Assembly (NCBI GenBank): GCA_012520295.1
Contig: JAAYOP010000088.1
Location: forward strand, 1-64,000
Reading direction: 5' to 3'
Origin: Clostridiales bacterium
Lineage (GTDB): Bacteria > Bacillota > Clostridia > Oscillospirales > Oscillospiraceae
Length of the DNA: 64,000 bases
Shown here: positions 1 to 64,000 of the stretch, one piece after another
How positions within the stretch are numbered: the first letter of the stretch is position 1
Layout: each line of letters starts with the position of its first letter
Translations under genes and position numbers: made by a program
Notes under the pieces: generated by a model
The model's input: only the letters and a program-made list of their open reading frames with translations
Database searches by the model: none
Told to the model about the DNA's origin: nothing

Positions 1-204
1 CGGCAGATTAAAGAATAATTATGGGGATTACTGTTCCTTTCATTTGTTAACATCATTAATTTCAGCAAGCTTTTCTGAACAATTTCCCTTGTTATGAAAC
101 TTGCCAACGTTTACTTGACACATACCTATATCGTATTAAGTTTTACTTCTCTGATGGATACTGATAAACTGATAGTTGAGCATCTTTAAATCTAATACGC
201 GCCA

Positions 205-239
205 AAAAGCCGCCTCATAGTGAAATTGAGGCGGCTTTT
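205..239 (-). terminator. Intrinsic terminator after the ABC exporter pair
   Basis: A 13-bp perfect inverted repeat (AAAAGCCGCCTCA and its complement) with a 9-base loop. On the minus strand it ends in a T-run, so it can end transcription of the ABC genes that stop at 262. It is A/T-flanked on both sides and could act bidirectionally. Bases 1-204 hold no gene I can support. Confidence 0.85.
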
Positions 240-261
240 CGCGTTTTATATGCAGCCGGTT

Positions 262-2085
262 TTATACCTTCTCATACCACATGGATTGGGCATTATACAT
301 CTCGGAATAGAGGCGGCAGCTTTTCATAAGCTCCCTGTGGGGCGCTATGGCTATGACCTTTCCCTTGTCCATGACTATTACCCTGTCCGCCTCCTTCACG
401 GAGCCTAGGCGGTGGGTAACTATAATCGCAGTCTTGTCCTTCGATATCTCCATAAACTGCCTGTATATCCTGCTCTCCTCAATAGGATCTATGGCGGCGG
501 TAGGCTCATCGAGCACGATCAGGTCATGGGTGCGGTAGAGTCCACGGGCAACGGCAATGCGCTGCCACTGGCCTCCGGACAGGTCAACCCCATCAAATTC
601 CCGGGAGAGCATGGTGTCAAGCCCCTGGGGAAAAGCATCCTCCCGGATGTCAACACCCGCTTCCGAGAGGGCTTTATCCGGCACTTCCTTCTTTTCCATC
701 TGGCTTATGTTAACATTTTCAGACAGCTTCATAAGATACCTCTGATATTTCTGAAAGACGCCCGAAACATTTTTAAACAGAGACCGGCTATCCGCCGCCA
801 AAGTGTCCATTCCTCTGGTGATAACCCTGCCCTCCGTGGGCTTATATATTCCTATGAGCAGGCGCACCAGCGTCGATTTGCCCGCTCCGTTTTCTCCCAC
901 AATTGCAACAGTCTCTCCCTGCTTTATTTCCAGCGAAACACCGTCAATGCTCTTTGTGGTCCCATTGGGATAAGTGAAGCTCACGTTTTCAAGCACAATC
1001 CCCTTCGAGCTGTCCGCCGCCTGCTCCGTGCCTCCGCGCTCGGGCAGTTCCATGAAGCGGACGTAGTTGCGGGCTGAACCGTAGTTTTTTGCCATCCTTC
1101 CCACATGGGAAAAAGCCTCCTGCATGATTGCGAACATCATTGTGACGGAACCGAATACGGCAGCGAAGGCTCCTACGGTGATCTCGCCCGCCAGAAGGGT
1201 GCTCACCAGCATGTAGACAATTCCGCCCCATCCCAGGCAGGACAATAGAGCCGCCACAAGCTCCAGCATGTTTTCCCTTATTTTTGCCCTCCATTCGGCC
1301 TGGGCCAGTTCCCTGCAGGTTTCAAGAAACCGGCCTATGAGCATTTTATATATGCCTAAAATCCGCGTCTCTTTGAAAAACTCCCTCGTTGTCATAGTGC
1401 CGTCATAAAAATTCAGCTTGCGCCTGACAGGCGCCGCCTCATCCTCGAATTTTGCCACCACCTGGGGTTTCATAAGCTGTCCGAAAAGGGTCGGAATGAA
1501 AACGAGAAGTATCGCAAGGATAAACTTGGGGCTCAAATTATTCAAATAGAATCCCATGAAAACAAAATACGGGATATAGAACGTTAAAACGGTAATGCCT
1601 AAATTCATTATCTGGACGGTATTCCCGGCACCCTCATCGGCCTTGTTAATCTGGTCCTGTAAAACCGTGTCCTCCAGGCAGACAGGGTCCAGCCGTCCCA
1701 TTTTTTTATGTATTCTCCTTGCCGTTTCTCCATTGCACTTTGTAAATTCTACCACGTGCAGGAAATTGTGGAGACCATTTAATATCTCTCTCCCAATAAA
1801 AGCCGCCCCCAGTGCAAGGACGGACGCAAATATCACCCCGGCTCCGGCTCCGATTTTCAGAGCCCGCTCAATGCTGTCATAAAAGCGCTGGGTCATATAA
1901 GTGGCAAACCCATGCGATATGCCGTGGAATATACTTATTATATTTATGACTATATACAGTACCGGTATCGCCGACATGTTTATTTTAAGTCCGGCTTTTA
2001 TAACCTTCCAAAGGGATACCCTCGGGAGTGAGGTCTCCCTGTCTTTTCCGGACTTTTTCAGACGCGGCTTTTTCTCTTCAGGCAT
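262..2085 (-). CDS. ABC exporter half-transporter (membrane domain + ATPase)
   Basis: About 607 residues with an N-terminal six-helix ABC exporter membrane domain and a C-terminal ATPase. The ATPase shows Walker A GENGAGKSTL, signature LSGGQWQRIAVARG, Walker B LIVLDEPTAAIDP and the switch His in VTHRLGS. ATG at 2085 is preferred because an AAGGAG site lies nine bases upstream; a start at 2106 would put this site inside the gene. It overlaps the end of the upstream half-transporter by 8 bases, so the two were most likely translated together as a heterodimeric exporter. The substrate (peptide, lipid or drug) cannot be read from sequence. Since the partner carries a frameshift, the pair may be inactive unless that shift is a sequence error. 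Confidence 0.85.
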   Translation of the reverse strand: MPEEKKPRLKKSGKDRETSLPRVSLWKVIKAGLKINMSAIPVLYIVINIISIFHGISHGFATYMTQRFYDSIERALKIGAGAGVIFASVLALGAAFIGREILNGLHNFLHVVEFTKCNGETARRIHKKMGRLDPVCLEDTVLQDQINKADEGAGNTVQIMNLGITVLTFYIPYFVFMGFYLNNLSPKFILAILLVFIPTLFGQLMKPQVVAKFEDEAAPVRRKLNFYDGTMTTREFFKETRILGIYKMLIGRFLETCRELAQAEWRAKIRENMLELVAALLSCLGWGGIVYMLVSTLLAGEITVGAFAAVFGSVTMMFAIMQEAFSHVGRMAKNYGSARNYVRFMELPERGGTEQAADSSKGIVLENVSFTYPNGTTKSIDGVSLEIKQGETVAIVGENGAGKSTLVRLLIGIYKPTEGRVITRGMDTLAADSRSLFKNVSGVFQKYQRYLMKLSENVNISQMEKKEVPDKALSEAGVDIREDAFPQGLDTMLSREFDGVDLSGGQWQRIAVARGLYRTHDLIVLDEPTAAIDPIEESRIYRQFMEISKDKTAIIVTHRLGSVKEADRVIVMDKGKVIAIAPHRELMKSCRLYSEMYNAQSMWYEKV

Positions 2086-3894
2086 ATTCCCGCTCTCCTT
2101 CCTCATCGGTATACCAATCAGCCTGGGACTTATACATCTGTGCGTACAGTCCGTCGTTTTGCATCAGCTGGACGTGACTTCCCCGCTCGGCAATATGCCC
2201 GTCGTCAAGCACATAGATGATATCGGCCAGCTTTGTGGAGCCCAGCCTATGGCTTATAAATATCGTGGTTCTGCCTTTTGAGATGTTTTCAAACTGTGAA
2301 TACACCCGCTTTCACTGAGAGGATCAAGAGCCGCGGTCGGCTCGTCCAGGATGCAAAGGGGAGCTGAACTGACAAGAGAGCGCGCCATGGCAACGCGCTG
2401 CCACTCGCCTCCGGATATGTCCACACCGCCCTCATATATCTTGCCAAGATACGAATTCATCCCATCGGGCAGCTTTTTCACCGTCTCCGCCAATCCGATG
2501 AGCCGGGCTGCGTTTTCCACTGCGGCTTCATTGCGGTCCGAATTGATTGCGCCGATTGCAATATTGTCATAAAAGCTGAAGCTGTAGCGGGCAAAATCCT
2601 GATATACCACCGTGGACATGCCCTTCAGCTCCGCCTGGGAAAGCTCCCTCAGGGAGCGGCCGTCCACCCTTATCTCCCCGGTGTAATTTGTATACAGCCC
2701 CGTCAAAAGCTTTGTTATAGTCGTCTTCCCGGCGCCGTTTACTCCCACAAAGGAATAGTGTCTGCCCTTTTCTATAGCAAACGACAGGTCTTTTAAAACA
2801 GGCTTCTCGGTTCCGGGATATGTAAAGGAGACATTTTCAAAGGTAATTTTCTCAAAATCCATGCCCGGCTCCGGCAAGGCATCGAATTCCTCAACCGTTT
2901 CCAGCTCCATAAACCTGGTCAGGTCACGAAGGTATTCCCTTTTGGCTGCTATATTTTGTATCAGGTTATTGACACCCCATGACGCGGTGCGCACCAGGTT
3001 TATAATACCGCCCATCAGCGCAATGAACATGCCGTAATCTATGCTTTTATTCAAAACGGACGGTACCATGGAGAGGATTGTGCCGATTGCTATTATTGAG
3101 CCAAATACCCCGCCCGCCTTCATCCTGATGAAGTTTTTCAGGTCAACCCACAGCTGAATTTTCCTGGCCTTGTGAAACTGCTCCATATAGACATCATTTA
3201 CCGCGTCCGTATAGCCGTATACGGTCCTCTCCTCAACCGCTTCGCGGGATTTGAGCACCTCCGACAGGTAGGCGGTTCGCCTGTGGAGCTTTGAGGTTTT
3301 ACGCTTCGCCTCATAGCTGCGCTCTCCGGCTTTTTTGGCTATGATTATCAGCGGGACGGCGGAAGCGATAATTATCAGCCCGGCCCACCAGGCTCCTGCC
3401 ATAACCGTGATGACCACACCCAGAGCCGCAATCACCTGCTCGGCAAAATAAACCACCGATTCAAAACACTCGACAATCTCGGTGTCAAAAACTGGCGTGA
3501 CACGGCTAATCAGGTCGGCCGTATCCGGGTTTTCAATGTGGTGGTATTCCAAGGCGGCCACCCTGGCTATGATCATGGGCCTAAGAGCGCGGCGGAAGTA
3601 AATTTTCCTCCTGCAGTTTATGTATTCCATTATCACGTTCATCAGCGTTTGAAAGAACTTAACCACAATCAAACCGCCAATTGGGAGAGCTATTGCGCCA
3701 AGCCCACGCGTACCCGCCATCACGGCAAGAGCTGCGTTTATAAATCCCGCCGTCGCAACGATGGTAAGTGTGGGTATGGCCGCGCCGATCAGCCGGTAGA
3801 TTATCGCGACGGCCGAATAAAGCGGACTTGCGCGGCACATTAAAAGCACCAGGTCCCTGCCCTTGTATTCTCTTTTTTGAAGTATGTTTTTCAT
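2078..3894 (-). pseudogene. ABC exporter half-transporter, broken by one frameshift
   Basis: Partner of the exporter subunit that follows. The first 520 or so codons run from 3894 through the membrane domain, Walker A (GVNGAGKTTI), signature (ISGGEWQRVAMARS) and Walker B (LCILDEPTAALDP). The frame is lost at about 2300, just after DPLSES. The rest of the ATPase (FISHRLGSTKLAD and the C-terminus) continues in another frame to 2078. In the sister gene the same place reads EESRIYRQF. Restoring one C after AGC would give SRVYSQF here, so the defect is best explained as a single-base deletion in a CC pair. It is either a recent pseudogene or a sequencing error; everything else in the gene looks functional. 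Confidence 0.8.
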
Positions 3895-4091
3895 ATCTAC
3901 CTCACAAATATCGGTAAACTCGAACCAGCGGTTTGCAGCAGGTATTGAAATTTATTCCAGAAAATATTATTGCAAATTCCCAGCATATTCAATAACCGGT
4001 TCGTTAAAAGGCCTCAATTAATAGTTGAGCAAACTAAACCGACAGGCAAGCAAAAAGAAGCAGGAAACGGCGTATAAAGTGTTTTCTGCCA

Positions 4092-4119
4092 TTGATTTAT
4101 TGGCGTGGATTGTTATATT
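4092..4119 (+). promoter_or_regulatory. Probable vegetative promoter for the redox protein gene
   Basis: TTGATT, a 16-base spacer, then TATATT lie about 37 bases upstream of the start codon at 4156, in a 260-base gap between divergent genes. The match to the housekeeping consensus is good but not perfect. Confidence 0.4.
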
Positions 4120-4155
4120 ATGGATTGTATTCTAAACCTATGAAAGGGGTACATT

Positions 4156-4587
4156 ATGTCTGCAAAATCCGAAAAAGCTGCAGAGCTTTTCTCATCCAAT
4201 TTCAACTGCGCTCAATCCGTTTTCGCCGTATTCTGTGAGGACTACGGAATGGATATTGAAACGGGACTCAAGGTCGCCGGAGCCTTCGGAGGGGGCCTTC
4301 GCTGCGGGGAAATCTGCGGTGCGGTTTCCGGCGGCGCCATGGTTGTGGGACTAAAATACGGCCAGACCTCTTCTGAGGATTTGGATGCAAAGGCCGAATG
4401 CAATATGAAAACCATAGAATTCACCGATGTTTTTAAAGAGAAATTCGGCTCTCTCATATGCCGGGAGTTTCTGGGCTATGACGTAAGAGATGCCGAGGCC
4501 AGGGAACAAAACAGGCATAAGCACACTGAGGTATGCCTGAAGCTGGTTCAGGGAGCAGTTCAGCTGCTGGAGGATTTGGGATACTGA
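4156..4587 (+). CDS. C_GCAxxG_C_C family redox protein
   Basis: 143 residues. The conserved pattern of the family is visible: FNCAQSVF, then AFGGGLRCGEICGAVSGG and a later Cys in the ICREFLGYD region. This matches the C_GCAxxG_C_C family (PF09719), small cysteine-rich proteins thought to be redox active or metal binding; no reaction is established for them. The start has an AAAGGGG site seven bases upstream. The gene stands alone between two minus-strand ABC genes and has its own promoter-like sequence. Members of this family also occur near molybdenum aldehyde oxidoreductases, one of which lies near 34 kb, but no direct link is visible. Confidence 0.8.
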   Translation: MSAKSEKAAELFSSNFNCAQSVFAVFCEDYGMDIETGLKVAGAFGGGLRCGEICGAVSGGAMVVGLKYGQTSSEDLDAKAECNMKTIEFTDVFKEKFGSLICREFLGYDVRDAEAREQNRHKHTEVCLKLVQGAVQLLEDLGY

Positions 4588-4656
4588 GTTTAACCTTATG
4601 CTCCCCAGCCGGTCTTAACCACCGGTATTGAATTTACATACGCCGCTGGCGACTCC

Positions 4657-6460
4657 CTATGCTGTCTCCAGGGCGTATTTCTCCGCCTGCTTTTTGAACA
4701 TTTCGGCGTATTTTCCGCCAAGTCTCATCAATTCGTCGTGTATGCCACACTCCAGAATACGGCCTTCCTCCACCAGATAAATCCTGTCTGCGTCGCGGAT
4801 TGTGCTGAGCCTGTGGGCAATGACAATCGTGGTTTCGGGGCGTGTGCGATCCAGCACCAGCTTGTTGAGTTCGTATTCTGCAAAGGGGTCAAGGGCCGCA
4901 GTCGGCTCGTCAAGAAGCAGCAGACCGAAGCTTCCAGTCAAAAGGCGCGCCAGGGCAAATTTCTGCATCTCGCCGCCGGACAGCACCACGCCCTTGTCGT
5001 CAAACTCATGGGTCATTGTGGCGGAAAGACCGCCCTCCTCTTCAAGAAGGCGGGACAGTCCCACCTTCCTTAGAATTTCCGACAGTTTTTCATCGTCTGC
5101 GTCCCTGTATGCGCGCAAATTTTCCGCCACGGTGATTGAGTATACCGATGAATCTTGAAATGCTATTCCCACTGCGTCCCGCAGCTTTCTGACATCATAT
5201 TCCTTGATTGACCTGCCGTCTATTCTTATATCCCCTTCATTCACATCATAGAGCCTGAGCAGCAGCTTCATAAGCGTGGTTTTTCCCGCGCCGTTTTCGC
5301 CTACTATGGCGATCTTTTCTCCCGGTTCTATTTTCATTGACAAACCGTCTATAACATATTTTTTCTCTTCATCCTCAGACTGCGAGTATGAAAAGCGGAC
5401 ATTGCGCAGTTCTATTCCCAGGGGCTTGTTTTCCGGGCATAGGCCCACGCCGTGCTTTGTCTCTATTTCAGACTTTATATCAAAGAATTTTCGCACACGA
5501 TCCATATACTTGGTAACACGCTGCAGGGATGTGATCTGATACATAACGTTGGACAGGCCGTTGCGCAGCATAGTTGTCGCGGTTAAAAGGGCAGAGTATT
5601 TGGCCACATTCGCCATGTCTCCGCTTACAACACTTTTTACAATCAGGGCAACGCTGACAAAAAACGTTATATTCTGCAGCAATACCGATAATACTTGACA
5701 TTTTGCCAGCCGAAAAGCAAACTTCAGTACTACACCCGCGTTTTCTTCCGCGGCATCATCATAGCCTTTTAAGAAAAAGTCCCTCAGCCTGGTGGATTTC
5801 AGGTCTGCTGCAGGCTCTACTGTGTAGAACATGCGCTGGAAGTATCTCAGACGACGGTCGGACTCCAGCTGCTCCTCAAATCGCTCAATCCAATGGGCAT
5901 TGGTCTTCATATTCACATATGCTCCGGCCAGGACGCTTGTAAAAGCAACCAGCAGCATCCAGGGTCCTACTACGGCAATATACGTTGCCATGGCCACAAA
6001 CTGGGCTGCGTTCTGGACCGTATTTTCAATGATGCTCCGGGCGCTCTCTATCTGACTGGACAGGTTTTGGGCAGCCCAGGTAAAATCGGCATAAAACTCC
6101 GCAGAGTCATAATAGCGGTAATCCGTCTCCAGAGCTCGCTTATATATTTCGCGGTTTACCTGGTTGCGCAGACGTGTACTTTTAACATCCATATACACAG
6201 CCTGCATTAACTGGGTCATCGTCCACAGCAGAATATTCGCCAGAGCTATAAATCCGGCTATTGAAAGTATTTTTCCATATGGGAAACCATTGACAAGGGC
6301 ATTGATAATCGCGCTGCTGGTGTAGACCTGCAAAAGAGAGTTCAATAGGGCCCCAGGCGGCCCAAAAGCAGATTGTAACTATTATGTATCCGAGAGCATA
6401 TCGCTTGTAAAACCGCATAAGAAAAACGAGATTTGCAAACTCGATCTTTACTTTTTTCAT
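4657..6460 (-). pseudogene. ABC exporter half-transporter, frameshifted near its N-terminus
   Basis: A full-length ABC exporter subunit of about 600 residues is present in two frames. Translation should begin at ATG 6460, where GGAGG lies six bases upstream, giving MKKVKIEFANLVFLMRFYKR and a first membrane segment ending FWAAW. The frame changes at about 6350, within TGGGGCCC; dropping one base from the G-run restores WALLNSLLQVYTSS and the rest of the protein. The ATPase is complete: GENGAGKTTL, LSGGEMQKFALARL, LLLDEPTAALDP, IAHRLSTI. A start at 6345 would lack the first transmembrane helix and has no ribosome site. Either a young pseudogene or a homopolymer error. Confidence 0.75.
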
Positions 6461-6556
6461 ACTTGCCTCCGAATACGCTTCTTTTGTATTCGCCATTCTT
6501 TGGCAATATAGCATATCACTGTTCACTTTTCAACCTTTTTTATATATTTGTAATAA

Positions 6557-7573
6557 TTATGAAATATATAAAATCTCCATGCTCCCCAGCTCTTCCTCCA
6601 ACTCCCGCCGCAAAAATTCCTCGACCTCTGCTCTCGCCCCGGGACGGTAACAATACTTTCCCCTGCCGCGCCCTGTCATCAGAGCTTTATCATATATCTT
6701 CACCGCTCCCGGGAAAGCTTCGGCATTGATTGCTCTATGCACATAGCTGTAGGTCATGAAGATAATTTCAATAAAGCCGCTGTTTTTGACCTTTTCACTC
6801 AGCTCGTCTCCAAGCAGCTCAATCAATTCCCCATACATTTTCCTCCACCCCGGCAGAAGAATAACAGGCGCAATAAGCAGCCCCACCGGATACCCCGCCT
6901 GGGCCATGTCATTGAGGGCGCGGATTCGGGAAGCAAGAGGCGATGTGCCAATCTCAACCTTTTTTATTATTTCAGGCGGGTTTACGCTCATCCGGAATAT
7001 GGTCTTCCCCCTGTGGTCAAGATCCAGCAGCGGCCCCACCATGTCGAACTTTGTCGGAAATGTGAGAAATCCATGGCCCTCACGGGCAAACCTCTCAATG
7101 GTCCAAAGGAGGTTTTCTGTTATGGTGTTTTCCAGTACCAGGTCGCTGTTGCTGCCTATTTCAAAGGTCTGCCGACCAAGGGCGGCCCCATCGGCCCTGA
7201 GCAGCTTGTCCATCATCTGCTCCCGATTTACAAAAAGCCGTAAATATGAGCATTTGTTATAATTGCAGACCAGGTAACAGTACAGGCACATTGCCCTGCA
7301 GCCGGAGGATGTATATGGTACAAGCCAATCGGAAACCTTGTGGTTTTCCACATATCTGTGGGTTTTGCGTATGCCTATTATCAGGTGCCGCTTGAGCTTT
7401 GGAAAGCTCCGGTTTTCTGCCGCGCTGAATTCCGGGATGCGGTTGTGGGATTTAATCTCTATCCAGGGCAGAGACCGGTATTTTTGATACAGTACTTTTC
7501 CCAGGTAATATTTCATAACATCCGGCTCATAATAAACCCCGTCGAAATCCAGCTTCAACACCCGATTTCCCAC
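6557..7573 (-). CDS. splB: Spore photoproduct lyase
   Basis: 338 residues, GTG start with an AGGGG site nine bases upstream. Radical-SAM enzyme that repairs the thymine dimer spore photoproduct during germination, reverting it to two thymines without excision. The cluster motif appears as SSGCRAMCLYCYLVCNYNKC, where C-x3-C-x2-C is the usual radical-SAM triad, followed by family-typical IGSNSDLVLEN and LTFPTKFD. Length matches known SplB proteins (about 340). It sits alone between the ABC gene and a ferritin-like gene. Its presence is good evidence that the host makes endospores. Confidence 0.88.
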   Translation of the reverse strand: MGNRVLKLDFDGVYYEPDVMKYYLGKVLYQKYRSLPWIEIKSHNRIPEFSAAENRSFPKLKRHLIIGIRKTHRYVENHKVSDWLVPYTSSGCRAMCLYCYLVCNYNKCSYLRLFVNREQMMDKLLRADGAALGRQTFEIGSNSDLVLENTITENLLWTIERFAREGHGFLTFPTKFDMVGPLLDLDHRGKTIFRMSVNPPEIIKKVEIGTSPLASRIRALNDMAQAGYPVGLLIAPVILLPGWRKMYGELIELLGDELSEKVKNSGFIEIIFMTYSYVHRAINAEAFPGAVKIYDKALMTGRGRGKYCYRPGARAEVEEFLRRELEEELGSMEILYIS

Positions 7574-7589
7574 CTTATTACCCCTTTAT

Positions 7590-7620
7590 TGTCGTAAAGC
7601 ATAATTGCTTTTCAACGACA
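7590..7620 (-). terminator. Stem-loop between the ferritin-like gene and splB
   Basis: TGTCGT-AAAGC pairs with GCTTT-(TCA)-ACGACA around the loop ATAATT, between the stop at 7635 and the splB start at 7573. It lacks a long T-run, so it may be a weak terminator or a processing site in the splB leader. Confidence 0.35.
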
Positions 7621-7634
7621 GCGATATCTATGCT

Positions 7635-8069
7635 TCACAAATAATATCGCAAATCCTTGGCCAGCTTTTCTTCAATAGATATAAGCTCTTTACAAATGCC
7701 CTTTGAAGTGCTGTCAGCTGCCTGATATTGATTAAGATATCTGTGTAATGACTTTACACCCATATTGCATCCGTCCGTAATAAGATCGGCCACGGTGGCG
7801 TCACTTTTTTCCATTCCCATCTTAATATTGGTTTTTATCCACGACATCCCCTTAGCCATCGCAGTGGGATCTTTTTCATCGCTGCCGTGTTGCAGCAGTA
7901 AGCCATGTATTCTGTTGCCCAGTTCGCCGTGATGGCTTTTGCTTTCTTCCAGCAGCTTCTTCATCTCCTGGTTTTCCACCTTGCCGAGGACCTCATCAAT
8001 TGAAGTTACGGCCATTTTTGTTCCGGAATCGCACTCCCGAAGAAGTTTTACCGTATCGGTAATCTCCAT
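7635..8069 (-). CDS. Ferritin-like four-helix protein (DUF2383-like)
   Basis: 144 residues, almost all helical, with an AGGGG ribosome site in front. The ordered Glu/His helices (SIDEVLGKVE, LEESKSHHGELGNRIH, NQYQAADSTSKGICKELISIEEKLAKDLR) resemble the ferritin-like DUF2383 group, common in spore-forming Clostridia. The ExxH carboxylate pairs of true ferritins are only partly evident, so I make no claim of iron storage. No signal peptide or membrane segment. A stem-loop follows the gene. Confidence 0.55.
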   Translation of the reverse strand: MEITDTVKLLRECDSGTKMAVTSIDEVLGKVENQEMKKLLEESKSHHGELGNRIHGLLLQHGSDEKDPTAMAKGMSWIKTNIKMGMEKSDATVADLITDGCNMGVKSLHRYLNQYQAADSTSKGICKELISIEEKLAKDLRYYL

Positions 8070-8205
8070 AATAAATCACCCCTTCAAGTTTTCTAATAGT
8101 ATCTCATTATCATCAGCGCAATATACCGCAGACCGGATGATAACAGGATTTTAAGTACAAAACATCTCCTTCTGCCGGTCCTTCACCGAGTTTAAAAAAG
8201 CTATA

Positions 8206-8249
8206 GGAAAACAGCCAGGAGGCCGCCCCATTGGACTCAGCCTCCTGGC
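8206..8249 (-). terminator. Terminator downstream of the DUF4180 gene
   Basis: A perfect 10-bp stem (GCCAGGAGGC / GCCTCCTGGC) with a 16-base loop, followed on the minus strand by TGTTTTCC. It lies about 70 bases after the stop of the DUF4180 gene. A 63-codon minus-strand reading frame across it is not convincing. Confidence 0.75.
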
Positions 8250-8321
8250 ACTTATATTGATTTTTATTTTTTACGCATTTATCATCCCATAAGTCATTGC
8301 CCATAATATGCCTGTCCTCAT

Positions 8322-8684
8322 TTATGTTGCATTTTTCAGCTTTTTGACCGCCTCTTCTATTGTGGAAACAAAAAATATGTCGTTTCCGTTATTGCTCTCG
8401 TAAATAAAATCCTTCAGCGACTTGCTGGTGTAATCCGAATAATCTCCTACAAATGATACTTTAACACGATAATTAATGAATTTCTGAAGAACTTCACCGG
8501 CAAGACCAGTTCTCAAAACAAAAAAATCATCTGTCAGGCAGGACTTATTTAAAACAAGTCTGTTTGAATTCGTTTCGTAAAATACCGACGCAATTAAGTC
8601 AAGTGCTGCCTGAGCATCGGCTATTTTTTCATCCATATCCACCTGAACAATATTTTTATCATCATCTAAAACCCTGTATTTCAT
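8322..8684 (-). CDS. DUF4180 domain protein
   Basis: 120 residues, with an AAGGAAAG site seven bases before ATG. The central stretch (FFVLRTGLAGEVLQKFINYR) and the SKSLKDFIYESNNGN block are typical of DUF4180, a soluble family often found near regulators or stress genes in Bacillota. The fold recalls STAS-like or ADP-ribosylation-fold proteins, but the function is unknown. It follows the metal transporter gene on the same strand after a 39-base gap, so it may be co-transcribed from the metal-responsive promoter. Confidence 0.7.
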   Translation of the reverse strand: MKYRVLDDDKNIVQVDMDEKIADAQAALDLIASVFYETNSNRLVLNKSCLTDDFFVLRTGLAGEVLQKFINYRVKVSFVGDYSDYTSKSLKDFIYESNNGNDIFFVSTIEEAVKKLKNAT

Positions 8685-8723
8685 ATACTTTCCTTACTCT
8701 TTCTTTCGACTGTGCCAGTGCTT

Positions 8724-9992
8724 TTAACCATCGATCCCTTCCATTTTGAAAATCACGGGACGTACGCCGTCCGGACAAGAAGCTATATGTACCTCATCAC
8801 GATTGTAAACCCATCCGCCCGACGCGAGAACATGGGCAAAGGCAGCAATCGACTGCCAGGCTGGCGGGCAAAACCCCTCCGGCATATCAATGCCGTGGGG
8901 ACCTGTTGTATAAAAAACGTCCCCTTCTTTCAACATTGTGCAGGGCCCCTTTTCATAGGGCGGATAGCTTTCCGCCAAATCCTTAATATATAGCGTTCTC
9001 AAAACGGTTATTTTACATCTTCCCATTAAAAAATCCTCCAATCTTTTATAAGCAAAGCCGCATTTCTTCATATTAAACTGATTTATGCTTTTTTTCAACA
9101 CGCCTGCTATCATTTTTTCCGGGTTTACATGGACCATGCAGTGCTTGACACCCTCGAAATAATTCTCAATCACGTCATGTACATTATGGGCAATCTCATG
9201 GGCAGATGACAATGTGTCTTCGCCATCTGCACAGATTTCAACATCCACATATATTTTATTGCCGAAAAGCCTTGTTTTTATTTGGTCAATACCTATAACA
9301 CCTTCCTGTTTCAGGATTATGCTTTTCATCTGCTCTATAATCTCTCCGTCACATGATTTATCTGTCATCTTCCCCACGGCATCCAAAAATATTGATACGG
9401 CCGCTTTGACGACAAACAGGCATATGACTATGCTCGCTATTGAATCCGAAACCGGAAAGCCAAGCCTTGCGCCCACAACCCCCGCCAGGCTGCCAATCGA
9501 GGAGAAGGCATCCGAGCGATGATGCCATGCGTCCGCCATCAGTGCCGGCGAATCTATTTTCTTTGCCGCCCCTCTCGTGTACCAGTACATCCATTCCTTT
9601 ATAACTATGGAGGCCAGAGCAGCAACCAGGGCCAGAGCGCCGGGAACAATCAATTTGTCATGCTCCCCGGATATAATTTTTTGGGCTCCGCGGTAGCCTA
9701 TGCCAATACCAATCAAGCATAAAACGGTCGCCAGTATGATCGCCGCCACATTTTCAAATCGTTCATGCCCATAGGGATGGTCGTTATCCGCATCCTTGTC
9801 GGACATTTTTATGCCGATTATAACGATAAATGTGCTCAGTACATCGGAAATCGTATGCACTGCGTCAGAGACCAGGGCCGTTGAAGCTGCAAAAATACCG
9901 GCAAAAAGCTTAAAAGCGCCGAGTAACAGGTTGATTAAAATGGTAACTCCGGAATTATTCATGGCAATTTGCCGGTTCGATTTGGTCTTCAC
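8724..9992 (-). CDS. Cation diffusion facilitator fused to a TIGR04076 domain
   Basis: 422 residues from GTG 9992 (GGAGG seven bases upstream). Residues 1 to about 210 form a six-helix CDF exporter with the metal-site pairs SDAVHTISD (helix 2) and ADAWHHRSD (helix 5), followed by the CDF cytoplasmic domain to about 300. From about residue 323 the protein becomes a TIGR04076-type domain: GRCKITVLRT, KGPCTMLKEGDVF, MPEGFCPPAW, ASCPDGVRPVIFK. CDF proteins export divalent metals by proton antiport. The NiCo-type riboswitch in front argues for Ni2+/Co2+. The TIGR04076 domain has no known function; its Cys residues could bind metal. The fusion is unusual, and an internal ribosome site may release the domain separately. 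Confidence 0.85.
   Translation of the reverse strand: MKTKSNRQIAMNNSGVTILINLLLGAFKLFAGIFAASTALVSDAVHTISDVLSTFIVIIGIKMSDKDADNDHPYGHERFENVAAIILATVLCLIGIGIGYRGAQKIISGEHDKLIVPGALALVAALASIVIKEWMYWYTRGAAKKIDSPALMADAWHHRSDAFSSIGSLAGVVGARLGFPVSDSIASIVICLFVVKAAVSIFLDAVGKMTDKSCDGEIIEQMKSIILKQEGVIGIDQIKTRLFGNKIYVDVEICADGEDTLSSAHEIAHNVHDVIENYFEGVKHCMVHVNPEKMIAGVLKKSINQFNMKKCGFAYKRLEDFLMGRCKITVLRTLYIKDLAESYPPYEKGPCTMLKEGDVFYTTGPHGIDMPEGFCPPAWQSIAAFAHVLASGGWVYNRDEVHIASCPDGVRPVIFKMEGIDG
9024..9039 (-). promoter_or_regulatory. Internal Shine-Dalgarno and ATG for the TIGR04076 domain
   Basis: Within the CDF gene, GGAGG is followed eight bases later by an in-frame ATG at 9026, exactly where the TIGR04076 domain begins (MGRCKITV). 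This would allow a free product of about 100 residues, the normal size of stand-alone TIGR04076 proteins. Confidence 0.6.
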
Positions 9993-10032
9993 ATTCTTAC
10001 CTCCACAGATCTATTGTTTTTTATGCAAATGG

Positions 10033-10165
10033 CGGAAAAGAGAGAAAGGCACATCCATGGAACTTATTACTGTCCCACAGATGTGCCTTATAAAACACTT
10101 CTGCTGCTGATAAAACAGCCCGGCTCCTGTTCCCTTTGCGGGTCTATGGCCTGATCAGTTTGTTT
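10033..10165 (-). promoter_or_regulatory. NiCo (czcD) riboswitch with terminator
   Basis: Read on the minus strand, the leader of the CDF gene carries the elements I recall from the NiCo riboswitch: ACTGATCAGG, a CCC/GGG hairpin, AGCCGGGCTG closed by CAGC, then an AGAAGTG / CACATCT stem followed by TGTGGGACAGT. A second stem, AAGGCACATC with GATGTGCCTT (10046-10055 and 10080-10089) followed by TTTCTCTCTTTTCC, uses the same bases as the last aptamer stem. The two are mutually exclusive, so the terminator should form without metal and read-through should occur when Ni2+ or Co2+ is bound. Confidence comes from motif recall, not a search. Confidence 0.75.
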
Positions 10166-10186
10166 TAAGGGATAAATTCTTTACAT

Positions 10187-10352
10187 TAATTCCAGTTTGC
10201 ACACAATGGATTACGGCGTATCCGCAAACCCATTGAGGCAGCCAATCAATGTATCTGATACGGGCAAGGCAGGTTTGTATTACCCGTCAAAAAGAGCAAA
10301 TTTGCCCTTTTTGCAAATCCGTTTCGCAAACCCATTTGTTCAGTAGGCATTA
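10187..10352 (+). repeat. Multi-hairpin interspersed repeat, copy A
   Basis: Contains the shared family core: GGCAGCCAATCAATGTATC, a CGGGCAA..ACCCGTC hairpin, AAAAAGAGCAAATTTGCCC, and the end CCCATTTGTTCAGTAGGCATTA. It fills most of the 519-base gap between the MoaF-like gene and the NiCo riboswitch. The remaining bases (10353-10511) hold a weak inverted repeat near 10460 and no gene. Confidence 0.75.
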
Positions 10353-10511
10353 CATTATATTCTCCATACCATGAAAGTGTTCCAGCTGAAATTAAAACAC
10401 CTGTAATTTCCGCCAATATCGACAATCCCCTCAGCCCTGCAGCTATTTTGACAGAGAGCCAGCCCTTCCGGCGCCGGCTCTCTATATACTACTTAACTAT
10501 ATTGAGGTTTA

Positions 10512-12281
10512 TTACACAAAATACTTCATGATATCAAATTTACCAAGGCTGCGTGCATACGCGCCGGTGATATTAAGGCTCAGCCCCGTGTGGCTCACGC
10601 CGAAGAAGAAACCACTGTCATGCAAAATCTTCGGGTTGAATACCACCAGACCCTGGCTGCCGTTGCAGTTTTCCTCCACCCATTGGAACAAATACGCATC
10701 GTCACGAAGCTTGATATAGAAGCAGGGACTGCTCCAGGTTGCTCCTCCGCTATTATCGCCCTGGAATATGGTCCAGCTGTAGCTCTCCGGTGAACTGTAT
10801 ACATGGATAGAGCTCATTGTGTCGCTATATGCCCATGCGTAGCATTTTCCGACCAAGTCTGTGGTGAAATGGTGACGGCGCGCGAAAGGTGGCACAATAT
10901 CACCGTATTCCAGAACGCCGAACTTGGCATAGGCTCCGATTTCCCACTCACTGTTCCAGCTGCCGATTTGGGCGTGTACCGTTGTGGCAAGCCCGGTGGA
11001 AAAATCGACCGCCTGGGTAACATTTGCGTAATTGGGGTCGCCGGTCAGCATATGGGAAAATAGAATTATATCCTTTGCCGGCTCAAAAGCTACATATTTT
11101 TCCTCCTGCCATGTTCCGCCCGGATAGCGCCATTTCAGCCTGTCCTTGCTGACAACGTTGTATTCGTACACAGGCTCCTTCGTCCCGGCCCAGGGAGCTG
11201 CCACATGTTTCTCACCGTCCAGCTTCACCTTAAACTGCTTGCCCACAAGATAGTCGGAGAAGGGCAGATTGTTGCCGCTGGCCATTATATTGGGGCCGCC
11301 GAACTCAAAAATTCGCTGGGACTCGGCCGCGTGCTTAAGGGCCTCTTCCCTGGTCATGGGAATATCAATATCCCTGGGGCGATATGAATACCTTGCGCCC
11401 TTCCCTTTCAGCATTGCCATGGGCGGCTCTTTGTCACCGAATGTGGTAATCTTCTCCAGATGGGCCGCGTCTCCGGTTATCTCAAGCTTCGCGGTATGCG
11501 TGGCATAGACAAGCTCATCATCCTCACCGAAACCAAACTCTACGCCTACCGCCTCCATGTCGAAGAAATTCATGACTTCAATCCACATTTTCCCGCTGAA
11601 CTCAACATCCCAGCGGGCATAAATGTAGAACTTATCGTCAATGACTATGTAGTCCGAGGGGTTTGTCATCGTGATGCCGCCCTGGGGATCGCTGAGCTCT
11701 ACCAGGGTGGAACAGACGACACTGGGGAAGAAGGTCAGAAGCTCATAGCCGTTGTCGTACTGCCAGTGCAGACCACGCCCCTCAATGCGGTTGGTGGTAG
11801 TGTGTAGTTTCCCGGGCTTTTCATTGTTTCCACAGTCTGCCCAGCCGAAATGATAGTGCCGCTGTATCTCCCGGGGAATCTCACGTGTCCCGGTGGGCTC
11901 CCTCATACCGAAAAGGTCTCCTCCCACAGGTACCTCAATGCCGAACCAGGTTTCAAACGCGGTGATTGCATAGGTCTCTGTGTCAATTACCAGGTGCCAG
12001 CCACGGGTTGTGCCCGGTATCAGGTGCGTTAACAAAACCACGCACCCTAAAGAAATGGCGGTATATGGAGCGTTATAACTCTTTCCGTTCTCAATCACAG
12101 TCAGATTGCCGGTGTCGAGAATCTTATACTCCAGCTGTTCAGGAGCAAATTCCCCTTCAAGCCGGGCTTTGAATGTCCAACCTACAATAAGGTCGCATTC
12201 CGGGCCGTCCGCCTTGGGCTTCGCGGCAACTTTTTTATCAATTTCTTCTTTGCTCATGGGATTAAAGTTAGTAAAAAACAT
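10512..12281 (-). CDS. MoaF-like protein with internal duplication
   Basis: 589 residues, GGAGG in front of ATG 12281, no signal peptide. The protein resembles the MoaF family of lipocalin-like beta-barrels (N and C domains), named for a molybdenum-cofactor gene neighbourhood but without a proven reaction. It is about twice the normal length. Residues 30-290 and 345-585 repeat the same order: a VGWTFKARL / VGKQFKVKL barrel start, a W-rich strand, RHYHF / RRHHF, then a second barrel. It lies on the same strand as the MFS gene upstream, about 225 bases apart. It could bind or transform a small aromatic or organic acid, in line with the neighbouring enzymes, but that is inference. Confidence 0.55.
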   Translation of the reverse strand: MFFTNFNPMSKEEIDKKVAAKPKADGPECDLIVGWTFKARLEGEFAPEQLEYKILDTGNLTVIENGKSYNAPYTAISLGCVVLLTHLIPGTTRGWHLVIDTETYAITAFETWFGIEVPVGGDLFGMREPTGTREIPREIQRHYHFGWADCGNNEKPGKLHTTTNRIEGRGLHWQYDNGYELLTFFPSVVCSTLVELSDPQGGITMTNPSDYIVIDDKFYIYARWDVEFSGKMWIEVMNFFDMEAVGVEFGFGEDDELVYATHTAKLEITGDAAHLEKITTFGDKEPPMAMLKGKGARYSYRPRDIDIPMTREEALKHAAESQRIFEFGGPNIMASGNNLPFSDYLVGKQFKVKLDGEKHVAAPWAGTKEPVYEYNVVSKDRLKWRYPGGTWQEEKYVAFEPAKDIILFSHMLTGDPNYANVTQAVDFSTGLATTVHAQIGSWNSEWEIGAYAKFGVLEYGDIVPPFARRHHFTTDLVGKCYAWAYSDTMSSIHVYSSPESYSWTIFQGDNSGGATWSSPCFYIKLRDDAYLFQWVEENCNGSQGLVVFNPKILHDSGFFFGVSHTGLSLNITGAYARSLGKFDIMKYFV

Positions 12282-12409
12282 AGGCCTGCCTCCAATAAGT
12301 ATTTTATGGTAATTATATTATGATTTATGCAGATTGTCAAAGACATTGTGTGTTGAAAGGAGAAAAAAATAACACTATGTACAGAAGACTATCGAATATA
12401 TGCGCAAAG

Positions 12410-12433
12410 GCGTGTTTAACAGCGCAAACACGC
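12410..12433 (-). terminator. Stem-loop after the MFS gene
   Basis: GCGTGTTT pairs perfectly with AAACACGC across an 8-base loop, about 75 bases after the MFS stop codon. No clear T-run follows, so termination strength is uncertain. Confidence 0.4.
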
Positions 12434-12506
12434 TCCCGTTGCTCATAAAACAAGAAAAAATAAGTCTTTCCGCCATACAGACCACCGACCGAAGACCCCG
12501 GGCCAG

Positions 12507-13676
12507 TTAGCTACGGGCTGCCACAAGGCGATTGAGCCATTCCGTCATGGCTATCGTCAGGATTAAAAACAGGCTTAAATAGACCGGATAAAGAGCAATG
12601 GATACGCCTGCCAGCAGACCGAATAAAGGCGGCATAAATGTTGAGCCGGTATAAGCGCTGGCCATCTGAATACCTATAATGGCCTGGGAATTTTCCGCTC
12701 CAAAGTTTCTGGGCGTCTGATGTATTATGCAGGGATATACGGGAGCGCACCCCAGACCGGTTATAATCAAGCCCGCCAGCCCAATCCGGTCATATTTCAA
12801 GGGTAAAATCACAGCCAGCAATCCCACCGCAATAATACACAGCCCGATGCGAATCATATTTCGGTTATTTAATCTGTCCGACACAATGCCGTTTAAAAAA
12901 CGTCCAGCGGTAATGCCCAAATAAAACAGTGAAGCCCATCCAGCCGCGTCCTGCGCCTCTATCCCTTTGTGCAAAACCAGGTAACTGCTTGCCCACAGGC
13001 CCCCTGTGGTCTCAAGACCGCAGTAAGCGAAAAATGCCAGCAGGGCCTGTTTGACTCCCCTGATTTTCAGGGCCTCATGGACCTTTAAATATTTCGACGT
13101 GGCTTCCTTCCCATCATTCCCATGGCTCTTCTGCTTCTCCCAGACCGGCAGGCTGATGACTAAAACAGCCGTCAACGCCATCTGGAAAACGCCCACAGTT
13201 CCATAGCCGCTCCGCCAGCTGTCTTTTACTGTCAGGCAATAGCTCATAATATAGGGCCCAACGGATGCGCCTATACCCCAGCAGCAATGGAGCCAGCTCA
13301 TGTGCCTGGAGGAATAATGCAGGGCCACATAGTTATTCAATGCGGCATCCACCGCCCCTGCTCCAAGCCCATAGGGCACAGCCCAAAGGCAGAGCATCCA
13401 AAAACGACCTGCAACGGAAAACCCAAAAAGGGCCACCGCCGTCATTAATACGCTGGCCGCGGTGACAGGGCCGGTACCAAATCTGTTTACCGCCCGGTTT
13501 GCGTTCAGGCTGGAGATAATTGTGCACCCGGCGATAATCATAGACACTATTCCCGCGTAAGAAACAGGTGTATTAAGCACGGGATATATGGAAGGCCATG
13601 CAGCACCCAGCAGAGCATCGGGCAATCCCAGAGAGATGAATGCCAGGTAGATCAGCGCCAGCAACAGTGAATACAC
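12507..13676 (-). CDS. Major facilitator superfamily permease
   Basis: 389 residues with about 12 hydrophobic helices and a basic/acidic loop near the middle (WEKQKSHGNDGKEATSKYLK). MFS-type features include the SLGLPDALLGAAWP start and GITAGRFLNGIVSDRLNNR, the second-half A-like motif. It resembles the FucP/BsYkuC-like sugar or organic-acid symporters; the substrate is not predictable. The listed GTG at 13676 has only a weak AAAGA upstream, so the true start may be a few codons later (TTG). It is likely transcribed alone or with the MoaF-like gene. Confidence 0.8.
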   Translation of the reverse strand: MYSLLLALIYLAFISLGLPDALLGAAWPSIYPVLNTPVSYAGIVSMIIAGCTIISSLNANRAVNRFGTGPVTAASVLMTAVALFGFSVAGRFWMLCLWAVPYGLGAGAVDAALNNYVALHYSSRHMSWLHCCWGIGASVGPYIMSYCLTVKDSWRSGYGTVGVFQMALTAVLVISLPVWEKQKSHGNDGKEATSKYLKVHEALKIRGVKQALLAFFAYCGLETTGGLWASSYLVLHKGIEAQDAAGWASLFYLGITAGRFLNGIVSDRLNNRNMIRIGLCIIAVGLLAVILPLKYDRIGLAGLIITGLGCAPVYPCIIHQTPRNFGAENSQAIIGIQMASAYTGSTFMPPLFGLLAGVSIALYPVYLSLFLILTIAMTEWLNRLVAARS

Positions 13677-13763
13677 TCTTTATCAAATCCAAACATCAAT
13701 TCATTTGAAAGCCATTTAAGCTGTCATGCTTCAATAGTGTCGATTCAAATTGTACTCTACTAA

Positions 13764-13903
13764 TAATGCCCGCTGAACAAATGCGTTTTGCAAAACGCAT
13801 TTGCAAAAGAGCGAATCTACTCTTCTTGACATGTATTGATTGGCTGCCTGAATGGATTTGCGGACACACGCCGTAAACCCATTGCCCTGCAAACAGGAGT
13901 TTA
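13764..13903 (-). repeat. Multi-hairpin interspersed repeat, copy B
   Basis: Begins TAATGCCCGCTGAACAAATG and contains the hairpin GCGTTTTGCAAAACGC, AAAAGAGCGAATC, and ATTGATTGGCTGCCTGAATGG. Compared with copy A it is inverted and lacks the CGGGCAA hairpin. It occupies the gap between the MFS gene and the nitroreductase gene (13677-14065), in which I see no coding sequence. Confidence 0.75.
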
Positions 13904-14065
13904 TTACTAACAGCTTAAGGCTTTCAACATCCGTGAAAGCCAATTCAAAGCTTTGAATTGGCTTCAAATATTATTCCTTTACATAATGCTATAACTCGAG
14001 TATTGTCAACAAATGCCGTGTTAAGTATATATACTATATAGCGTTTTCAGTTCCCTATTGTGTAA

Positions 14066-14587
14066 TCAAAACCATTCATAGTGGATTTTTCCGTAGGGCA
14101 GCTTGCTTTCATCATGGGGTTCCTTTTTTTCATCGGGATAACCTATGGCAATTATACTCTCAACGCAATATTTTTCAGGTATCTGCAACAGCTCCCTGAC
14201 ATATTCCTCGGCGCTTTTCTCTTTATTATGAAACCTCTGCCTCACCTGTATCCAGCACGAACCGAGACCCAGGGACTGGGCAGCCAGCTGAATAATAATT
14301 GACGCTATGGATGCATCCTCTATCCATACATCGCTTTTATCCGGATTTGCGACTACCACAATCGCCAGCTTGGCGCCGGATAAAAAAACTGAGCCATGCT
14401 CCCTGCACAATGACAGCTTTTGCAGCATATCCATATCGGTCACAGTGATAAACTCCCAGGGTCTTATGGACCTGGAAGAGGGTGACAGCAGCGCGCTTTT
14501 CAGAATAATATCAACCTTTTCCTTTTCCAAATCACGGTTTGAAAACTTTCTTATGCTTCTTCTGTTTCTTAGCATTTCATAATACAT
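14066..14587 (-). CDS. Nitroreductase family FMN protein
   Basis: 173 residues from ATG 14587, chosen because a GGGGGG site lies nine bases upstream; a longer frame to 14611 would place the site inside the gene. The N-terminal RNRRSIRKFSNRDLE FMN-phosphate motif, SSRSIRPWEFITV, and the C-terminal IGYPDEKKEPH region are typical of the nitroreductase superfamily. These are NAD(P)H-dependent flavin enzymes acting on nitro groups, quinones or enones. It ends a minus-strand run that begins with the split permease genes. Confidence 0.85.
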   Translation of the reverse strand: MYYEMLRNRRSIRKFSNRDLEKEKVDIILKSALLSPSSRSIRPWEFITVTDMDMLQKLSLCREHGSVFLSGAKLAIVVVANPDKSDVWIEDASIASIIIQLAAQSLGLGSCWIQVRQRFHNKEKSAEEYVRELLQIPEKYCVESIIAIGYPDEKKEPHDESKLPYGKIHYEWF

Positions 14588-14620
14588 TAATAAATCCCCC
14601 CTATAGATCACGCCATAAAT

Positions 14621-14830
14621 CTAAGCTTTTCTAATCTCTTTTAATCTGCTCTCAACCAAAGCTATGTCTTCGCCTATTTCAGCCAGTTCCTTTTCATATT
14701 TTATAACCAGCTTGCTTGAAATATGAAGATTCTCCTAGCCGAGAATAATTTCCCTCTCTTCCTCTACTTCCTCCAACAAATCCTGGAGTTCTTTTAGCTC
14801 TTTTTCCAGTTCAGGCTCAGTCATACCCAT
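14621..14830 (-). pseudogene. Small coiled-coil protein gene interrupted by an in-frame TAG
   Basis: From ATG 14830 (or 14824) an acidic heptad-rich peptide runs MTEPELEKELKELQDLLEE and on, stops at a TAG (14735-14737, codon 32), and continues in the same frame as ENLHISSKLVIKYEKELAEI to a TAG at 14621. Both halves have matching coiled-coil character, so the whole was probably one protein of about 69 residues. A single C-to-T change in a CAG Gln codon would create the stop. It lies between the permease and nitroreductase genes on the same strand. It may be a fresh null mutation, a read-through codon, or a base error. Confidence 0.55.
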
Positions 14831-14866
14831 AATATCAGACTGCCTCACTTATTCAGCCCCTTCCTG

Positions 14867-15403
14867 TTATAAAATCTCGTATGAATTCTCACGGATTCTT
14901 TCAATTTCTTTTTTCGGCATTAATTTGATTAGCAGATGGGCGATGATTATAATTCCCGGGATATTGATGGCAAGCCTTGTCAGGGCAAAAGCCGGTCCCA
15001 GAGAAGCTATCTCAAACATCAGGGTAGGTATTTTAGTGGTTGACCATGCGCCTAGGAAAATCAGGATATTTGAAAACTTAGCGCCTTTTTTCATAAATAC
15101 TGCCGCAACCGGAAACGCTCCGTACAGGGGCCCCGCCGCCGCGGAACCTATGAGTATGGATAAAACTATGCCCTTGATACCTGATCCCTCGCCCATATAT
15201 TTCACCATTGTCTCTCTGGGCACCCATACGTCCAGGAGCCCCAGCATGACAAAAACAGGCGGCAGGAGCATGAGCATTTCTTTAAAGGTCCCGGCCATTA
15301 TACCAAGGGCCTTCAGGCCGGTTTTTGTGCTCAATACCATTATTATTCCAACCGCAGCCACGGCCATAAGAAAACCCATGTATTTTTTTATTAAAACCTT
15401 CAC
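14867..15403 (-). CDS. Permease half, PF03773-like (second of pair)
   Basis: About 178 residues with four or five membrane helices. GTG 15403 is chosen as start because it follows the stop of the upstream gene by one base and the longer frame reads through that gene's end. The GSAAAGPLYGAFPVAAVFMKKG and GAWSTTKIPTLMFE blocks match one half of the PF03773 (ArsP/UPF0718) permeases. Tight spacing to the upstream half suggests that the two subunits form one transporter. The substrate is unknown; relatives export organoarsenicals or other small organics. Confidence 0.7.
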   Translation of the reverse strand: MKVLIKKYMGFLMAVAAVGIIMVLSTKTGLKALGIMAGTFKEMLMLLPPVFVMLGLLDVWVPRETMVKYMGEGSGIKGIVLSILIGSAAAGPLYGAFPVAAVFMKKGAKFSNILIFLGAWSTTKIPTLMFEIASLGPAFALTRLAINIPGIIIIAHLLIKLMPKKEIERIRENSYEIL

Positions 15404-15404
15404 T

Positions 15405-15884
15405 TCAGCCCACCACCAATCCGATTGCTGCCGCCACAAGAAAAGAAAACATAAAGGCGAATACATTTCTCAATAAGGTCAGCCTTTTTCCGAAATATTT
15501 AATCTCTACAGGCATAGTCACAATTCCTACCATCATCAGCGTTGAAACGAAAGCTCCCATCTGCATATATCCTGCTCCTTCCCTGAGTAAGAGAGCAGCC
15601 ATGGGAAAGGCCACATAGGGCGGTATTATTGCAATTGACCCGGCAACAGCCGCAAGGACTACACCCATCCATCTGGATTGACTTCCCAAAAGCCTTGATA
15701 TGGTCTGTGTATCTAAAACCGCCAGCAACGCTCCCACAATCACCATAACGGTTAAAATCTGCGGCAATATGCTCTCAAAGGATTTCCACGCCTTTTTCAG
15801 CGCCACTTTCGTCTTCTCTCTGTCTTTCAGGAATGATATCACAAGCAATATAATTGCCGAGCTATATAAGATTATCCCACTCAT
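15405..15884 (-). CDS. Permease half, PF03773-like (first of pair)
   Basis: About 159 residues and four membrane helices. ATG 15884 has GGGGAGGG five bases upstream, which settles the start against a longer reading at 15899. The IAIIPPYVAFPMAALLLREGA motif mirrors GPLYGAFPVAAVFMKKG in the next gene, so the two are homologous halves of a PF03773-type permease. Many members carry both halves in one chain; here they are separate and nearly overlapping. Confidence 0.7.
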   Translation of the reverse strand: MSGIILYSSAIILLVISFLKDREKTKVALKKAWKSFESILPQILTVMVIVGALLAVLDTQTISRLLGSQSRWMGVVLAAVAGSIAIIPPYVAFPMAALLLREGAGYMQMGAFVSTLMMVGIVTMPVEIKYFGKRLTLLRNVFAFMFSFLVAAAIGLVVG

Positions 15885-16000
15885 ACAGGCCCTCCCCATG
15901 GATGTGAAATTTGCTTTTCCCGAGTATGGAAAATCCGGGCGTAAAACAATGCGTCCGGATTTTCCTTTTAAATTAGTATTTCATATTCTGCCTGTTATCA

Positions 16001-18451
16001 TCACAGTCTGTTTTCATTCCTTGATATTATATCATTCTGAAGGTCCCGCCCCAGCTCCACGAAATATGCCGAATATCCTGCAATTCGGACCACCAGGTCC
16101 CGGTGTTTTTCAGGCTCTTCCTGAGCGGCTCGCAGGGTATCCGTGTCGACCACATTATACTGAACCTCAAGGCCGCCGTTTTCAAAGTATGTTTTTGTCA
16201 TATCCCGGAGCTTGGCTATCCCTTCCTCATTGCTCAACACACTGGGATGCATCCTGAGATTGAGGGCAATCCCGCCAAGATAGCGGTGATGGTCAAAGGA
16301 GCAGGTGGATATGAAAACAGCAGTAGGCCCGTTTTTATCCCGGCCCTGGGCAGGGGACATAGCGTCGGCTATGGGCTCTCCCAGCTTTCTGCCGTCCGGT
16401 GTAGCCCAGGTAAGATATCCTTGGGCCACATGGTCCGCCGCTCCGTAAAGCCCCGATTTATAGACCTTTGACCTGACGCTGTAGCACTCCTGGCATATCT
16501 CATAGTACAGGTCGCAACACCATTTCAGTTCCTCGTCCGCATAGGGATCGGCGTTGCCGTAATGAGGAACCTCGTTTAGTATACGCTGGCGAAGAGTCTC
16601 ATACCCCTCCCAGTTGGCCATAACGGCGTCATACAGCTCCCTTGTGGTTATCAGCTTTTTGTCAAAGCACATATATTTAATCGTCGTCAGACTGTCAGCT
16701 ATGGTAGCCAGACCTGTGGCCGTGCCGCCATAGGAATTATACTTGGCTCCTCCCATTGCGCAGTCCTTTCCGCTCTCCATACACCCCTCAATTGAAATAG
16801 ACAAAATGGCCTGGGTAGTATTTTGCTGGGACACGTACTCGGCGTAGTTGTTGGCCGATATAAAAAGCTTCATGATATACCGGGCCATTTTGCTGACGGC
16901 TTCCCTGACTTCCTCCATTGAATTCATCTCGTACAGGTATCCGGTTTTCAGGCTTGCCTGTTCGCCGTTGTAGGGGTTTATTCCGTTATTGATGGCCATA
17001 TTCAATATGGAGCCCCACCACACGCTGGCATGGGGAGGATACATGCCGTTAGGCGCCGGGAAGTCACAGCCGCTGCCCACAATCTCCTGGCAGCCGATAA
17101 TCCCGTAGTTGCGCGCATCCTCAAGCTCAAAATCCAGTTCCTTGATAAGGCTGGGAATAATAACCTCATCATTTTGGAACAGTGGCAGGCCGCCCACCAG
17201 CTTCGTGGTCTCCAAGGCGCACTCCCACAGTTCATCGGGAGTATTTTTATTGATTCTCAGGGATATGGTGGGATCATGGAGCTTGAGCCTTCCCACGGTT
17301 TCCAGCACCATATATGTGACCGGATTTGTGGCATCTTGCCCGGTCCTGGGACATACTCCCCCGATGGTTGTGTGCTGATATGTATTGCCTATTCCGGTGG
17401 TGTTTACAAGCTTTGCCGGGCCTCCGTCATAATAGCAGTTCGCCTTCAGGAAGAAAGCGTCCACTATCTCCTGGGCTTCATCCAAGGTAATAGTGCCTTC
17501 CTCCAATTCCTTCTTGAGGAAAGGCCATGTATACTGGTCAAACCTGCCCAGGGCGGGGGAGGGTATTCTTGTGTCTATTGTAATGAGCACCTGATAGAGC
17601 ATCGTAGCCTGCACGGCTTCCCAGAAGGTCCGGGCAGGATTCTCCGAGATCCACATCAGGCCGTCTCCCATTTTTTCAAGCTCTGCCCGGCGGGCCTCTG
17701 TCCCGGCGGTCTGTGCCTTATCATAGCATGCCCGCGCATACCGCTTTCCAAGAAGGATTGCGGCGTCACAGGCGATAACCGCCGATTTGTAGAACAGATA
17801 TTTGCCCACGTCCTCGCCCATCAGGTTCCCTCTGTGGGCATCTATCCAGTCCTGGGCCTGTTTTCTGATTGCCGCATATCCGGTATTTATGATTTTGTCG
17901 TACCCGGCAATAAGGTGCCCCGCCGACAGGATTGTCAGTCCCATGCCGCCGTCTACATAGCTACTGACATTGAGTCTTTTCAGCTCGTCAAAGCCATCGG
18001 GCTGCCAGGCATCGGCAGTGGCGCCCACTCTTCTGGTTTCCCAGTAATCACATATTGATGCCAGGGCCTCATAGTCCTGCGGGCTGATTGTCAGCCTGAT
18101 CTGCTCTTCCTGAGGATTGTGATAGAGCCCATCTTCCTTCAGCTCCCATACACCGTTTCTTATCGGATCCAGGAACCAGTCGTATCTGCCCCATTCCGGA
18201 TATTGGGGACTGCCGAAATAATACGGGCTTTTATTTCCCACAATAATCTCAAAATCCTTTACCAGCACGGTCATTTTTGAGCACAGCTCATAGAGTGCCA
18301 GGGGTCTTTTGATAATCGGCACAACGTTTTCATATTTTTTGTAAGCGTCCGTAATAATCAGCGCTCTTTCAGCGTCTATACGAAGAACCCTGTCCCGTAT
18401 CAACTCTCTCATGTGCTTTATACGGTCGCTCGCAGGCCGGAATTTATACAT
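16001..18451 (-). CDS. Glycyl radical enzyme of unknown substrate
   Basis: 816 residues, AAGGAG eight bases before ATG 18451. C-terminal radical site RIAGYSAYFVELGRDL has Gly792 as the radical carrier. The thiyl Cys is Cys454 in IIGCQEIVGSG, and Glu456 matches the catalytic Glu of the dehydratase/lyase branch (GCVE in glycerol dehydratase and choline lyase). The V-to-Q change is uncommon. The length fits PFL2-type enzymes. Such enzymes need a radical-SAM activase, usually adjacent; none is present anywhere in this window. Neighbours are a split permease downstream and a cyclophilin upstream, so the substrate (a diol, amino acid or aryl acid) cannot be named. Confidence 0.9.
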   Translation of the reverse strand: MYKFRPASDRIKHMRELIRDRVLRIDAERALIITDAYKKYENVVPIIKRPLALYELCSKMTVLVKDFEIIVGNKSPYYFGSPQYPEWGRYDWFLDPIRNGVWELKEDGLYHNPQEEQIRLTISPQDYEALASICDYWETRRVGATADAWQPDGFDELKRLNVSSYVDGGMGLTILSAGHLIAGYDKIINTGYAAIRKQAQDWIDAHRGNLMGEDVGKYLFYKSAVIACDAAILLGKRYARACYDKAQTAGTEARRAELEKMGDGLMWISENPARTFWEAVQATMLYQVLITIDTRIPSPALGRFDQYTWPFLKKELEEGTITLDEAQEIVDAFFLKANCYYDGGPAKLVNTTGIGNTYQHTTIGGVCPRTGQDATNPVTYMVLETVGRLKLHDPTISLRINKNTPDELWECALETTKLVGGLPLFQNDEVIIPSLIKELDFELEDARNYGIIGCQEIVGSGCDFPAPNGMYPPHASVWWGSILNMAINNGINPYNGEQASLKTGYLYEMNSMEEVREAVSKMARYIMKLFISANNYAEYVSQQNTTQAILSISIEGCMESGKDCAMGGAKYNSYGGTATGLATIADSLTTIKYMCFDKKLITTRELYDAVMANWEGYETLRQRILNEVPHYGNADPYADEELKWCCDLYYEICQECYSVRSKVYKSGLYGAADHVAQGYLTWATPDGRKLGEPIADAMSPAQGRDKNGPTAVFISTCSFDHHRYLGGIALNLRMHPSVLSNEEGIAKLRDMTKTYFENGGLEVQYNVVDTDTLRAAQEEPEKHRDLVVRIAGYSAYFVELGRDLQNDIISRNENRL

Positions 18452-18549
18452 GATATCACTCCTTATTCTGCCTTTATTTTTGATTTATTAATAAGCTGTC
18501 CGTTTCCGTATGATACAGCGAAAATACGTCTTCCGAAATTTCTCAGCCT

Positions 18550-19170
18550 CTAGTCTGTTACGGCAATACTCTTGATGACCGGCTGGTCTTTTTTTAAAAC
18601 CCTTCCGTTATCATCCTGCACGGGCGTATCCCGGCATATTTTATCCACAATATCCATTCCCTCCGTCACATGTCCGAAAGCGGCATAATGCCCGTCCAGA
18701 TGAGGGCTGTCCTCATGGACTATGAAAAACTGGGAGCTGGCGCTGTTATAGCTTATGGAATTGCGGGCCATGGATATAGTTCCTCTTACATGAGATATGT
18801 CATTGTCATGTCCGTTTTCTTTGAATTCGCCTTCAATTTCCACACCGGAGCCGCCGGTACCGTCTCCATAGGGATCTCCGCCCTGTATCATAAACCCGTC
18901 TATTATTCTATGAAAGGTCAAGCCGTCATAAAAACCCCTTTTGGCCAGCCCTATGAAATTTCCCACGGTAATCGGCGCCATATCGCCGTTTAGCTCCACT
19001 GTTATTGTGCCGTATCCTTCAACCTCTATTTGCACATGGTGAATACCGTCCAGGGGCTCAAAGTTCTCAGTTATCACTTTGTCATCCCATATCTCCCCCT
19101 CGCCGCCGGCAGCGCAGCCGGCAAGAGCAAGCACAGCCAAAATTATAAAAACAAAGATAAGCTTTTTCAT
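18550..19170 (-). CDS. Cyclophilin-type peptidyl-prolyl isomerase lipoprotein
   Basis: 206 residues from ATG 19170, chosen because the protein then opens with a signal peptide (MKKLIFVFIILAVLAL) and lipobox LAGC. The cyclophilin core follows: FHRIIDGFMIQGGDP, GTISMARNS, SSQFFIVH, YAAFGHV. It should fold or refold proteins outside the membrane, anchored by a lipid-modified Cys. It is close upstream of the glycyl radical enzyme on the same strand but probably unrelated. The following 380-base gap (19171-19554) holds promoters for the divergent genes and no other convincing gene. Confidence 0.9.
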   Translation of the reverse strand: MKKLIFVFIILAVLALAGCAAGGEGEIWDDKVITENFEPLDGIHHVQIEVEGYGTITVELNGDMAPITVGNFIGLAKRGFYDGLTFHRIIDGFMIQGGDPYGDGTGGSGVEIEGEFKENGHDNDISHVRGTISMARNSISYNSASSQFFIVHEDSPHLDGHYAAFGHVTEGMDIVDKICRDTPVQDDNGRVLKKDQPVIKSIAVTD

Positions 19171-19554
19171 CCAATCACCCTGTTCGGGGCAAGTCAAACC
19201 AAAGCCGGTCATAACCGCCGGATGGGCCCCTTTGTGTTATCTTTATTATTAAACGTTTAACCGATTACTATTTTACGCTAAAAATTTTAAAAACACAATA
19301 TCAACCGGCCAATCTATCCAAATCTTTCTGCATCTTTTCCTCCATATCCCGGAATAAAACCAATGCATGAGCCTTTAAAGAAAAATGCCCATAAGACACC
19401 ATATATACCGATTGTGTTAAGCGGTTCAGTATGTTATAATAATTGTTGCTGTTGCAGCATTGATGCCGCAGCTTTACTGTGGTGGCAAATCCCCGCCAGA
19501 TTTCAGCGGATCATTGCGACATGAATAATAAGTAATTATGAAAGGAAGTGCGAT

Positions 19555-21549
19555 ATGGGTTCCAAGTACAAGCACGTTTTTTCACCTATCAGAATCAGAG
19601 GTGTCACTTTCAAAAACCGTCTTGAAATGGCTCCTCCGTCACCAAACCTTGCCAGCAAGGATGGAATGGTAACACCGGAATTTGTGGATATGTTCAGGTC
19701 AATAGCCAGCGGAGGCGTGGCGGTTATTCATATAGGCAACTCAATGATTGCCTATGACGAAGCGCGTGATGAGGCCCGTCAGCTGGACATTGGCACGGAT
19801 GACTGCATACTTCCCCTCACCCGTTTTGTGGAGGCTCTGGAGAACTTCGGCGCCCTGGCCTCTCTGGAAATCAACCACAGCGGTAAGGATTCCATGTATG
19901 AGATGACCGGAAAGCCTGCCTACAGTGCTTCTCCTCTCATTTCCGCCCGCGAGGCCCAGAGAGCGGCAAAGCTGGGCGTTGAGCCTATCCCTTGCCTTGA
20001 GATGGATCATGCCAAAATAAAGGAAACTATTGAAAAATACGCTATGGCTGCCTATCGATGCAAGAGAGCAGGCATGAAAATGTGTTTGATTCACGGAGGA
20101 CACGGGAATCTCATATCCCAGTTTTCCAGTCCGCTGTATAATAAACGTACCGATGAATACGGGGGCAGCCTGGAGAACAGGGCCCGGTTTACCATAGAGG
20201 TCCTGGACAGGGTCCGTGAGCTGTGCGGCGAGGATTTTGTCATTGAGATGCGCATATCGGCCGATGAAATTCATCCCGACGGCATGCACTTTGATGAAAC
20301 GTTAAAATACATTGAGCTGATAAAGGATAAAATAGACATACTCCATGTCTCCGCGGGTCTGCACGGGGAATTTGAATATATGCGCTACTGGTTCCAGAAC
20401 TACATGATGGACAGGATGTTTAATGTCCACTATGCAGAGAAGATTAAAAAAGCTTTCCCCGACCTGCTGGTATGTACCGTAGGCTCCATAATGAATATTG
20501 ACATGGCTGAGGAGATCATTGCCTCGGGCAAAGCAGACTTTGTGGCCATGTGCCGTCCTCTTTTGGCCGACCCCCAGATGCCAAAAAAATATGCCACAGG
20601 TCACGGGGAGGACTATCGCCCCTGTCTGCGCTGCCAGTATTGCGCCACCCGCCTGATGGTACCCGCAGTCATCAACTGCGCTGTCAACCCATATCTGGGC
20701 GAAGAGGATATGTTCCCGCTGGGCAAGGTGCCTAAGGCAGACACAAAGAAAAAGGTTGCCGTCGTGGGCGGCGGACCTGCTGGAATCCAGGCCCTTCTTA
20801 CGCTGGTAGAAAGGGGACACGATGTTACGCTCTATGAGAAGAGTGGACGCCTTGGCGGCATGCTGAACTATGCGATCCTGGCTGATTTTAAGCAGGATTT
20901 GAGAGACTATCTCGACTGGCTTGTCAGACAGGCAAATAAATCAGGCGCCCGTATACTTCTCAGCACCGAGGCTACAAAGGAAATTCTCGACGCAGAGCAG
21001 TATGACGCCATCATAATTGCCGTTGGCGGAAAGCCAATCATTCCGGATTTGCCCGGCATAGCAAAGCCCCATGTGCATTGGGCCCCCCATGCCGATGCGG
21101 GCGAAGTGGAGATTGGGAACAAAATAGTGATAGTGGGCGCAGGCGCTGTGGGCATCGAAGCCGCTATTAATCTCAAAAAGAAAGGCAAGGATGTAACCGT
21201 CATTGAAATGCAGCCGGATCTCAGTAGCCTGATGGCTTCCTCCGGCGGCGCCACAATGGAGTTTATGGAGATGATAGACGAGCTTAAAATTCCTCTCAAG
21301 CTAAACTGCAAACTTGAGGAGGTTTGCGACAACAGCGTCATATGCCGTGACACTAAGACCGATGAAAAAACCGAGCTTGACGCAGACACGGTTCTTTTAG
21401 CTATCGGCGTGACCCCATGTCATGAAACGGCCGACCGGCTGCGCCACAGCGCTCCCGAGACCGAGTGCTTTGTTGTGGGCGACGCGTCAGAGACCGGAAA
21501 CATAGGACCCGCTGTTAAGTCCGCTTTCAGAGCTGCTGCATATATCTGA
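19555..21549 (+). CDS. NADH:flavin oxidoreductase, 2-enoate reductase type
   Basis: 664 residues, AGGAAG before ATG. Three parts: an Old Yellow Enzyme TIM barrel with FMN (1-360; INHSGK, HGGHGNLISQFSSPLYNKRTD, GSLENR), a 4Fe-4S site (CLRCQYC then Cys 12 residues later), and an FAD/NAD(P) domain (VVGGGPAGIQA, VIVGAGAVGIEA). This is the architecture of 2-enoate reductase, 2,4-dienoyl-CoA reductase and bile-acid BaiCD/BaiH enzymes, which reduce C=C bonds in enoates, enones or steroids using NAD(P)H. Substrate unknown. It is followed two bases later by repeat copy C. Confidence 0.88.
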   Translation: MGSKYKHVFSPIRIRGVTFKNRLEMAPPSPNLASKDGMVTPEFVDMFRSIASGGVAVIHIGNSMIAYDEARDEARQLDIGTDDCILPLTRFVEALENFGALASLEINHSGKDSMYEMTGKPAYSASPLISAREAQRAAKLGVEPIPCLEMDHAKIKETIEKYAMAAYRCKRAGMKMCLIHGGHGNLISQFSSPLYNKRTDEYGGSLENRARFTIEVLDRVRELCGEDFVIEMRISADEIHPDGMHFDETLKYIELIKDKIDILHVSAGLHGEFEYMRYWFQNYMMDRMFNVHYAEKIKKAFPDLLVCTVGSIMNIDMAEEIIASGKADFVAMCRPLLADPQMPKKYATGHGEDYRPCLRCQYCATRLMVPAVINCAVNPYLGEEDMFPLGKVPKADTKKKVAVVGGGPAGIQALLTLVERGHDVTLYEKSGRLGGMLNYAILADFKQDLRDYLDWLVRQANKSGARILLSTEATKEILDAEQYDAIIIAVGGKPIIPDLPGIAKPHVHWAPHADAGEVEIGNKIVIVGAGAVGIEAAINLKKKGKDVTVIEMQPDLSSLMASSGGATMEFMEMIDELKIPLKLNCKLEEVCDNSVICRDTKTDEKTELDADTVLLAIGVTPCHETADRLRHSAPETECFVVGDASETGNIGPAVKSAFRAAAYI

Positions 21550-21551
21550 TA

Positions 21552-21675
21552 TAATGTCACTGAACAAATGCGTTTTATAAAACGCATTTGCAAAAAGAGC
21601 AAAGTGCTGTTTTTGACGGGCAAAACAAACCTGTTTTGCCCGTTTCAGATACATTGATTAACTGCCTGTGTACAG
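21552..21675 (-). repeat. Multi-hairpin interspersed repeat, copy C
   Basis: Starts at once after the ene-reductase stop: CTGAACAAATGCGTTTTATAA, AACGCATTTGC, AAAAAGAGC..GTTTTT, GACGGGCAAAACAAACC and GTTTTGCCCGTTTC, then GATACATTGATTAACTGCCTG. The far end is truncated. It may also act as the 3' end structure for the ene-reductase mRNA. Confidence 0.8.
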
Positions 21676-21694
21676 CAGCTTGAATGGAGAAAAT

Positions 21695-22351
21695 ATGAAA
21701 GCTTTGTACTTTGCCGAGCTCAGTTCCGAAATAGATACGGATCTTTTCAGCAATCTCCTGGGCTTTGTATCCCATGAGAAAAAAAGAAAAATCCTGCGGC
21801 TCAGATTTGATATTGACAAAAAGCTCAGCCTATACTCCGAGGTTCTGGTCAGATGTCTGGCCTGCAGGACTCTCAACATTGAAAACTCACATATTATGTT
21901 TATGCGAAGGGAAACAGGCAAGCCCTTCCTGAAGGGGTATCCGGAATTTCACTATAACATTTCCCATACAAAAAACGCGCTGGCAGTGGGAATTTCAAAG
22001 GAGCCCGTTGGAGTGGATATAGAAAGGATCAGGCAAGCAGACCTGCGAATTGCCCGGCGCTTTTTCAGCGAGGATGAAATACTCTGGATAGAGGGCACTG
22101 AAACGGAGCGCGACAGGAGGTTTTTCTCCGTCTGGACGAAAAAAGAAGCCTGGCTCAAGCGGCTTGGACAGGGCATCTCCCAAATCCGATCTGTCGATGT
22201 ACTCTCAGACAAGCTCTCCGGGCTTCTGTTCACCACACAGGTAAAGGATTATATGCTTTCCGTCTGCTCAGCGGAAGTATTTGACGAGAGCTGCCTTATC
22301 ATTCTCTCCGAAGCCGATATTATTGATATGCGGAACCGGCAAAGAAGCTGA
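21695..22351 (+). CDS. 4'-phosphopantetheinyl transferase (Sfp type)
   Basis: 218 residues from ATG 21695, which has GGAG five bases upstream. Transfers phosphopantetheine from CoA to a conserved Ser of carrier proteins, activating fatty-acid, polyketide or peptide synthases. Diagnostic motifs: YPEFHYNISHTKNALAV, VGVDIERIRQADLRIARRFF with the Mg-binding Asp/Glu, and FFSVWTKKEAWLKRLGQGI. Length is typical of Sfp-type rather than AcpS-type enzymes. No carrier protein or synthase gene is in the window. Repeat copy C separates it from the ene-reductase. Confidence 0.9.
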   Translation: MKALYFAELSSEIDTDLFSNLLGFVSHEKKRKILRLRFDIDKKLSLYSEVLVRCLACRTLNIENSHIMFMRRETGKPFLKGYPEFHYNISHTKNALAVGISKEPVGVDIERIRQADLRIARRFFSEDEILWIEGTETERDRRFFSVWTKKEAWLKRLGQGISQIRSVDVLSDKLSGLLFTTQVKDYMLSVCSAEVFDESCLIILSEADIIDMRNRQRS

Positions 22352-22399
22352 CAGAGCATTTAAGCATACACTTGCGCTGCTCCCTGGACAATTATGTTT

Positions 22400-22428
22400 T
22401 TGCCATTTGTGTTGATTTATGCTATATT
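22400..22428 (+). promoter_or_regulatory. Promoter of the leader-RNA / NMT1 transporter operon
   Basis: TTGCCA, a 17-base spacer and TATATT. Transcription would begin near 22435, at the base of the structured leader described next. Confidence 0.6.
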
Positions 22429-22430
22429 CT

Positions 22431-22549
22431 GGTATGTAATCAAGTCGCATGGAACGTTCAACCTGACGCATTTGGGTACGTCCCGGATGGGAAGGCGACG
22501 AATGTATACCGCAAAGAAAAAACCGCGCCTTATGGCGCGGTTCTTTTGT
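22431..22549 (+). promoter_or_regulatory. Structured leader RNA with intrinsic terminator, unassigned
   Basis: A compact region of about 85 bases can fold as a multi-branch structure. The closing stem pairs GGTATGTA with TGTATACC, then GTCGC with GCGAC; inside lie GACG..CGTC and TCCC-GGAT-GGGA hairpins. It is followed by a strong terminator (AACCGCGCC / GGCGCGGTT, 22521-22542, then CTTTTGT) 16 bases before the start of the regulator gene. This is the layout of a transcription-attenuating riboswitch. I could not match it to TPP, THF, guanidine, xanthine, ZTP or SAM classes. Confidence 0.6.
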
Positions 22550-22564
22550 CATAGAGGTGGTGAG

Positions 22565-22813
22565 ATGGAAAATAGAATCTCAGTAGTAAGCATAATAGCA
22601 CAGGATATGGAAAGGGCAGATGAGATTAACGCACTGTTGCATAATTACGGCGACTATATTGTCGGCAGAATGGGACTGCCATACAGAAAACGAGGCTCTT
22701 TTGTCATATGTGTGGTAATGGACGCGCCAAGGGATGTGGTTAGCTCCTTGTCCTGCAAGCTGGGCATGCTCCGCGGCGTTGCCGCCAAAACTACAGTCTC
22801 AAAACAGAAATGA
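22565..22813 (+). CDS. TM1266-type putative iron-only hydrogenase system regulator
   Basis: 82 residues, AGAGGTGGTGAG before ATG 22565. MENRISVVSIIAQD, LLHNYGDYIVGRMGLPY and SCKLGMLRGVAAKTTVSK match the TM1266-like family (TIGR03959), small ferredoxin-like-fold proteins resembling the NikR effector domain and proposed to regulate [FeFe]-hydrogenase systems. No DNA-binding domain is seen, so it may act as an effector sensor. It is the first gene of an operon with an NMT1-type ABC importer and follows an attenuated leader. No hydrogenase gene is in the window. Confidence 0.75.
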   Translation: MENRISVVSIIAQDMERADEINALLHNYGDYIVGRMGLPYRKRGSFVICVVMDAPRDVVSSLSCKLGMLRGVAAKTTVSKQK

Positions 22814-22827
22814 GAAAGGAAGCCAAC

Positions 22828-23805
22828 ATGAAAAAAGCGTTTTTTATTGTTCTCCCATTTGTGACGCTCTTTTTCCTTGTAAGCGGCTGCGCCTCCGGAG
22901 CCAAAGAGAGCCCGCCGGCTAATATCCGCATAGGCGGCTTAACGGGCCCCACCACCATGGGTATGGTCCGGCTCATGGAGACCGCCGAAAACGGCGCTGC
23001 AGCAAACAGCTATACCTTTACCATAGCCGGTTCCGCCGACGAGCTGACGCCAAAAATCATACAAGGTGAGCTGGATATAGCCGCCGTTCCCATAAACCTG
23101 GCTGCTGTTTTATACAATAATACCGGCGGAGCCGTCAGCATGCTCGCCGTAAACACCCTGGGTGTACTCTACATAACGGAAACAGGAGAAAAAATAAATA
23201 CTCTGAGGGATTTGAAGGGCAAGACAATATATGCCACAGGCAAGGGCACGGTACCTGAATATGTACTCAGATATCTGCTGGCTGAAAACGGGATTGACCC
23301 GGACAGGGACATAGATATTGAGTGGAAAACAGAGCCTGCCGAGATTATCGCCCACTTGTCCGGGCAGGAAAATGCCATCGCCATGATGCCCCAGCCCTAT
23401 GTAACAATTGCCCAAACTCAAATAGATACGTTGAGAACCGTTATTGATCTCACCGAGGAATGGAATAAACTTGATAACGGAAGCTCCCTTATCACAGGTG
23501 TTCTTATTGTCCACAATGAGTTTGCGGAACAATACCCGGAGCAGCTGGATGCTTTTCTTAAGGAGTATAAACAATCAACACAATTTGTAAACTCAAATAC
23601 AGAGCAGGCGGCACAGCTTATTGAGGAATTTGGAATCTTCAATGCCACAGTTGCTGAAAAGGCCATACCATATTGCAATATAACCTATCTGGACGGAAAG
23701 GAAATGAAGAAGGCCGCAGAGGGATATCTGGGGATTCTCTTTGAGCATAACCCGAAATCTGTGGGAGGTTCTCTGCCCGGGGAGGGTTTTTACTATGGAG
23801 GTTAG
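22828..23805 (+). CDS. NMT1/SsuA-type ABC substrate-binding lipoprotein
   Basis: 325 residues from ATG 22828 (AGGAAG in front), 14 bases after the regulator gene. Signal peptide and lipobox LVSGC, then IRIGGLTGPTTMGMVRLME, GELDIAAVPINLAAVL and LRDLKGKTIYATGKG, all typical of NMT1/ThiY/SsuA-like binding proteins. Relatives bind pyrimidines, sulfonates, nitrate or other small anions; the ligand here is unknown. It ends overlapping the permease gene by 11 bases. Confidence 0.85.
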   Translation: MKKAFFIVLPFVTLFFLVSGCASGAKESPPANIRIGGLTGPTTMGMVRLMETAENGAAANSYTFTIAGSADELTPKIIQGELDIAAVPINLAAVLYNNTGGAVSMLAVNTLGVLYITETGEKINTLRDLKGKTIYATGKGTVPEYVLRYLLAENGIDPDRDIDIEWKTEPAEIIAHLSGQENAIAMMPQPYVTIAQTQIDTLRTVIDLTEEWNKLDNGSSLITGVLIVHNEFAEQYPEQLDAFLKEYKQSTQFVNSNTEQAAQLIEEFGIFNATVAEKAIPYCNITYLDGKEMKKAAEGYLGILFEHNPKSVGGSLPGEGFYYGG

Positions 23806-24550
23806 GGCAGGGCTCAAAAAAGCGGCCTCCGTCATATTGGCCCTGGCCATATGGCAGATAGCCGCCATGCTGCTGGGAAACAGTCTGCTTCTTGTAACTC
23901 CCCTCACGGTTATAAAAAGGCTCTTTTTTCTGGTCTCAGAGCCTGGCTTTTTAAGCTCCGTCAGCTTTTCTTTTTTGAGAATTGCTTCGGGCTTCCTGCT
24001 GGCTCTGGCCGCAGGCAGTCTGCTGGCCATAATCGCCGGCAGATACAGCTTTGCCGAAATGATTTTGTGGCCCTTTATAGCCACTATAAAATCCGTTCCG
24101 GTGGCTTCGTTTATCATACTGTGCCTTATCTGGCTCAGCTCTAAAAACCTTTCGGTTTTCATTTCTTTTTTAATCGTGCTCCCTATTATATATCAGAATA
24201 CCCTGCAGGGCATAAAAAGCACCGACAAAAAGCTTTTGGAGATGGCCGCGGTGTTTCGAATCGGCCTTTTCAGAAGGCTTAAGTACATACATATCCCAAA
24301 TATAAAACCCTATCTCATCTCGGCCTGCAGCGTATCCATAGGGATGTCCTGGAAGGCCGGAATAGCGGCCGAGGTAATCGGAATACCTGACGGCTCTATA
24401 GGCAAGCGGCTGTACGAAGCCAAAATATATCTGAACTCGGGAGACCTTTTTGCATGGACCACGGTGATAGTTGCAATAAGTATCGCCTTTGAAAAGCTGT
24501 TTTTGTTTCTATTGAAAAAAGCTTATGTACTCCTTGAAAAATCTTTATGA
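23795..24550 (+). CDS. ABC importer permease (SsuC/ThiX type)
   Basis: 251 residues from ATG 23795, with GGGGAGGG upstream inside the end of the binding-protein gene. About six membrane helices and an EAA-type loop for ATPase contact (MAAVFRIGLFRRLKYIHIPNIKPYLISA). It matches BPD_transp_1 permeases of nitrate/sulfonate/pyrimidine importers and is translationally coupled to its neighbours. Confidence 0.88.
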   Translation: MEVRAGLKKAASVILALAIWQIAAMLLGNSLLLVTPLTVIKRLFFLVSEPGFLSSVSFSFLRIASGFLLALAAGSLLAIIAGRYSFAEMILWPFIATIKSVPVASFIILCLIWLSSKNLSVFISFLIVLPIIYQNTLQGIKSTDKKLLEMAAVFRIGLFRRLKYIHIPNIKPYLISACSVSIGMSWKAGIAAEVIGIPDGSIGKRLYEAKIYLNSGDLFAWTTVIVAISIAFEKLFLFLLKKAYVLLEKSL

Positions 24551-24565
24551 CAGATGGGATGGTAA

Positions 24566-25141
24566 ATGGATATTACGGTCAAAGGATTATCAAAAAGCTT
24601 TGGCAGCAAGAGGGTTTTTAATGATTTCAATGCGGTATTCCCCAGCCGTGAGCTCACCTGCATAATGGGTCCCTCGGGCGCCGGGAAAACCACCCTGATG
24701 AATATTATGATGGGACTGGTCAAGTCCGATGGGGGCACGGTGGTCGGGGTCCCCAAACGCATGAGCGCCGTTTTCCAGGAAGACAGGCTCTGTGAAGACT
24801 TTGGTTCCATAGCCAATATCCATATGGTCCTGGGCAGGAGGGCAGACAGACAGACCATTAAAAAGCATCTTGAGAGCATAGGACTGGGAGAAGAGGCCGG
24901 CAGAGTTGGCAATTTCAGCGGCGGAATGAAAAGAAGAGTCGCCATCGTCCGGGCTCTCATGGCACCCAGCGATATACTGTTTCTTGATGAGCCCTTTAGA
25001 GGTCTTGACGAGGAAACCAAAACCCTTGCCATCAATTATTTCAGGAGAAACCTACGCAAAAGAACGGCAATCATGGTAACCCACAGCATCCGGGAAGTCA
25101 GGGAGCTTGGCGGAAACCTTGTTATTATAGACAGAAAGTAA
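24566..25141 (+). CDS. ABC importer ATPase
   Basis: 191 residues, 15 bases after the permease gene. Walker A GPSGAGKTTLMN, signature NFSGGMKRRVAIVRAL, Walker B ILFLDEPFRGLD and switch His in VTHSIREVRE. It is short for the SsuB/TauB family (usually 230-260 residues), with a trimmed C-terminus and a compact helical domain, but all catalytic motifs are present. It powers the importer formed with the two preceding genes. Confidence 0.88.
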   Translation: MDITVKGLSKSFGSKRVFNDFNAVFPSRELTCIMGPSGAGKTTLMNIMMGLVKSDGGTVVGVPKRMSAVFQEDRLCEDFGSIANIHMVLGRRADRQTIKKHLESIGLGEEAGRVGNFSGGMKRRVAIVRALMAPSDILFLDEPFRGLDEETKTLAINYFRRNLRKRTAIMVTHSIREVRELGGNLVIIDRK

Positions 25142-25147
25142 AAGGGG

Positions 25148-25177
25148 GCTGCTGCAAAACATGTGTTATGCGGCAGC
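25148..25177. terminator. Convergent terminator between the NMT1 operon and agrB
   Basis: GCTGCTGC pairs with GCGGCAGC (one weak pair) over a 14-base loop. Plus-strand flank ends TTCTATCTTTT and minus-strand flank CCCCCTTTT, so it could serve both converging operons. Confidence 0.55.
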
Positions 25178-25179
25178 TT

Positions 25180-25764
25180 CTATCTTTTGAGCCTGACGGC
25201 CACGAGCAGAGAAATCAGAAAAGCAAACTGGCCCATTGCAAAATAAGTAAACAGGGATAAAAACCAGGGAGATAAAAGAAAGCAGGAGGCGGTTATCAAA
25301 ACGAATATAATTGAAATAATAATACTCCTTTTTCTGTTTTGCCTTCTTTTTTCATCGGTCATAGGCTTTTTTGGCGTACCTATGGGAGACAGGATAAAAA
25401 CGGCAATTAAATTGACAACGGATATAATGAGCAGATACAGCGGCTTTATATACGGAGACAGGTATATGGCGCCCAGAAGTAAAACCATAAATGAAACTGA
25501 GAAGGTTATAAGGCAGTACAGGTGCCTCGTTGCGTGATATCCGCCCGCAGTCGACCTCAAGGGTATGAAAGCCACCAGATACAGTACGCCCGCCAGGGGC
25601 CTTGAAAATACTGCCGACAGGATCAGGACTGCCGCCACACTTATCACCGTGGATATTATCAGCTCCAACCCATATGCGTAAACCGCCGTGTCCTCCGGCT
25701 TTATGATGCCCTGCTTCGCCATTGCTTCCGATAGTTGACGTGATTTTTTACTTATCAGTGTCAT
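25180..25764 (-). CDS. agrB: AgrB-type peptide-processing membrane endopeptidase
   Basis: 194 residues from ATG 25764 (AGGA upstream). AgrB cuts the AgrD precursor and forms the thiolactone ring of the signal peptide. The active-site pair is visible in STAGGYHATRHLYC: His and a Cys seven residues later, as in staphylococcal AgrB. Four to six membrane segments follow, plus a basic tail. It is last in the minus-strand order agrA-agrC-agrB; the precursor gene lies on the opposite strand at 28002. Confidence 0.92.
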   Translation of the reverse strand: MTLISKKSRQLSEAMAKQGIIKPEDTAVYAYGLELIISTVISVAAVLILSAVFSRPLAGVLYLVAFIPLRSTAGGYHATRHLYCLITFSVSFMVLLLGAIYLSPYIKPLYLLIISVVNLIAVFILSPIGTPKKPMTDEKRRQNRKRSIIISIIFVLITASCFLLSPWFLSLFTYFAMGQFAFLISLLVAVRLKR

Positions 25765-25856
25765 CACCCCATTTTCCTGTGAGCTTACCATTTATCCCTG
25801 TGGTTTGCAATGAATTTGGCACAAACGGCAGATTTCGCGGCATAATTTGCGCCACT

Positions 25857-27143
25857 CTACGCCACTGACTTTTTAAGGGTGTTCAAATGTATGGAGACTC
25901 TGAATATCCCATCCGATTTATCAATCATCATTTCACCTTTATATTTGTCCACGCATCTTTTCACGTTTTTCAATCCGTAGCCCTGTACCTTTTTTTTCGC
26001 TCTTTTGGCCGCCGAGGCCTCCTGGCTGAATGAATTTTCAATCTCATAAAAAAGGAGTTTTTCCTTCTGTATTATACATATTGATATGTGCCTGAGCTCT
26101 TTTGGCAGCAGCTCACAGGCCTCCAGGGCATTGTCAAATGTGTTTCCTATAATAATACTCAGGTCGGGAGAGGATATGTTTATCTCCTCCGTCACCCGGA
26201 CATCCAGGTCAATGGGTATGCTCTGCCTGCGCGCCTTCTGAACACGCTGGTTCAGCACCGCGCTGACTACCGTATTTCCCACATCCACAACATGACCAAG
26301 GTTTGAGAAAACCTCGGTTGCCTGCTCCACACATTCCCTGGCATGCTCTATTTCATTGACATCAATAAGGGACTTCATGGTATTGAGATATTTGGCTATA
26401 TCATGCCACAGCGCCCTTGTCTCCTCCTGGTCTTCCTTTAACTGCTGGAAATACTCCAGCTCGGACTTAAACTGCTGCTCGGCAAGCTCATTTTGTTTTT
26501 TAATCTCATAGGCGCTTTTTATTCTCTCAATGTAAAGAAAGATAATCACATTTATATACAGGACACCTGCTGCAGCAATTGCAAAGTCCATTGTAATAAA
26601 AGAGTCATTGCGATATACTGCCAAGTACATTATATGGCATATGAATACGCTGAACACCTGACATAATAGCAGGGGTATAGCAGCGAAAAGAGATTCATTG
26701 GTTTTCCGCCAGTTGGACAGCCTAATAACAAAATAATAGAAGAAAAGCTGAGTTATTTTTGCAATAGATATAAAAACTATTCTCATATTTCCATATTCAA
26801 ACAATGAATCAAGAGGAAAGCCAAACAAGGCAATAATAAACATATATATATTATCAACCAATATGTTTATCATACATATAAGGAGGGCACAATAAAGAGA
26901 AGTCAAAAGCTTAGCGGAAAACAGTAATTTTGTCATTATTACCATACAAATAAAAGTGTATGCCAGCCTGATAAAGGGATTAACCGGCAAAACACTGAGT
27001 ATACCCAAAACAACACCAAATGCTCCATATATGGCCAGCACTGTTATAATGCCCCTCTGGTATTTGTTGAACAGGCCGGTCAAAAAAATATGTATGAAAA
27101 AAATCTCAACCACTACGGTAGCAATTTCAAATAGAATATACAT
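25857..27143 (-). CDS. agrC: AgrC-like GHKL histidine kinase
   Basis: 428 residues, GGAG eight bases before ATG. Six or seven N-terminal membrane helices (to about 215), a coiled linker, then a dimerisation His region (EETRALWHDIAKYLNTM) and a GHKL ATPase (IGNTFDNALEAC as N box, KKVQGYGLKNVKRCVDKY as G box). This is the AgrC/ComD peptide-receptor class: it should sense the AgrD-derived peptide and phosphorylate the LytTR regulator encoded four bases upstream. Confidence 0.9.
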   Translation of the reverse strand: MYILFEIATVVVEIFFIHIFLTGLFNKYQRGIITVLAIYGAFGVVLGILSVLPVNPFIRLAYTFICMVIMTKLLFSAKLLTSLYCALLICMINILVDNIYMFIIALFGFPLDSLFEYGNMRIVFISIAKITQLFFYYFVIRLSNWRKTNESLFAAIPLLLCQVFSVFICHIMYLAVYRNDSFITMDFAIAAAGVLYINVIIFLYIERIKSAYEIKKQNELAEQQFKSELEYFQQLKEDQEETRALWHDIAKYLNTMKSLIDVNEIEHARECVEQATEVFSNLGHVVDVGNTVVSAVLNQRVQKARRQSIPIDLDVRVTEEINISSPDLSIIIGNTFDNALEACELLPKELRHISICIIQKEKLLFYEIENSFSQEASAAKRAKKKVQGYGLKNVKRCVDKYKGEMMIDKSDGIFRVSIHLNTLKKSVA

Positions 27144-27147
27144 AAGG

Positions 27148-27840
27148 TTATCTCCGCAAAAAGTTATGAAAAGCTTTCAAAAACTCGTCTCTTCTGTATC
27201 TGCTTATCTTCATGGTCAATCCGTTTTTCAAAACAATTTCACTCTGGCTTGCAGAGATAATCTGATCCAGATTGACTAGATAACTGCCGTGGGGCCTGGC
27301 AAAGCCCCCGCCCTCCAGGGATTCCTCAATAGTCTTCAGGGGTGACCTGATTTCATATGTGCTGTTCACCGTATGGATTTTTGTATTGTGGCCGCACACC
27401 TCACAATAGAGGATTTCATCTACGGGTATCATGAATGTTCTCCCGTCATATCTAACCTGCAGCCTTTTGGGCATGATTTTTTTCCATGCGGCTGATAAGA
27501 CATCGGAAAACTCCTCATATTTGACAGGCTTCATCAGGTAGCGAAAGGCCACCTCATACCCCCGTATGGTATATTTGCTGCTCATTGTCGTAAAAACAAT
27601 AAGCGGCGGACGGTCGCTAAATCTCTCCATTATGATTTTCGCGGCATCAAAGCCATTGAGCAGCTTCATCTGAATGTCCAGAAATATAAGGTCGTAAGTT
27701 TCCCCGTCAAGGGTATCCAGCAGCTCCTCGGCGGAGCCGAATGCTCTCTTCTCAATGGAGGAATCATATTTTTCTATATATTCCCATAGCGTGTCGATAT
27801 CCTTTTTGTCATCATCACAAATTGCTATCCTCAATTTCAT
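27148..27840 (-). CDS. agrA: AgrA-like LytTR response regulator
   Basis: 230 residues from ATG 27840. Receiver domain with CDDD near the N-terminus, phospho-acceptor Asp in LIFLDIQMKLLNG and Lys in YLMKPVKYEE; then a LytTR DNA-binding domain (LYCEVCGHNTKIHT, RPHGSYLVNLDQI). It is predicted to activate the divergent agrD promoter through 21-base-spaced repeats at 27891-27921. A TTG at 27858 is an alternative start but has no ribosome site. Confidence 0.9.
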   Translation of the reverse strand: MKLRIAICDDDKKDIDTLWEYIEKYDSSIEKRAFGSAEELLDTLDGETYDLIFLDIQMKLLNGFDAAKIIMERFSDRPPLIVFTTMSSKYTIRGYEVAFRYLMKPVKYEEFSDVLSAAWKKIMPKRLQVRYDGRTFMIPVDEILYCEVCGHNTKIHTVNSTYEIRSPLKTIEESLEGGGFARPHGSYLVNLDQIISASQSEIVLKNGLTMKISRYRRDEFLKAFHNFLRR

Positions 27841-27890
27841 CCCCCTTTTTGAAAACAATAATACACTATTATGTAATATATTGCAACATC

Positions 27891-27921
27891 GTGCAAATTA
27901 CGTCTCAAAATGTGCAAGTTA
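27891..27921 (+). promoter_or_regulatory. Direct repeats, probable AgrA (LytTR) binding site
   Basis: GTGCAAATTA (27891-27900) and GTGCAAGTTA (27912-27921) differ at one position and start exactly 21 bases apart, two helical turns, as is normal for LytTR-family operators. They end 11 bases before the agrD -35 box. A partial TTGCAACAT lies just upstream at 27881. Confidence 0.7.
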
Positions 27922-27932
27922 TGACAAAACCC

Positions 27933-27961
27933 TTGATTTTGTGTTACTATTCCTTTATTTT
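27933..27961 (+). promoter_or_regulatory. agrD promoter
   Basis: TTGATT, 17-base spacer, TATTTT, directly downstream of the LytTR-type repeats and about 40 bases before the agrD start. Confidence 0.6.
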
Positions 27962-28001
27962 CTAATCAGCGGTATTCAAAATAATGTAAGGAGGGATAAT
28001 A

Positions 28002-28142
28002 GTGAAAAAGTTTCTGATACGTTTTGGGACTCTTCTCTCGACCCTTGCATTGTTCTTTGCGCTGGCCACCAGCGGCTTTGCCTGCATTTATACCACACAT
28101 CAGCCGGAAGAGCCCGCCGACCTGGAGCGCTTCAAAAAATAA
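28002..28142 (+). CDS. agrD: AgrD-type cyclic lactone autoinducer precursor
   Basis: 46 residues from GTG 28002, with a very strong AAGGAGGG six bases upstream. Layout is that of TIGR04223-type AgrD peptides: a basic amphipathic N-terminal leader (MKKFLIRFGTLLSTLALFFA), a small-residue cleavage zone (ATSGFA), a single Cys followed by IYTTHQPEEP, and an acidic tail ending ERFKK. Cys28 would supply the thiolactone; by analogy the ring may be C-I-Y-T-T, but its ends are not certain. It is divergent from agrA-agrC-agrB, with the LytTR repeats in between. Confidence 0.85.
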   Translation: MKKFLIRFGTLLSTLALFFALATSGFACIYTTHQPEEPADLERFKK

Positions 28143-28155
28143 CCTCAACATAAAT

Positions 28156-28186
28156 AATTTACACCTGCCGGAAGCAGGTGTAAATT
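28156..28186 (+). terminator. Perfect stem-loop after agrD
   Basis: A 13-bp perfect stem (AATTTACACCTGC / complement) with loop CGGAA, 14 bases after the agrD stop. It lacks a T-run, so it may act mainly as an mRNA stabiliser. Confidence 0.55.
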
Positions 28187-28261
28187 ATGCAGGAATCTGT
28201 AACCGAACAAATTTAAAATATTTGCTGTAAGTATTTTTTCATTTGGTCTCCTATTTTAATT

Positions 28262-28440
28262 TAATGCCTGGTGTAGCCTGTGTGCAAGGTTTTTGTCGTA
28301 ATCGGCAAAAAACCTTGCACACAGGCAGTCAATCAACATATCTGATATAGGCATAACAGTTTTGTTTTTCCCGTCCAAAAGAGCAAAGCGCTATTTTGGC
28401 AAATGTGGTTTGCAAAACCCATTTGTTCAGCGGGCATTAT
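28262..28440 (+). repeat. Multi-hairpin interspersed repeat, copy D (near full length)
   Basis: Begins TAATGCCTG, then a long hairpin (GTGTGCAAGGTTTTT..AAAAAACCTTGCACAC), the core GGCAGTCAATCAA, CAAAAGAGCAAAGCGCT, GTTTGCAAAACCCATTTGTTC and the end AGCGGGCATTA. The outer TAATGCC/GGCATTA ends are inverted repeats. It fills the gap between agrD and the mscS promoter. Confidence 0.85.
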
Positions 28441-28469
28441 TTATACTGCTTTTTACCTCCATTTATAGT

Positions 28470-28522
28470 CCGGGTGCAAAGGGAATATCTCTTTTGAGAT
28501 ATGAAAACATCTCTGCACCCGG
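28470..28522 (+). promoter_or_regulatory. Nested hairpin upstream of the mscS gene
   Basis: CCGGGTGCA pairs with TGCACCCGG, enclosing a second perfect hairpin ATATCTC-TTTT-GAGATAT. It lies about 75 bases before the MscS start. It could be a terminator for upstream transcripts or a regulatory leader. Confidence 0.5.
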
Positions 28523-28597
28523 ATTTGCTCTGTCCTGTGCATTATGCTATATTTATCTTATATTAATATCAGCATATTCCATCGGAGGATAAAACAA

Positions 28598-29650
28598 ATG
28601 CCTGTTTTAAAACGATACTATTTTAATAATTCGGTTTTAGACTATCTCATTTTTCTCGCATGTGCCCTGATAGGTGTTTTATTGATCTGGCTTCTTAGCC
28701 GCTTCCTTCTGGGACGCTTTATAAAAAGAGCCGAAAAAACCGAAACAACTGCCGATAACATCATTTGCGAAATAATAAAAAAGCGGCTTGTCCCCATAGC
28801 ATATTTAATTGTTTTATTTTTCAGCACAAAGCTTCTTGTTTTTACCCCTCGGGTCTACAATGCAATCAATACCGTGTTCCTGGCGTTAATAGTTATAATG
28901 GGAGCTTTGTTTGTCTCCTCGTTGCTGGTTTTCCTTTTCAGCAAGTATTGGAAAAATAAAAACGCCGGAGAAAGCAACGAAATGGCGTTGAGACTCCTGA
29001 CGTTTGTCATCAAATTGGCAGTATGGATTGTGGCTCTGTTTCTATTTCTGGATAATCTGGGCATCAAAATAAACTCTCTGATAGCCGGTCTGGGTATTGG
29101 AGGAATTGCAATAGCCTTTGCCGCCCAGGCTATTCTGGCGGATATATTCTGCTTCTTCTCAATATTTTTTGACAGGCCTTTTGAAATCGGTGATTATATA
29201 GTGTTCGGTGAGTTTTCGGGCACAGTGGAGCATATCGGTGTTAAAACAACTCGTTTACGTACCCTGAGCGGCGAGCAGCTGATTTGCTCCAATACTGACC
29301 TGACAAGTTCCCGCATAAGAAACTATAAGACCATGCGGCAAAGACGGATAGTGTTCACCCTTCAGGTTACCCATGATACCGACCATGACAGGCTCAGGGA
29401 AATCCCCGGCATGGTAAAGGAAATAATAGAAGGAACGCCGGACACCTCATTCAGCAGAGCACATTTTGCCGAATTCGGTGAATACAGCCTTGATTATACA
29501 ATTGTATACTATGTTCTCAGCGGCGACTATGCAAAATATATGGACGTTCACCAGGATATTTTATTTAAAATCAAAGATGCTTTCGATAAATCGGGTATCA
29601 GATTTGCTTATCCTACCCGTACACTACACATGGGCAATCCAAAGTCCTGA
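28598..29650 (+). CDS. MscS-family mechanosensitive channel
   Basis: 350 residues from ATG 28598 (GGAGG nine bases upstream). Four or so membrane helices; the pore-lining third helix and beta domain read SLIAGLGIGGIAIAFAAQAI, then FFDRPFEIGDYIVFGEFSGTVEHIG and RTLSGEQLICSNTDL, matching MscS. It opens under membrane tension to release solutes in osmotic downshock. It appears to be a single-gene unit. Confidence 0.9.
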   Translation: MPVLKRYYFNNSVLDYLIFLACALIGVLLIWLLSRFLLGRFIKRAEKTETTADNIICEIIKKRLVPIAYLIVLFFSTKLLVFTPRVYNAINTVFLALIVIMGALFVSSLLVFLFSKYWKNKNAGESNEMALRLLTFVIKLAVWIVALFLFLDNLGIKINSLIAGLGIGGIAIAFAAQAILADIFCFFSIFFDRPFEIGDYIVFGEFSGTVEHIGVKTTRLRTLSGEQLICSNTDLTSSRIRNYKTMRQRRIVFTLQVTHDTDHDRLREIPGMVKEIIEGTPDTSFSRAHFAEFGEYSLDYTIVYYVLSGDYAKYMDVHQDILFKIKDAFDKSGIRFAYPTRTLHMGNPKS

Positions 29651-29663
29651 AGGAGCGCGGCTG

Positions 29664-29867
29664 CTATTTATCCTCCAGCTGCTCCTCCACCTCTGCCATC
29701 CTGCCCTCCGCCAGTTCCTTTGATATAAAGACCTTTCCGCATTTTGGGCAGGTGGGCACTTCATGTGAAAACTTATGTCCCATATATTCAAACAGAGTCT
29801 TTTTCTTTTTCAGCTCTTCGTTACATTTTCCGCATTTCCAGGTTTTTTCTTCGTTCATTTTGGCCAT
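29664..29867 (-). CDS. Small zinc-ribbon-like redox protein (DVU_1557 type)
   Basis: 67 residues. Two CxxC pairs, KCGKCNEEL and TCPKCGKVF, flank a KKKTLFEYMGHKFSHEVP segment. I recognise it as the small redox/metal-binding protein that accompanies molybdenum aldehyde oxidoreductases (DVU_1557 / CLJU_RS11820 type). It follows the dicluster flavoprotein gene by 33 bases on the same strand, supporting a role with the aldehyde oxidoreductase further upstream. The reaction is unknown. Confidence 0.7.
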   Translation of the reverse strand: MAKMNEEKTWKCGKCNEELKKKKTLFEYMGHKFSHEVPTCPKCGKVFISKELAEGRMAEVEEQLEDK

Positions 29868-29900
29868 CCGTTTCTCCGCGTATATACGGTAAAATAACTT

Positions 29901-32132
29901 TTATTCCTCAATAAAATGCATACGGTGATAATATGCTTCCAGGATTTCAAATACCTCGGGAGCTTTCTTTTTGTATTTCACCCAATATGTGAGTACAGGT
30001 TTTACCATGCTGGCTGTATAAACATCCTCAGTTTCATTGTAGAACCTGTCTTCGTTTTTTTCGGCCATCCATATGGTTTCTTTTAAATCCGACTCGGATA
30101 TGAGCCTTTCATCCATTTCCTTTTGCACATCCCGGGGAATTTCAAGCTTCAGGCTGTCCCATTCATGAGCTTCAGGCACAAAATCAACTCCCGTCAGTTC
30201 TTTTAGCAGGGTCTTTTTTATATTAAGGCTGTTTTTCCTCTTTTCCTCAAGGCTTGGTATGTCCAAACCTGTCTCCAATCCAAATACCAGGTCCAGTATA
30301 TGCCTGCACTCCTTTTCACGGGAAGCAAAAACCTCACGGCAGTTTGCGCAGTATACTATGTAGGGCTTATCGCCGGCCCTGCTCCGGTTTTCGGTTATCT
30401 GGTCATACAGCTTTGGATTTGCTATTCTCATATGGCCGCCATAGCCGCAGCACCTGTTTTTCTCCTTGAGCTCTTCCAGCTGGATGCCCCCTCTTTGCGC
30501 CAGGGTTCTTACGCCCTCCATCATGTTTTCATCTCCCCTTGCCGCACAGGGGTCAAATACCGAGGCACTGGAAAAAGCCTCCGCCGGTACAATACTCTCG
30601 TCCTTCGCCAAAAGCTCATAGAGGGATATTCTTTTTATCTCTGGCATAAAAATGCTGAAAATACTTTCGCATGTGGCACAGGCAAAGACAAAGACAGGCT
30701 CACCCATTTCGGACCATTCACGCTTTATTCTTTCCACATTCCCGTTCATGCGTTTCTCGTCTCCAGCCCAATAAGCCGGTGCTCCGCAGCAACTGGTATA
30801 TATACCCGCATTATACTTTTCCCTCAGGTAGTTATATGCGCCATACACATGCTCCGGGTTTGATGCGCCCAACTGGCATCCCGGGAAGAAGACGTATTCG
30901 CTATTGTCCGGAACAATCCTGAACTCTCCCTCTCCTGTGGAAAAGTCCATCTCTCTGAGCCAAAAATCGTGCAGAGCGGCCGGATGTGTGCCCGCGTTCA
31001 TACGCGCCGTCCTGGAAAAGCGCAGCAGCTCTCCCAGGTCAACACTCTCAGGACAAATTGATTTGCAGTACCCGCAAATGTTGCAGGAATAGGTCTCTCT
31101 TGTCATAGTGCGGCTTGACAATGACCCCGATTGAGAATCTGTAAATACCTCAATGGCCATCCTGTGGGGCTTCTTCCGAAAAAGCGCCAGCATTTCACAA
31201 GAGCGCATACATTTTTCGCAGTCACACTTCAGGCAGCGCTGAGCCTCCTGCTTTGCCTCCTGCTCGGAGTATCCGTCTGCGCCGGTAGCCTTAACGAGAG
31301 GTACAGACCGGGCATCCTCATGGTCCAGATATCTGCCGCAATATGATTTGTCATACCCGCCTGGGCTTTTGATCACATTTCCGGTCTGCAAAAAGGTTTC
31401 TATTGTCTTGGACAGCTCATTGCCCTGTGCAATGGCCTCCATTGGCGACGCGCCACAAAGACCGCCTCCCATAAATACCTTCGGATTTGAAGTTATCAGC
31501 ATTTCAGAATCCCAGCTGTCTGAGAGCCCAAAGGAGGAACCATCCTGCCCGGTAGCAATATATATGGCGTCAAATCCATCAAGCTCATCAAGGGATTTTA
31601 TTTCTTTTCCGAATTTAAATTCCACACTGACAGCGGAAAACTGGAGCTTGATATCCTCGTCAAACTTTTCAAATTCGCTGTGCTCCCGCAGGCAGCCGCC
31701 CCAACCCTCCCGGGCTTCAAATACGGTCACCTGATACTTTTTCTCAGCCAAGCCCAGGGCGCAGGATAGCCCGGCCAGGCCGGCCCCCACAACTGCAACC
31801 GTCTGGGTTTTGGGGGGTATGAAGTATGCCTCGGGCTTACGGCTCTTTGCATATCTTACTACAGCAGCCTCTATGTCCCGTATCGCTATGGGCTCATCGC
31901 CCGTCAGTGTTCTCTGGCAGCGCTCCCTGCAGGGCTGGTCACACAGGGTACTGACTATGACGGGAAATACCACCGATTTTTTAAGTTCCTTATAAGCCGC
32001 TGCCCATCTGCCCTTTCCTGCCTTCTCCAGAAAAGAACGCATATCCAGATGAAAGGGACACGCAAATGAACAGGAAGCGGGCTCCCCGTTTATACATCTT
32101 GATGTAAATCTTGTTGCTTCCTCCATTTTCAT
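29901..32132 (-). CDS. Pyridine-nucleotide-disulfide / dicluster Fe-S oxidoreductase
   Basis: 743 residues. The N-terminus has GltD-like Cys motifs (CSFACP, CDQPCRERCQRT), followed by an FAD domain (VAVVGAGLAGLSCALGLAEK), a ferredoxin-like part (CDCEKCMRSCE, CNICGYCKSICP) and two CCG/HdrB-like units (FFPGCQLG, CCGAPAYWAG, CCGYGGHMR). It matches the dicluster-binding protein found with Mop-type aldehyde oxidoreductases and presumably passes electrons between flavin, Fe-S clusters and a partner. It lies 250 bases after the oxidoreductase gene and is separated from it by a terminator, so it is probably transcribed on its own. Confidence 0.82.
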   Translation of the reverse strand: MKMEEATRFTSRCINGEPASCSFACPFHLDMRSFLEKAGKGRWAAAYKELKKSVVFPVIVSTLCDQPCRERCQRTLTGDEPIAIRDIEAAVVRYAKSRKPEAYFIPPKTQTVAVVGAGLAGLSCALGLAEKKYQVTVFEAREGWGGCLREHSEFEKFDEDIKLQFSAVSVEFKFGKEIKSLDELDGFDAIYIATGQDGSSFGLSDSWDSEMLITSNPKVFMGGGLCGASPMEAIAQGNELSKTIETFLQTGNVIKSPGGYDKSYCGRYLDHEDARSVPLVKATGADGYSEQEAKQEAQRCLKCDCEKCMRSCEMLALFRKKPHRMAIEVFTDSQSGSLSSRTMTRETYSCNICGYCKSICPESVDLGELLRFSRTARMNAGTHPAALHDFWLREMDFSTGEGEFRIVPDNSEYVFFPGCQLGASNPEHVYGAYNYLREKYNAGIYTSCCGAPAYWAGDEKRMNGNVERIKREWSEMGEPVFVFACATCESIFSIFMPEIKRISLYELLAKDESIVPAEAFSSASVFDPCAARGDENMMEGVRTLAQRGGIQLEELKEKNRCCGYGGHMRIANPKLYDQITENRSRAGDKPYIVYCANCREVFASREKECRHILDLVFGLETGLDIPSLEEKRKNSLNIKKTLLKELTGVDFVPEAHEWDSLKLEIPRDVQKEMDERLISESDLKETIWMAEKNEDRFYNETEDVYTASMVKPVLTYWVKYKKKAPEVFEILEAYYHRMHFIEE

Positions 32133-32331
32133 TGATCATCATTCCTTTCCGGGTGCAGGCACTGCTTGCTCCCTGCCGCGTCTCCGCGCTTTTTAATATA
32201 GTTTTCCTGCAGGTATATTATATCATAACAATAGTCGTTTTGTCATTGTAAATAGTGGCTTTTGCCGCCGCTTATTCAATATATTCATCCATAACATGCA
32301 GCGGAGGGCACAGATAAAAATAAAAAGTATC

Positions 32332-32365
32332 ATGGCGCCCTGCGCAACAAAGCGCAGGGCGCCAT
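32332..32365 (-). terminator. Terminator after the aldehyde oxidoreductase gene
   Basis: A 14-bp perfect GC-rich stem (ATGGCGCCCTGCGC / complement) with a 6-base loop. On the minus strand a T-rich stretch follows within ten bases. Confidence 0.85.
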
Positions 32366-32384
32366 ATAATCTTTTAACCTGCCA

Positions 32385-35216
32385 TTAAAGCGGATTTGCC
32401 TTTATATACTCCAGTTCATCTTCAAAATCGGAACCGAGATAATACTTCGGAGGAGTGAGGTCCTCGCCTTTCTGCTTGGCCTCCCATGCCGCCTTAACCT
32501 TATCCGGCGTTGCAGGCAGTGAGTAAATACGCACTCCACAGGCATTGTTTATGGCGTTTATTACGGCCATATGCCCGGAGGACTGATAGCACTCGGAGCA
32601 GCCGCAGGAACCGTGAGGTCCTGATTCTCTCGGGTTCTCAACGAAGATTAGGTTTATATCGTCAGGTATCATATCAATGGTCGGTATACCGCAGCCCGCC
32701 ATGTTTCCATGCTTGTCTTCCGCGTTATAGTCCTCGCTGAGTGCAAAGCCTATGCTGTGTGAAAGTCCGCCATAGGCCTGGCCTTCAACAGAGAGCCTGT
32801 TTCCTATAATACCCACATCGGAAACACAGGTATATCTCAGCACTTTGGTCTTACCGGTGTTTACATCCACCTCGACCAGCGCCACGTTCACGCAGTACAT
32901 ATAGGTCGGGTTTTTCTCGCCGCGTCCCGTATTGGGGTCCAGTCCGGGAGGCAGACCAATGTCAAATTGGTCATAGTGACCTATATACTTTGTGGGTATG
33001 CCTTCGGCAACCATCTCGTCATAGGTGCGGTAGGTGCCGTCCGGCTTGCGCATGGCATCCATGAGCTTGTTGGCCGCGTCAATGGTAGCATTTCCTGCCA
33101 TGTAGTGGCTCCGGCTGGCTGCCGCAAGTCCGGTGTCAGGGCAGGTCTTGCTGTCATTCATGACGAGCTTTATCTGCTCGGGCTTTACGCCAAGAGGCTC
33201 AAGGGCCTTTACCGCATGGGTCAGAGCACCGATATCTCCTCCCTGCCCCACATCTTCCCAGGTATTATAGTGGGTGAAAGTTCCATCGGGATTTAGTTCC
33301 AGAGCTACCTCAGCCTGGTCAAACTTACCTATGGTAATAAGGAAGCCGCCCATGCTGATGCCCACGCCCACATGTCTTCCTTCCTTCTTCGCGGCCTCGG
33401 CTTCAGCCTTATACTGGTCGTAATAGGGCTTTGCCTTTTCCAGCAGATCCGGATATACATAATCGTGGTACGGAGCGCTGTTGATGGTCAAATCTCCGGG
33501 TCTGGCCGCGTTCTTATAGCGGAACGCCCAGGGATCCATGCCCACCTTTTCGGCCGCCATGTCAATGAGAGCTTCAGTGGCCGTATAGACCTGAGGTGCC
33601 CCGAATCCCCGGTACGCGGCACAGAACGCATGGTTTGTGGAGCCACCCCGGGCAAGACCCTTGAAGTTGGGAATATTATAGCCGTGGAAGCCGACAGACA
33701 CAAGATTGTGGAAGATTTTGCTTCCCATGCTGCCATATGCTCCATGGTCAAGACCGATATCATACTCGGCGGCAATGATTTTACCGTCCTTATCACAGGC
33801 AACCCGTCCGTTTGTATAGGATGCCGATCTCTTACCGGTCATATGGTTGAACTCTTCATAGCTCAGTGTCATGGTGCAGGGCATATTCAGATTCTGTACG
33901 GCGGTGGCGACAAGAGCATAGGTGTTGGCGCTCACGGAATAGCCAAAGGACCCGCCCACAGGGTTCATTATTATTCTGAGATTATCCATGGGAATGCCGC
34001 AGGCCATTGATACGGCCTCCCTGGCCTCTGTTATCGCCTGAGCCTTGCACTGCAGGGTGAGCATACCATCAGCACCGATATAACCCTGAACCACATCGGG
34101 CTCTATAGGCAGATGGGGTTCATGCTGGGAATGGAAGCTGCCCTCTACCACATGCTCCGCGTTTTCAAAAACCTCGGCTGTGTCCTCTCCCTTATAAACC
34201 GGCTGCTCAAGATAGAAGTTTGGCAGCGTCTCATGTATCTGAATGGCATTTGGCATGACCGCTTCGGGGAATGACATATATGAAGGCAAAATCTCAAGCT
34301 TTTGCTTTACCTTTTTAGCCGCCGCTTTTGCATTCTCCTCCGAATCGGCCGCAACAAGAGCCACACAGTCTCCCCGCTTGTAGATCTTTTTACCGCAGAT
34401 AACAGGGAATTCGGTAATGCCTTTTCCCTTTACACGCGGTACAACTGGCGGACCTTCAAGGTTATTTGTGCCTTTTACGTCCTTTGCCGTCATAACCTTG
34501 TATACGCCGGGCATTGCTTCAGCTTCAGACGTATCGATTTCGATAATATTGGCATGAGGAACTTCGGATATGACAACCGCCAGGTAAGCGGTTCCCTCGG
34601 GCATTTTCAGCTTAATGTCATCACCATAGTCGCAAAGACCGGTTACCTTTGCCAGGGCTGAGGGTCTGGGATATCTGGAACCATAGATATCCTCATCGTC
34701 GGCATGTCTATATGTTATATCCTCCATGGTTGCCTCGCCGCGCATAACCTTGGCCGCTTCCATAACAGCGTCAACAATTGGCTTGTAGCCTGTGCAGCGG
34801 CACACATTCCTGTGCTTCTTGAACCACTCGCGAACTTCTTCGCGGGTCGGAGACGGGTTTTCTTTCAGAAGTCCGTATGCAGAGACTATGAAGCCGGGGG
34901 AACAGAAACCGCACTGTACGCCGCCATAGGTAATCCATGCCTGCTGCAGCGGATGAAGATTCTGGGGTGTTCCGATACCCTCAATCGTGATAATCTCACT
35001 GTTCTCAGGTACGTTTTTCATTTTAACCGTGCATGAGCGGACTACCTTTCCGTTAAGCAGTACGGAACAGGCACCGCATACGCCGATACCGCACCCAACC
35101 TTTGTACCTGTAAGTCCCATCCGGCGGATAACCGTTGCCAGATTATCCTTGTCCAGATCGCAAATAACGGGTCTCTCAACACCGTTAATCGACAAGGCCA
35201 GTCTTGTGATTTTCAT
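32385..35216 (-). CDS. Molybdopterin-dependent aldehyde oxidoreductase (Mop type)
   Basis: 943 residues in one chain. N-terminal plant-type [2Fe-2S] domain (GCGIGVCGACSVLL), second [2Fe-2S] domain (CGFCSPGFI, NVCRCTGYKP), then the two molybdopterin domains (GGSFGYSVS, AYRGFGAPQ, VGQGGDIGALTH). The active-site Glu is in GCSE. Length and order fit the Desulfovibrio Mop subfamily, which lacks an FAD subunit and oxidises aldehydes to acids with a Mo-pterin cytosine dinucleotide. Electron acceptors are probably the nearby dicluster flavoprotein or ferredoxin. A Moco-like riboswitch and Mo-type importer sit 2 kb away. Confidence 0.9.
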   Translation of the reverse strand: MKITRLALSINGVERPVICDLDKDNLATVIRRMGLTGTKVGCGIGVCGACSVLLNGKVVRSCTVKMKNVPENSEIITIEGIGTPQNLHPLQQAWITYGGVQCGFCSPGFIVSAYGLLKENPSPTREEVREWFKKHRNVCRCTGYKPIVDAVMEAAKVMRGEATMEDITYRHADDEDIYGSRYPRPSALAKVTGLCDYGDDIKLKMPEGTAYLAVVISEVPHANIIEIDTSEAEAMPGVYKVMTAKDVKGTNNLEGPPVVPRVKGKGITEFPVICGKKIYKRGDCVALVAADSEENAKAAAKKVKQKLEILPSYMSFPEAVMPNAIQIHETLPNFYLEQPVYKGEDTAEVFENAEHVVEGSFHSQHEPHLPIEPDVVQGYIGADGMLTLQCKAQAITEAREAVSMACGIPMDNLRIIMNPVGGSFGYSVSANTYALVATAVQNLNMPCTMTLSYEEFNHMTGKRSASYTNGRVACDKDGKIIAAEYDIGLDHGAYGSMGSKIFHNLVSVGFHGYNIPNFKGLARGGSTNHAFCAAYRGFGAPQVYTATEALIDMAAEKVGMDPWAFRYKNAARPGDLTINSAPYHDYVYPDLLEKAKPYYDQYKAEAEAAKKEGRHVGVGISMGGFLITIGKFDQAEVALELNPDGTFTHYNTWEDVGQGGDIGALTHAVKALEPLGVKPEQIKLVMNDSKTCPDTGLAAASRSHYMAGNATIDAANKLMDAMRKPDGTYRTYDEMVAEGIPTKYIGHYDQFDIGLPPGLDPNTGRGEKNPTYMYCVNVALVEVDVNTGKTKVLRYTCVSDVGIIGNRLSVEGQAYGGLSHSIGFALSEDYNAEDKHGNMAGCGIPTIDMIPDDINLIFVENPRESGPHGSCGCSECYQSSGHMAVINAINNACGVRIYSLPATPDKVKAAWEAKQKGEDLTPPKYYLGSDFEDELEYIKANPL

Positions 35217-35405
35217 GTTCTCATCCTTTCATACTATCATAAGAAGCTAATATACTGCGGGGTATATTTAATAACTTACAATTATTCGGCTAACAATTAT
35301 TATAATATAGCAAAACATCTTATGCAAGAACGGTATTTAATTTTCATTGAAATTATTCCTCTATAAGAGCTACCTTAAGGGTAATAACCTGTAAATTCTG
35401 TGTAC

Positions 35406-36104
35406 TCACAGCAGCCCCTTAAGCTGGAAAATGCCAATGGGTTTTTTCCTGGGCATAAAAAACCTATACTCGGGATGAGTTATTTCAGTCAGCCTTCGCT
35501 CCAAAAACTCGTTTATTTCACTGTCCGTAGCCTCTTTGGATAATGACCTGACAAAGCTTGCGGCTTCTTCCATTGACTTGAAGGGTTGCCCGAATTCAAA
35601 CTCCCTGTGCGTAATTTTATACTCAATATTATTCTCAATAAGATATTTTTCAGTATCTTCTGCGGTATTCTTCTTCATTTTGCGGTATTTTCCGGGAAAT
35701 AATTCACTTTCAGCCTCTTTTCCCACAACAGCGATTAACTTTTTACATAAAGGCAGAAATTTTTCCAGCTCCCTGCTGCCGAAAAAACTCATATAGATAA
35801 CATCCCAGCTCCCGCTAAGATTGTAAACGTCCTCCAGTCGGGCATGGATATTTTCTATGCCGCGCACTTCTACGCTCTGCTTAAGCTTCCCAATTACCGC
35901 CTCATTTATGTCTACACAGTCTATTCGCTCCATCATGCTGTACAGCTCCAGGTCCACAAGGCCCAGCCCGCAGCCTATATCGCACATGGTTTTATATCCT
36001 GAAAGCATAGGAGCTATCGTATCCGCTACATTCTTAAAAAATCCCGTATATTCATTAGCGCTGATATACCATCTTATGGTGTCTTCGTTCCATTTTAAAA
36101 GCAT
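35406..36104 (-). CDS. SAM-dependent methyltransferase (DVU_1556-like)
   Basis: 232 residues. Class I methyltransferase fold: MCDIGCGLGLVDLEL is the SAM-binding loop, DCVDINEAV the acidic residue after strand 2, and VIYMSFFGS the strand-4 region. It overlaps the DUF364 gene by 10 bases and lies upstream of the aldehyde oxidoreductase, the setting typical of the DVU_1556 family. The methyl acceptor is unknown; a small molecule related to metal cofactor handling is possible. Confidence 0.75.
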   Translation of the reverse strand: MLLKWNEDTIRWYISANEYTGFFKNVADTIAPMLSGYKTMCDIGCGLGLVDLELYSMMERIDCVDINEAVIGKLKQSVEVRGIENIHARLEDVYNLSGSWDVIYMSFFGSRELEKFLPLCKKLIAVVGKEAESELFPGKYRKMKKNTAEDTEKYLIENNIEYKITHREFEFGQPFKSMEEAASFVRSLSKEATDSEINEFLERRLTEITHPEYRFFMPRKKPIGIFQLKGLL

Positions 36105-36871
36105 ATGCCGGCCTCGTTTCTTTTTAGTGATACTTTTTGCCCGGATCTGAATATCCTTGTGCTATCCGCTCCGGATACAATCCAGTGCGCAAGCCGGCTG
36201 TCGGTTATTACAAAGCCCGACAGATTACATATGGAAGTTTCCAGCAGACAGGGTGCCAGCGGAGTTGCCGGACCCGCCAGAATTGTTTTCCGAGCTCCTT
36301 TTGACAGCTCAAGCAGTCTGGGCAGACTCTTGTTCATAAGGCTTTTTGACGATATGAATACATAATCGCATTCAGGGATAATATACTCGCAGGAAGTATA
36401 CGGATACTGACCCGGCAATGAGGGCTCCCATTCAATCACAAAAAGCTCGTCCGCGTCTTTTATATAGTCAGCCATATTTGGAAAATAACCCACCGACGCA
36501 ACCTTTTTGCCGCTGACCTCCTCCTGTAGTGCTATAAAGGGGTCATTAAGCTTTTCTTTTGAATATAAATCGGAGAGCACAACACCGTTATTTTGAGCAA
36601 TTTCCGGACTGTTGTAATATGAGTTTATCGCAGCCAGACCGATGGATGCTTCAGGAAAATTCCATGACTTAACAAGCCCGGCCACACTGCGAAGAGGCGC
36701 ACCGATCAGGCTCCCTTTCATAGTCAATGGGCGCGTATCCCACTCAAAAACATCGCTAAGACCTGCTCCCATTTTGTTCACAACGATTGCCATTGTTCTG
36801 CCGACTGCTATCAAATCGGCGGTAAGATCTTCAGGTATGCCTGATATCAGCTTATCGTAAACACTCCACAT
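36095..36871 (-). CDS. DUF4213/DUF364 putative metal-chelation protein
   Basis: About 258 residues. The N-terminal part (MWSVYDKLISGIPED, GLSDVFEWD) fits DUF4213 and the C-terminal Rossmann-like part (SVGYFPNMADYI, DYVFISSKSLMNKSLPRLLEL, LAGPATPLAPCLLE) fits DUF364, a predicted heavy-metal chelation domain. The start is placed at ATG 36871 (GGGA nine bases upstream); TTG or ATG codons up to 36889 are alternatives. Such genes cluster with Mo/W enzymes and importers, which fits its position between the Mo enzyme and the FecCD-type importer. Confidence 0.75.
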   Translation of the reverse strand: MWSVYDKLISGIPEDLTADLIAVGRTMAIVVNKMGAGLSDVFEWDTRPLTMKGSLIGAPLRSVAGLVKSWNFPEASIGLAAINSYYNSPEIAQNNGVVLSDLYSKEKLNDPFIALQEEVSGKKVASVGYFPNMADYIKDADELFVIEWEPSLPGQYPYTSCEYIIPECDYVFISSKSLMNKSLPRLLELSKGARKTILAGPATPLAPCLLETSICNLSGFVITDSRLAHWIVSGADSTRIFRSGQKVSLKRNEAGICF

Positions 36872-36922
36872 ACAGTACATTCCCATCAAATATGCCTGAT
36901 TTGGCCAAGTCCGTCTAAGGTA

Positions 36923-36952
36923 TTGACATCAGGCCAAAAATTAATATATAAT
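36923..36952 (+). promoter_or_regulatory. Promoter of the riboswitch / FecCD importer operon
   Basis: TTGACA, an 18-base spacer and TATAAT, both perfect hexamers. The -35 box is flanked by the inverted repeats TTTGGCC (36900) and GGCCAAA (36932), a possible operator. Confidence 0.7.
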
Positions 36953-37080
36953 TGTCTTGTCTAAATATGTTTTTCAAGCATAAATCAAACTATGTAGTTT
37001 GGCATGTGTCTAATTCTAGATGATAAGCGTATAAAATTCAAGCGTTTTAAATAATGTCCGATTTTTCTGGGCATTCATAA

Positions 37081-37271
37081 ATGCTCCGAGCCTCTTTGCC
37101 TGTGACTGTTGTTATGGCATCCTGGCCCGGGCGGCATGCTCCCGGCATGCCGAGCCCGCGAGGTTTTATTGGAAACGGTAAAGCCCTCCTCATTGAAAAG
37201 GAGCAATAACGCAGCACAAGCTGTCCTTTTGTGTCTGCTACCTATTGCTTCCGGTTTCGGAAGCATTTTTT
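37081..37271 (+). promoter_or_regulatory. Moco-type riboswitch with antiterminator/terminator
   Basis: The leader shows ATGCTCCGAGCC, a CGGCATGC / GCATGCCG hairpin nested in a GGGC/GCCC stem, CGAGGTTTT, GGAAACGGTAAAGCC, and a CTCCT/AGGAG stem. I associate this order with the Moco (molybdenum or tungsten cofactor) riboswitch. The closing stem pairs TGCTCC with GGAGCA. Downstream, TGCTTCCG-GTTT-CGGAAGCA-TTTTTT (37246-37271) is a perfect terminator, and its left arm (TATTGCTTCC) can instead pair with the aptamer's GGAGCAATA. Three-way competition is thus visible: ligand binding should free the terminator and shut off the importer genes. Confidence 0.65.
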
Positions 37272-37310
37272 GTTATATACACATAACCATTGGATAATGA
37301 GGATAAAAAT

Positions 37311-38333
37311 ATGGCAAACCACCAACCTACTTATAAAAACCGGCTCATAATACTCAGTCTCGGAATAGTTCTGATCGTCACCATAATTGTCTCTTTTCTT
37401 CTTGGGCGATACCCCATAGCTCCCTCAGAGCTTATTGGAATGATACTCTCAAAGGTATTTCATATCGAACCATACTGGACGGAGACAATGGAAGCTGTTC
37501 TTTTCAATATCAGGCTGCCCAGGATTATGCTGGCCTGTCTGGTAGGATGTTCCCTGTCCACGGCAGGCGCCTCCTATCAAGGCATTTTTCAAAATCCCAT
37601 GGCATCACCCGACATACTGGGTGCCTCTGCCGGGGCTGCTTTCGGTGCCGCCCTCGCCATTCTCAGGAGCGGTTCGAGCACAATGATAACCATGAGCGCA
37701 TTTATTTTCAGTCTTCTGACGGTTGCAATAGTATACATAATCAGCAAAAAGGCAAAGGGCTCCAAACTGCTGGGACTTGTTTTATCCGGCATTATGGTCA
37801 GCTCGCTGTTCTCGGCGGGCACCTCCTATATCAAGCTGGTGGCAGACCCCACAGACCAGCTGCCCGCCATCACCTACTGGATGATGGGCAGCCTTTCCGG
37901 AGCCAAGCTCAGGGAAGTGGGCTTCGCAGTGATACCCATGGCTCTGGGCCTGATCCCCCTCTTCCTGCTGCGCTGGAGAATAAACATCCTGACTCTTGGT
38001 GACGATGAGGCGCGTACTATGGGAATAAACGCCAAGAGACTCCGCTTTATAGTCATAATCTGCGCAACCCTTGTCACGGCAACCAGTGTTTCCGTCAGCG
38101 GTATGATTGGTTGGGTCGGGCTGGTTATTCCCCATCTGGCCAGGAGACTGGTGGGCAGCAACTATCGTCATCTGATGCCGGCCACAATGCTTTTTGGAGC
38201 GATTTTTATGCTTATTGTGGACAATATCTCAAGAAATCTTTTATCAACGGAGATCCCCCTTGGTATTCTCACAGCCTTTGTCGGTGCTCCGTTCTTCTTA
38301 TATCTCATCACAAAGAAGGGAGAAGTCCATTGA
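37311..38333 (+). CDS. FecCD-type ABC importer permease
   Basis: 340 residues from ATG 37311 (GAGG eight bases upstream; TTG 37290 is less likely). About nine or ten membrane helices with ISVSGMIGWVGLVIPHLARR and PADE..GILTAFVGAPFF-like end, as in BtuC/FhuB permeases. In Bacillota and Haemophilus, some FecCD-type importers (MolBCA) carry molybdate or tungstate rather than iron; the riboswitch and neighbouring Mo enzyme favour that here. Siderophore or cobalamin uptake remains possible. Confidence 0.85.
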   Translation: MANHQPTYKNRLIILSLGIVLIVTIIVSFLLGRYPIAPSELIGMILSKVFHIEPYWTETMEAVLFNIRLPRIMLACLVGCSLSTAGASYQGIFQNPMASPDILGASAGAAFGAALAILRSGSSTMITMSAFIFSLLTVAIVYIISKKAKGSKLLGLVLSGIMVSSLFSAGTSYIKLVADPTDQLPAITYWMMGSLSGAKLREVGFAVIPMALGLIPLFLLRWRINILTLGDDEARTMGINAKRLRFIVIICATLVTATSVSVSGMIGWVGLVIPHLARRLVGSNYRHLMPATMLFGAIFMLIVDNISRNLLSTEIPLGILTAFVGAPFFLYLITKKGEVH

Positions 38334-39112
38334 GTATCGTTGTGAAGAACCTGAATTTCAGCTACGGAAATCGAAAAATCATCGAGGATGTGAGCTTCAC
38401 TGCCGAAGAAGGAGAGCTTCTTGTTATTCTCGGCCCCAACGGGGTGGGCAAATCCACATTGTTTCAGTGTATCCTGGGGCTTCTTCCCGGCTATACGGGC
38501 ACAATTACTGTAAACGGAGACAACGCAAGAAACATTGGCATACGGGAGCTTGCAAGGCGCATGGCCTATATCCCTCAAATCCATTCTCCCGTATTCAACT
38601 ATACCGTATTTGATATTGTTTTAATGGGTACTGCCTCGCAAATATCCGAGATTGGTATCCCGGGCAAAGAGCATATCCGGTTGGCCGAAGAAGCCATAGA
38701 AAGACTGGAAATCGGGCATTTAAGAGATCGAGCATATACCCAAATCAGCGGCGGAGAGCGGCAGCTTGTTATGATAGCCAGAGCACTGGCTCAAAAGGCA
38801 AAAATTCTGGTTATGGACGAGCCCACCTCAAACCTGGACTACGGAAACCAGATACGAATACTCTCCCATATAAAAAGCCTAGTAAAACAGGGGTATACTA
38901 TAATTCAATCTTCCCATAACCCGGATCAAGCCTTCTTATTTTCTGACAAGGTGCTTGCCTTGCTGGAAGGCCGTGTTTTAGCATATGGCAGTCCAAAAGA
39001 TGTTATTTCCGGCGATGTTATCAAGCAGTTATATAGTATTGATGTTGAAGTAGAAAACCTTCACAATGGTAAGGTTAGAATATTTCTTCCAAGTGCCCTT
39101 GTTAATCACTGA
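38330..39112 (+). CDS. FecE/MolC-type ABC importer ATPase
   Basis: 260 residues, TTG start at 38330 overlapping the permease stop (TTGA) with GGGAG seven bases upstream. Walker A GPNGVGKSTLFQ, signature QISGGERQLVMIARAL, Walker B ILVMDEPTSNLDYG, switch His in SSHNPDQA. It pairs with the permease and binding protein in one operon. Confidence 0.9.
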   Translation: MSIVVKNLNFSYGNRKIIEDVSFTAEEGELLVILGPNGVGKSTLFQCILGLLPGYTGTITVNGDNARNIGIRELARRMAYIPQIHSPVFNYTVFDIVLMGTASQISEIGIPGKEHIRLAEEAIERLEIGHLRDRAYTQISGGERQLVMIARALAQKAKILVMDEPTSNLDYGNQIRILSHIKSLVKQGYTIIQSSHNPDQAFLFSDKVLALLEGRVLAYGSPKDVISGDVIKQLYSIDVEVENLHNGKVRIFLPSALVNH

Positions 39113-39133
39113 TATTGATAGGAGATGATGATA

Positions 39134-40216
39134 ATGAAGAAAAAACTCATGGCTTTGATCCTAATTCCCGTGGTTTTATTGGCATTTTCATCCTGCAAAA
39201 GAGGCACAGTCACCGATGGAACACCTTCACCGGCAACAGATGGCGAAACCATGATATTTACCGATTCCGCCGGGCGCCAGGTAGAGATTTCAAAAAACAT
39301 TACCCGCATAGTCGCCTCCGGGTATCCCGCGCAGTTGGTTTTGTTTTCCCTGGCTCCGGACAAGCTGGTGGGGCTGGCAGAAGCCTGGTCTGATTCGGCC
39401 CTTGAAATCATAGATCCCAAATATCATGATTTACCCGTACTGGGCTCCTTTTATGGCAGCGGGGACCTGAACCTTGAAGAAATAGCTGTTAGAGCTCCTC
39501 AGGTAATCATTGATGTGGGAGAACCCAAGTCTAGTATAGTCGAGGATATGGATTCAATAACCGAACAAGTGGGCATTCCTGCCGTTCATATCGAAGCCAG
39601 CCTGGATTCCATGCCGGAGGCCTACAGGATGTTGGGAAAACTTCTGGATATGGAGGAGGAAGCAGAAGAGCTGGCCCTATACTGCGAAAATGTACTGACT
39701 GAAACCCGGGGACTGGCGGAGCAGTTGGGACGGGACGGGATGAAGTCCTTATTATACTGCATGGGCAGCGACGGGCTTAACGTCATTGCCCAGGGCACCT
39801 TTCACGCCCAGGTAATCGACAGGCTTTCCAATAATCTGGCCGTCATCGAAAACGCGTCCTCCAAAGGTACCGGAAACCCGGTGGATATGGAACAGCTTTT
39901 AAACTGGGATCCGGAAGTAATTATTTTTGCGCCGGACAGCATATATGATACCGTGCGTGAAGATGAAACATGGCGTCAATTGCAGGCCATATCCGCCGGC
40001 AACTACTATGAAATACCCATCGGCCCGTATAACTGGATGAGCTTCCCTCCCTCGGTAAACAGGTATCTGGGAATGATTTGGCTTACAGGAGTTCTCTATC
40101 CCGAGACCGCCACATTTGATGTTTACGAAGAGGCCTCAAAGTTTTTTGAACTTTTCTATCACACTAACCTCACAGAAGAGCAGTTTAAAGAGCTGACAAA
40201 AAACTCTCTGTCATAA
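39134..40216 (+). CDS. Periplasmic-binding lipoprotein of the FecCD-type importer
   Basis: 360 residues from ATG 39134 (GGAG nine bases upstream; two earlier ATG codons are too close to it). Signal peptide and lipobox FSSC, then a TroA-like two-lobe fold: TDSAGRQVEISKNITRIVAS, NLEEIAVRAPQVIID, NWDPEVIIFAPD. The NWMSFPPSVNRYLGMIWL end resembles clostridial MolA-like proteins as I recall them. It delivers the ligand to the permease; molybdate or tungstate is the best guess from context. Confidence 0.82.
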   Translation: MKKKLMALILIPVVLLAFSSCKRGTVTDGTPSPATDGETMIFTDSAGRQVEISKNITRIVASGYPAQLVLFSLAPDKLVGLAEAWSDSALEIIDPKYHDLPVLGSFYGSGDLNLEEIAVRAPQVIIDVGEPKSSIVEDMDSITEQVGIPAVHIEASLDSMPEAYRMLGKLLDMEEEAEELALYCENVLTETRGLAEQLGRDGMKSLLYCMGSDGLNVIAQGTFHAQVIDRLSNNLAVIENASSKGTGNPVDMEQLLNWDPEVIIFAPDSIYDTVREDETWRQLQAISAGNYYEIPIGPYNWMSFPPSVNRYLGMIWLTGVLYPETATFDVYEEASKFFELFYHTNLTEEQFKELTKNSLS

Positions 40217-40244
40217 CACCCGAATATTATTTATTTCTATAAAG

Positions 40245-40281
40245 GACACAGCGAAGTTTCCAGCTTTGCTGTGTCTTTTTT
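40245..40281 (+). terminator. Terminator of the FecCD-type importer operon
   Basis: A 12-bp stem (GACACAGCGAAG with CTTTGCTGTGTC, one G-T pair) followed by TTTTTT. Confidence 0.9.
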
Positions 40282-40369
40282 CGCTTTTATGGGGCATGAA
40301 ATTTGACTGCACAAGCCTTGATAATTTTATATTATTAAGATAATATTAGTAAAGTATTACATGCCAGGG

Positions 40370-40417
40370 AAGGAGCGCATTGCCGCCCAACAGATTTTGT
40401 TAAAACAGGCGGCATGC
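40370..40417 (+). promoter_or_regulatory. Hairpin between a ribosome site and the ene-reductase start
   Basis: AAGGAG (40370-40375) is the only good ribosome site, but it lies 52 bases before ATG 40428. Between them TGCCGCC (40381) can pair with GGCGGCA (40408), which would bring the site close to the start. A seven-codon TTG frame also follows the AAGGAG. Confidence 0.35.
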
Positions 40418-40427
40418 TACATAATCT

Positions 40428-42383
40428 ATGAATAAACACAAATATCCTCATCTTTTCAGCCCTATCATATTGGGTAACACACTTTTCAGAAACAGGATAT
40501 TCGGCGCTCCTACGGGAGCCCAGGACCTGACTCCCGAAGGTTTTCCCGTGCCTGACACCTGCTCCTATTACGAGTTGAAGGCCAGGGGCGGGGCGGCCAC
40601 GGTGACAGTGGGAGAATGTATGGTCGATTCAAAGCGGGGAATGGGCGGAGACCATCACTTTGCCCTCGACGATGAGATGAGCCTTGCCTCCATGTCGGCC
40701 CTTGCGGACGCTATTTCCCGCCATGGAGCCGTAGCCTCTGTCGAACTACAGCACGCGGGCATGTTTTCGCGCAATTCCCACGCCAGAGGAGCGCCCCTGT
40801 ACGGGCCAGTGAAATGCGTCAACTCCTACGGTCTTGAGGTCGAGGAAATGCCCGAGGAGGTTATTCTTGAGACCATTGAAGCCTTCGGTGACGCAGCCGT
40901 TAACGCCAAAAAGCGCGGTTTCGGCATGGTTTTAATTCACGGCGGACACGGCTGGCTCATATCCCAGTTTATGTCTTCAAAAATAAACACCCGAAAGGAC
41001 CAGTGGGGAGGCAGTCTGGAGAATCGCATGCGTCTTCCTCTTGCAATAATAGAAAACATTCGCAGTAAAGCAGGCAGGGATTTCCCCATTGAGTTTCGAA
41101 TGAGCGGCTCGGAGTGTAATCCGGAGGGCTATGGTATTGAAGAGGGCATAGAAATCGCAAAAATGCTGGACGGCAGGGCGGATCTTATCCATGTTTCCGC
41201 AGGAAACCATGAGGTCAAGGAGGCCTTTGGGATAACCCATCCCACCATGTTTCTGCCTGACGGAGCAAATGTCAGGTACGCCGCTGAAATAAAAAAGCAT
41301 GTAAAAACTCCGGTGGCAACGGTAGGAGCCCTGACGGATCCGGATCTGATGGAGCATATCATAGCCTCAGGCCAGGCGGATGTAGTTGAAATAGCCCGGG
41401 GTCTCATAGCGGATCCCGACCTGCCCCTTAAAGCCCGCACCGGCCGGGAGGGTGAGATAAGGCACTGCATGCGCTGCCTTACCTGCTTTTCTGATCTTAT
41501 CAACACCGGGCACTTTTCCTGTGCCATAAATCCGGTAATAGGGCATGAAACCGACCTGCGCCATCAATTACCTGCTCCCGAAAAACGCCGGATCCTTATT
41601 GCCGGGGGCGGTGTTGCGGGTATGCAGGCAGCTCTTACGGCTGCATCTCTGGGACACCAGGTCATACTATGTGAAAAGGCAGGCAGATTGGGCGGTGTTT
41701 TACGATGTGAGGAAAGGGTGCCCTTTAAAAAGAAGCTAGGTCTTTATCTTGATTCCCAGGCAAAGCTCATTTCCCGGGCTCCCATTGATCTTCGGCTGGG
41801 CACCGAGGTAACCCCAGAGCTGGCCCACCAAATCGGAGCTGATGTCATTATAGCCGCGCTGGGAGCGCGGCCAATCAAACCGGATATTCCCGGCATTGAC
41901 GGCGCCAATGTAATGGGCGCCGAGGAAGCGTATCTTGAATTTGAAAAGACAGGCAAAAAAGTCGTCATCCTGGGCGGAGGCCTTGTGGGAGTCGAGCTTG
42001 CAATATATCTCAGCCAGCAGGGCAGGGATGTAACCATAATCGAAATGATGGATGAACTCAATTTCGGGGAAAATTTCCTGCACGGTGATGCCCTCACCTT
42101 CCAGATAGCCGAAAGAAATATTAAAACCGTCCTGTCCACAAAGGTGGTCGACATAAATCAACACGGAGCCGTAGGCGAAGACTCCGCCGGCACAAGACTC
42201 TATAAAGCGGATACGGTCATATATGCCGTCGGACAGAGACCCCTTTGGGAGGCCGCCGACGCGCTGCGCTTCTGCGCTCCTGAATTCCATCAGATAGGCG
42301 ACTGCCTGACTCCGAAAAACATCCGGGCGGCAACTTCCGCCGCCTTCCATATCGCGAGAAATATAGGCAGAGTTTTTATATAA
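40428..42383 (+). CDS. NADH:flavin oxidoreductase, 2-enoate reductase type (second copy)
   Basis: 651 residues with the same layout as the enzyme at 19.5 kb: FMN TIM barrel (LQHAGMFSRN, LIHGGHGWLISQFMSSKINTR, GSLENR), Fe-S site CMRCLTC plus Cys 12 residues on, and FAD/NAD domains (IAGGGVAGMQA, ILGGGLVGVELA). The two are clearly divergent, so they likely have different substrates. It converges with the ubiD-ubiX-lpdD operon at a shared terminator. One possible pathway is C=C reduction of cinnamate-like acids, linked to decarboxylation, but this is inference. Confidence 0.87.
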   Translation: MNKHKYPHLFSPIILGNTLFRNRIFGAPTGAQDLTPEGFPVPDTCSYYELKARGGAATVTVGECMVDSKRGMGGDHHFALDDEMSLASMSALADAISRHGAVASVELQHAGMFSRNSHARGAPLYGPVKCVNSYGLEVEEMPEEVILETIEAFGDAAVNAKKRGFGMVLIHGGHGWLISQFMSSKINTRKDQWGGSLENRMRLPLAIIENIRSKAGRDFPIEFRMSGSECNPEGYGIEEGIEIAKMLDGRADLIHVSAGNHEVKEAFGITHPTMFLPDGANVRYAAEIKKHVKTPVATVGALTDPDLMEHIIASGQADVVEIARGLIADPDLPLKARTGREGEIRHCMRCLTCFSDLINTGHFSCAINPVIGHETDLRHQLPAPEKRRILIAGGGVAGMQAALTAASLGHQVILCEKAGRLGGVLRCEERVPFKKKLGLYLDSQAKLISRAPIDLRLGTEVTPELAHQIGADVIIAALGARPIKPDIPGIDGANVMGAEEAYLEFEKTGKKVVILGGGLVGVELAIYLSQQGRDVTIIEMMDELNFGENFLHGDALTFQIAERNIKTVLSTKVVDINQHGAVGEDSAGTRLYKADTVIYAVGQRPLWEAADALRFCAPEFHQIGDCLTPKNIRAATSAAFHIARNIGRVFI

Positions 42384-42405
42384 TTCCCGATTCTCAAGGA
42401 CTTAG

Positions 42406-42440
42406 AATACCCGGAACGCCAGGGCGTCCGGGTATTTTTG
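42406..42440. terminator. Bidirectional terminator between ene-reductase and lpdD
   Basis: AATACCCGGA-ACGCC-AG-GGCGT-CCGGGTATT followed by TTTTG on the plus strand. It sits between two converging genes and may serve both. Confidence 0.85.
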
Positions 42441-42475
42441 CCTTTACCGTATGCAGCGGCTAAAGCCGGGCTGTA

Positions 42476-42862
42476 TCACACAGGAGCAGTAAGCTCCTTT
42501 AGTATTTTTTCCGTCAATTCGTCGGCAAGACTCAATACTTCCCCTATTGCCTCCTGGGAAATATCATCAATGTGTATACCGCAAATAACAGCCACATTTA
42601 CATTCAGCTGCGCACTTAGGCGGGAGGATATTTTATTGCCAACAGCATCGTCCTTATGGCCCGTGATATTTATGGTGGATGTGGTTGAAGAGGTCTTTTT
42701 CTCATCGAGCATACTGGGCCTGGCTATACTGACCGAGCAGCTGCCTATATGGGGACTGTCTCCGCCTGTTACCGACACGCAAAGGTCTCTTCCCATTTTA
42801 ACAGCGCAGGCTTTAAGGGTGATGTGTCCACTGCTAACCCGGAAAACCCTGATATTTTCCAT
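42476..42862 (-). CDS. LpdD-like prenylated-flavin chaperone
   Basis: 128 residues from ATG 42862, which overlaps the ubiX stop by one base; GGGGAG lies upstream. The TGGDSPHIGSCSVS and GHKDDAVGNKISSRL motifs match LpdD, the third partner of gallate-type UbiD decarboxylases, now described as a prenyl-FMN chaperone. It completes a ubiD-ubiX-lpdD set. Confidence 0.75.
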   Translation of the reverse strand: MENIRVFRVSSGHITLKACAVKMGRDLCVSVTGGDSPHIGSCSVSIARPSMLDEKKTSSTTSTINITGHKDDAVGNKISSRLSAQLNVNVAVICGIHIDDISQEAIGEVLSLADELTEKILKELTAPV

Positions 42863-43431
42863 CAAGGCTCTCCCCACCTTTTAAATCCCGGGTGTTCCAG
42901 CCCGAATTGGTCAAGAATCTTTCCTATAAGATGCCTCTTCATATCCTCCGCGGTTGATATGGAGTTGTAAAAGGACATCATCGCAGGCATAATCACAACC
43001 CCCATTTGGGAGAGGCAGAGCATATTTTTCAGATGTATCGGGCTCAGAGGTGTTTCCCGGACAACCAGCACCAGCTTTCTTTGCTCCTTAATCGTCACGT
43101 CCGCGGCTCTCAGAAGCAGATTGTCCGAAAAGCCACTGTTGATTCCAGCAACGGTCTTCATGCTGCAGGGTATGACCACCATACCCATGGTTCTGTATGT
43201 TCCGCTTGATATGGACGCCCCAAAATCATTTATATCATATTCCCTGTCGGCAAGCTCCCGGAGCTTTTCCGGGGATATATCCTCATCGGCCATTGTGAGC
43301 TCCGCCCCCCGGGTCATAACAAGGTGCCTTTCAATTCCCTCTTGTTCCCCGAGAGCTTTTAAAAGCTCAACTGCCAGCCCGACCCCGCTGGCTCCACTGA
43401 CACCTACAATAATTCTTTTATCTCCCATCAT
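42862..43431 (-). CDS. UbiX-type flavin prenyltransferase
   Basis: 189 residues. Makes prenylated FMN, the cofactor of UbiD decarboxylases, from FMN and dimethylallyl phosphate. Family marks: GVSGASGVGLAVELL, VIPCSMKTVAGINSGFSDNLLLRAADV, and VLVVRETPLSPIHLKNM. It follows ubiD by 15 bases and overlaps lpdD. Length is standard. Confidence 0.93.
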   Translation of the reverse strand: MMGDKRIIVGVSGASGVGLAVELLKALGEQEGIERHLVMTRGAELTMADEDISPEKLRELADREYDINDFGASISSGTYRTMGMVVIPCSMKTVAGINSGFSDNLLLRAADVTIKEQRKLVLVVRETPLSPIHLKNMLCLSQMGVVIMPAMMSFYNSISTAEDMKRHLIGKILDQFGLEHPGFKRWGEP

Positions 43432-43446
43432 TTTCCCCGCGCCTTC

Positions 43447-44931
43447 CTAATCCCGGTCAAACAGCTGTGGAGCAAAGGGAACCGGATCCAGCTCCATAAA
43501 TTTTGACCTTTCAAATTTCTCTTTCATGGAATAGGGTACCGTACAATCAAAAATTGTCTTGCAGGTTATCCCCCTGTCCCTGACAGACGGGCTATACTCC
43601 GGATCCTGGGAAGGGTCCAGCGGATGACAGCGCACACCGGGTATGAAAACAGTATCCACATCCCCCTGATACCTGGTATTCAGGGCCCATAAAACATCGT
43701 TGCTGTCGAAGGGGTCCACATCCTCGTCCACTAAAAATACATGTTTGAGTTCTGAAAATGCCGAAAATGCAAGAAGAGCCGCCTGCCTCTGCCTCCCCTC
43801 ATCGCTGGGTGAGGATTTTTTAAACTGAAGAACAGCCATATATTTTCCTCCCCCGGAGGGATGGCAGTACACATTCATAAGCCTTCCGGGCATGGCCCGC
43901 TCCACCATCTGTATTATGCTTGCCTCTGTGGGAATACCCACCATGCTGACATGCTCTTCGCTGGAGCCTATGCAGGTCTGCATAATCGGGTTATGCCGGT
44001 GGGTCACCGCTTTTACCTTTATCAGCGGAATTGCGGGATTGGCGGCACCGGTATATCCGGTAAACTCCGGCATGGCCTTACCGGTTTTGGTGGCCTGGTC
44101 CTCCGCCACCCGTACATTGGGTATCAGTTCGCCCTCGATGACATATTCCGCATTGGCTATCGCATATTCGTCGATGGTAAGGCATTTGACAAGCTCTACT
44201 GCCCTGCCGCGTATGGCGCCCGCTATGGACAGCTCATTAAAGCCCAGGGGCGTTGTGGGCGGCTCAAAGCAGGAAGCGATCTCTATTGCAGGGTCAACCC
44301 CTATGCTTATGGAAATGGGCAGGGGCTTTCCCTCGGACTCGGCCTTTTGACGGAATACATCCAGATGCCGGGCTCCCGGAGTAAAGAACATGGATATCTC
44401 ATCCTTACTCTGGAGACAAAGCCTGTGTATGGTTACGTCGGACTCGCCGGTATTCGGGTCTGAGGCATAGCACATACCCAGGGTGATATATGGACCGGCA
44501 TCCTCTTGGGTATTTGTTGGGGCCGGCACCAATTTCCTTATATCAAAGCCCGGCTCATCGGCCAGGTGCACAACCTGCTGACATTTTGCGTTTTCTTCCG
44601 ATATTTTTACAGGCTCAATCGGCTTCTGCAGCGCCCTGTTGAGCAGGAAGCCGAGTCTCTCCGGCTCCTCTCCCAGCAAATATCCCACCCTTTTCCGGCT
44701 TGCAAGCACGCCGATAGCCACTCTAGCCCCAGGCATGCCTTTAATATTGTTAAAGATCATAGCCGGACCTTCCCTTGTGGGTCTTTTTACCGTGCCTCCG
44801 GCCCCTATATATCTGTAGACACCGGCCAGCTCCCCATGGGCTGAAACAGGCTTGTCCGTTTCAATCAGCTGCCCCGGTATTCTTGAAAGCAGCTCCAGTG
44901 CGGAGCGCAGATCCTTTACTTCCCTCGACAT
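43447..44931 (-). CDS. UbiD-family decarboxylase (gallate/protocatechuate type)
   Basis: 494 residues, AAAGGAG before ATG 44931. Non-oxidative, reversible (de)carboxylase that uses prenyl-FMN. Typical regions: DVTIHRLCLQSKDEISMFF, FNELSIAGAIRG, EYVIEGEL, FLVDEDVDPFD. The GITCKTIFDCTVPYSMKEKFER block is close to LpdC-like phenolic acid decarboxylases as I recall them. The operon with ubiX and lpdD argues for a phenolic acid such as gallate or protocatechuate, although other aryl acids are possible. Confidence 0.88.
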   Translation of the reverse strand: MSREVKDLRSALELLSRIPGQLIETDKPVSAHGELAGVYRYIGAGGTVKRPTREGPAMIFNNIKGMPGARVAIGVLASRKRVGYLLGEEPERLGFLLNRALQKPIEPVKISEENAKCQQVVHLADEPGFDIRKLVPAPTNTQEDAGPYITLGMCYASDPNTGESDVTIHRLCLQSKDEISMFFTPGARHLDVFRQKAESEGKPLPISISIGVDPAIEIASCFEPPTTPLGFNELSIAGAIRGRAVELVKCLTIDEYAIANAEYVIEGELIPNVRVAEDQATKTGKAMPEFTGYTGAANPAIPLIKVKAVTHRHNPIMQTCIGSSEEHVSMVGIPTEASIIQMVERAMPGRLMNVYCHPSGGGKYMAVLQFKKSSPSDEGRQRQAALLAFSAFSELKHVFLVDEDVDPFDSNDVLWALNTRYQGDVDTVFIPGVRCHPLDPSQDPEYSPSVRDRGITCKTIFDCTVPYSMKEKFERSKFMELDPVPFAPQLFDRD

Positions 44932-44963
44932 TGCTTCATACTCCTTTCATATCTTTTTATTTC

Positions 44964-45155
44964 AATGCCTGCTGAACAATTCAAAAACGCAACAACAGCA
45001 ATACTTTGACAGCGTTTTTTATTGTTCAGGTGTAAGATTTATGTTGTAATCGGCAAAAAACCTTTCACACAAGCAGTCAATCAATGTATCTGAAACGGGC
45101 AAAACTGGTTTGTTTTTGAAATGCGTTGCAAAACCCATTTGTTCAGCGGACACAG
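44964..45155 (+). repeat. Multi-hairpin interspersed repeat, copy E (longest)
   Basis: Opens AATGCCTGCTGAACAATTC and forms a first hairpin with GCGTTTTTTATTGTTCAG. Then come a GTAATCGGCAAAAAACC arm, GCAGTCAATCAATGTATC, GAAACGGGCAAAACTGG, and the end AAACCCATTTGTTCAGCGGAC. The two ends share AATGCC-YGCTGAACAA in inverse orientation, the best view of the terminal inverted repeats. Confidence 0.85.
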
Positions 45156-45274
45156 ATTTATTGTATACCACCGTCAACTGTGGAGCAACATGTAAATGAT
45201 AACCCTCCACTATGTCTAAGTAACACAATGGAGGGCTGTGGTTAAGATATTTTAGCTCTCTTCACAGGAAGGGC

Positions 45275-46927
45275 TTAGGACTCTTGCATTATCATAACGC
45301 ATACCGTAAGTGAATCTTCCAGATACATGGGGCCGAAGCAGAGCTTGAGCCCTTCGTCATTATTATATACCCATATATAAAAAATATTGTCGGGGAAATA
45401 CCCGGAGAGCTTAAAGCCCCAGGTCTCAAGGAGTGTGTCGTATATATTGTATATCTCGGAATATGAGCCGAGGAAAATAATGTCGTCAATACTATAGAAA
45501 AATGATGCCGCGCTGTCGGTAACGTTTTTAAAGAAGACAGGAATGTTGAAATACTTGCCAAAGTCAGGAACCGACTTATATTCTTCATAGCCGACGCTGT
45601 TTTTTCTGATCTCGGTTTTGTATTCCTCATAGACCTGTAAATAGGGTTCCCCCTCAGCCTCAAGGTCAAGATTGAGAATCGAATCCAGAGGTACCGCCAG
45701 GTTTATATTCTGGCCGTATGTAATCGAGCTTGTTGTCACCCCTATTGCCTGCCCCCGGGCATTGAGCAGTGCGCCCCCGCTGCTTCCCTGTGAGATAGCA
45801 GCCGTTATCTGTATATACGGAAGTACCTGGCCGAAAAGCAGTCTGTTCTTATTGCTGACTATACCGTCCGTTATGGTATTCTGTAAACCCAGCGGACTGC
45901 TTATTGTATAGATCTGGTCCCCGTCATTAATCGTCCCCGAGGACGCCATTTCAAGATATGGGAACTTTTGCGTCTCAGCTCCCGTTTTCGATATATTTGA
46001 AATTTTCACAACGGCAATATCGCGGATCTTGTTTCTGTATATAATATGGGTTACTTCATATTTCATGCCGTCCAAGGTGGTTATATATGCCAGGGCAGTT
46101 CCTTCCAGGACGTGGTAATTCGTCACCGCGACACCGTTTTCGGTAATAAAAAACCCACTCCCCGTCGCCGTCGGAACTCCGGTCAAATAATCCGACTCGG
46201 ATTTATATACCTCAAGGTAGAACACAGCGGGGGATGCTTTTGCCGAAACCTGAGCCGCCGTCAGCGTTTCCTGCTGCAATAAATCGGAAAGGCCCGTTTC
46301 CGCTATACTGCGTCCGGTCACTACTCCCTCCGAATAGAGCCTGCCAAGCAGGTTGGTATCCGTTCCTTTAATTCTTGCGGAAAGCGCTTTTAAGGCAATT
46401 GTTACGGCATCACTGCGAAGGAATATGGTGTTTTCATTGTACTGTCCGCTTGTCAGGCCTATGCTGTCAGACAGCTCCCAGGCTTTATTCCATTCAAAAT
46501 CCACAGACGAATCATACCCCAATGCCCGGAGGATGAATGATATGTATTGCCCGGCTGACACATACTCATGGCTTCCAAACCTTTTTTCATCCACCCCTAA
46601 TGTAAGCCCGTTGCTATACGCATAGCCCACATAGGACTTTGCCCAGTACGGCACATCTTCAAAGGGACAATCCCATACTCTCATTCTGGCAACTTCCTCT
46701 TTGCCAAGCATTCTTACAAGCATTATCACAGCCTGCAGCCTGTTTAACGGGTCGTCAAGATCGAATATTGGAGTGCCGTCTGAGTTTGTACCCGTGCCCT
46801 TAAAAAGATCCAGATTATATAGTGTATAGGCAGCCCGAATCTCAACCCTGTCGGCTGCCCCCCCACTGACCGGAATGGATAAAATCAATATAATTACAAT
46901 CAGAATTGATATAATCCGCTTTCCCAT
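45275..46927 (-). CDS. SLH-domain trypsin-like serine protease (HtrA type)
   Basis: 550 residues from ATG 46927 (AAGGGA six bases upstream). Signal peptide, two or three SLH-like repeats (30-215) that would bind cell-wall polymer, then a trypsin-like domain: His in AVTNYHVLEG, Asp in RDIAVVKI, Ser in QGSSGGALLN. No PDZ domain is obvious; the last 110 residues are unassigned. It is an extracellular, wall-attached protease, possibly for protein quality control. A weak CCCTCCA/TGGAGGG hairpin (45203-45235) follows. Confidence 0.85.
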   Translation of the reverse strand: MGKRIISILIVIILILSIPVSGGAADRVEIRAAYTLYNLDLFKGTGTNSDGTPIFDLDDPLNRLQAVIMLVRMLGKEEVARMRVWDCPFEDVPYWAKSYVGYAYSNGLTLGVDEKRFGSHEYVSAGQYISFILRALGYDSSVDFEWNKAWELSDSIGLTSGQYNENTIFLRSDAVTIALKALSARIKGTDTNLLGRLYSEGVVTGRSIAETGLSDLLQQETLTAAQVSAKASPAVFYLEVYKSESDYLTGVPTATGSGFFITENGVAVTNYHVLEGTALAYITTLDGMKYEVTHIIYRNKIRDIAVVKISNISKTGAETQKFPYLEMASSGTINDGDQIYTISSPLGLQNTITDGIVSNKNRLLFGQVLPYIQITAAISQGSSGGALLNARGQAIGVTTSSITYGQNINLAVPLDSILNLDLEAEGEPYLQVYEEYKTEIRKNSVGYEEYKSVPDFGKYFNIPVFFKNVTDSAASFFYSIDDIIFLGSYSEIYNIYDTLLETWGFKLSGYFPDNIFYIWVYNNDEGLKLCFGPMYLEDSLTVCVMIMQES

Positions 46928-47072
46928 AAAGGTCCCTTCCAATACTTAGATTTTCTGGTGACCTTTATTATACAAAAAAAACACTTTATATACAAGTCAA
47001 ACGAAAATTCTTTAAGAATATTTTACGCCCCTGTATATTTTGAATAATCCGGTTGCTACCCGGTCCTTTCCT

Positions 47073-47339
47073 CTATGAGTATATTTGCTCCAAATAGTCT
47101 TCCACAATATATTTTATTTGCTCCGGCTCTATTTGGGAGCTTACAAGTATTTCTTTTAGCCTTTCAACCTTCTCCATATCAGGGCTGATGTCATCAAATT
47201 CAACCACCCGGTCTCCATTTTCCCAGCAGACAGCCCTTATACCATAGACAACGGCTCCCTCGGAGCCATTTGTACGACAGACAGAAGAAAACACATGATA
47301 TGTCATCCCGGTTTTTTTCCTCGCCTCAGTATTGACCAT
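47073..47339 (-). CDS. DUF6514-like small protein
   Basis: 88 residues, AGGGGAAG in front of ATG. GAVVYGIRAVCWENGDRVVEF and KVERLKEILVSSQIEPEQIKYIVEDYLEQ match a family of small clostridial proteins (DUF6514) of unknown function. Soluble, acidic, no cofactor motif. It lies between the SLH protease and spo0A, each probably transcribed alone. Confidence 0.65.
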   Translation of the reverse strand: MVNTEARKKTGMTYHVFSSVCRTNGSEGAVVYGIRAVCWENGDRVVEFDDISPDMEKVERLKEILVSSQIEPEQIKYIVEDYLEQIYS

Positions 47340-47497
47340 TTTTCTTCCCCTTCAGTTAGTAAAATATGAGTATAACTTTATAATATGAACATGTTTCGAC
47401 GATCAGCAGGTTTTATGGTCTCATAGTAAGTTGATTGAGACGAAGATTCCATCGAAATCTGTTATCTCCCGCAAAACTTTGAAAATTTTGCAATAAA

Positions 47498-47551
47498 AAA
47501 CTCCGTTAGTCCTGATATTTAATATCCGGATTAACAGAGTTCAGTTTTAGT
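47498..47551 (-). terminator. spo0A terminator
   Basis: On the minus strand AACTCTGTTAATCC..GATATT pairs with AATATC..GGACTAACGGAGTT and is followed by TTTTTT, 40 bases after the spo0A stop. Confidence 0.85.
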
Positions 47552-47591
47552 TTTCATATTTAGATTACAGGCACCGCGTATTCATCTCCGC

Positions 47592-48365
47592 TTATTTGTC
47601 CAAAATCTTGTTGACAACCATCATTATAAACTCCGAATTTGTAGGCCTTGTCCGCTTGTCCGTGATCTGATAATTAAACAGCTTATTAATGCTCTCCATA
47701 TGGCCTCTTGTCCACGTCATCTCTATGGCATTGCGGATTGCCCGCTCAACCCTTGCACTGGTTGAATTGAACAAGGCCGCGATTTGCGCATAAACATGCC
47801 TTGTGAGAGAGTTTATTAAAGTAAGATCATTAATAATCATCATTGCGGCATGCTTTATGTATCCGTGTCCTTTCAGGTTATCGGGCATTCCAATAGCCTT
47901 CAGTATTTTTTCTATATTTTTTTCAATATTTTGTGCGTCCGGGTTCTGGGGCAGTTTACCTTCCCGGGATATATGCTTTTCATTATCAATATCCAAAAGC
48001 TGATATATTCTGGATGCAAGAGCCTCAAAGTCCAGGGGTTTTATCATGAAATACTCAGCCCCCAGGCTCAGGGCCAGCTGAGATGTTTTATAGTTTCCAA
48101 TGGCTGAGGTCACAATGTACTGGGTTTTTCTGCCCATGGAGCTTGCCTTCTCAAGCACTCCCAGACCATCAAGCTTGGGCATTATAAGATCCAGGACCAC
48201 CACATCAGGCTCCGTTTTTCCGATAACCCGGACCGCTTCAATCCCGTCTGTGGCAGTTCCCACAACCTCAAACATATCCTTTTGAGTCATAAACTCGCTC
48301 AGAAGGTCTAGAAACTCCGTATTATCGTCTACAATTACTACACGCGGCTTATTGTTTGAATTCAT
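47592..48365 (-). CDS. spo0A: Spo0A sporulation master regulator
   Basis: 257 residues from ATG 48365. Receiver domain: VDDN, Asp in VVLDLIMPKLDGLGVLE, Lys in YFMIKPLDF. The C-terminal Spo0A DNA-binding domain has TSARVERAIRNAIEMTWTRG and RPTNSEFIMMVVNKILDK, close to the conserved recognition helix. When phosphorylated it starts sporulation and other stationary-phase programs. Usually spo0A follows spoIVB; here it follows a hybrid kinase gene by 34 bases, suggesting direct phosphorylation by that kinase. A paralogue role cannot be excluded. Confidence 0.88.
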   Translation of the reverse strand: MNSNNKPRVVIVDDNTEFLDLLSEFMTQKDMFEVVGTATDGIEAVRVIGKTEPDVVVLDLIMPKLDGLGVLEKASSMGRKTQYIVTSAIGNYKTSQLALSLGAEYFMIKPLDFEALASRIYQLLDIDNEKHISREGKLPQNPDAQNIEKNIEKILKAIGMPDNLKGHGYIKHAAMMIINDLTLINSLTRHVYAQIAALFNSTSARVERAIRNAIEMTWTRGHMESINKLFNYQITDKRTRPTNSEFIMMVVNKILDK

Positions 48366-48398
48366 CCTGATCAACACTCCGTTTATATCTTTATTTCA

Positions 48399-50504
48399 CT
48401 ATATGCCTCCGCCTATCAAATACCTGACCTTTTCATTGAGCATCCGGCAGTCCAAAGGCTTGCGGATATAATGGGCATTCGTATACTCTTTTCTTGAGCC
48501 ATCTGAAATTAAAACTATTTTTATTATTTCAGGACAGGCTTCTCTGAAAGCATCGTAATCCCCCAGGGTCAGGATTGAACCGTCAAGGATAATGAGGGAA
48601 AAGCTATAAATGTCCAGCACAAACAAAGCGCTGTCAACAGTGCCGGCAGAAAAAACCGAAAAGCCTTCAGATGACAAAGACTGTTCCGCACAGGAGCGCA
48701 CCATATCGTCACAGGAGACAAGGAGTATATCCAGACTTTGAGTCTTGTCCCGGTCGTAGTCCTCGCAGGGAAGCAGAATTGAAAAAAGAGCTCCTCCTTC
48801 CGGATGATTTAGTGCGGATAACTCGCCTCTGTTTTTCCGCACAATAGCCCTGCAGATGGCTAGCCCCAGCCCGGTCCCTCTTTCCTTTGTAGTGACAAAA
48901 GGTTCAAACAACGATTTTTCTATATCCGGAGAGATTCCCGCGCCATTGTCGCGTATGCTCAGCTCTACCCACTCCTGGCTCGCTTCCCTGACAGTTATGT
49001 ATATCTCTCCCTCCCCATCAATGGCTTCAACTGCGTTTTTAATTATGTTAACCACAACCTGGGTAAGCTGCTCCGGATCGGCATTTACCTTTCGCACCAT
49101 CTCCTTATGGGTAATGAGCTTTATGGACTTATTAAGTATACTGCCATTGAGAATAGGCATGATATCATCCAAAAAAAGGCCTATGTCGACAGCCTCTGAG
49201 TACATACCCGACAGCCTTTTCATCTGAAGAATGTTATCCATCAGGCTGTCCGCCCTGTCTATCTCCCTAACGCAGCGCTCCAGGTATTTATCAACTTTAC
49301 TGGAGTCCTTCTCGGTCATTATCATTTGAAGGAGTCCCCTGAGTATGTTTAAGGGAGTTTTTATCTCATGGGCAAGAGAACTGAGGGTCATGGAGTTATT
49401 AGCAATTAGCTCCGCTTCGGCTCCATATTTTTGGAACTCATAATATTCTGTGCAGTCATCGGCAATAATCAACCAACCTCGGACAGTCTCTTCAGAAACC
49501 AGAGGATAAACCGACCAGTTTAAATACCTGCCGTTATACTCGCTTTTTATTCCTCTACCAGGCTTTTTATGGTTATTGAGCAGACTTCCGTTCCAGGGTG
49601 CTTCAATATCCGACATGTGATAATCTTCACATCCGGTTCCGTCAAGCTCCAGAATATTCAACGCATCCCTGTTTGCATAGCATAATTCCATCGACCGGTC
49701 CACAAGCATCACAGCACTTTCGATTGCACTCAGTATCATGCCGCTATCAGCCAGTGTACTCAGAAGACTGTGCAGGTTGAAAACAAAAAGGCAATGTCTC
49801 ACGAAAAGCTCTATGTACTGCTGGGCATCCAGGGTATTTGCCGGTGATTCAATACAGATTATTCCCCATATATCTGCCCCGTCTATCGTTTCGTAGACAA
49901 GACAGTCGCTGCCTCTGCTCCAAAACTCCTTTCGCAACCTGCAGTTCCCTTTTTCCAGAACGGTATTTTCGCCTCCCGCCATATACTCCAGCCAGCAACC
50001 TTCCGCCCCCAAGATGATGAGAAAAACACCCAGCATAATTTCAAGAGAGCTATTCATCGCCCGGTCCTGACTTTGGAAAACGGGCAAACTCAGCCAAATT
50101 ATCTGCCGAAGCAGCGCCATAAGCTCCTTTATACCTTTTTCATTGACGTTACAATCTCCATTGCGGATAATATCAATCAGGCGTACAGCAATCTGAAAGC
50201 ACTGCTGAAAAGGCATGTCTGCCTCCGCCTCGCATTGCTTGCTTCGGAAGGCCTTTATCACCGCTCCGTTAATCATTACTGATTCTGTCCGGTTTTCCCG
50301 GCTTTCCATATGGGATAAGTGTCCTTCCCCGTTGTCGGCAACAGACTCCCGGCAATGTCTGCACAAATGGCAGCCATCACAAAGGGATGCATAAAATAGC
50401 TCTCCATTGTTTTGGAGAAACATATTAATCCTCAGAGCTGTCGACAAATCGTCCAACAGTTGCTGCCAACTGTCGGAAAAATTGCTTTCTTCTCCAAAAA
50501 TCAT
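48399..50504 (-). CDS. PocR-domain hybrid histidine kinase
   Basis: 701 residues from ATG 50504 (AGGAG eight bases upstream). N-terminal PocR-like sensor with clustered Cys (CDGCHLCRHC), a middle GAF-like region, a PAS domain near 270-370, His kinase core (SSLAHEIKTPLNILRG; NIIKNAVEAI; GAGISPDIEKSLFEPF; GTGLGLAICRAI), and a C-terminal receiver with LIILDGS and IRKPLD. No membrane segment, so it is a cytosolic sensor, perhaps of a small molecule or redox state. It is the probable phosphodonor for Spo0A next door. Confidence 0.85.
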   Translation of the reverse strand: MIFGEESNFSDSWQQLLDDLSTALRINMFLQNNGELFYASLCDGCHLCRHCRESVADNGEGHLSHMESRENRTESVMINGAVIKAFRSKQCEAEADMPFQQCFQIAVRLIDIIRNGDCNVNEKGIKELMALLRQIIWLSLPVFQSQDRAMNSSLEIMLGVFLIILGAEGCWLEYMAGGENTVLEKGNCRLRKEFWSRGSDCLVYETIDGADIWGIICIESPANTLDAQQYIELFVRHCLFVFNLHSLLSTLADSGMILSAIESAVMLVDRSMELCYANRDALNILELDGTGCEDYHMSDIEAPWNGSLLNNHKKPGRGIKSEYNGRYLNWSVYPLVSEETVRGWLIIADDCTEYYEFQKYGAEAELIANNSMTLSSLAHEIKTPLNILRGLLQMIMTEKDSSKVDKYLERCVREIDRADSLMDNILQMKRLSGMYSEAVDIGLFLDDIMPILNGSILNKSIKLITHKEMVRKVNADPEQLTQVVVNIIKNAVEAIDGEGEIYITVREASQEWVELSIRDNGAGISPDIEKSLFEPFVTTKERGTGLGLAICRAIVRKNRGELSALNHPEGGALFSILLPCEDYDRDKTQSLDILLVSCDDMVRSCAEQSLSSEGFSVFSAGTVDSALFVLDIYSFSLIILDGSILTLGDYDAFREACPEIIKIVLISDGSRKEYTNAHYIRKPLDCRMLNEKVRYLIGGGI

Positions 50505-50652
50505 TTCAAGAGCTCCTGCGCACAAATCATATCAAGTTCTTACATTGTTGTTTTATTTGTTACAAACATGTCTTTTACCTTAATACACCATCAATACCAG
50601 TAAATTATACCCACAATGTCATAAATAGTCAATCGAATAGTTTCACTATTTT

Positions 50653-51807
50653 TCATTTTTTCCCTTTTTTTCTTATTTTATTACGTTTTGCCATTCTGCC
50701 GACAGGCCTTTGAGGAAAGCTGATTTGAATAATCAGGCTCTTTTCGCCGCTGTTATATACAGACGAAGCTATAAATGCCGCGCCTGTATGACCGGAAGAT
50801 CCATACACCGGCACCATAACCTCCCCTTGCAGGAGCCTGACATCACCAGTCAAGGCTTTGTCATCATTCCAGTGGGGCAATTGTATATTGTAAAATCCGA
50901 AATACCTGTTGCCCGGCTGATACTGCAGCTGTACACCGTATTCAAACTCCAATATCTGCCTTTTTCCGTTCCATCTGTATGATATATCCTCATCAGCCGA
51001 GTAGATCCTGTATCCGGCATCATAAAGGGCTCTGACCGGCATATATATCCTGCCGTCAATAACCTGGGCTGGCTTATATTTATTTGCCCGCACCACCCCC
51101 TCGCCGTATGAGTCCGCCACGAAAATATTTATGTCCTGAGCTATACCCCGGGTCATCTCATCCTCGGCTCTTGCGATAAAGGCGGCCGCTTCAGCGACGG
51201 AGGCGCTTCTGTTCTGCCTGAGGGTTTTATCAGGATATCCAATCAGCAGGTTGTGGCCCGCCATTTGATAAGCATATCCCTTAAACCAGTTGGGAACAAG
51301 AGACCAGTCTTTAAATAAAAGCGGTCCTCCGAAATGGTAGACAGAGGGAAATACCCTTCCCAAAGCCCTGATTACCATTACAATACATTCACGTCTTGTT
51401 ATATCTCCTTCCGGATTGAACATATTATCCGGGTAATCCTCTGGCATAACAAGGCCGAAATCTATAGCTGTTTTCAGCCAGCCACCGGAGGATATCCAGT
51501 GCCCCGGTGTATCGGAAAAATCATAGCTGGCAACCGCCGGAGTTTTCATCATACCTTTCAGTAAATCATTGTCGGGAGTGATATCAAAAGCCAGCTCCAG
51601 CGTTTTTAAAAAATTCGCTCTGGAAATATAGTCATCGGGAGTTGCAGCCAATTGGGGACTTAACCACCCCCTGGCAACACTCTCATTTAAATAGGCATAC
51701 GCCCAATGTCTTCTGTATTCACCCTGTGCATGGCCCTGAAATAAGCCTACAACAAAAATAAATGCAATAAAAACAATGGTTATTGCAAATAAATGGCGTC
51801 TGTTCAT
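50653..51807 (-). CDS. SLH-domain protein with copper-amine-oxidase-N-like end
   Basis: 384 residues from ATG 51807 (GGTG before it); the longer frame to 51978 lacks a site and a signal. N-terminal signal/anchor helix, then three SLH-type repeats (RRHWAYAYLNESVARGWL; DYPDNMFNPEGDITRRE; NLLIGYPDKTLRQNRSASVAE) and a C-terminal domain (IDGRIYMPVRALYDAGYRI) like the copper-amine-oxidase N-terminal fold found in wall-bound proteins. It likely attaches to the cell wall. Basic tail KRNKIRKKGKK is unusual. Confidence 0.75.
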   Translation of the reverse strand: MNRRHLFAITIVFIAFIFVVGLFQGHAQGEYRRHWAYAYLNESVARGWLSPQLAATPDDYISRANFLKTLELAFDITPDNDLLKGMMKTPAVASYDFSDTPGHWISSGGWLKTAIDFGLVMPEDYPDNMFNPEGDITRRECIVMVIRALGRVFPSVYHFGGPLLFKDWSLVPNWFKGYAYQMAGHNLLIGYPDKTLRQNRSASVAEAAAFIARAEDEMTRGIAQDINIFVADSYGEGVVRANKYKPAQVIDGRIYMPVRALYDAGYRIYSADEDISYRWNGKRQILEFEYGVQLQYQPGNRYFGFYNIQLPHWNDDKALTGDVRLLQGEVMVPVYGSSGHTGAAFIASSVYNSGEKSLIIQISFPQRPVGRMAKRNKIRKKGKK

Positions 51808-51958
51808 AATTTCACCCATATTGCTCCGCAAATTTCCTGTATAGTCAAAAACCATTCTGCCGCCGGAATTGTCAGAATATAGTATTGTATAATTGGAATA
51901 CTTAATTGGAAATATTGCAGAATAATCATTAGCAATCCTGAAAGCGGGTCCTGACATC

Positions 51959-52273
51959 ATGTCAAATCTCGGCAACATATATTATTATTTAAAAATTGCC
52001 GGATTATATCCGGCTCTGATCAGACTATTTCTTTTAAAATGCCTGTCCTGCCTGATAAAGCTCTTGATAGCCGATAAACGGTCCGCAGCTTCCCAGCTGA
52101 AAAAAGTCAATACCGGTAAGCTATGGGGAGGCAAGCTGAGCTTTTATAGGCCTGCGTATCCGATATATTTTTCTATGGCGACAATTATTGCCCTGGCAGG
52201 CTTCATGCTGTGCTTAAAAGCAAAAACGAAAACCGGTGGGCCGCGTACCGGAAAAGCGGCTGACGTGTTATAG
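51959..52273 (+). CDS. Hypothetical small protein with one membrane helix
   Basis: 104 codons open before the HMA-like gene. One C-terminal hydrophobic segment (YFSMATIIALAGFMLCLK) and a basic, Cys-containing N-terminal half. No family recognised and no strong ribosome site. Gap to the next gene is 26 bases. It may be spurious. Confidence 0.3.
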   Translation: MSNLGNIYYYLKIAGLYPALIRLFLLKCLSCLIKLLIADKRSAASQLKKVNTGKLWGGKLSFYRPAYPIYFSMATIIALAGFMLCLKAKTKTGGPRTGKAADVL

Positions 52274-52299
52274 TTCACACGCCCAATTGGAGGTAAATA

Positions 52300-52509
52300 A
52301 TGAATATTATGTATTGCAGCGTTGCCGGGATAGTGAGCAAGGACAATAAAACCCATATTAAAAATGCCCTTGACAAAGTTGAAGGCGTTCAGGAGGTGGG
52401 CGTTAATCTTTCCTCCGGAACAGTGCAGGTAAAATTCAGCCCTCCTGCCAGCGAGAGAGAAATAAAAAACTGCATAGAAAAAACAGGCTATAAAATACTC
52501 TATGAGTGA
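52300..52509 (+). CDS. HMA-like domain protein lacking the metal-binding CxxC
   Basis: 69 residues, TTGGAGG before ATG. The ferredoxin-like heavy-metal-associated fold is evident: IKNALDKVEGVQEVGVNLSSGTVQV and IKNCIEKTGYKI. The metal loop that normally reads GMxCxxC is YCSVAGIVSKDN, with a single Cys, so copper chaperoning is doubtful. It may be a degenerate or repurposed copper-chaperone-like protein. Confidence 0.65.
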   Translation: MNIMYCSVAGIVSKDNKTHIKNALDKVEGVQEVGVNLSSGTVQVKFSPPASEREIKNCIEKTGYKILYE

Positions 52510-52669
52510 AATGGGCTATGGGAATTATTCCGAGGATGCCCATATACTAAACACTTTCCTGACTCTAAATTATGTCAATATTTTGGTATTGTTCATTTTT
52601 TTATAACTATATGTTGATTTTTATGACAAGTTGTTGTAATATGTGTTTAATATGTTAAGAGGTGGTATT

Positions 52670-53578
52670 ATGCACTTCTTTGATAACGACGAGCTGTACA
52701 AGTTGATGTTCGAGAAAAACCTTGATGCCATAATGCTTATGAGTCCGGACGGAGTCATATATAAAACAAACCCCTCTGCCTGCGAAATGTTTCAGACAAC
52801 CGAGGGCGACTTATGCAAAATAGGCATTAACGGTATTGCGGATACAGGTGACCATCGTTTACATCAGTTTTTGCGCCGTCTTGAGACAGAGGGCCGGGCT
52901 CGAAGCGAACTGAATATGGTAAAAAGAAATGGGATCAAATTCCCTGCGGAGCTTACCGCCTGCATATTTAAAGACAAGCAGGGAAAGCCTGTGACTGTTA
53001 CAACCATCAGAGATATAACTGAGCTGAAAAAAGCTCTTGAAAATCTCTGGGGCCTTCAAAGAGAGACTGAATACCACGCCTCATATGACTATCTGACCGG
53101 TATTTATAATCGAAGAGCATTCATGGAAAAACTGATGCAGGAAATGAACAGATCCCAACGGGACAGAATGCCCATGAGCCTGATTTTGCTTGATGTGGAC
53201 AAATTCAAGCAAATCAATGACACCAAAGGACATCTTGCAGGTGATACGGTATTGAAAAAGGTGGCACAGAGTTTATCCGAAAATCTGCGCTCATATGATA
53301 TTCTTGGAAGGTACGGTGGTGATGAATTCATACTGTGCTTGCCCAATACGGCCGGAAGCGAATCTCGTCTGATTGCCGAAAGACTGCGAAACGCCGTAGA
53401 GCAGACAAAAATCATCTACGATAAGGAAAGAATAAATGTTACCGCCAGCCTCGGAGTTGTCACCCACTACCATACGGCCCCGGAAACCTTGGAGGACTTA
53501 ATCTCAAAAGTGGACGGCAACCTATACGAGGCCAAACGATGTAACAACGGCGTGCATGTTGAACCCAGAGCTATATAG
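52670..53578 (+). CDS. PAS-GGDEF diguanylate cyclase
   Basis: 302 residues from ATG 52670 (AGAGGTGG five bases upstream). An N-terminal PAS domain (LDAIMLMSPDGVIYKTNPSA) and PAC segment are followed by a GGDEF domain with the intact active site RYGGDEFILCLP. The RSYD just upstream is a c-di-GMP product-inhibition (RxxD) site. It makes c-di-GMP from two GTP, probably in response to the PAS ligand; no membrane segment. The HD-GYP gene downstream could remove the product. Confidence 0.9.
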   Translation: MHFFDNDELYKLMFEKNLDAIMLMSPDGVIYKTNPSACEMFQTTEGDLCKIGINGIADTGDHRLHQFLRRLETEGRARSELNMVKRNGIKFPAELTACIFKDKQGKPVTVTTIRDITELKKALENLWGLQRETEYHASYDYLTGIYNRRAFMEKLMQEMNRSQRDRMPMSLILLDVDKFKQINDTKGHLAGDTVLKKVAQSLSENLRSYDILGRYGGDEFILCLPNTAGSESRLIAERLRNAVEQTKIIYDKERINVTASLGVVTHYHTAPETLEDLISKVDGNLYEAKRCNNGVHVEPRAI

Positions 53579-53617
53579 ACACACGAAGGAATGAAAATTC
53601 AGTCGTGTGTTTTTTTG
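53579..53617 (+). terminator. Terminator after the diguanylate cyclase gene
   Basis: ACACACGA pairs with TCGTGTGT across a 16-base loop, followed by seven T. The following 345 bases (53618-53962) are A/T-rich with no gene; TTGAAT-16-TATTAT near 53890 is a weak promoter candidate for the HD-GYP gene. Confidence 0.8.
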
Positions 53618-53962
53618 CTTTTTTCCGGTGGTCATAACCTATAATCCTGACAACGGATTTGGCGCCCAGTGCCATATTTTTTGAGCATTTGCGGTTTTAT
53701 GTCAAATCCCTGTTATCTTTTTATAAAACTATCCGACTAATATATTGTAACAAGTTTTGCAATATGGGCATAAAATAAGGTTATTTTGTAATTAGTGCTA
53801 ACATTCTATTGAAATGTACCTTTATTTTCATCATCACTTATATAGAAAAAAGATGATAGGCTCGGTATAATGCTTATTATGTGAATAATACTTGAATTAA
53901 TTTATATTTTGCATATTATTGCTGGTAAATGCTGGTTCATTTCTGAAGCCGGAGGTTAATAA

Positions 53963-55045
53963 ATGAGATATGTGCCGGTAAATTGTCTGCGAGAAGGCCA
54001 GAAGTTGGGCAAGACGCTTTACGGAAAAAACAATGAGTTGCTGTTATCTGAAGGAAAGGCATTGAGTAAAACATTGATTGGCTCTATCAAGCGACTCGGA
54101 TATTGCGGAGTTTATATAGAAGACGATATATCCCGCGACATAGAGATTGTTAATGTAATCAGCGATAAGCTGAGAAATGAGACAATCAAGGGGATAAAAA
54201 GGCTTTATCTGCAGACTTCCAGTGGCAAACCCACAGTTGAATCAAAGCAGGAACTCCATGACAATATAGAAAAAATTGTGGACGAGCTGTTGGAAAACAA
54301 AGATGTTATGGTCAACATGATTGACCTTAAAAACTTTGATAACTATACATATGCCCACAGCGTTAACGTGGCAGTGCTCTCTATCATAATCGGCATCGCC
54401 TTAGATCTGAACAGAAACACCCTGATTAAGCTGGGACTCGGAGCTATACTTCACGATATTGGCAAGATCTTTATAAATAAAGGCATCCTGAACAAGCCCG
54501 GAAAGCTGACGGAGGTTGAGTTTTCAAAAATAAAAAAGCACTCCATGCTTGGGTATAAATACATAAGGGATAGATTTAAGCTGCCGACCATAAGCCATGG
54601 TGCTATCCTTGAACACCATGAAAGGTATGACGGGACAGGCTATCCCGCCAACAAATGCGGCGAAGATATCACCTTTTTCGGAAGGATAGTGGCTATAGCG
54701 GACGTATATGACGCTCTGACCTCCCGGAGACCGTACAGAAAAGCGATGAACCCAGCCGATTCACTCGAATACATAATGGGAAACTCAGGGACTGCTTTTG
54801 ATTCAGATCTCGTGGAGGTTTTTGTCCACAAGATAGCTCCCTATCCTGTGGGCACGACAGTTGTGCTAAGCAACGGATATATAGGAATCGTTCTGGAAAA
54901 CTACGAATTACTCAGTTTAAGGCCAAAAATAAGAGTGTTTAAAATAGGTAACAAAGAAGTAACTCCTTTTGAAATCAATTTGAAAGACGATTACAGCTAT
55001 CTCAATGTGACCATATTGGATGTAATCAATGAAATTGCCAGCTGA
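53963..55045 (+). CDS. HD-GYP domain phosphodiesterase-like protein
   Basis: 360 residues, GGAGG seven bases before ATG. N-terminal region resembles DUF3391, then an HD-GYP domain with AILHDIGKIFI, KKHSMLGYKYIRD and HHERYDGTGYPAN. The HD pair and GYP motif are intact, so hydrolysis of c-di-GMP is the best guess, with the substrate from the nearby diguanylate cyclase. The C-terminal 70 residues are unassigned. Confidence 0.85.
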   Translation: MRYVPVNCLREGQKLGKTLYGKNNELLLSEGKALSKTLIGSIKRLGYCGVYIEDDISRDIEIVNVISDKLRNETIKGIKRLYLQTSSGKPTVESKQELHDNIEKIVDELLENKDVMVNMIDLKNFDNYTYAHSVNVAVLSIIIGIALDLNRNTLIKLGLGAILHDIGKIFINKGILNKPGKLTEVEFSKIKKHSMLGYKYIRDRFKLPTISHGAILEHHERYDGTGYPANKCGEDITFFGRIVAIADVYDALTSRRPYRKAMNPADSLEYIMGNSGTAFDSDLVEVFVHKIAPYPVGTTVVLSNGYIGIVLENYELLSLRPKIRVFKIGNKEVTPFEINLKDDYSYLNVTILDVINEIAS

Positions 55046-55070
55046 GCGTCCCGGTCACAGCAAATCACAA

Positions 55071-55107
55071 AAAGCCAATGAGCCCCCCTCTCATTGGCTT
55101 TGTTTTT
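55071..55107 (+). terminator. Terminator after the HD-GYP gene
   Basis: AAAGCCAATGAG pairs perfectly with CTCATTGGCTTT (12 bp, loop of C and T), followed by GTTTTTT. Confidence 0.9.
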
Positions 55108-55128
55108 TGCCGGTTTATGAGTTTTACC

Positions 55129-55197
55129 AATGCCTCTGAAACGAGCGGAACAGGTTTGTCTTGCTTACCAAACCGCATTTGTTCAGTGGACATTAAT
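55129..55197 (+). repeat. Multi-hairpin interspersed repeat, copy F (short)
   Basis: Starts AATGCCT, keeps CTGAAACGAGCGGAACAGG and the end CCGCATTTGTTCAGTGGACA and TTAATTA, but lacks most internal hairpins. It lies directly past the stop codon of the sensor kinase gene. Confidence 0.7.
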
Positions 55198-55219
55198 TAT
55201 AGGTTTTCAGATACTCAGG

Positions 55220-56725
55220 TTAAGGGCTTCTTTCCCGTTCCATGTGGAAGGACCCGGAATCCGCCTCAGTTTCCGGCAAAGCCGCAGGGATAACAAGGCC
55301 AATCCTTGTTCCCAGCCCTTCCCGGCTCAGGACCTCCATATGCCCCCCATGCTTTGCAGATATCCATTTTGCTATGGACAGGCCCAGCCCTGCGCCGCCG
55401 GTAGCTCTCGCGCGGGATTCATCATCCCTGTAAAACCTGTCAAAAATATGGGGGACAACCTCCGGCCTGATACCTATACCGTCATCCTGGACATATATCC
55501 TTGAAAACTGCTCATCCCCCATGGTCTTCACCACAATATGCCCTCCGGGGTCGGTATATTTGATAGCATTATCCACAAGGATACGCAAGGCCTGCTTTAT
55601 AAGTCCCTTATCGGCAGATATCATTGCTTTTGACAATACGGTTTCAAAGCGGTGGGTGCTGTCTATCATGCGCATTTCGTTTATTACCTCATCTGCCAGC
55701 TCAGACAGGTCGAAGGTCACAATCTGGAGCACAATAGTGTCATTATCACCTCTGGCCAGAAACAACAGCTGCTCAATAAGCTCCTTCATATTGGCGGCCT
55801 CGTCCTTTATGGCTGTTATGGACTCCTGAAGAGTTTTTTCGTCGTTTTTTCCCCAGCGGTCCAGGAGATTGGCATATCCCTGTATAACCGAAATCGGTGT
55901 TCTAAGCTCATGGGAAGCGTCGGAAACAAACCGAACCTGCGCGAGGTAAGACTCATTTATCCTGTCAAGCATGCTGTTGATGGCTATGGCCAGATTTTTC
56001 AGCTCATCTTGGGTTTCATCTATTGGTATACGCGTATCAAGCCTTGAGGCGTTTATCCCCTCCAGCTTACCTGCCAGAGCGGCCATTTTTTCCGGATCAA
56101 ACCGGCTGCTTGCCGTATTCAGGCTCTGGGCTACCCTTGTAAACTCCGTAATGGGGTCAAGTGTTTTGCGAATCAGGCGTATATCCCTGGACGTTCTTGT
56201 GAGCAGTATCAGAAACTCAATAAAAATCAGCGCTATCATAGCCGCTGAAAAAATGCTTATGAAAAGCTCCAGGCTGACTGTTATTTTATACACTGCTCCC
56301 ATGTGAGCTATATATATAATATATTTCAGCCCTCTAAGCTTTTTGAAAAAGGGCTTGTTCTCCGCCTCCGAAAGCTCAAATGCCCTTTTTGATTCCTTTG
56401 TTATTTTGGGCAGCAGTCTTCTGAGCGGCTTTGGTATAGTAATGCCTTCTTCTCCGCTCCGGGCTTTTTCTATGGTGATTTGTGCGCTATCCAACCAAAC
56501 CAGCTCATTTTCATCCGGGGCTCCCAGGGCCGTCAGTGTGGCGGCGGCATTTGCGGCAGTATTCTCTATATATACAAGGGTTGATGCCGCTGTAAAAACA
56601 CATATCACAATGTCAATATATATAAATGTACATATCAGGCGCAGCATAAGCCTGAAATTGAGTTTATATACTATTGAGAATTTGAATTTGCTGTACGGAA
56701 CCGCCGTATTGGGATTTTTATTCAT
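55220..56725 (-). CDS. Membrane sensor histidine kinase
   Basis: 501 residues. Two membrane helices (near 30 and 160) enclose an extracellular sensor of about 110 residues; then a HAMP linker, HisKA (FVSDASHELRTPISVIQGYANL), and HATPase with N box LRILVDNAIKYTDPGG, G1 IYVQDDGIGI and G2 GAGLGLSIAKWI. It starts within the end of the response-regulator gene (8-base overlap). Signal unknown. The pair is bracketed by repeat copies F and G. Confidence 0.9.
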   Translation of the reverse strand: MNKNPNTAVPYSKFKFSIVYKLNFRLMLRLICTFIYIDIVICVFTAASTLVYIENTAANAAATLTALGAPDENELVWLDSAQITIEKARSGEEGITIPKPLRRLLPKITKESKRAFELSEAENKPFFKKLRGLKYIIYIAHMGAVYKITVSLELFISIFSAAMIALIFIEFLILLTRTSRDIRLIRKTLDPITEFTRVAQSLNTASSRFDPEKMAALAGKLEGINASRLDTRIPIDETQDELKNLAIAINSMLDRINESYLAQVRFVSDASHELRTPISVIQGYANLLDRWGKNDEKTLQESITAIKDEAANMKELIEQLLFLARGDNDTIVLQIVTFDLSELADEVINEMRMIDSTHRFETVLSKAMISADKGLIKQALRILVDNAIKYTDPGGHIVVKTMGDEQFSRIYVQDDGIGIRPEVVPHIFDRFYRDDESRARATGGAGLGLSIAKWISAKHGGHMEVLSREGLGTRIGLVIPAALPETEADSGSFHMERERSP

Positions 56726-57395
56726 CTTTAATCACATACCCTACCCCGCGAACCGTATGTATAAGCTTGATATCATATACCTCATCGATTTTTCCTCTCA
56801 GAAAACGGATATACACATCCACCGCGTTGGTTCCCCCGTCAAAATCAAAATCCCAGACATTTTCAAGCAGCGCTTCCCTTGTCATAACCATTCCTTTGTT
56901 TTTAAGCAGGCAATGGAGAAGGTCAAACTCCTTTTTCGTCAACTCCACAGGTTGACCTTCATACTCAACGGTGCGGCCTTTTGGTTCCAGTCGCAGCCCC
57001 AAAGCGGACAAAGCCTCGTCTTCCCGCCCCTGTGCTTTCCTCCTCAGGGCATTTCTTATTCGCGCCAACAGCTCTTCAATTGCAAAGGGTTTTGTTATAT
57101 AGTCGTCAGCGCCCAGGTCAAGGCCGGAAACCTTATCTGTTACACTGTCTCGGGCAGTGAGCATAATAACAGGAACGGAGGAGCTGCGGCGAATACGCCT
57201 AAGCACCTCCATTCCGCTTAGTCCGGGCAGCATAATATCAAGGAGTATCAGATCAAAGTCCTCCGACAAAGCAAGCCGGCAACCCTCCCTGCCCTCAAAG
57301 GCCTTTGTTACATCATAGCCCTCATAATTAAGCTCCAGCTCCACAAATCGCGCCAGTTTTTCCTCGTCCTCGATCAGTAATATTTTCGCGCCCAT
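56718..57395 (-). CDS. OmpR-family response regulator
   Basis: 225 residues. Receiver with ILLIEDEE, phospho-Asp in DLILLDIMLPGLSGMEVL and Lys in YITKPFAIEELLARI; then a winged-helix DNA-binding domain (LTKKEFDLLHCLLKNKGMV, IHTVRGVGYVIKD). Partner of the following kinase, with overlapping genes. Targets are not evident. Confidence 0.93.
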   Translation of the reverse strand: MGAKILLIEDEEKLARFVELELNYEGYDVTKAFEGREGCRLALSEDFDLILLDIMLPGLSGMEVLRRIRRSSSVPVIMLTARDSVTDKVSGLDLGADDYITKPFAIEELLARIRNALRRKAQGREDEALSALGLRLEPKGRTVEYEGQPVELTKKEFDLLHCLLKNKGMVMTREALLENVWDFDFDGGTNAVDVYIRFLRGKIDEVYDIKLIHTVRGVGYVIKDE

Positions 57396-57418
57396 TACAG
57401 AACCTCACAAATATAATC

Positions 57419-57520
57419 AATGCCTGTTTATAGCACAATTGATTTGCGGCACATACCCTTAAATCAATTCAGGCAGTCCATCAAATGCATAATGTGAAAG
57501 CATTTGTTAAGCGGACATTA
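57419..57520 (+). repeat. Multi-hairpin interspersed repeat, copy G
   Basis: Begins AATGCCTG, forms ATTGATTTGCGG / TTAAATCAATTC, has GGCAGTCCATCAAATG and ends CATTTGTTAAGCGGACATTA. It sits between the response regulator start and the DUF4342 gene, in the same orientation as copy F. Confidence 0.7.
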
Positions 57521-57532
57521 ATTATGCCAGTT

Positions 57533-58060
57533 TTATTTTGTCTTCACAGATTTTTTAATCTCCTCCGCGGCGTTGGAGGCACTGTCCATTACCCTGTTAA
57601 TGGTTTCCTTGCCCAGCTCATTTCCGCGAAAACGATATCTGAAATCAAAGAAAAGCCCAATTATCAACAAAGGTACAACAACCCAAAACATAAACAGCAA
57701 AAGAATCACAAGCACCGTCACGGGACAGGAAATGACAGTATTGCCTCCCCTTACGACCTCAAAGTAATTACTGTTTCCCTTTCTGATTATTTTTAAGAAC
57801 AGTCTTCCAATCTTTCTCAAAACTTCTCCGCAGCTCTCATACCGGGGCTGATGGCTGTTTTCTGCCCCTGGGGATTTCTCCTCTTTTTCATAGCTGCTAT
57901 AGGTTCCTCCACCGGGTGGCGGAGGAACCTTACCCTGCTTTTCAAGGTATATGAGCGCCTCAAGCAAATCTCCTCCGGTGGCATCCAATGCCTCCTTTGC
58001 CTCGGCGAAGCTTACGTTTGCTTTCTCGCGCAGTCTTTCAACCTGCTCCAGTGTAGCCAC
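57533..58060 (-). CDS. DUF4342 protein with N-terminal UBA-like domain
   Basis: 175 residues if translation starts at GTG 58060, where GGAGG is seven bases upstream; ATG 58066 would sit only one or two bases from the site. The N-terminal 45 residues (VERLREKANVSFAEAKEALDATGGDLLEALIYL) form a UBA/TS-N-like three-helix domain, followed by a Pro/Gly linker and DUF4342 with one hydrophobic helix (VLVILLLFMFWVVVPLLIIG). Function is unknown. Confidence 0.72.
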   Translation of the reverse strand: MATLEQVERLREKANVSFAEAKEALDATGGDLLEALIYLEKQGKVPPPPGGGTYSSYEKEEKSPGAENSHQPRYESCGEVLRKIGRLFLKIIRKGNSNYFEVVRGGNTVISCPVTVLVILLLFMFWVVVPLLIIGLFFDFRYRFRGNELGKETINRVMDSASNAAEEIKKSVKTK

Positions 58061-58276
58061 TTTCATTCCTCCTGTCTTTACCTGTTATTATTGCTTTCCC
58101 TCAATTGCCTTAATAATAGCAGGAAAGAGTTCAAGGAAAATTTGAGATTAATTAAAATATGATTAAAATTATCTGAAAGAATCTAGTCCCCTTGGATATT
58201 CGGCATGTGTACATGATATTACATTTTCTTCTCATAATCAATGGGTGCTGCCATACAGGAACTGAAAACAGTTTAA

Positions 58277-58309
58277 CAAAAGAGCCGTCGGCGGACCGAC
58301 AGCTCCTTT
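58277..58309 (-). terminator. Terminator after the SLH/BsuPI gene
   Basis: On the minus strand AAAAGGAGCTGTCGG-TCCG-CCGACGGCTCTTTTG, with a few weak pairs, 30 bases after the stop. Confidence 0.75.
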
Positions 58310-58337
58310 TGCATTCTAAATCATTCCAATGGCGGGC

Positions 58338-59363
58338 TCAGGAAATTACGGCGGTATATCCCTCGGGAGCTATGGCAAAGTCATCGGAGGAACCCACTAT
58401 ATACGCCTTCATATAGCTGACCCTGTCTTTTATCTGCCCGTAAGCCTCGCTGTCAAGAAGCCCGATAAACTCAATGCTCTCCCCCGCTCCTATTTCGCTC
58501 TCCTGCAGGGCCATTGTAAACATCCTGCCGTCGGACCATGTATATAATACCTCACCGTCAAACCCAATAAGCTGAAAATCATATTTCTGACCCGAAGTAT
58601 GATTAATGGTTATGGTCTTATCCGTATTGTTTGTTATTGTCAGGGACATGAGCAGGCCCTCGGCAGTCTCTGTTGCGGAGGCAGTAATCCTGGTTTTTTC
58701 AATAAGACTCTCTGTCAGCTCCAAAAGCCTGTCCACAACCGTCACGGCTTCAGCACGGGTTGCTCCCTGGTCCGGATGCAGCATGTTGTTTTCATATCCA
58801 TAAATCAGCCCCAGAATAACGGCCTTCACCAAATCGTCCCTGTACTCCCCAGTGATTTTCTCATCATCCTCAAAGGGCGCCGGCATAATCATTATCATGG
58901 CATATTCCCCGCTTGTAACATAGTCCAGGGCATTGATAATATAGTGGACCATGATTTCCCTGTCCAGCTGCTTGTCCGGATAAAAACTGTCCTGCTGCTC
59001 AATAATACCCAGCGAAACAAGATCATACAGGGCGCCGGAACCCGGATTTTCGTTATCCACATCATTAAAGAAATCCTCTATATCGGGTTTTACTAAGTAT
59101 TCAAGCTCAATGTCCAGGGCTCTGTGAAGAAGACGAGCGAACTGTATGCGGGTTATTTTTTTGTCGGGCTGAAACCTTCCGCCTTGCTCCTCGAATATTT
59201 CCGGATATCCGTAAGCCTCCACATGGCTTTGATACCATCCTCCGTCAATATCATCATACCTGAAATTTCCAGTACTTTTCGAGACTTCCGAAATTGCCAT
59301 CGCTGGCATTGCGGTAATGAGTGTCACAGCGATAAACAAGCACAGCAGTGCGTTTTTTTTCAT
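58338..59363 (-). CDS. SLH-domain exoprotein with BsuPI-like domain
   Basis: 341 residues from ATG 59363 (GGAGG seven bases upstream). Signal peptide MKKNALLCLFIAVTLITAMP, three SLH-type repeats (about 45-230; GRFQPDKKITRIQFARLLHR, SFYPDKQLDREIMVHYI, NMLHPDQGATRAEAVTVVDR), then a beta-sandwich (LTITNNTDKTITINHTSGQKYDFQLIG) like the BsuPI proteinase-inhibitor domain. A wall-attached protein; the inhibitor role is unproven. Repeat copy H lies immediately upstream and probably supplies the 5' leader. Confidence 0.8.
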   Translation of the reverse strand: MKKNALLCLFIAVTLITAMPAMAISEVSKSTGNFRYDDIDGGWYQSHVEAYGYPEIFEEQGGRFQPDKKITRIQFARLLHRALDIELEYLVKPDIEDFFNDVDNENPGSGALYDLVSLGIIEQQDSFYPDKQLDREIMVHYIINALDYVTSGEYAMIMIMPAPFEDDEKITGEYRDDLVKAVILGLIYGYENNMLHPDQGATRAEAVTVVDRLLELTESLIEKTRITASATETAEGLLMSLTITNNTDKTITINHTSGQKYDFQLIGFDGEVLYTWSDGRMFTMALQESEIGAGESIEFIGLLDSEAYGQIKDRVSYMKAYIVGSSDDFAIAPEGYTAVIS

Positions 59364-59398
59364 TTTCTTACCTCCGTTTTTTATACTTACACTTATTT

Positions 59399-59565
59399 GA
59401 TGCCTGCATGCAGTTTTTTTGTTGTAATTGGCAAAAAACCTTGCGCACTTGCAGTCAATCAATGTATCTGAAACGGGCCAAACAGTTTTGTTTGCCCGTC
59501 AAAAAGAGCAAATTTGCTCTTTTTGCAAATGCGTTTTGCAAAACCCATTTGTTCAGTGGATATTA
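59399..59565 (+). repeat. Multi-hairpin interspersed repeat, copy H
   Basis: Starts GATGCCTG, has a GTAATTGGCAAAAAACC arm, GCAGTCAATCAATGTATC, the CGGGCCAAACAG / TTTGCCCG hairpin, AAAAAGAGCAAATTTGC and CTCTTTTT, GCAAATGCG..AAAACCC and TTTGTTCAGTGGATATTA. The remaining 275 bases to 59840 hold no gene. Confidence 0.85.
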
Positions 59566-59840
59566 GATTAGATACCAAAACCTCCGTTTTTGTTCCATGA
59601 ACAATTTGTGAACCTGCCTGCCGATATCCCAGTATAAGTGAGCAATCGATATTATGCGCCCGTTCCGGGATACATGTGTGATTTATCTGCTCCAGTTGAT
59701 AATGAGGCATATTGCCAATAAAGCCCCGGCTCCCGGTCAATGGTTCAGTTTACCGCTTTTTTACCATCACCGTATTATTTTCCGGTCAAAAGGAAAAACT
59801 ATATCGGCAATTATCATTTTTATCGCAAAGGAGCTTATGA

Positions 59841-60506
59841 TTGAAACTGCTGTTTACTTTTATAATATACCTGTGCCTGATTGCATCCTTTTCCGCTTGC
59901 CAGAAACAACCCGCGGAAGATCCCGATCCTTACCAGACAGGATATGACGCAGGATATAAGGAAGGATATACATCCGGCCGGCAGGATGAAGATGAAAGCC
60001 CCCAGGATACACAGCCTGCCCAGTCTCCCGAGGCCTCACCGGAGGAAAGCCCCGGATACGGAAGGACAAATCCCGCTCCTGTCGGAACTGAGCAAACCAT
60101 AAAGAAAAATGGCTACACAATTTCCGTGAAGATTAACAGTGTCACTCGCGGTGAGGAGGCCTGGAATATGGTAACTGCCGCCAACCAGTTTAATGACGCT
60201 CCCCCCGAAAACATGGAATATGTGGTCGTAAATGCCACCGTTACGGCCCTGGCTTCGGAAACGGATGCGTCCATCACTGTCTACGGATATGGCGACTTTA
60301 CTGCCTTTTCCTCTTCAAACGCGGAGTACGACTCCCCTATTGTAGTTGACCCCGAACCCGCTCTGGAGGGAGATATATACGAAGGCGGGAGCCTCACGGG
60401 AAACGTCACATTTGCAGTCAGTAAAGAGGACCCCGCGCCAAAGATAGTATATCTGAGAAATTATGACGGCTCCGGAGGCCTGTGGTTTTCGCTGACCGAG
60501 AAATGA
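59841..60506 (+). CDS. DUF4352-type exported lipoprotein
   Basis: 221 residues from TTG 59841 (AAGGAG seven bases upstream). Signal peptide with lipobox FSAC, an acidic, Tyr/Gly- and Pro-rich linker (DPYQTGYDAGYKEGYTSGRQ), then an immunoglobulin-like DUF4352 domain (MEYVVVNATVTALA, EYDSPIVVDPEPALEGDIYE, GNVTFAVSKED). A surface lipoprotein of unknown role; the repetitive linker looks like a spacer from the wall. Confidence 0.75.
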   Translation: MKLLFTFIIYLCLIASFSACQKQPAEDPDPYQTGYDAGYKEGYTSGRQDEDESPQDTQPAQSPEASPEESPGYGRTNPAPVGTEQTIKKNGYTISVKINSVTRGEEAWNMVTAANQFNDAPPENMEYVVVNATVTALASETDASITVYGYGDFTAFSSSNAEYDSPIVVDPEPALEGDIYEGGSLTGNVTFAVSKEDPAPKIVYLRNYDGSGGLWFSLTEK

Positions 60507-60510
60507 GCTT

Positions 60511-60540
60511 AAATCCCCAATTAACCTGGGGATTTATTAT
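60511..60540 (+). terminator. Terminator after the DUF4352 lipoprotein gene
   Basis: AAATCCCC / GGGGATTT stem with a 9-base loop, followed by ATTATTTT. Confidence 0.7.
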
Positions 60541-60600
60541 TTTCGAAATATACTATATAATGTTTAAAAAACCCGTATTGAGGAATGATGAGGCCTTAAC

Positions 60601-61932
60601 ATGAATATGTACGACATTATAATGAAAAAAAGAAACGGTGGAGAGCTGACCCGGGATGAAATCCGCTTCTTTGTTGCAGGATGCTGCGAAGGCAGCATAC
60701 CCGACTACCAGACATCAGCCCTTTTAATGGCCATATGGTTCAGAGGCATGACGGAGAAAGAAACCCTGGAGCTCACAATACAAATGCTCCTCTCCGGTGA
60801 TACCGTCGATCTTTCCGGGATTAAAGGCCTTAAGGTTGACAAGCACAGCACGGGCGGCGTAGGCGATAAAACCACCTTGGCAATCGCTCCCATTGCCGCC
60901 GCCTGCGGGCTTAAAGTGGCAAAAATGTCCGGCCGCGGTCTTGGCCACACCGGAGGCACCATCGACAAGCTGGAATCCATACCGGGCTTTAACACCTCTC
61001 TGAGCAGACAGGAATTTGTTGATATTGTCAACACTACCGGGCTCTGCGTGGCAGGTCAGACAGGAAATCTGGTCCCGGCCGACAAAAAGCTCTATGGGCT
61101 CAGGGATGTAACGGCAACGGTGGACAGCCTTCCTCTGATAGCCTCCAGTATTATGAGCAAAAAACTGGCGGCAGGGGCTGACATAATCCTTCTGGACGTT
61201 AAATACGGCAGCGGCTCATTCATGGGAGACCCGGAGCATGCTGTCCGTCTGGCCCAGCTGATGGTCAAAATAGGTGAAGGGGCGGGAAAGAGGACGGCCG
61301 CTCTTATAACAAATATGGATATCCCACTGGGATATTCCATAGGAAACAGTCTTGAAATGGTTGAGGCGGTAAACACCCTTCGCGGACAGGGAAGCCAGGA
61401 TTTCAGGCGTTTAGTTCGGGCTCTCTCCTCCCAGCTCCTCTTTATGGCGGGCAAGGGAGACAGAGCCCTTTGCGAGGAGCTCGTGGAAAAGGCCATTTCC
61501 GATGGCAGCGCCTTAAACAAGCTGCGCGACATGATAACTGCCCAGGGCGGTGATGCGCGCTATATAGATGAGCCCGAAAGTTTTCCAAGGGCCGCTTTTA
61601 TTGAGCCAGTCACAAGCCCTGAGGACGGGTATATTCAGAAAATGGACACAGCTTCAATAGGGCGTATTTCCGTATCTCTGGGGGCGGGCAGGGATGTTGC
61701 CGATGGGAAGATAGACCACAGCGCCGGATTGGTGCTGAACAAAAAAACAGGCGATGAGGTTAAAAAGGGAGATGTGCTGGCCTGGCTGCATACAAACAGG
61801 CATCAGGCTCTGGAGAGCGCCAAATCAACCTTTCTCTCCTCCCTGACATTCTCCGATGCCCCTCCTGAAAAAATGCCGCTTATATACGCAACGATTGACA
61901 CTGAGAGTGAAGCGAGGAGGGTAAAGGAATGA
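60601..61932 (+). CDS. Pyrimidine-nucleoside phosphorylase
   Basis: 443 residues. Splits thymidine, uridine or deoxyuridine with phosphate into base and (deoxy)ribose-1-phosphate. The signature SGRGLGHTGGTIDKLE and the phosphate-site KHSTGGVGDK are intact; length fits the Pdp/DeoA family. Overlaps deoC by four bases (ATGA). The order pdp-deoC-cdd is a nucleoside salvage operon. Confidence 0.93.
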   Translation: MNMYDIIMKKRNGGELTRDEIRFFVAGCCEGSIPDYQTSALLMAIWFRGMTEKETLELTIQMLLSGDTVDLSGIKGLKVDKHSTGGVGDKTTLAIAPIAAACGLKVAKMSGRGLGHTGGTIDKLESIPGFNTSLSRQEFVDIVNTTGLCVAGQTGNLVPADKKLYGLRDVTATVDSLPLIASSIMSKKLAAGADIILLDVKYGSGSFMGDPEHAVRLAQLMVKIGEGAGKRTAALITNMDIPLGYSIGNSLEMVEAVNTLRGQGSQDFRRLVRALSSQLLFMAGKGDRALCEELVEKAISDGSALNKLRDMITAQGGDARYIDEPESFPRAAFIEPVTSPEDGYIQKMDTASIGRISVSLGAGRDVADGKIDHSAGLVLNKKTGDEVKKGDVLAWLHTNRHQALESAKSTFLSSLTFSDAPPEKMPLIYATIDTESEARRVKE

Positions 61933-62606
61933 GCATTGACATAGACATAAAGGAAATAGTATCGAAGGTAGATCATACTCTGTTAAATACGGACTGCACC
62001 TGGGAGCAGATACGCCAGCTCTGCGACGATGGAGCTCGGTATTCCGCCGCCAGTGTATGCATACCCCCGTCCTTTGTGAAAAGGGCGAAAGCTCATCTTG
62101 GTGACAGATTGAAAATCTGCACGGTTATAGGATTTCCAAACGGATACGCAACCGGCAAAGCCAAAGTCTTCGAAACGGAGGACGCCATAGAGAACGGTGC
62201 CGACGAAATAGATATGGTCATAAACATAGGGGCTCTCAGAGAAGGCAATCTCACATATGTGGAAAATGAAATAATGGCCGTAAGGGAAGTGTGCCATAAC
62301 CGGCTCCTCAAGGTCATAATCGAAGCCTGTCTTCTCACCGATGAGGAAAAGGTTACCATGTGCAAAATTGTGACAAAAACAGGCGCGGATTATATAAAAA
62401 CCTCCACAGGCTTTTCAAAGGGCGGCGCCACATTTTCCGATGTCAGGCTGCTGGCGGAAAACATAGGACCCAATGTCAAAATAAAAGCGGCCGGCGGTAT
62501 TTCCAGTCTGGAAGATGCCGCAGAGTTTCTTCGACTGGGCTGCTCGCGGCTGGGAAGCAGCCGCATCATCAACATTATAAAGGGCGTGGTGAAAGATGAG
62601 TATTAG
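61929..62606 (+). CDS. deoC: Deoxyribose-phosphate aldolase
   Basis: 225 residues. Cleaves 2-deoxyribose-5-phosphate to glyceraldehyde-3-phosphate and acetaldehyde. Schiff-base Lys in GADYIKTSTGFSKGGAT and the second Lys in KIKAAGGISS; EIDMVINIGAL is also typical. Translation is coupled to the phosphorylase gene before it and to cdd after it (11-base overlap). Confidence 0.95.
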   Translation: MSIDIDIKEIVSKVDHTLLNTDCTWEQIRQLCDDGARYSAASVCIPPSFVKRAKAHLGDRLKICTVIGFPNGYATGKAKVFETEDAIENGADEIDMVINIGALREGNLTYVENEIMAVREVCHNRLLKVIIEACLLTDEEKVTMCKIVTKTGADYIKTSTGFSKGGATFSDVRLLAENIGPNVKIKAAGGISSLEDAAEFLRLGCSRLGSSRIINIIKGVVKDEY

Positions 62607-63024
62607 TCATGCAGCACTTTTGAAAATGGCAAAGGACGCTCGTAAATCGGCCTATTCCCCTTATTCCCACTTTGCCGTGGGGGCCGCTCTGCTTTGTGCC
62701 GACGGTTCCGTATACACAGGCTGCAACGTAGAAAACTCCGCCTTTACTCCCACCTGCTGCGCCGAGCGCGTTGCTTTTTATAAGGCCATATCAGAAAACG
62801 CTAAGGGCTTTACGGCTATAGCCGTGGTGGGAGGGAGACAGGACCGGGAGAACCCTGAAGATTTTTGCCCTCCCTGCGGTGTTTGCAGACAGGTTATGCT
62901 TGAGTTCTGTGATCCGGAAAGCTTCCTGATAGTCCTGGGCTCTTCACCGGATAACATTAAAGTGTATAAGCTGGGTGACATTATGCCTCTGGGCTTTAAA
63001 ATGGATAAACACTCCAATATCTGA
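62596..63024 (+). CDS. cdd: Cytidine deaminase
   Basis: 142 residues. Deaminates cytidine and deoxycytidine to uridines. Zinc site: CCAERVAFYKA and PPCGVCRQVM, with Glu in the CAE motif as proton donor; the N-terminal YSPYSHFAVGAALL substrate loop is present. Last gene of the pyrimidine salvage operon. Confidence 0.95.
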   Translation: MSISHAALLKMAKDARKSAYSPYSHFAVGAALLCADGSVYTGCNVENSAFTPTCCAERVAFYKAISENAKGFTAIAVVGGRQDRENPEDFCPPCGVCRQVMLEFCDPESFLIVLGSSPDNIKVYKLGDIMPLGFKMDKHSNI

Positions 63025-63035
63025 GCAAGAGACTT

Positions 63036-63561
63036 TTATCCGCTCCTGGCTCGCATATATTCAACAAACTCCCAATTGCAATGCCTATATTTTTCTCTGA
63101 GCTTTTCCATAATAAAAATTAAAAATGGTATTGCAATGCCTGACAGAATATTAACCGGCAGCGCGGCATATGTTAATAAGTTCCAGTTCAGTCCTGTTGC
63201 GCGGCAGATACATACTGCCAATATAGCCCTTCAAAACCGCTGGAGTTGAAAAGAATTTAGGTTCCGCCACGTCAATATGATACCCAGCAAAACCTTGGCA
63301 AAAAGTGATGATAATAAAGTCTGCTACGACCCAGATTGCCACTACTATGGCTTCAAACCTGTCGAAGGATTCAATGGCTTCGATTGCCCTGAATGTATTA
63401 AAAAACGGAAGGGGCATTCTCTGGGAAATCCGCCCCCCCAGGGAACCTGTCACAGTTATCAAGAGCAATAACGTCATCACGCCGATAAGGAGCGTAACAC
63501 AGATGACGGGAGCCGTCCAGCCTGCTATTTCCCCCTCTTTTGAGCAAAGATTGGGAAACAC
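63036..63561 (-). pseudogene. C-terminal remnant of a GerAB-type spore germination permease
   Basis: Roughly 190 residues of membrane protein remain in two frames. The upstream part (EIAGWTAPVICVTLLIGV; AIESFDRFEAIVVAIWVVAD) and downstream part (LNWNLLTYAALPVNILSG; IPFLIFIMEKLREKY) correspond to the last half of GerAB/EndA-type permeases (about 360 residues). The frame changes near 63225, where one extra base separates FSTPAVLKGYI from LAVCICRATG. The open frame continues to about 63630 without a start or the N-terminal helices. It is probably decayed; a sequencing error would explain only the frameshift. Confidence 0.6.
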
Positions 63562-63953
63562 CTTATGGCAGGCGATAAAGTGGACACCGCAAACATAATC
63601 ATAGCCTGCCTCACTGTAATTTTATTGCTTTTAGCGGGCATTCAACCACCATTACCCAAGGTACGGCATTTTTTTATTATTGGATTTTTTCATACAATCA
63701 CCGCCATTCATATTCCCGTTTTGTGTTTTTCCGACATATTCGACCGCAATATCCGTTTTTTGTGTAATTGTTGGCATTATTGTCATTTATATAAAACACG
63801 GAGTTTTGTATATACCGGCAATCGACACCTTTTGCTCAAAAAACACAAAACATCCTTTACTTTCGGATAACATGTCAATAACCATATTATCAGCACGACA
63901 TATAATATAGTGTCTGGTCCCTGGATACTATATAATGATAGGAGTAGCTGAAA

Positions 63954-64000
63954 GTGAGTTATAGAAGCGATATCAAGGACGAAAGTCTTGCTGAAATTCT
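63954..64000 (+). CDS. Start of a gene cut by the window end
   Basis: GTG 63954 with AGGAG nine bases upstream and a TATAAT-like region before it; first residues MSYRSDIKDESLAEI. Too short to name. Its position opposite the GerAB remnant suggests a spore-germination gene, but nothing in the visible residues proves this. Between 63630 and 63953 I see no other gene. Confidence 0.45.
   Translation, partial: MSYRSDIKDESLAEI

Follow-up and report, generated by a model that had tools for sequence, protein, structure and literature searches.

The window considered here, a stretch of 64,000 nucleotides from an anaerobic Clostridiales bacterium (contig JAAYOP010000088.1), raises the question of whether a gene that joins a metal exporter to a small uncharacterised protein is a working two-product gene or an accident at the border between two genes. 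On the minus strand, a single open frame of 422 codons runs from a GTG at 9992 to a stop codon at 8724 and comprises a CDF exporter (residues 16-293; 9114-9947), a linker of 29 residues (294-322; 9027-9113) and a TIGR04076 domain of 100 codons with its own ATG (8727-9026; profile match at residues 323-421). The in-frame joint between the two families, first proposed in a sequence-only reading of this DNA, is thus borne out, both profiles scoring above their cut-offs over this 422-residue frame. As developed below, the fusion is real as an open frame with a real internal start, but it probably arose by accident, recently and in one lineage, or else reflects an error of assembly. The next gene downstream, on the same strand after a gap of 39 nt, encodes a DUF4180 protein (PF13788; 8322-8684) and may belong to the same transcript; in 133 loci, DUF4180 was not found near relatives of CDF or TIGR04076.

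Regarding the exporter, it is matched by NCBIfam TIGR01297 at residues 16-293 with 219.5 bits (cut-off 82.35) and, in Pfam, by Cation_efflux (PF01545, residues 17-206) and ZT_dimer (PF16916, residues 214-292), both above the gathering score. It carries the paired H/DxxxD motifs of the metal site (H46-TIS-D50 and H157-HRS-D161), which, by comparison with YiiP, we take to lie in TM2 and TM5. A GGAGG Shine-Dalgarno sequence (10000-10004, minus strand) precedes the GTG by 7 nt. Farther upstream, 75 nt before the GTG and beyond the interval covered by the sequence-only reading, a NiCo (czcD) riboswitch aptamer (10068-10168, minus strand) is recognized by Rfam RF02683 over the full model (positions 1-96; 59.2 bits, E 4.7e-11, gathering score 37). 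This is the sole copy of RF02683 in the genome, and of 13 loci of CDF relatives that were scanned, 10 have the same riboswitch. A terminator-like hairpin of 18 pairs with a T-rich tail (10046-10089, minus strand), located by consensus scan only, extends over the aptamer's 3' end and corresponds to the expected expression platform; aptamer and terminator hairpin together are the usual design for Co/Ni-induced read-through, while the riboswitch class may respond to Fe(II) too (PMC7689651). The Ni/Co context that had been assigned to the exporter hence finds backing in the RF02683 match, and this context suggests that the CDF part of the fusion may export Co/Ni.

The TIGR04076 part is equally well delimited. 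Its profile match (65.2 bits, cut-off 33) spans model positions 1-90 of 91 and begins precisely at Met323, so that the proposed placement of a GGAGG-8-ATG signal exactly at the domain boundary proved correct: the GGAGG lies at 9035-9039 (minus strand), 8 nt before the ATG at 9026-9024. Such a motif is by itself uncommon, not rare, since in this genome a GGAGG stands 5-11 nt before 22 of 1539 in-frame ATGs inside long frames (1.4%). It gains meaning because it sits at the domain boundary and because relatives start there. Indeed, the seven relatives nearest to this domain, 60-91% identical and found by a scan of species genomes, are all separate genes; in all seven the homologous methionine is the start, and in six it follows a GGAGG by 6-11 nt. 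The separate gene of locus L070 is 91% identical over 96 amino acids, and DNA similarity to this closest relative (L062/L070; 77% over 8740-9026 to L062) begins exactly at the internal ATG. As the separate relatives begin at this codon, comparison identifies it as the genuine ancestral start of a once separate TIGR04076 gene. By its anatomy, the locus would likely give two products, a CDF exporter with a C-terminal passenger and a free TIGR04076 protein made from its own Shine-Dalgarno sequence; the free protein of about 100 residues that had been postulated is therefore likely, given an ancestral ATG at which seven separate relatives start. A separate small protein is moreover the usual form of TIGR04076, although this is not part of the model definition, and the fusion departs from it, every other checked match being separate.

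How, then, did the two parts come to share a frame? The CDF relatives, whose identity with the CDF part of the fusion reaches 64%, give the expected end of the exporter: those at 51-64% identity stop at HVNP itself or up to about 17 residues beyond it. In the single congener compared (G001), the CDF is just 39% identical and no TIGR04076 match was found. At the corresponding place in the window, the DNA reads CCG GAA AAA ATG ATA G, with a run of six A's (9113-9118, minus strand) directly before TGA TAG in the +1 frame (9107-9112, minus strand), presumably the original CDF stop, as the CDF relatives end there. With five A's, the same DNA would read CCG GAA AAA TGA TAG, that is, ...CMVHVNPEK followed by two stop codons. 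A shifted-frame stop near the expected end is common alone, and the rarity lies in the adjacent A6 run. When we counted runs of at least six whose shortening by one puts an adjacent stop in frame, 0.73% of coding and 1.7% of intergenic positions in this genome passed by chance. Since the fusion has no second case among the matches listed, the CDF relatives end at HVNP and an A6 run precedes the shifted stops, a one-base insertion or an assembly error explains the fusion best.

The linker agrees with such an origin. It is absent from the CDF relatives and from the TIGR04076 relatives alike, its GC content is 30% versus 47% and 50% in the two flanking domains, and it is probably a former intergenic stretch together with the leader of the TIGR04076 gene. 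Its open frame needs no selection, as a stretch of 28 codons taken from between genes has a 29% chance of being open. Codon usage does not mark it plainly as non-coding, for its score is exceeded by 12% of open intergenic stretches and by 65% of coding ones. A promoter-like TTGAAA-17-TAATAT within the linker (9098-9070) is not claimed, since the region has seven such sites where chance alone would give 4.4.

Among the accounts of this joint, we favor a one-base insertion, from A5 to A6, which would most likely be a recent mutation joining two adjacent genes, with both proteins still produced and induced by Co/Ni; we hold this to be probable, though well short of certain. Originally, two independent genes would have stood side by side behind the NiCo riboswitch, a CDF gene ending in HVNPEK-TGATAG and a TIGR04076 gene beginning 80 nt later. 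One additional A in the run preceding the CDF stop would then have removed this stop, and the 80-nt gap would have come to be read as a linker. From the Co/Ni-induced transcript, two proteins would arise: the exporter, its cytosolic C-terminal end now extended by TIGR04076 as a passenger, and free TIGR04076 initiated at the ancestral ATG, perhaps via translational coupling. It counts against this explanation that the species is sampled by one genome, which has A6, and that the A5 state was not seen there. The same run before TGA TAG could also point to a contingency locus, in which slippage at the six A's, during replication, during transcription or as a +1 ribosomal slip on AAA-A-TGA, toggles between the fused and unfused exporter. 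Runs of six A's are, however, short for phase variation, a single state is observed in the one genome, and the arrangement is found in no relative examined, all of which makes such a switch highly improbable.

An assembly or sequencing error would also explain the joint: the genome would truly have A5, the CDF would end at HVNPEK-TGA, and the two genes would be merely adjacent, with no fusion at all. A single homopolymer base would have changed, the assembly is a draft of 157 contigs, and a second apparent one-base shift occurs 2.5 kb away, near 6340, in an ABC transporter. In this ABC exporter gene (4657-6526, minus strand), the first ~45 codons (ORF 6182-6526) are out of frame with the rest (4657-6345), the frame switching at a GGGGCCC stretch near 6350-6340 as by a one-base indel. 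Sequencing error is also one usual cause of single-genome frame transitions, whereas shifts near the 3' end of a gene, as here, are more likely real indels (Antonov et al. 2013, PMC3711429). Frame switches number 21 per 246 kb in this genome versus 46 per 340 kb in a relative (G007), mostly at ordinary gene junctions, and this lack of excess favors a real mutation over an error. In addition, six consecutive A's are few for a homopolymer error in a short-read assembly, which weighs against an error here if the genome was assembled from short reads. An error is thus unlikely on balance, while keeping appreciable weight beside the recent one-base insertion that we prefer.

A whole-protein search covering 99 relatives and 394 genomes from the order retrieved no other CDF-TIGR04076 fusion among the matches listed; likewise, when TIGR04076 was searched for in 99 relatives and in 391 genomes from the class, the match in the window alone shares a frame with a CDF among roughly 200 listed. 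These two sets overlap in part and amount to about 490 genomes per query, and the further fusions whose existence the sequence-only reading had proposed to check were accordingly not encountered among the matches listed. Two suspiciously long frames under TIGR04076 matches (in G051 and G026) contained no CDF on reading, and two plasmid records and one phage record have TIGR04076 only in distant form (35-40% identity). Nor do the two genes travel together: a CDF adjoins TIGR04076 in none of 44 other TIGR04076 loci, and TIGR04076 adjoins a CDF in none of 40 other CDF loci. Around TIGR04076 (100 frames in about 42 loci), the neighbors include carbamoyltransferases (4), SDR enzymes (3) and ABC transporters (2), and no metal-handling family recurs (at least twice) among the 25 commonest neighbor families.

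These data bear on the idea of a selected two-product gene, in which TIGR04076 would be tethered as a metal- or redox-responsive domain and also released in free form, in both cases tied to Co/Ni efflux. It can call on two domains in one frame behind a NiCo riboswitch, an intact internal Shine-Dalgarno sequence, a TIGR04076 alignment with invariant C29 and C84 and a nearly invariant C53, and a linker codon usage compatible with coding. Against this, the fusion occurs in one genome only among the matches listed, CDF and TIGR04076 are unlinked elsewhere, the recurrent neighbors of TIGR04076 are carbamoyltransferase and SDR enzymes rather than metal genes, and the joint bears the mark of a one-base slip; we therefore regard selection for both products as improbable. 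A variant with a young fusion, in which one Co/Ni-induced message gives tethered and free TIGR04076 and the exporter has acquired the domain as a cytosolic sensor or a tail for metal handling, appears more doubtful still. The functional fusion first envisaged thus fares poorly, as the joint, with its one-base slip at A6 before a double stop, comes close to the recent accidental fusion that the same reading had named as its counter-case. The proposed link of TIGR04076 to Ni/Co handling fares no better: the parts are unlinked elsewhere and the neighbors are not metal genes, so that the sole argument for it is the unique fusion, and as this looks accidental, the link is unsupported. A fusion seen once is a poor guide to function; while 'Rosetta stone' logic would give TIGR04076 a Ni/Co role, comparison points to a one-base accident, and the fusion says little about the function of the small protein. 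If real, it would be a just-born fusion in which the start signal of the downstream gene survives inside the new gene.

The role of TIGR04076 may be better approached through its fold. A role in redox reactions or in iron-cluster metabolism has been named as a possibility for this uncharacterised family (PMC8667426). AlphaFold models of the TIGR04076 part of the window (mean pLDDT 92) and of a second member (L079, 4001-4300; mean pLDDT 89) both have as their best three matches the N-terminal domain of XdhC/CoxI (2we8, 2we7, 3on5), with Z 6.6-7.9 over 73-77 residues at 2.3-2.4 A and the next match at Z 4.1, although Z values below 8 may reflect a common arrangement. Kinship by sequence to the corresponding family PF02625 was not retained, with no Pfam match and an hhalign probability of 0.3% or less. 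Foldseek alone with the TIGR04076 model returned nothing below E 1. A look for relatives of TIGR04076 among solved structures likewise yielded none, only chance matches to viral glycoproteins. The predicted XdhC-like fold is hence a weak and separate lead, though a better one to the role of TIGR04076 than the fusion. Elsewhere in the window, a molybdenum/tungsten cofactor riboswitch (RF01055; 37072-37219, plus strand; 72.8 bits) lies shortly before an ORF at 37290, and a MoaF-domain protein of 589 residues (10512-12281, minus strand) is 85% identical to one in the relative G007 (L106:14204-15967), which is the genome with the closest TIGR04076 too. Of note, in four lineages (L071, L072, L073 and L074) the gene immediately after TIGR04076 encodes an aspartate/ornithine carbamoyltransferase. 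The homologous carbamoyltransferase of the present genome stands at the very start of a contig (C138) that begins 89 bases before it, and a second TIGR04076 gene may lie beside it.

Three known systems help to place this locus. The TIGR04076 genes of Oscillospirales-type bacteria (L070-L076) share with it the domain, its length and the start methionine, with a GGAGG leader in six of seven; they are, however, separate genes, several of them next to an SDR gene or a gene for an aspartate/ornithine carbamoyltransferase, and never occur with a CDF. With the GeneTack 'singletons', frame transitions confined to a single genome (PMC3711429), it has in common that one genome is concerned, that adjacent genes are joined and that the downstream gene keeps its ribosome-binding site, but the transition in the window removes a stop to give one open frame rather than breaking one. 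Finally, like the CDF exporters of Clostridia controlled by NiCo/czcD riboswitches (PMC7689651), it has an RF02683 aptamer and a terminator-like hairpin before the CDF gene; whereas those riboswitch-controlled relatives end at HVNP, the copy in the window alone runs on into TIGR04076.

What the first reader, a model, noticed from the sequence alone, without database searches (positions are those of the whole stretch)
28002..28142. AgrD peptide gene, divergent from agrA-agrC-agrB
A 46-residue precursor with an amphipathic leader, a single Cys core (FACIYTT) and an acidic tail has a near-perfect ribosome site. It faces away from the regulator, kinase and AgrB genes, unlike the agrBDCA order of staphylococci. 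The core sequence is not one I know, so the signal could be new.
Basis: partly seen in the sequence, partly recalled or inferred. Interest (0 to 1): 0.75.

Follow-up and report, generated by a model that had tools for sequence, protein, structure and literature searches.

The report
Gut-type Clostridia Agr signal-peptide gene
This is a real gene for the precursor of a small ring-shaped peptide with which bacteria of an uncharacterised Oscillospiraceae species probably sense their own density; the system is of a well-known kind, but its ring sequence is not among the ones I could look up, and the matching DNA switch occurs in front of only a handful of other genes.

Summary
ORF 28002-28142 (GTG start, AAGGAGG 7 nt upstream) encodes MKKFLIRFGTLLSTLALFFALATSGFACIYTTHQPEEPADLERFKK and matches TIGR04223 (28.2 bits, cutoff 19). 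It faces away from agrA (LytTR), agrC (GHKL kinase) and agrB (PF04647, 129.5 bits); agrB and agrD are single-copy in this genome. The likely signal is a five-residue thiolactone, cyclo-(C-I-Y-T-T), with perhaps one or two exocyclic residues. All but one of 34 distinct AgrD cores collected here have a five-residue ring before [HY]QPxxP; CIYTT occurs only here and in no paper searched.

The added evidence is regulatory. A tandem 21-bp-spaced box (TGCAAATTACG/TGCAAGTTATG) ends exactly 9 nt before the -35 of agrD. The same box-9nt-TTG unit precedes agrB inside the window and five other places in the genome (control pattern: none), and recurs at divergent promoters of related loci. That gives a small predicted AgrA regulon with positive feedback on both pheromone genes. 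One target is a small secreted protein resembling the tip of an RHS toxin; another may be a small RNA.

The divergent order is shared with Sporobacter termitidis; agr gene order is fluid in this family. An ordinary but well-supported new member, with a testable regulon.

The parts
28002..28142 (+). agrD, 46-aa AIP precursor; predicted ring C28-I29-Y30-T31-T32
   Evidence: TIGR04223 28.2 bits; alignment with relatives
27988..27994 (+). Shine-Dalgarno AAGGAGG of agrD, 7 nt before GTG
   Evidence: sequence
27892..27902 (+). AgrA-type box 1 of agrD promoter, TGCAAATTACG
   Evidence: direct repeat, 21-bp spacing; only match in window, 0.01 expected
27913..27923 (+). AgrA-type box 2 of agrD promoter, TGCAAGTTATG
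27933..27961 (+). predicted agrD core promoter: -35 TTGATT (27933-27938), 17 nt, weak -10 TATTTT (27956-27961)
   Evidence: fixed 9-nt gap from box 2, same as at the other sites; the -10 is inference
27148..27834 (-). agrA, LytTR response regulator (ORF open to 27858; TTG 27834 is the likely start)
   Evidence: PF04397 72.4 bits, PF00072 52.8 bits; start by alignment
25857..27143 (-). agrC, membrane GHKL histidine kinase
   Evidence: PF14501 67.5 bits; conserved TR-x-x-WHD phospho-acceptor region
25180..25764 (-). agrB, AIP-processing membrane peptidase (ORF open to 25791; ATG 25764 is the likely start)
   Evidence: PF04647 129.5 bits; invariant H86 and C93, numbering of the longer ORF
25820..25851 (-). 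AgrA-type tandem box upstream of agrB (CGCAAATTATG-N10-TGCCGTTTGTG), weaker copy
   Evidence: genome pattern scan, 3 mismatches
25782..25810 (-). predicted agrB core promoter: -35 TTGCAA (25810-25805), 17 nt, -10 TAAGCT (25787-25782)
   Evidence: sequence print; inference
28154..28188 (.). strong hairpin after agrD, possible end of the agrD transcript
   Evidence: no clear T-run on the + strand

Best explanation
A complete agr-type quorum-sensing circuit. AgrD (28002-28142) is made in the cell and is taken up by AgrB, which cuts after T32 and joins the T32 carboxylate to the C28 thiol, giving a five-residue thiolactone C-I-Y-T-T; a further cut frees it outside with zero to two exocyclic residues (A27, F26). 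The peptide is sensed by AgrC, which phosphorylates AgrA. AgrA binds tandem 11-bp boxes (21-bp period) that end 9 nt before the -35 of agrD and, in a weaker copy, of agrB, so both pheromone genes are autoinduced, and it activates a small set of other genes. Shown here: the genes, their families, the conserved core and tail, the boxes and their fixed geometry, and their recurrence in the genome and in relatives. Inferred: processing sites, ring chemistry, AgrC ligand, direct AgrA binding, sign of regulation.
For: TIGR04223 over cutoff and unique in genome; the only PF04647 agrB of the genome is in the same locus; LytTR and GHKL partners; core and tail conserved. Tandem box with 21-bp period upstream of agrD, 0.01 expected in window. 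Genome-wide, the box + 9 nt + TTG pattern has 9 matches against 0 for the reversed control; 7 of the 9 look genuine, including agrD and agrB, and the other two, on C15 and C26, are near-copies of each other and poor. Six of the sites were found before the -35 was part of the pattern, and all six have TTG or TTT exactly 9 nt on. Divergent promoters of 13 loci (window included) share the 21-bp period: mean score 8.85 against 6.81, sd 0.28, in shuffles, 0 of 500 as high. S. termitidis has the same locus and box. The same-genus genome G001 has no close AgrC relative (best E 8.7e-18, 26% over part of the protein) and no box above background.
Against: No experiment. The -10 of agrD is weak. The agrB box carries 3 mismatches. 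Pfam has no AgrD hit. N-terminal amphipathicity is modest (hydrophobic moment 0.39).
Confidence: 0.92

Rival explanations
1. AgrB and AgrD make a cyclic peptide, but AgrC-AgrA answer to another signal, so the loop is not self-sensing, as reported for AgrD1 and RgaS-RgaR in C. difficile.
For: [quoted passage not shown]
Against: Here kinase, regulator, processor and peptide sit in one locus, and this is the only agrB/agrD pair in the genome.
Confidence: 0.055
2. The peptide's main role is not self-signalling but antagonism of other bacteria (receptor interference or antimicrobial action).
For: A predicted AgrA target is an RHS-tip-like secreted protein, so the locus may serve competition.
Against: Boxes on agrD and agrB and a cognate kinase in the locus fit self-signalling.
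Confidence: 0.02
3. The ORF is spurious or a dead remnant.
For: Short ORFs are common by chance.
Against: Family score above cutoff, strong ribosome site, conserved Cys and QPxxP, dedicated promoter boxes.
Confidence: 0.005

Closest known systems
agr locus of Sporobacter termitidis DSM 10068 (L058/L075)
   Same: agrD divergent from agrA-agrC-agrB; same box with 21-bp period and 9-nt gap; AgrC about 54-55% and AgrA 50% identical
   Different: core CFFTA instead of CIYTT; no separate box found before agrB with the pattern used
agrCA | agrBD divergent loci of Flavonifractor plautii, Pseudoflavonifractor capillosus and relatives (L046/L079, L063/L082 and others)
   Same: same AgrC/AgrA subfamily, divergent pheromone promoter, most with a 21-bp tandem repeat
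   Different: agrB is in the divergent operon with agrD, not behind agrC
Staphylococcus aureus agrBDCA with P2/P3 and RNAIII
   Same: AgrB, AgrD, AgrC, AgrA parts; AgrA binds direct repeats immediately upstream of the promoters (PMC4227749)
   Different: four-gene operon BDCA there; RNAIII holds the divergent slot that agrD holds here (PMC12312760)
Clostridium perfringens agrBD with VirSR
   Same: five-residue ring CLWFT (PMC12312760; 5R in PMC7492741); regulator acting on tandem boxes just upstream of the -35, regulon with regulatory RNAs (PMC2838878)
   Different: agrBD operon lacks the two-component genes (PMC2706048); different ring
Clostridioides difficile RgaR regulon
   Same: about five VirR-like-box promoters, among them agrB1D1, a small ORF and the small RNA SpoZ (PMC10602386)
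   Different: AgrD1 does not feed back on RgaS-RgaR there

Membership tests
AgrD family (TIGR04223) | profile score over curated cutoff | tested here: met
   28.2 bits, cutoff 19
AgrD family (TIGR04223) | N-terminal amphipathic leader | tested here: inconclusive
   basic-hydrophobic leader; moment 0.39, mean hydrophobicity 0.82, only moderately amphipathic
AgrD family (TIGR04223) | Cys or Ser starting a 5-6 residue core, then conserved tail with Pro | tested here: met
   CIYTT-HQPEEP; Q34, P35, P38 invariant in 11 aligned precursors
AgrD family (TIGR04223) | companion AgrB | tested here: met
   PF04647 129.5 bits, only copy in genome
AgrD family (TIGR04223) | processed to a secreted thiolactone | not testable with these tools
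   needs mass spectrometry
agr quorum-sensing system | AgrC-type GHKL kinase and LytTR regulator in the locus | tested here: met
   PF14501, PF04397, PF00072
agr quorum-sensing system | tandem direct repeats upstream of the pheromone promoter | tested here: met
agr quorum-sensing system | response of AgrC to the cognate peptide | not testable with these tools
   needs an experiment
Staphylococcal agrBDCA-RNAIII arrangement | single agrBDCA operon | tested here: not met
   agrD alone on +, agrA-agrC-agrB on -
Staphylococcal agrBDCA-RNAIII arrangement | divergent RNAIII | tested here: not met
   the divergent slot holds agrD; no Rfam hit in the locus

The most novel reading that the evidence does not exclude
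A split-promoter agr circuit in which precursor (agrD) and processor (agrB) are separately autoinduced by AgrA boxes of different strength, driving a compact regulon of about seven promoters that includes a quorum-controlled, free-standing relative of an RHS polymorphic-toxin tip and a small RNA, i.e. density-controlled competition in an Oscillospiraceae species.
Probability: 0.35. Interest if true: 0.6.

Novelty: new member of a known kind. Interest (0 to 1): 0.42.

Why it matters
Agr signalling is best known from pathogens. A complete circuit with a predicted signal (C-I-Y-T-T ring), a sharply defined regulator box and a short target list in an Oscillospiraceae lineage makes peptide signalling in that group directly testable. 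The box geometry (21-bp period, 9 nt to the -35) carries over to many relatives and could be used to predict their Agr regulons.

Tried and rejected
AgrB as a query for named genomes found nothing; the AgrC alignment did. No AgrC relative in viral contigs, so no sign of phage carriage. The strongly folding stretch after agrD (z = -9.2) was considered as an RNAIII-like RNA and rejected for its central part: 28276-28444 is a dispersed repeat with some 40 copies in the genome, and the window has no Rfam match there. Longer ORF starts for agrA and agrB were rejected. Two further pattern matches, on C15 and C26, are near-copies of each other with 3 mismatches and were left out of the regulon. A claim that the D|ACB order is a single clade is not fully shown: the AgrC tree puts the window, S. 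termitidis and L076 together (99/99), but L076 has no agrD in the divergent slot and its contig ends inside agrC. No structure prediction was run: family scores settle the identities.

Full report
What is there. The ORF at 28002-28142 (+) encodes a 46-residue peptide with a GTG start and AAGGAGG 7 nt upstream. It scores 28.2 bits against TIGR04223, cutoff 19, and is the only such match in the 2.57 Mb genome. agrA (LytTR), agrC (GHKL kinase) and agrB (PF04647, 129.5 bits) lie on the other strand in the order agrA-agrC-agrB, and this agrB is also the only one in the genome. The likely true starts are TTG 27834 for agrA, since the relatives begin at that point and GGGGG lies 7 nt upstream, and ATG 25764 for agrB, since the longer start lies inside its own predicted promoter.

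The signal. In an alignment of 11 precursors Q34, P35 and P38 are invariant and C28 is nearly so. A scan of all fetched loci gave 34 distinct core-plus-tail types, and all but one have exactly five residues from Cys up to [HY]QPxxP; the search pattern asked for four to six, so other ring sizes were not sought. By analogy with C. perfringens (ring CLWFT, PMC12312760; 5R, PMC7492741) and C. thermocellum (a pentapeptide ending just before a Tyr, with a Pro five residues on, PMC5322536), the ring should be C28-I-Y-T-T32. CIYTT occurs in none of the other types and in no paper of the library. The exocyclic tail cannot be predicted from sequence.

The switch. Upstream of agrD lie two direct repeats, TGCAAATTACG and TGCAAGTTATG, 21 bp apart; the pattern is expected 0.01 times in the window. 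In the whole genome the bare pattern gave six places with at most 3 mismatches, and each of the six has TTG or TTT exactly 9 nt after the second box. With the -35 added and the boxes relaxed, nine matches appear against none for the reversed control, including a weaker site directly upstream of agrB in the window (25808-25851); two of the nine are poor, near-identical copies. The same geometry is seen in S. termitidis and, with diverged letters, in most divergent promoters of this AgrC subfamily: over 13 regions the best 12-mer match at a period of 21 averages 8.85, against 6.81 (sd 0.28) in dinucleotide shuffles, 0 of 500 as high, and it exceeds every other period tested. AgrA and VirR are known to act from tandem repeats just upstream of promoters (PMC4227749; PMC2838878).

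The predicted regulon. Besides agrD and agrB: (C50) a 92-aa protein with a signal-peptide-like start whose body resembles the last 60 residues of an RHS-repeat protein in another genome (39%, E=1.8e-7; RHS core TIGR03696 in that protein) and which is followed by a DUF2691 protein; (C14) an 86-aa exported peptide followed by a solute-binding protein; (C94) a 111-aa protein without family; (C16) no convincing ORF but a stem-loop followed by T's some 65 nt after the predicted start, perhaps a small RNA; (C46) no convincing ORF before the contig ends. None of these links is tested by experiment. A close parallel is the RgaR regulon of C. difficile with its agrB1D1, short ORF and SpoZ RNA (PMC10602386).

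Gene order. Of 401 genomes of the family 32 have a PF04647 match over the cutoff. Their loci include A-C-B-D, A-C-D-B, D-A-C-B, agrBD alone, agrCA | agrBD divergent and the window's D | A-C-B. The last is shared with S. termitidis. On the AgrC tree the window, S. termitidis and L076 form a supported group (99/99). So the divergence is real but is one of many permutations. The organism belongs to the family that holds Sporobacter and Flavonifractor: equal contig lengths tie G242 to NZ_FQXV01000017 and G362 to NZ_JH417835, hence Oscillospiraceae.

Verdict. The kind of system is known; the ring sequence and the target list appear to be new. The comparative and promoter evidence makes a working, self-inducing circuit very likely, but peptide structure, receptor activation and AgrA binding remain inferred.

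Noticed in passing
window 28276-28444; also 10236-10352, 13762-13813, 21551-21674, 45030-45152, 59402-59565: Dispersed repeat of about 120-170 bp with a long hairpin, some 40 copies in the genome at 73-91% identity; MITE-like or a repeated intergenic element. It accounts for part of the folding z-score of -9.2 downstream of agrD.
   Followed up: partly
genome G000 C50:1845 (L146): AgrA-type box before a 92-aa secreted protein that looks like a free-standing RHS toxin tip, next to a DUF2691 protein and integrase-like genes.
   Followed up: partly
genome G000 C16:817 (L144): Well-preserved box and promoter without a convincing ORF, followed by a stem-loop and T-run: possible AgrA-controlled small RNA; no Rfam match.
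   Followed up: partly
L076 2650-2861: In the third member of this AgrC group the divergent AgrA-type box and -35 are kept, but no agrD follows; a short pyrimidine-rich stretch ends in a strong terminator-like hairpin, as if the slot held a small RNA.
   Followed up: partly
L078, L084, L086, L089, L092, L098, L100, L101 and others: AgrC-AgrA pairs of the same subfamily without agrB or agrD found nearby, with lipoproteins, small membrane proteins or unrelated genes in the divergent direction; their signal is unknown.
   Followed up: no
window 37072-37219 (+) and 10068-10168 (-): Molybdenum/tungsten cofactor riboswitch (72.8 bits) and NiCo riboswitch (59.2 bits).
   Followed up: no
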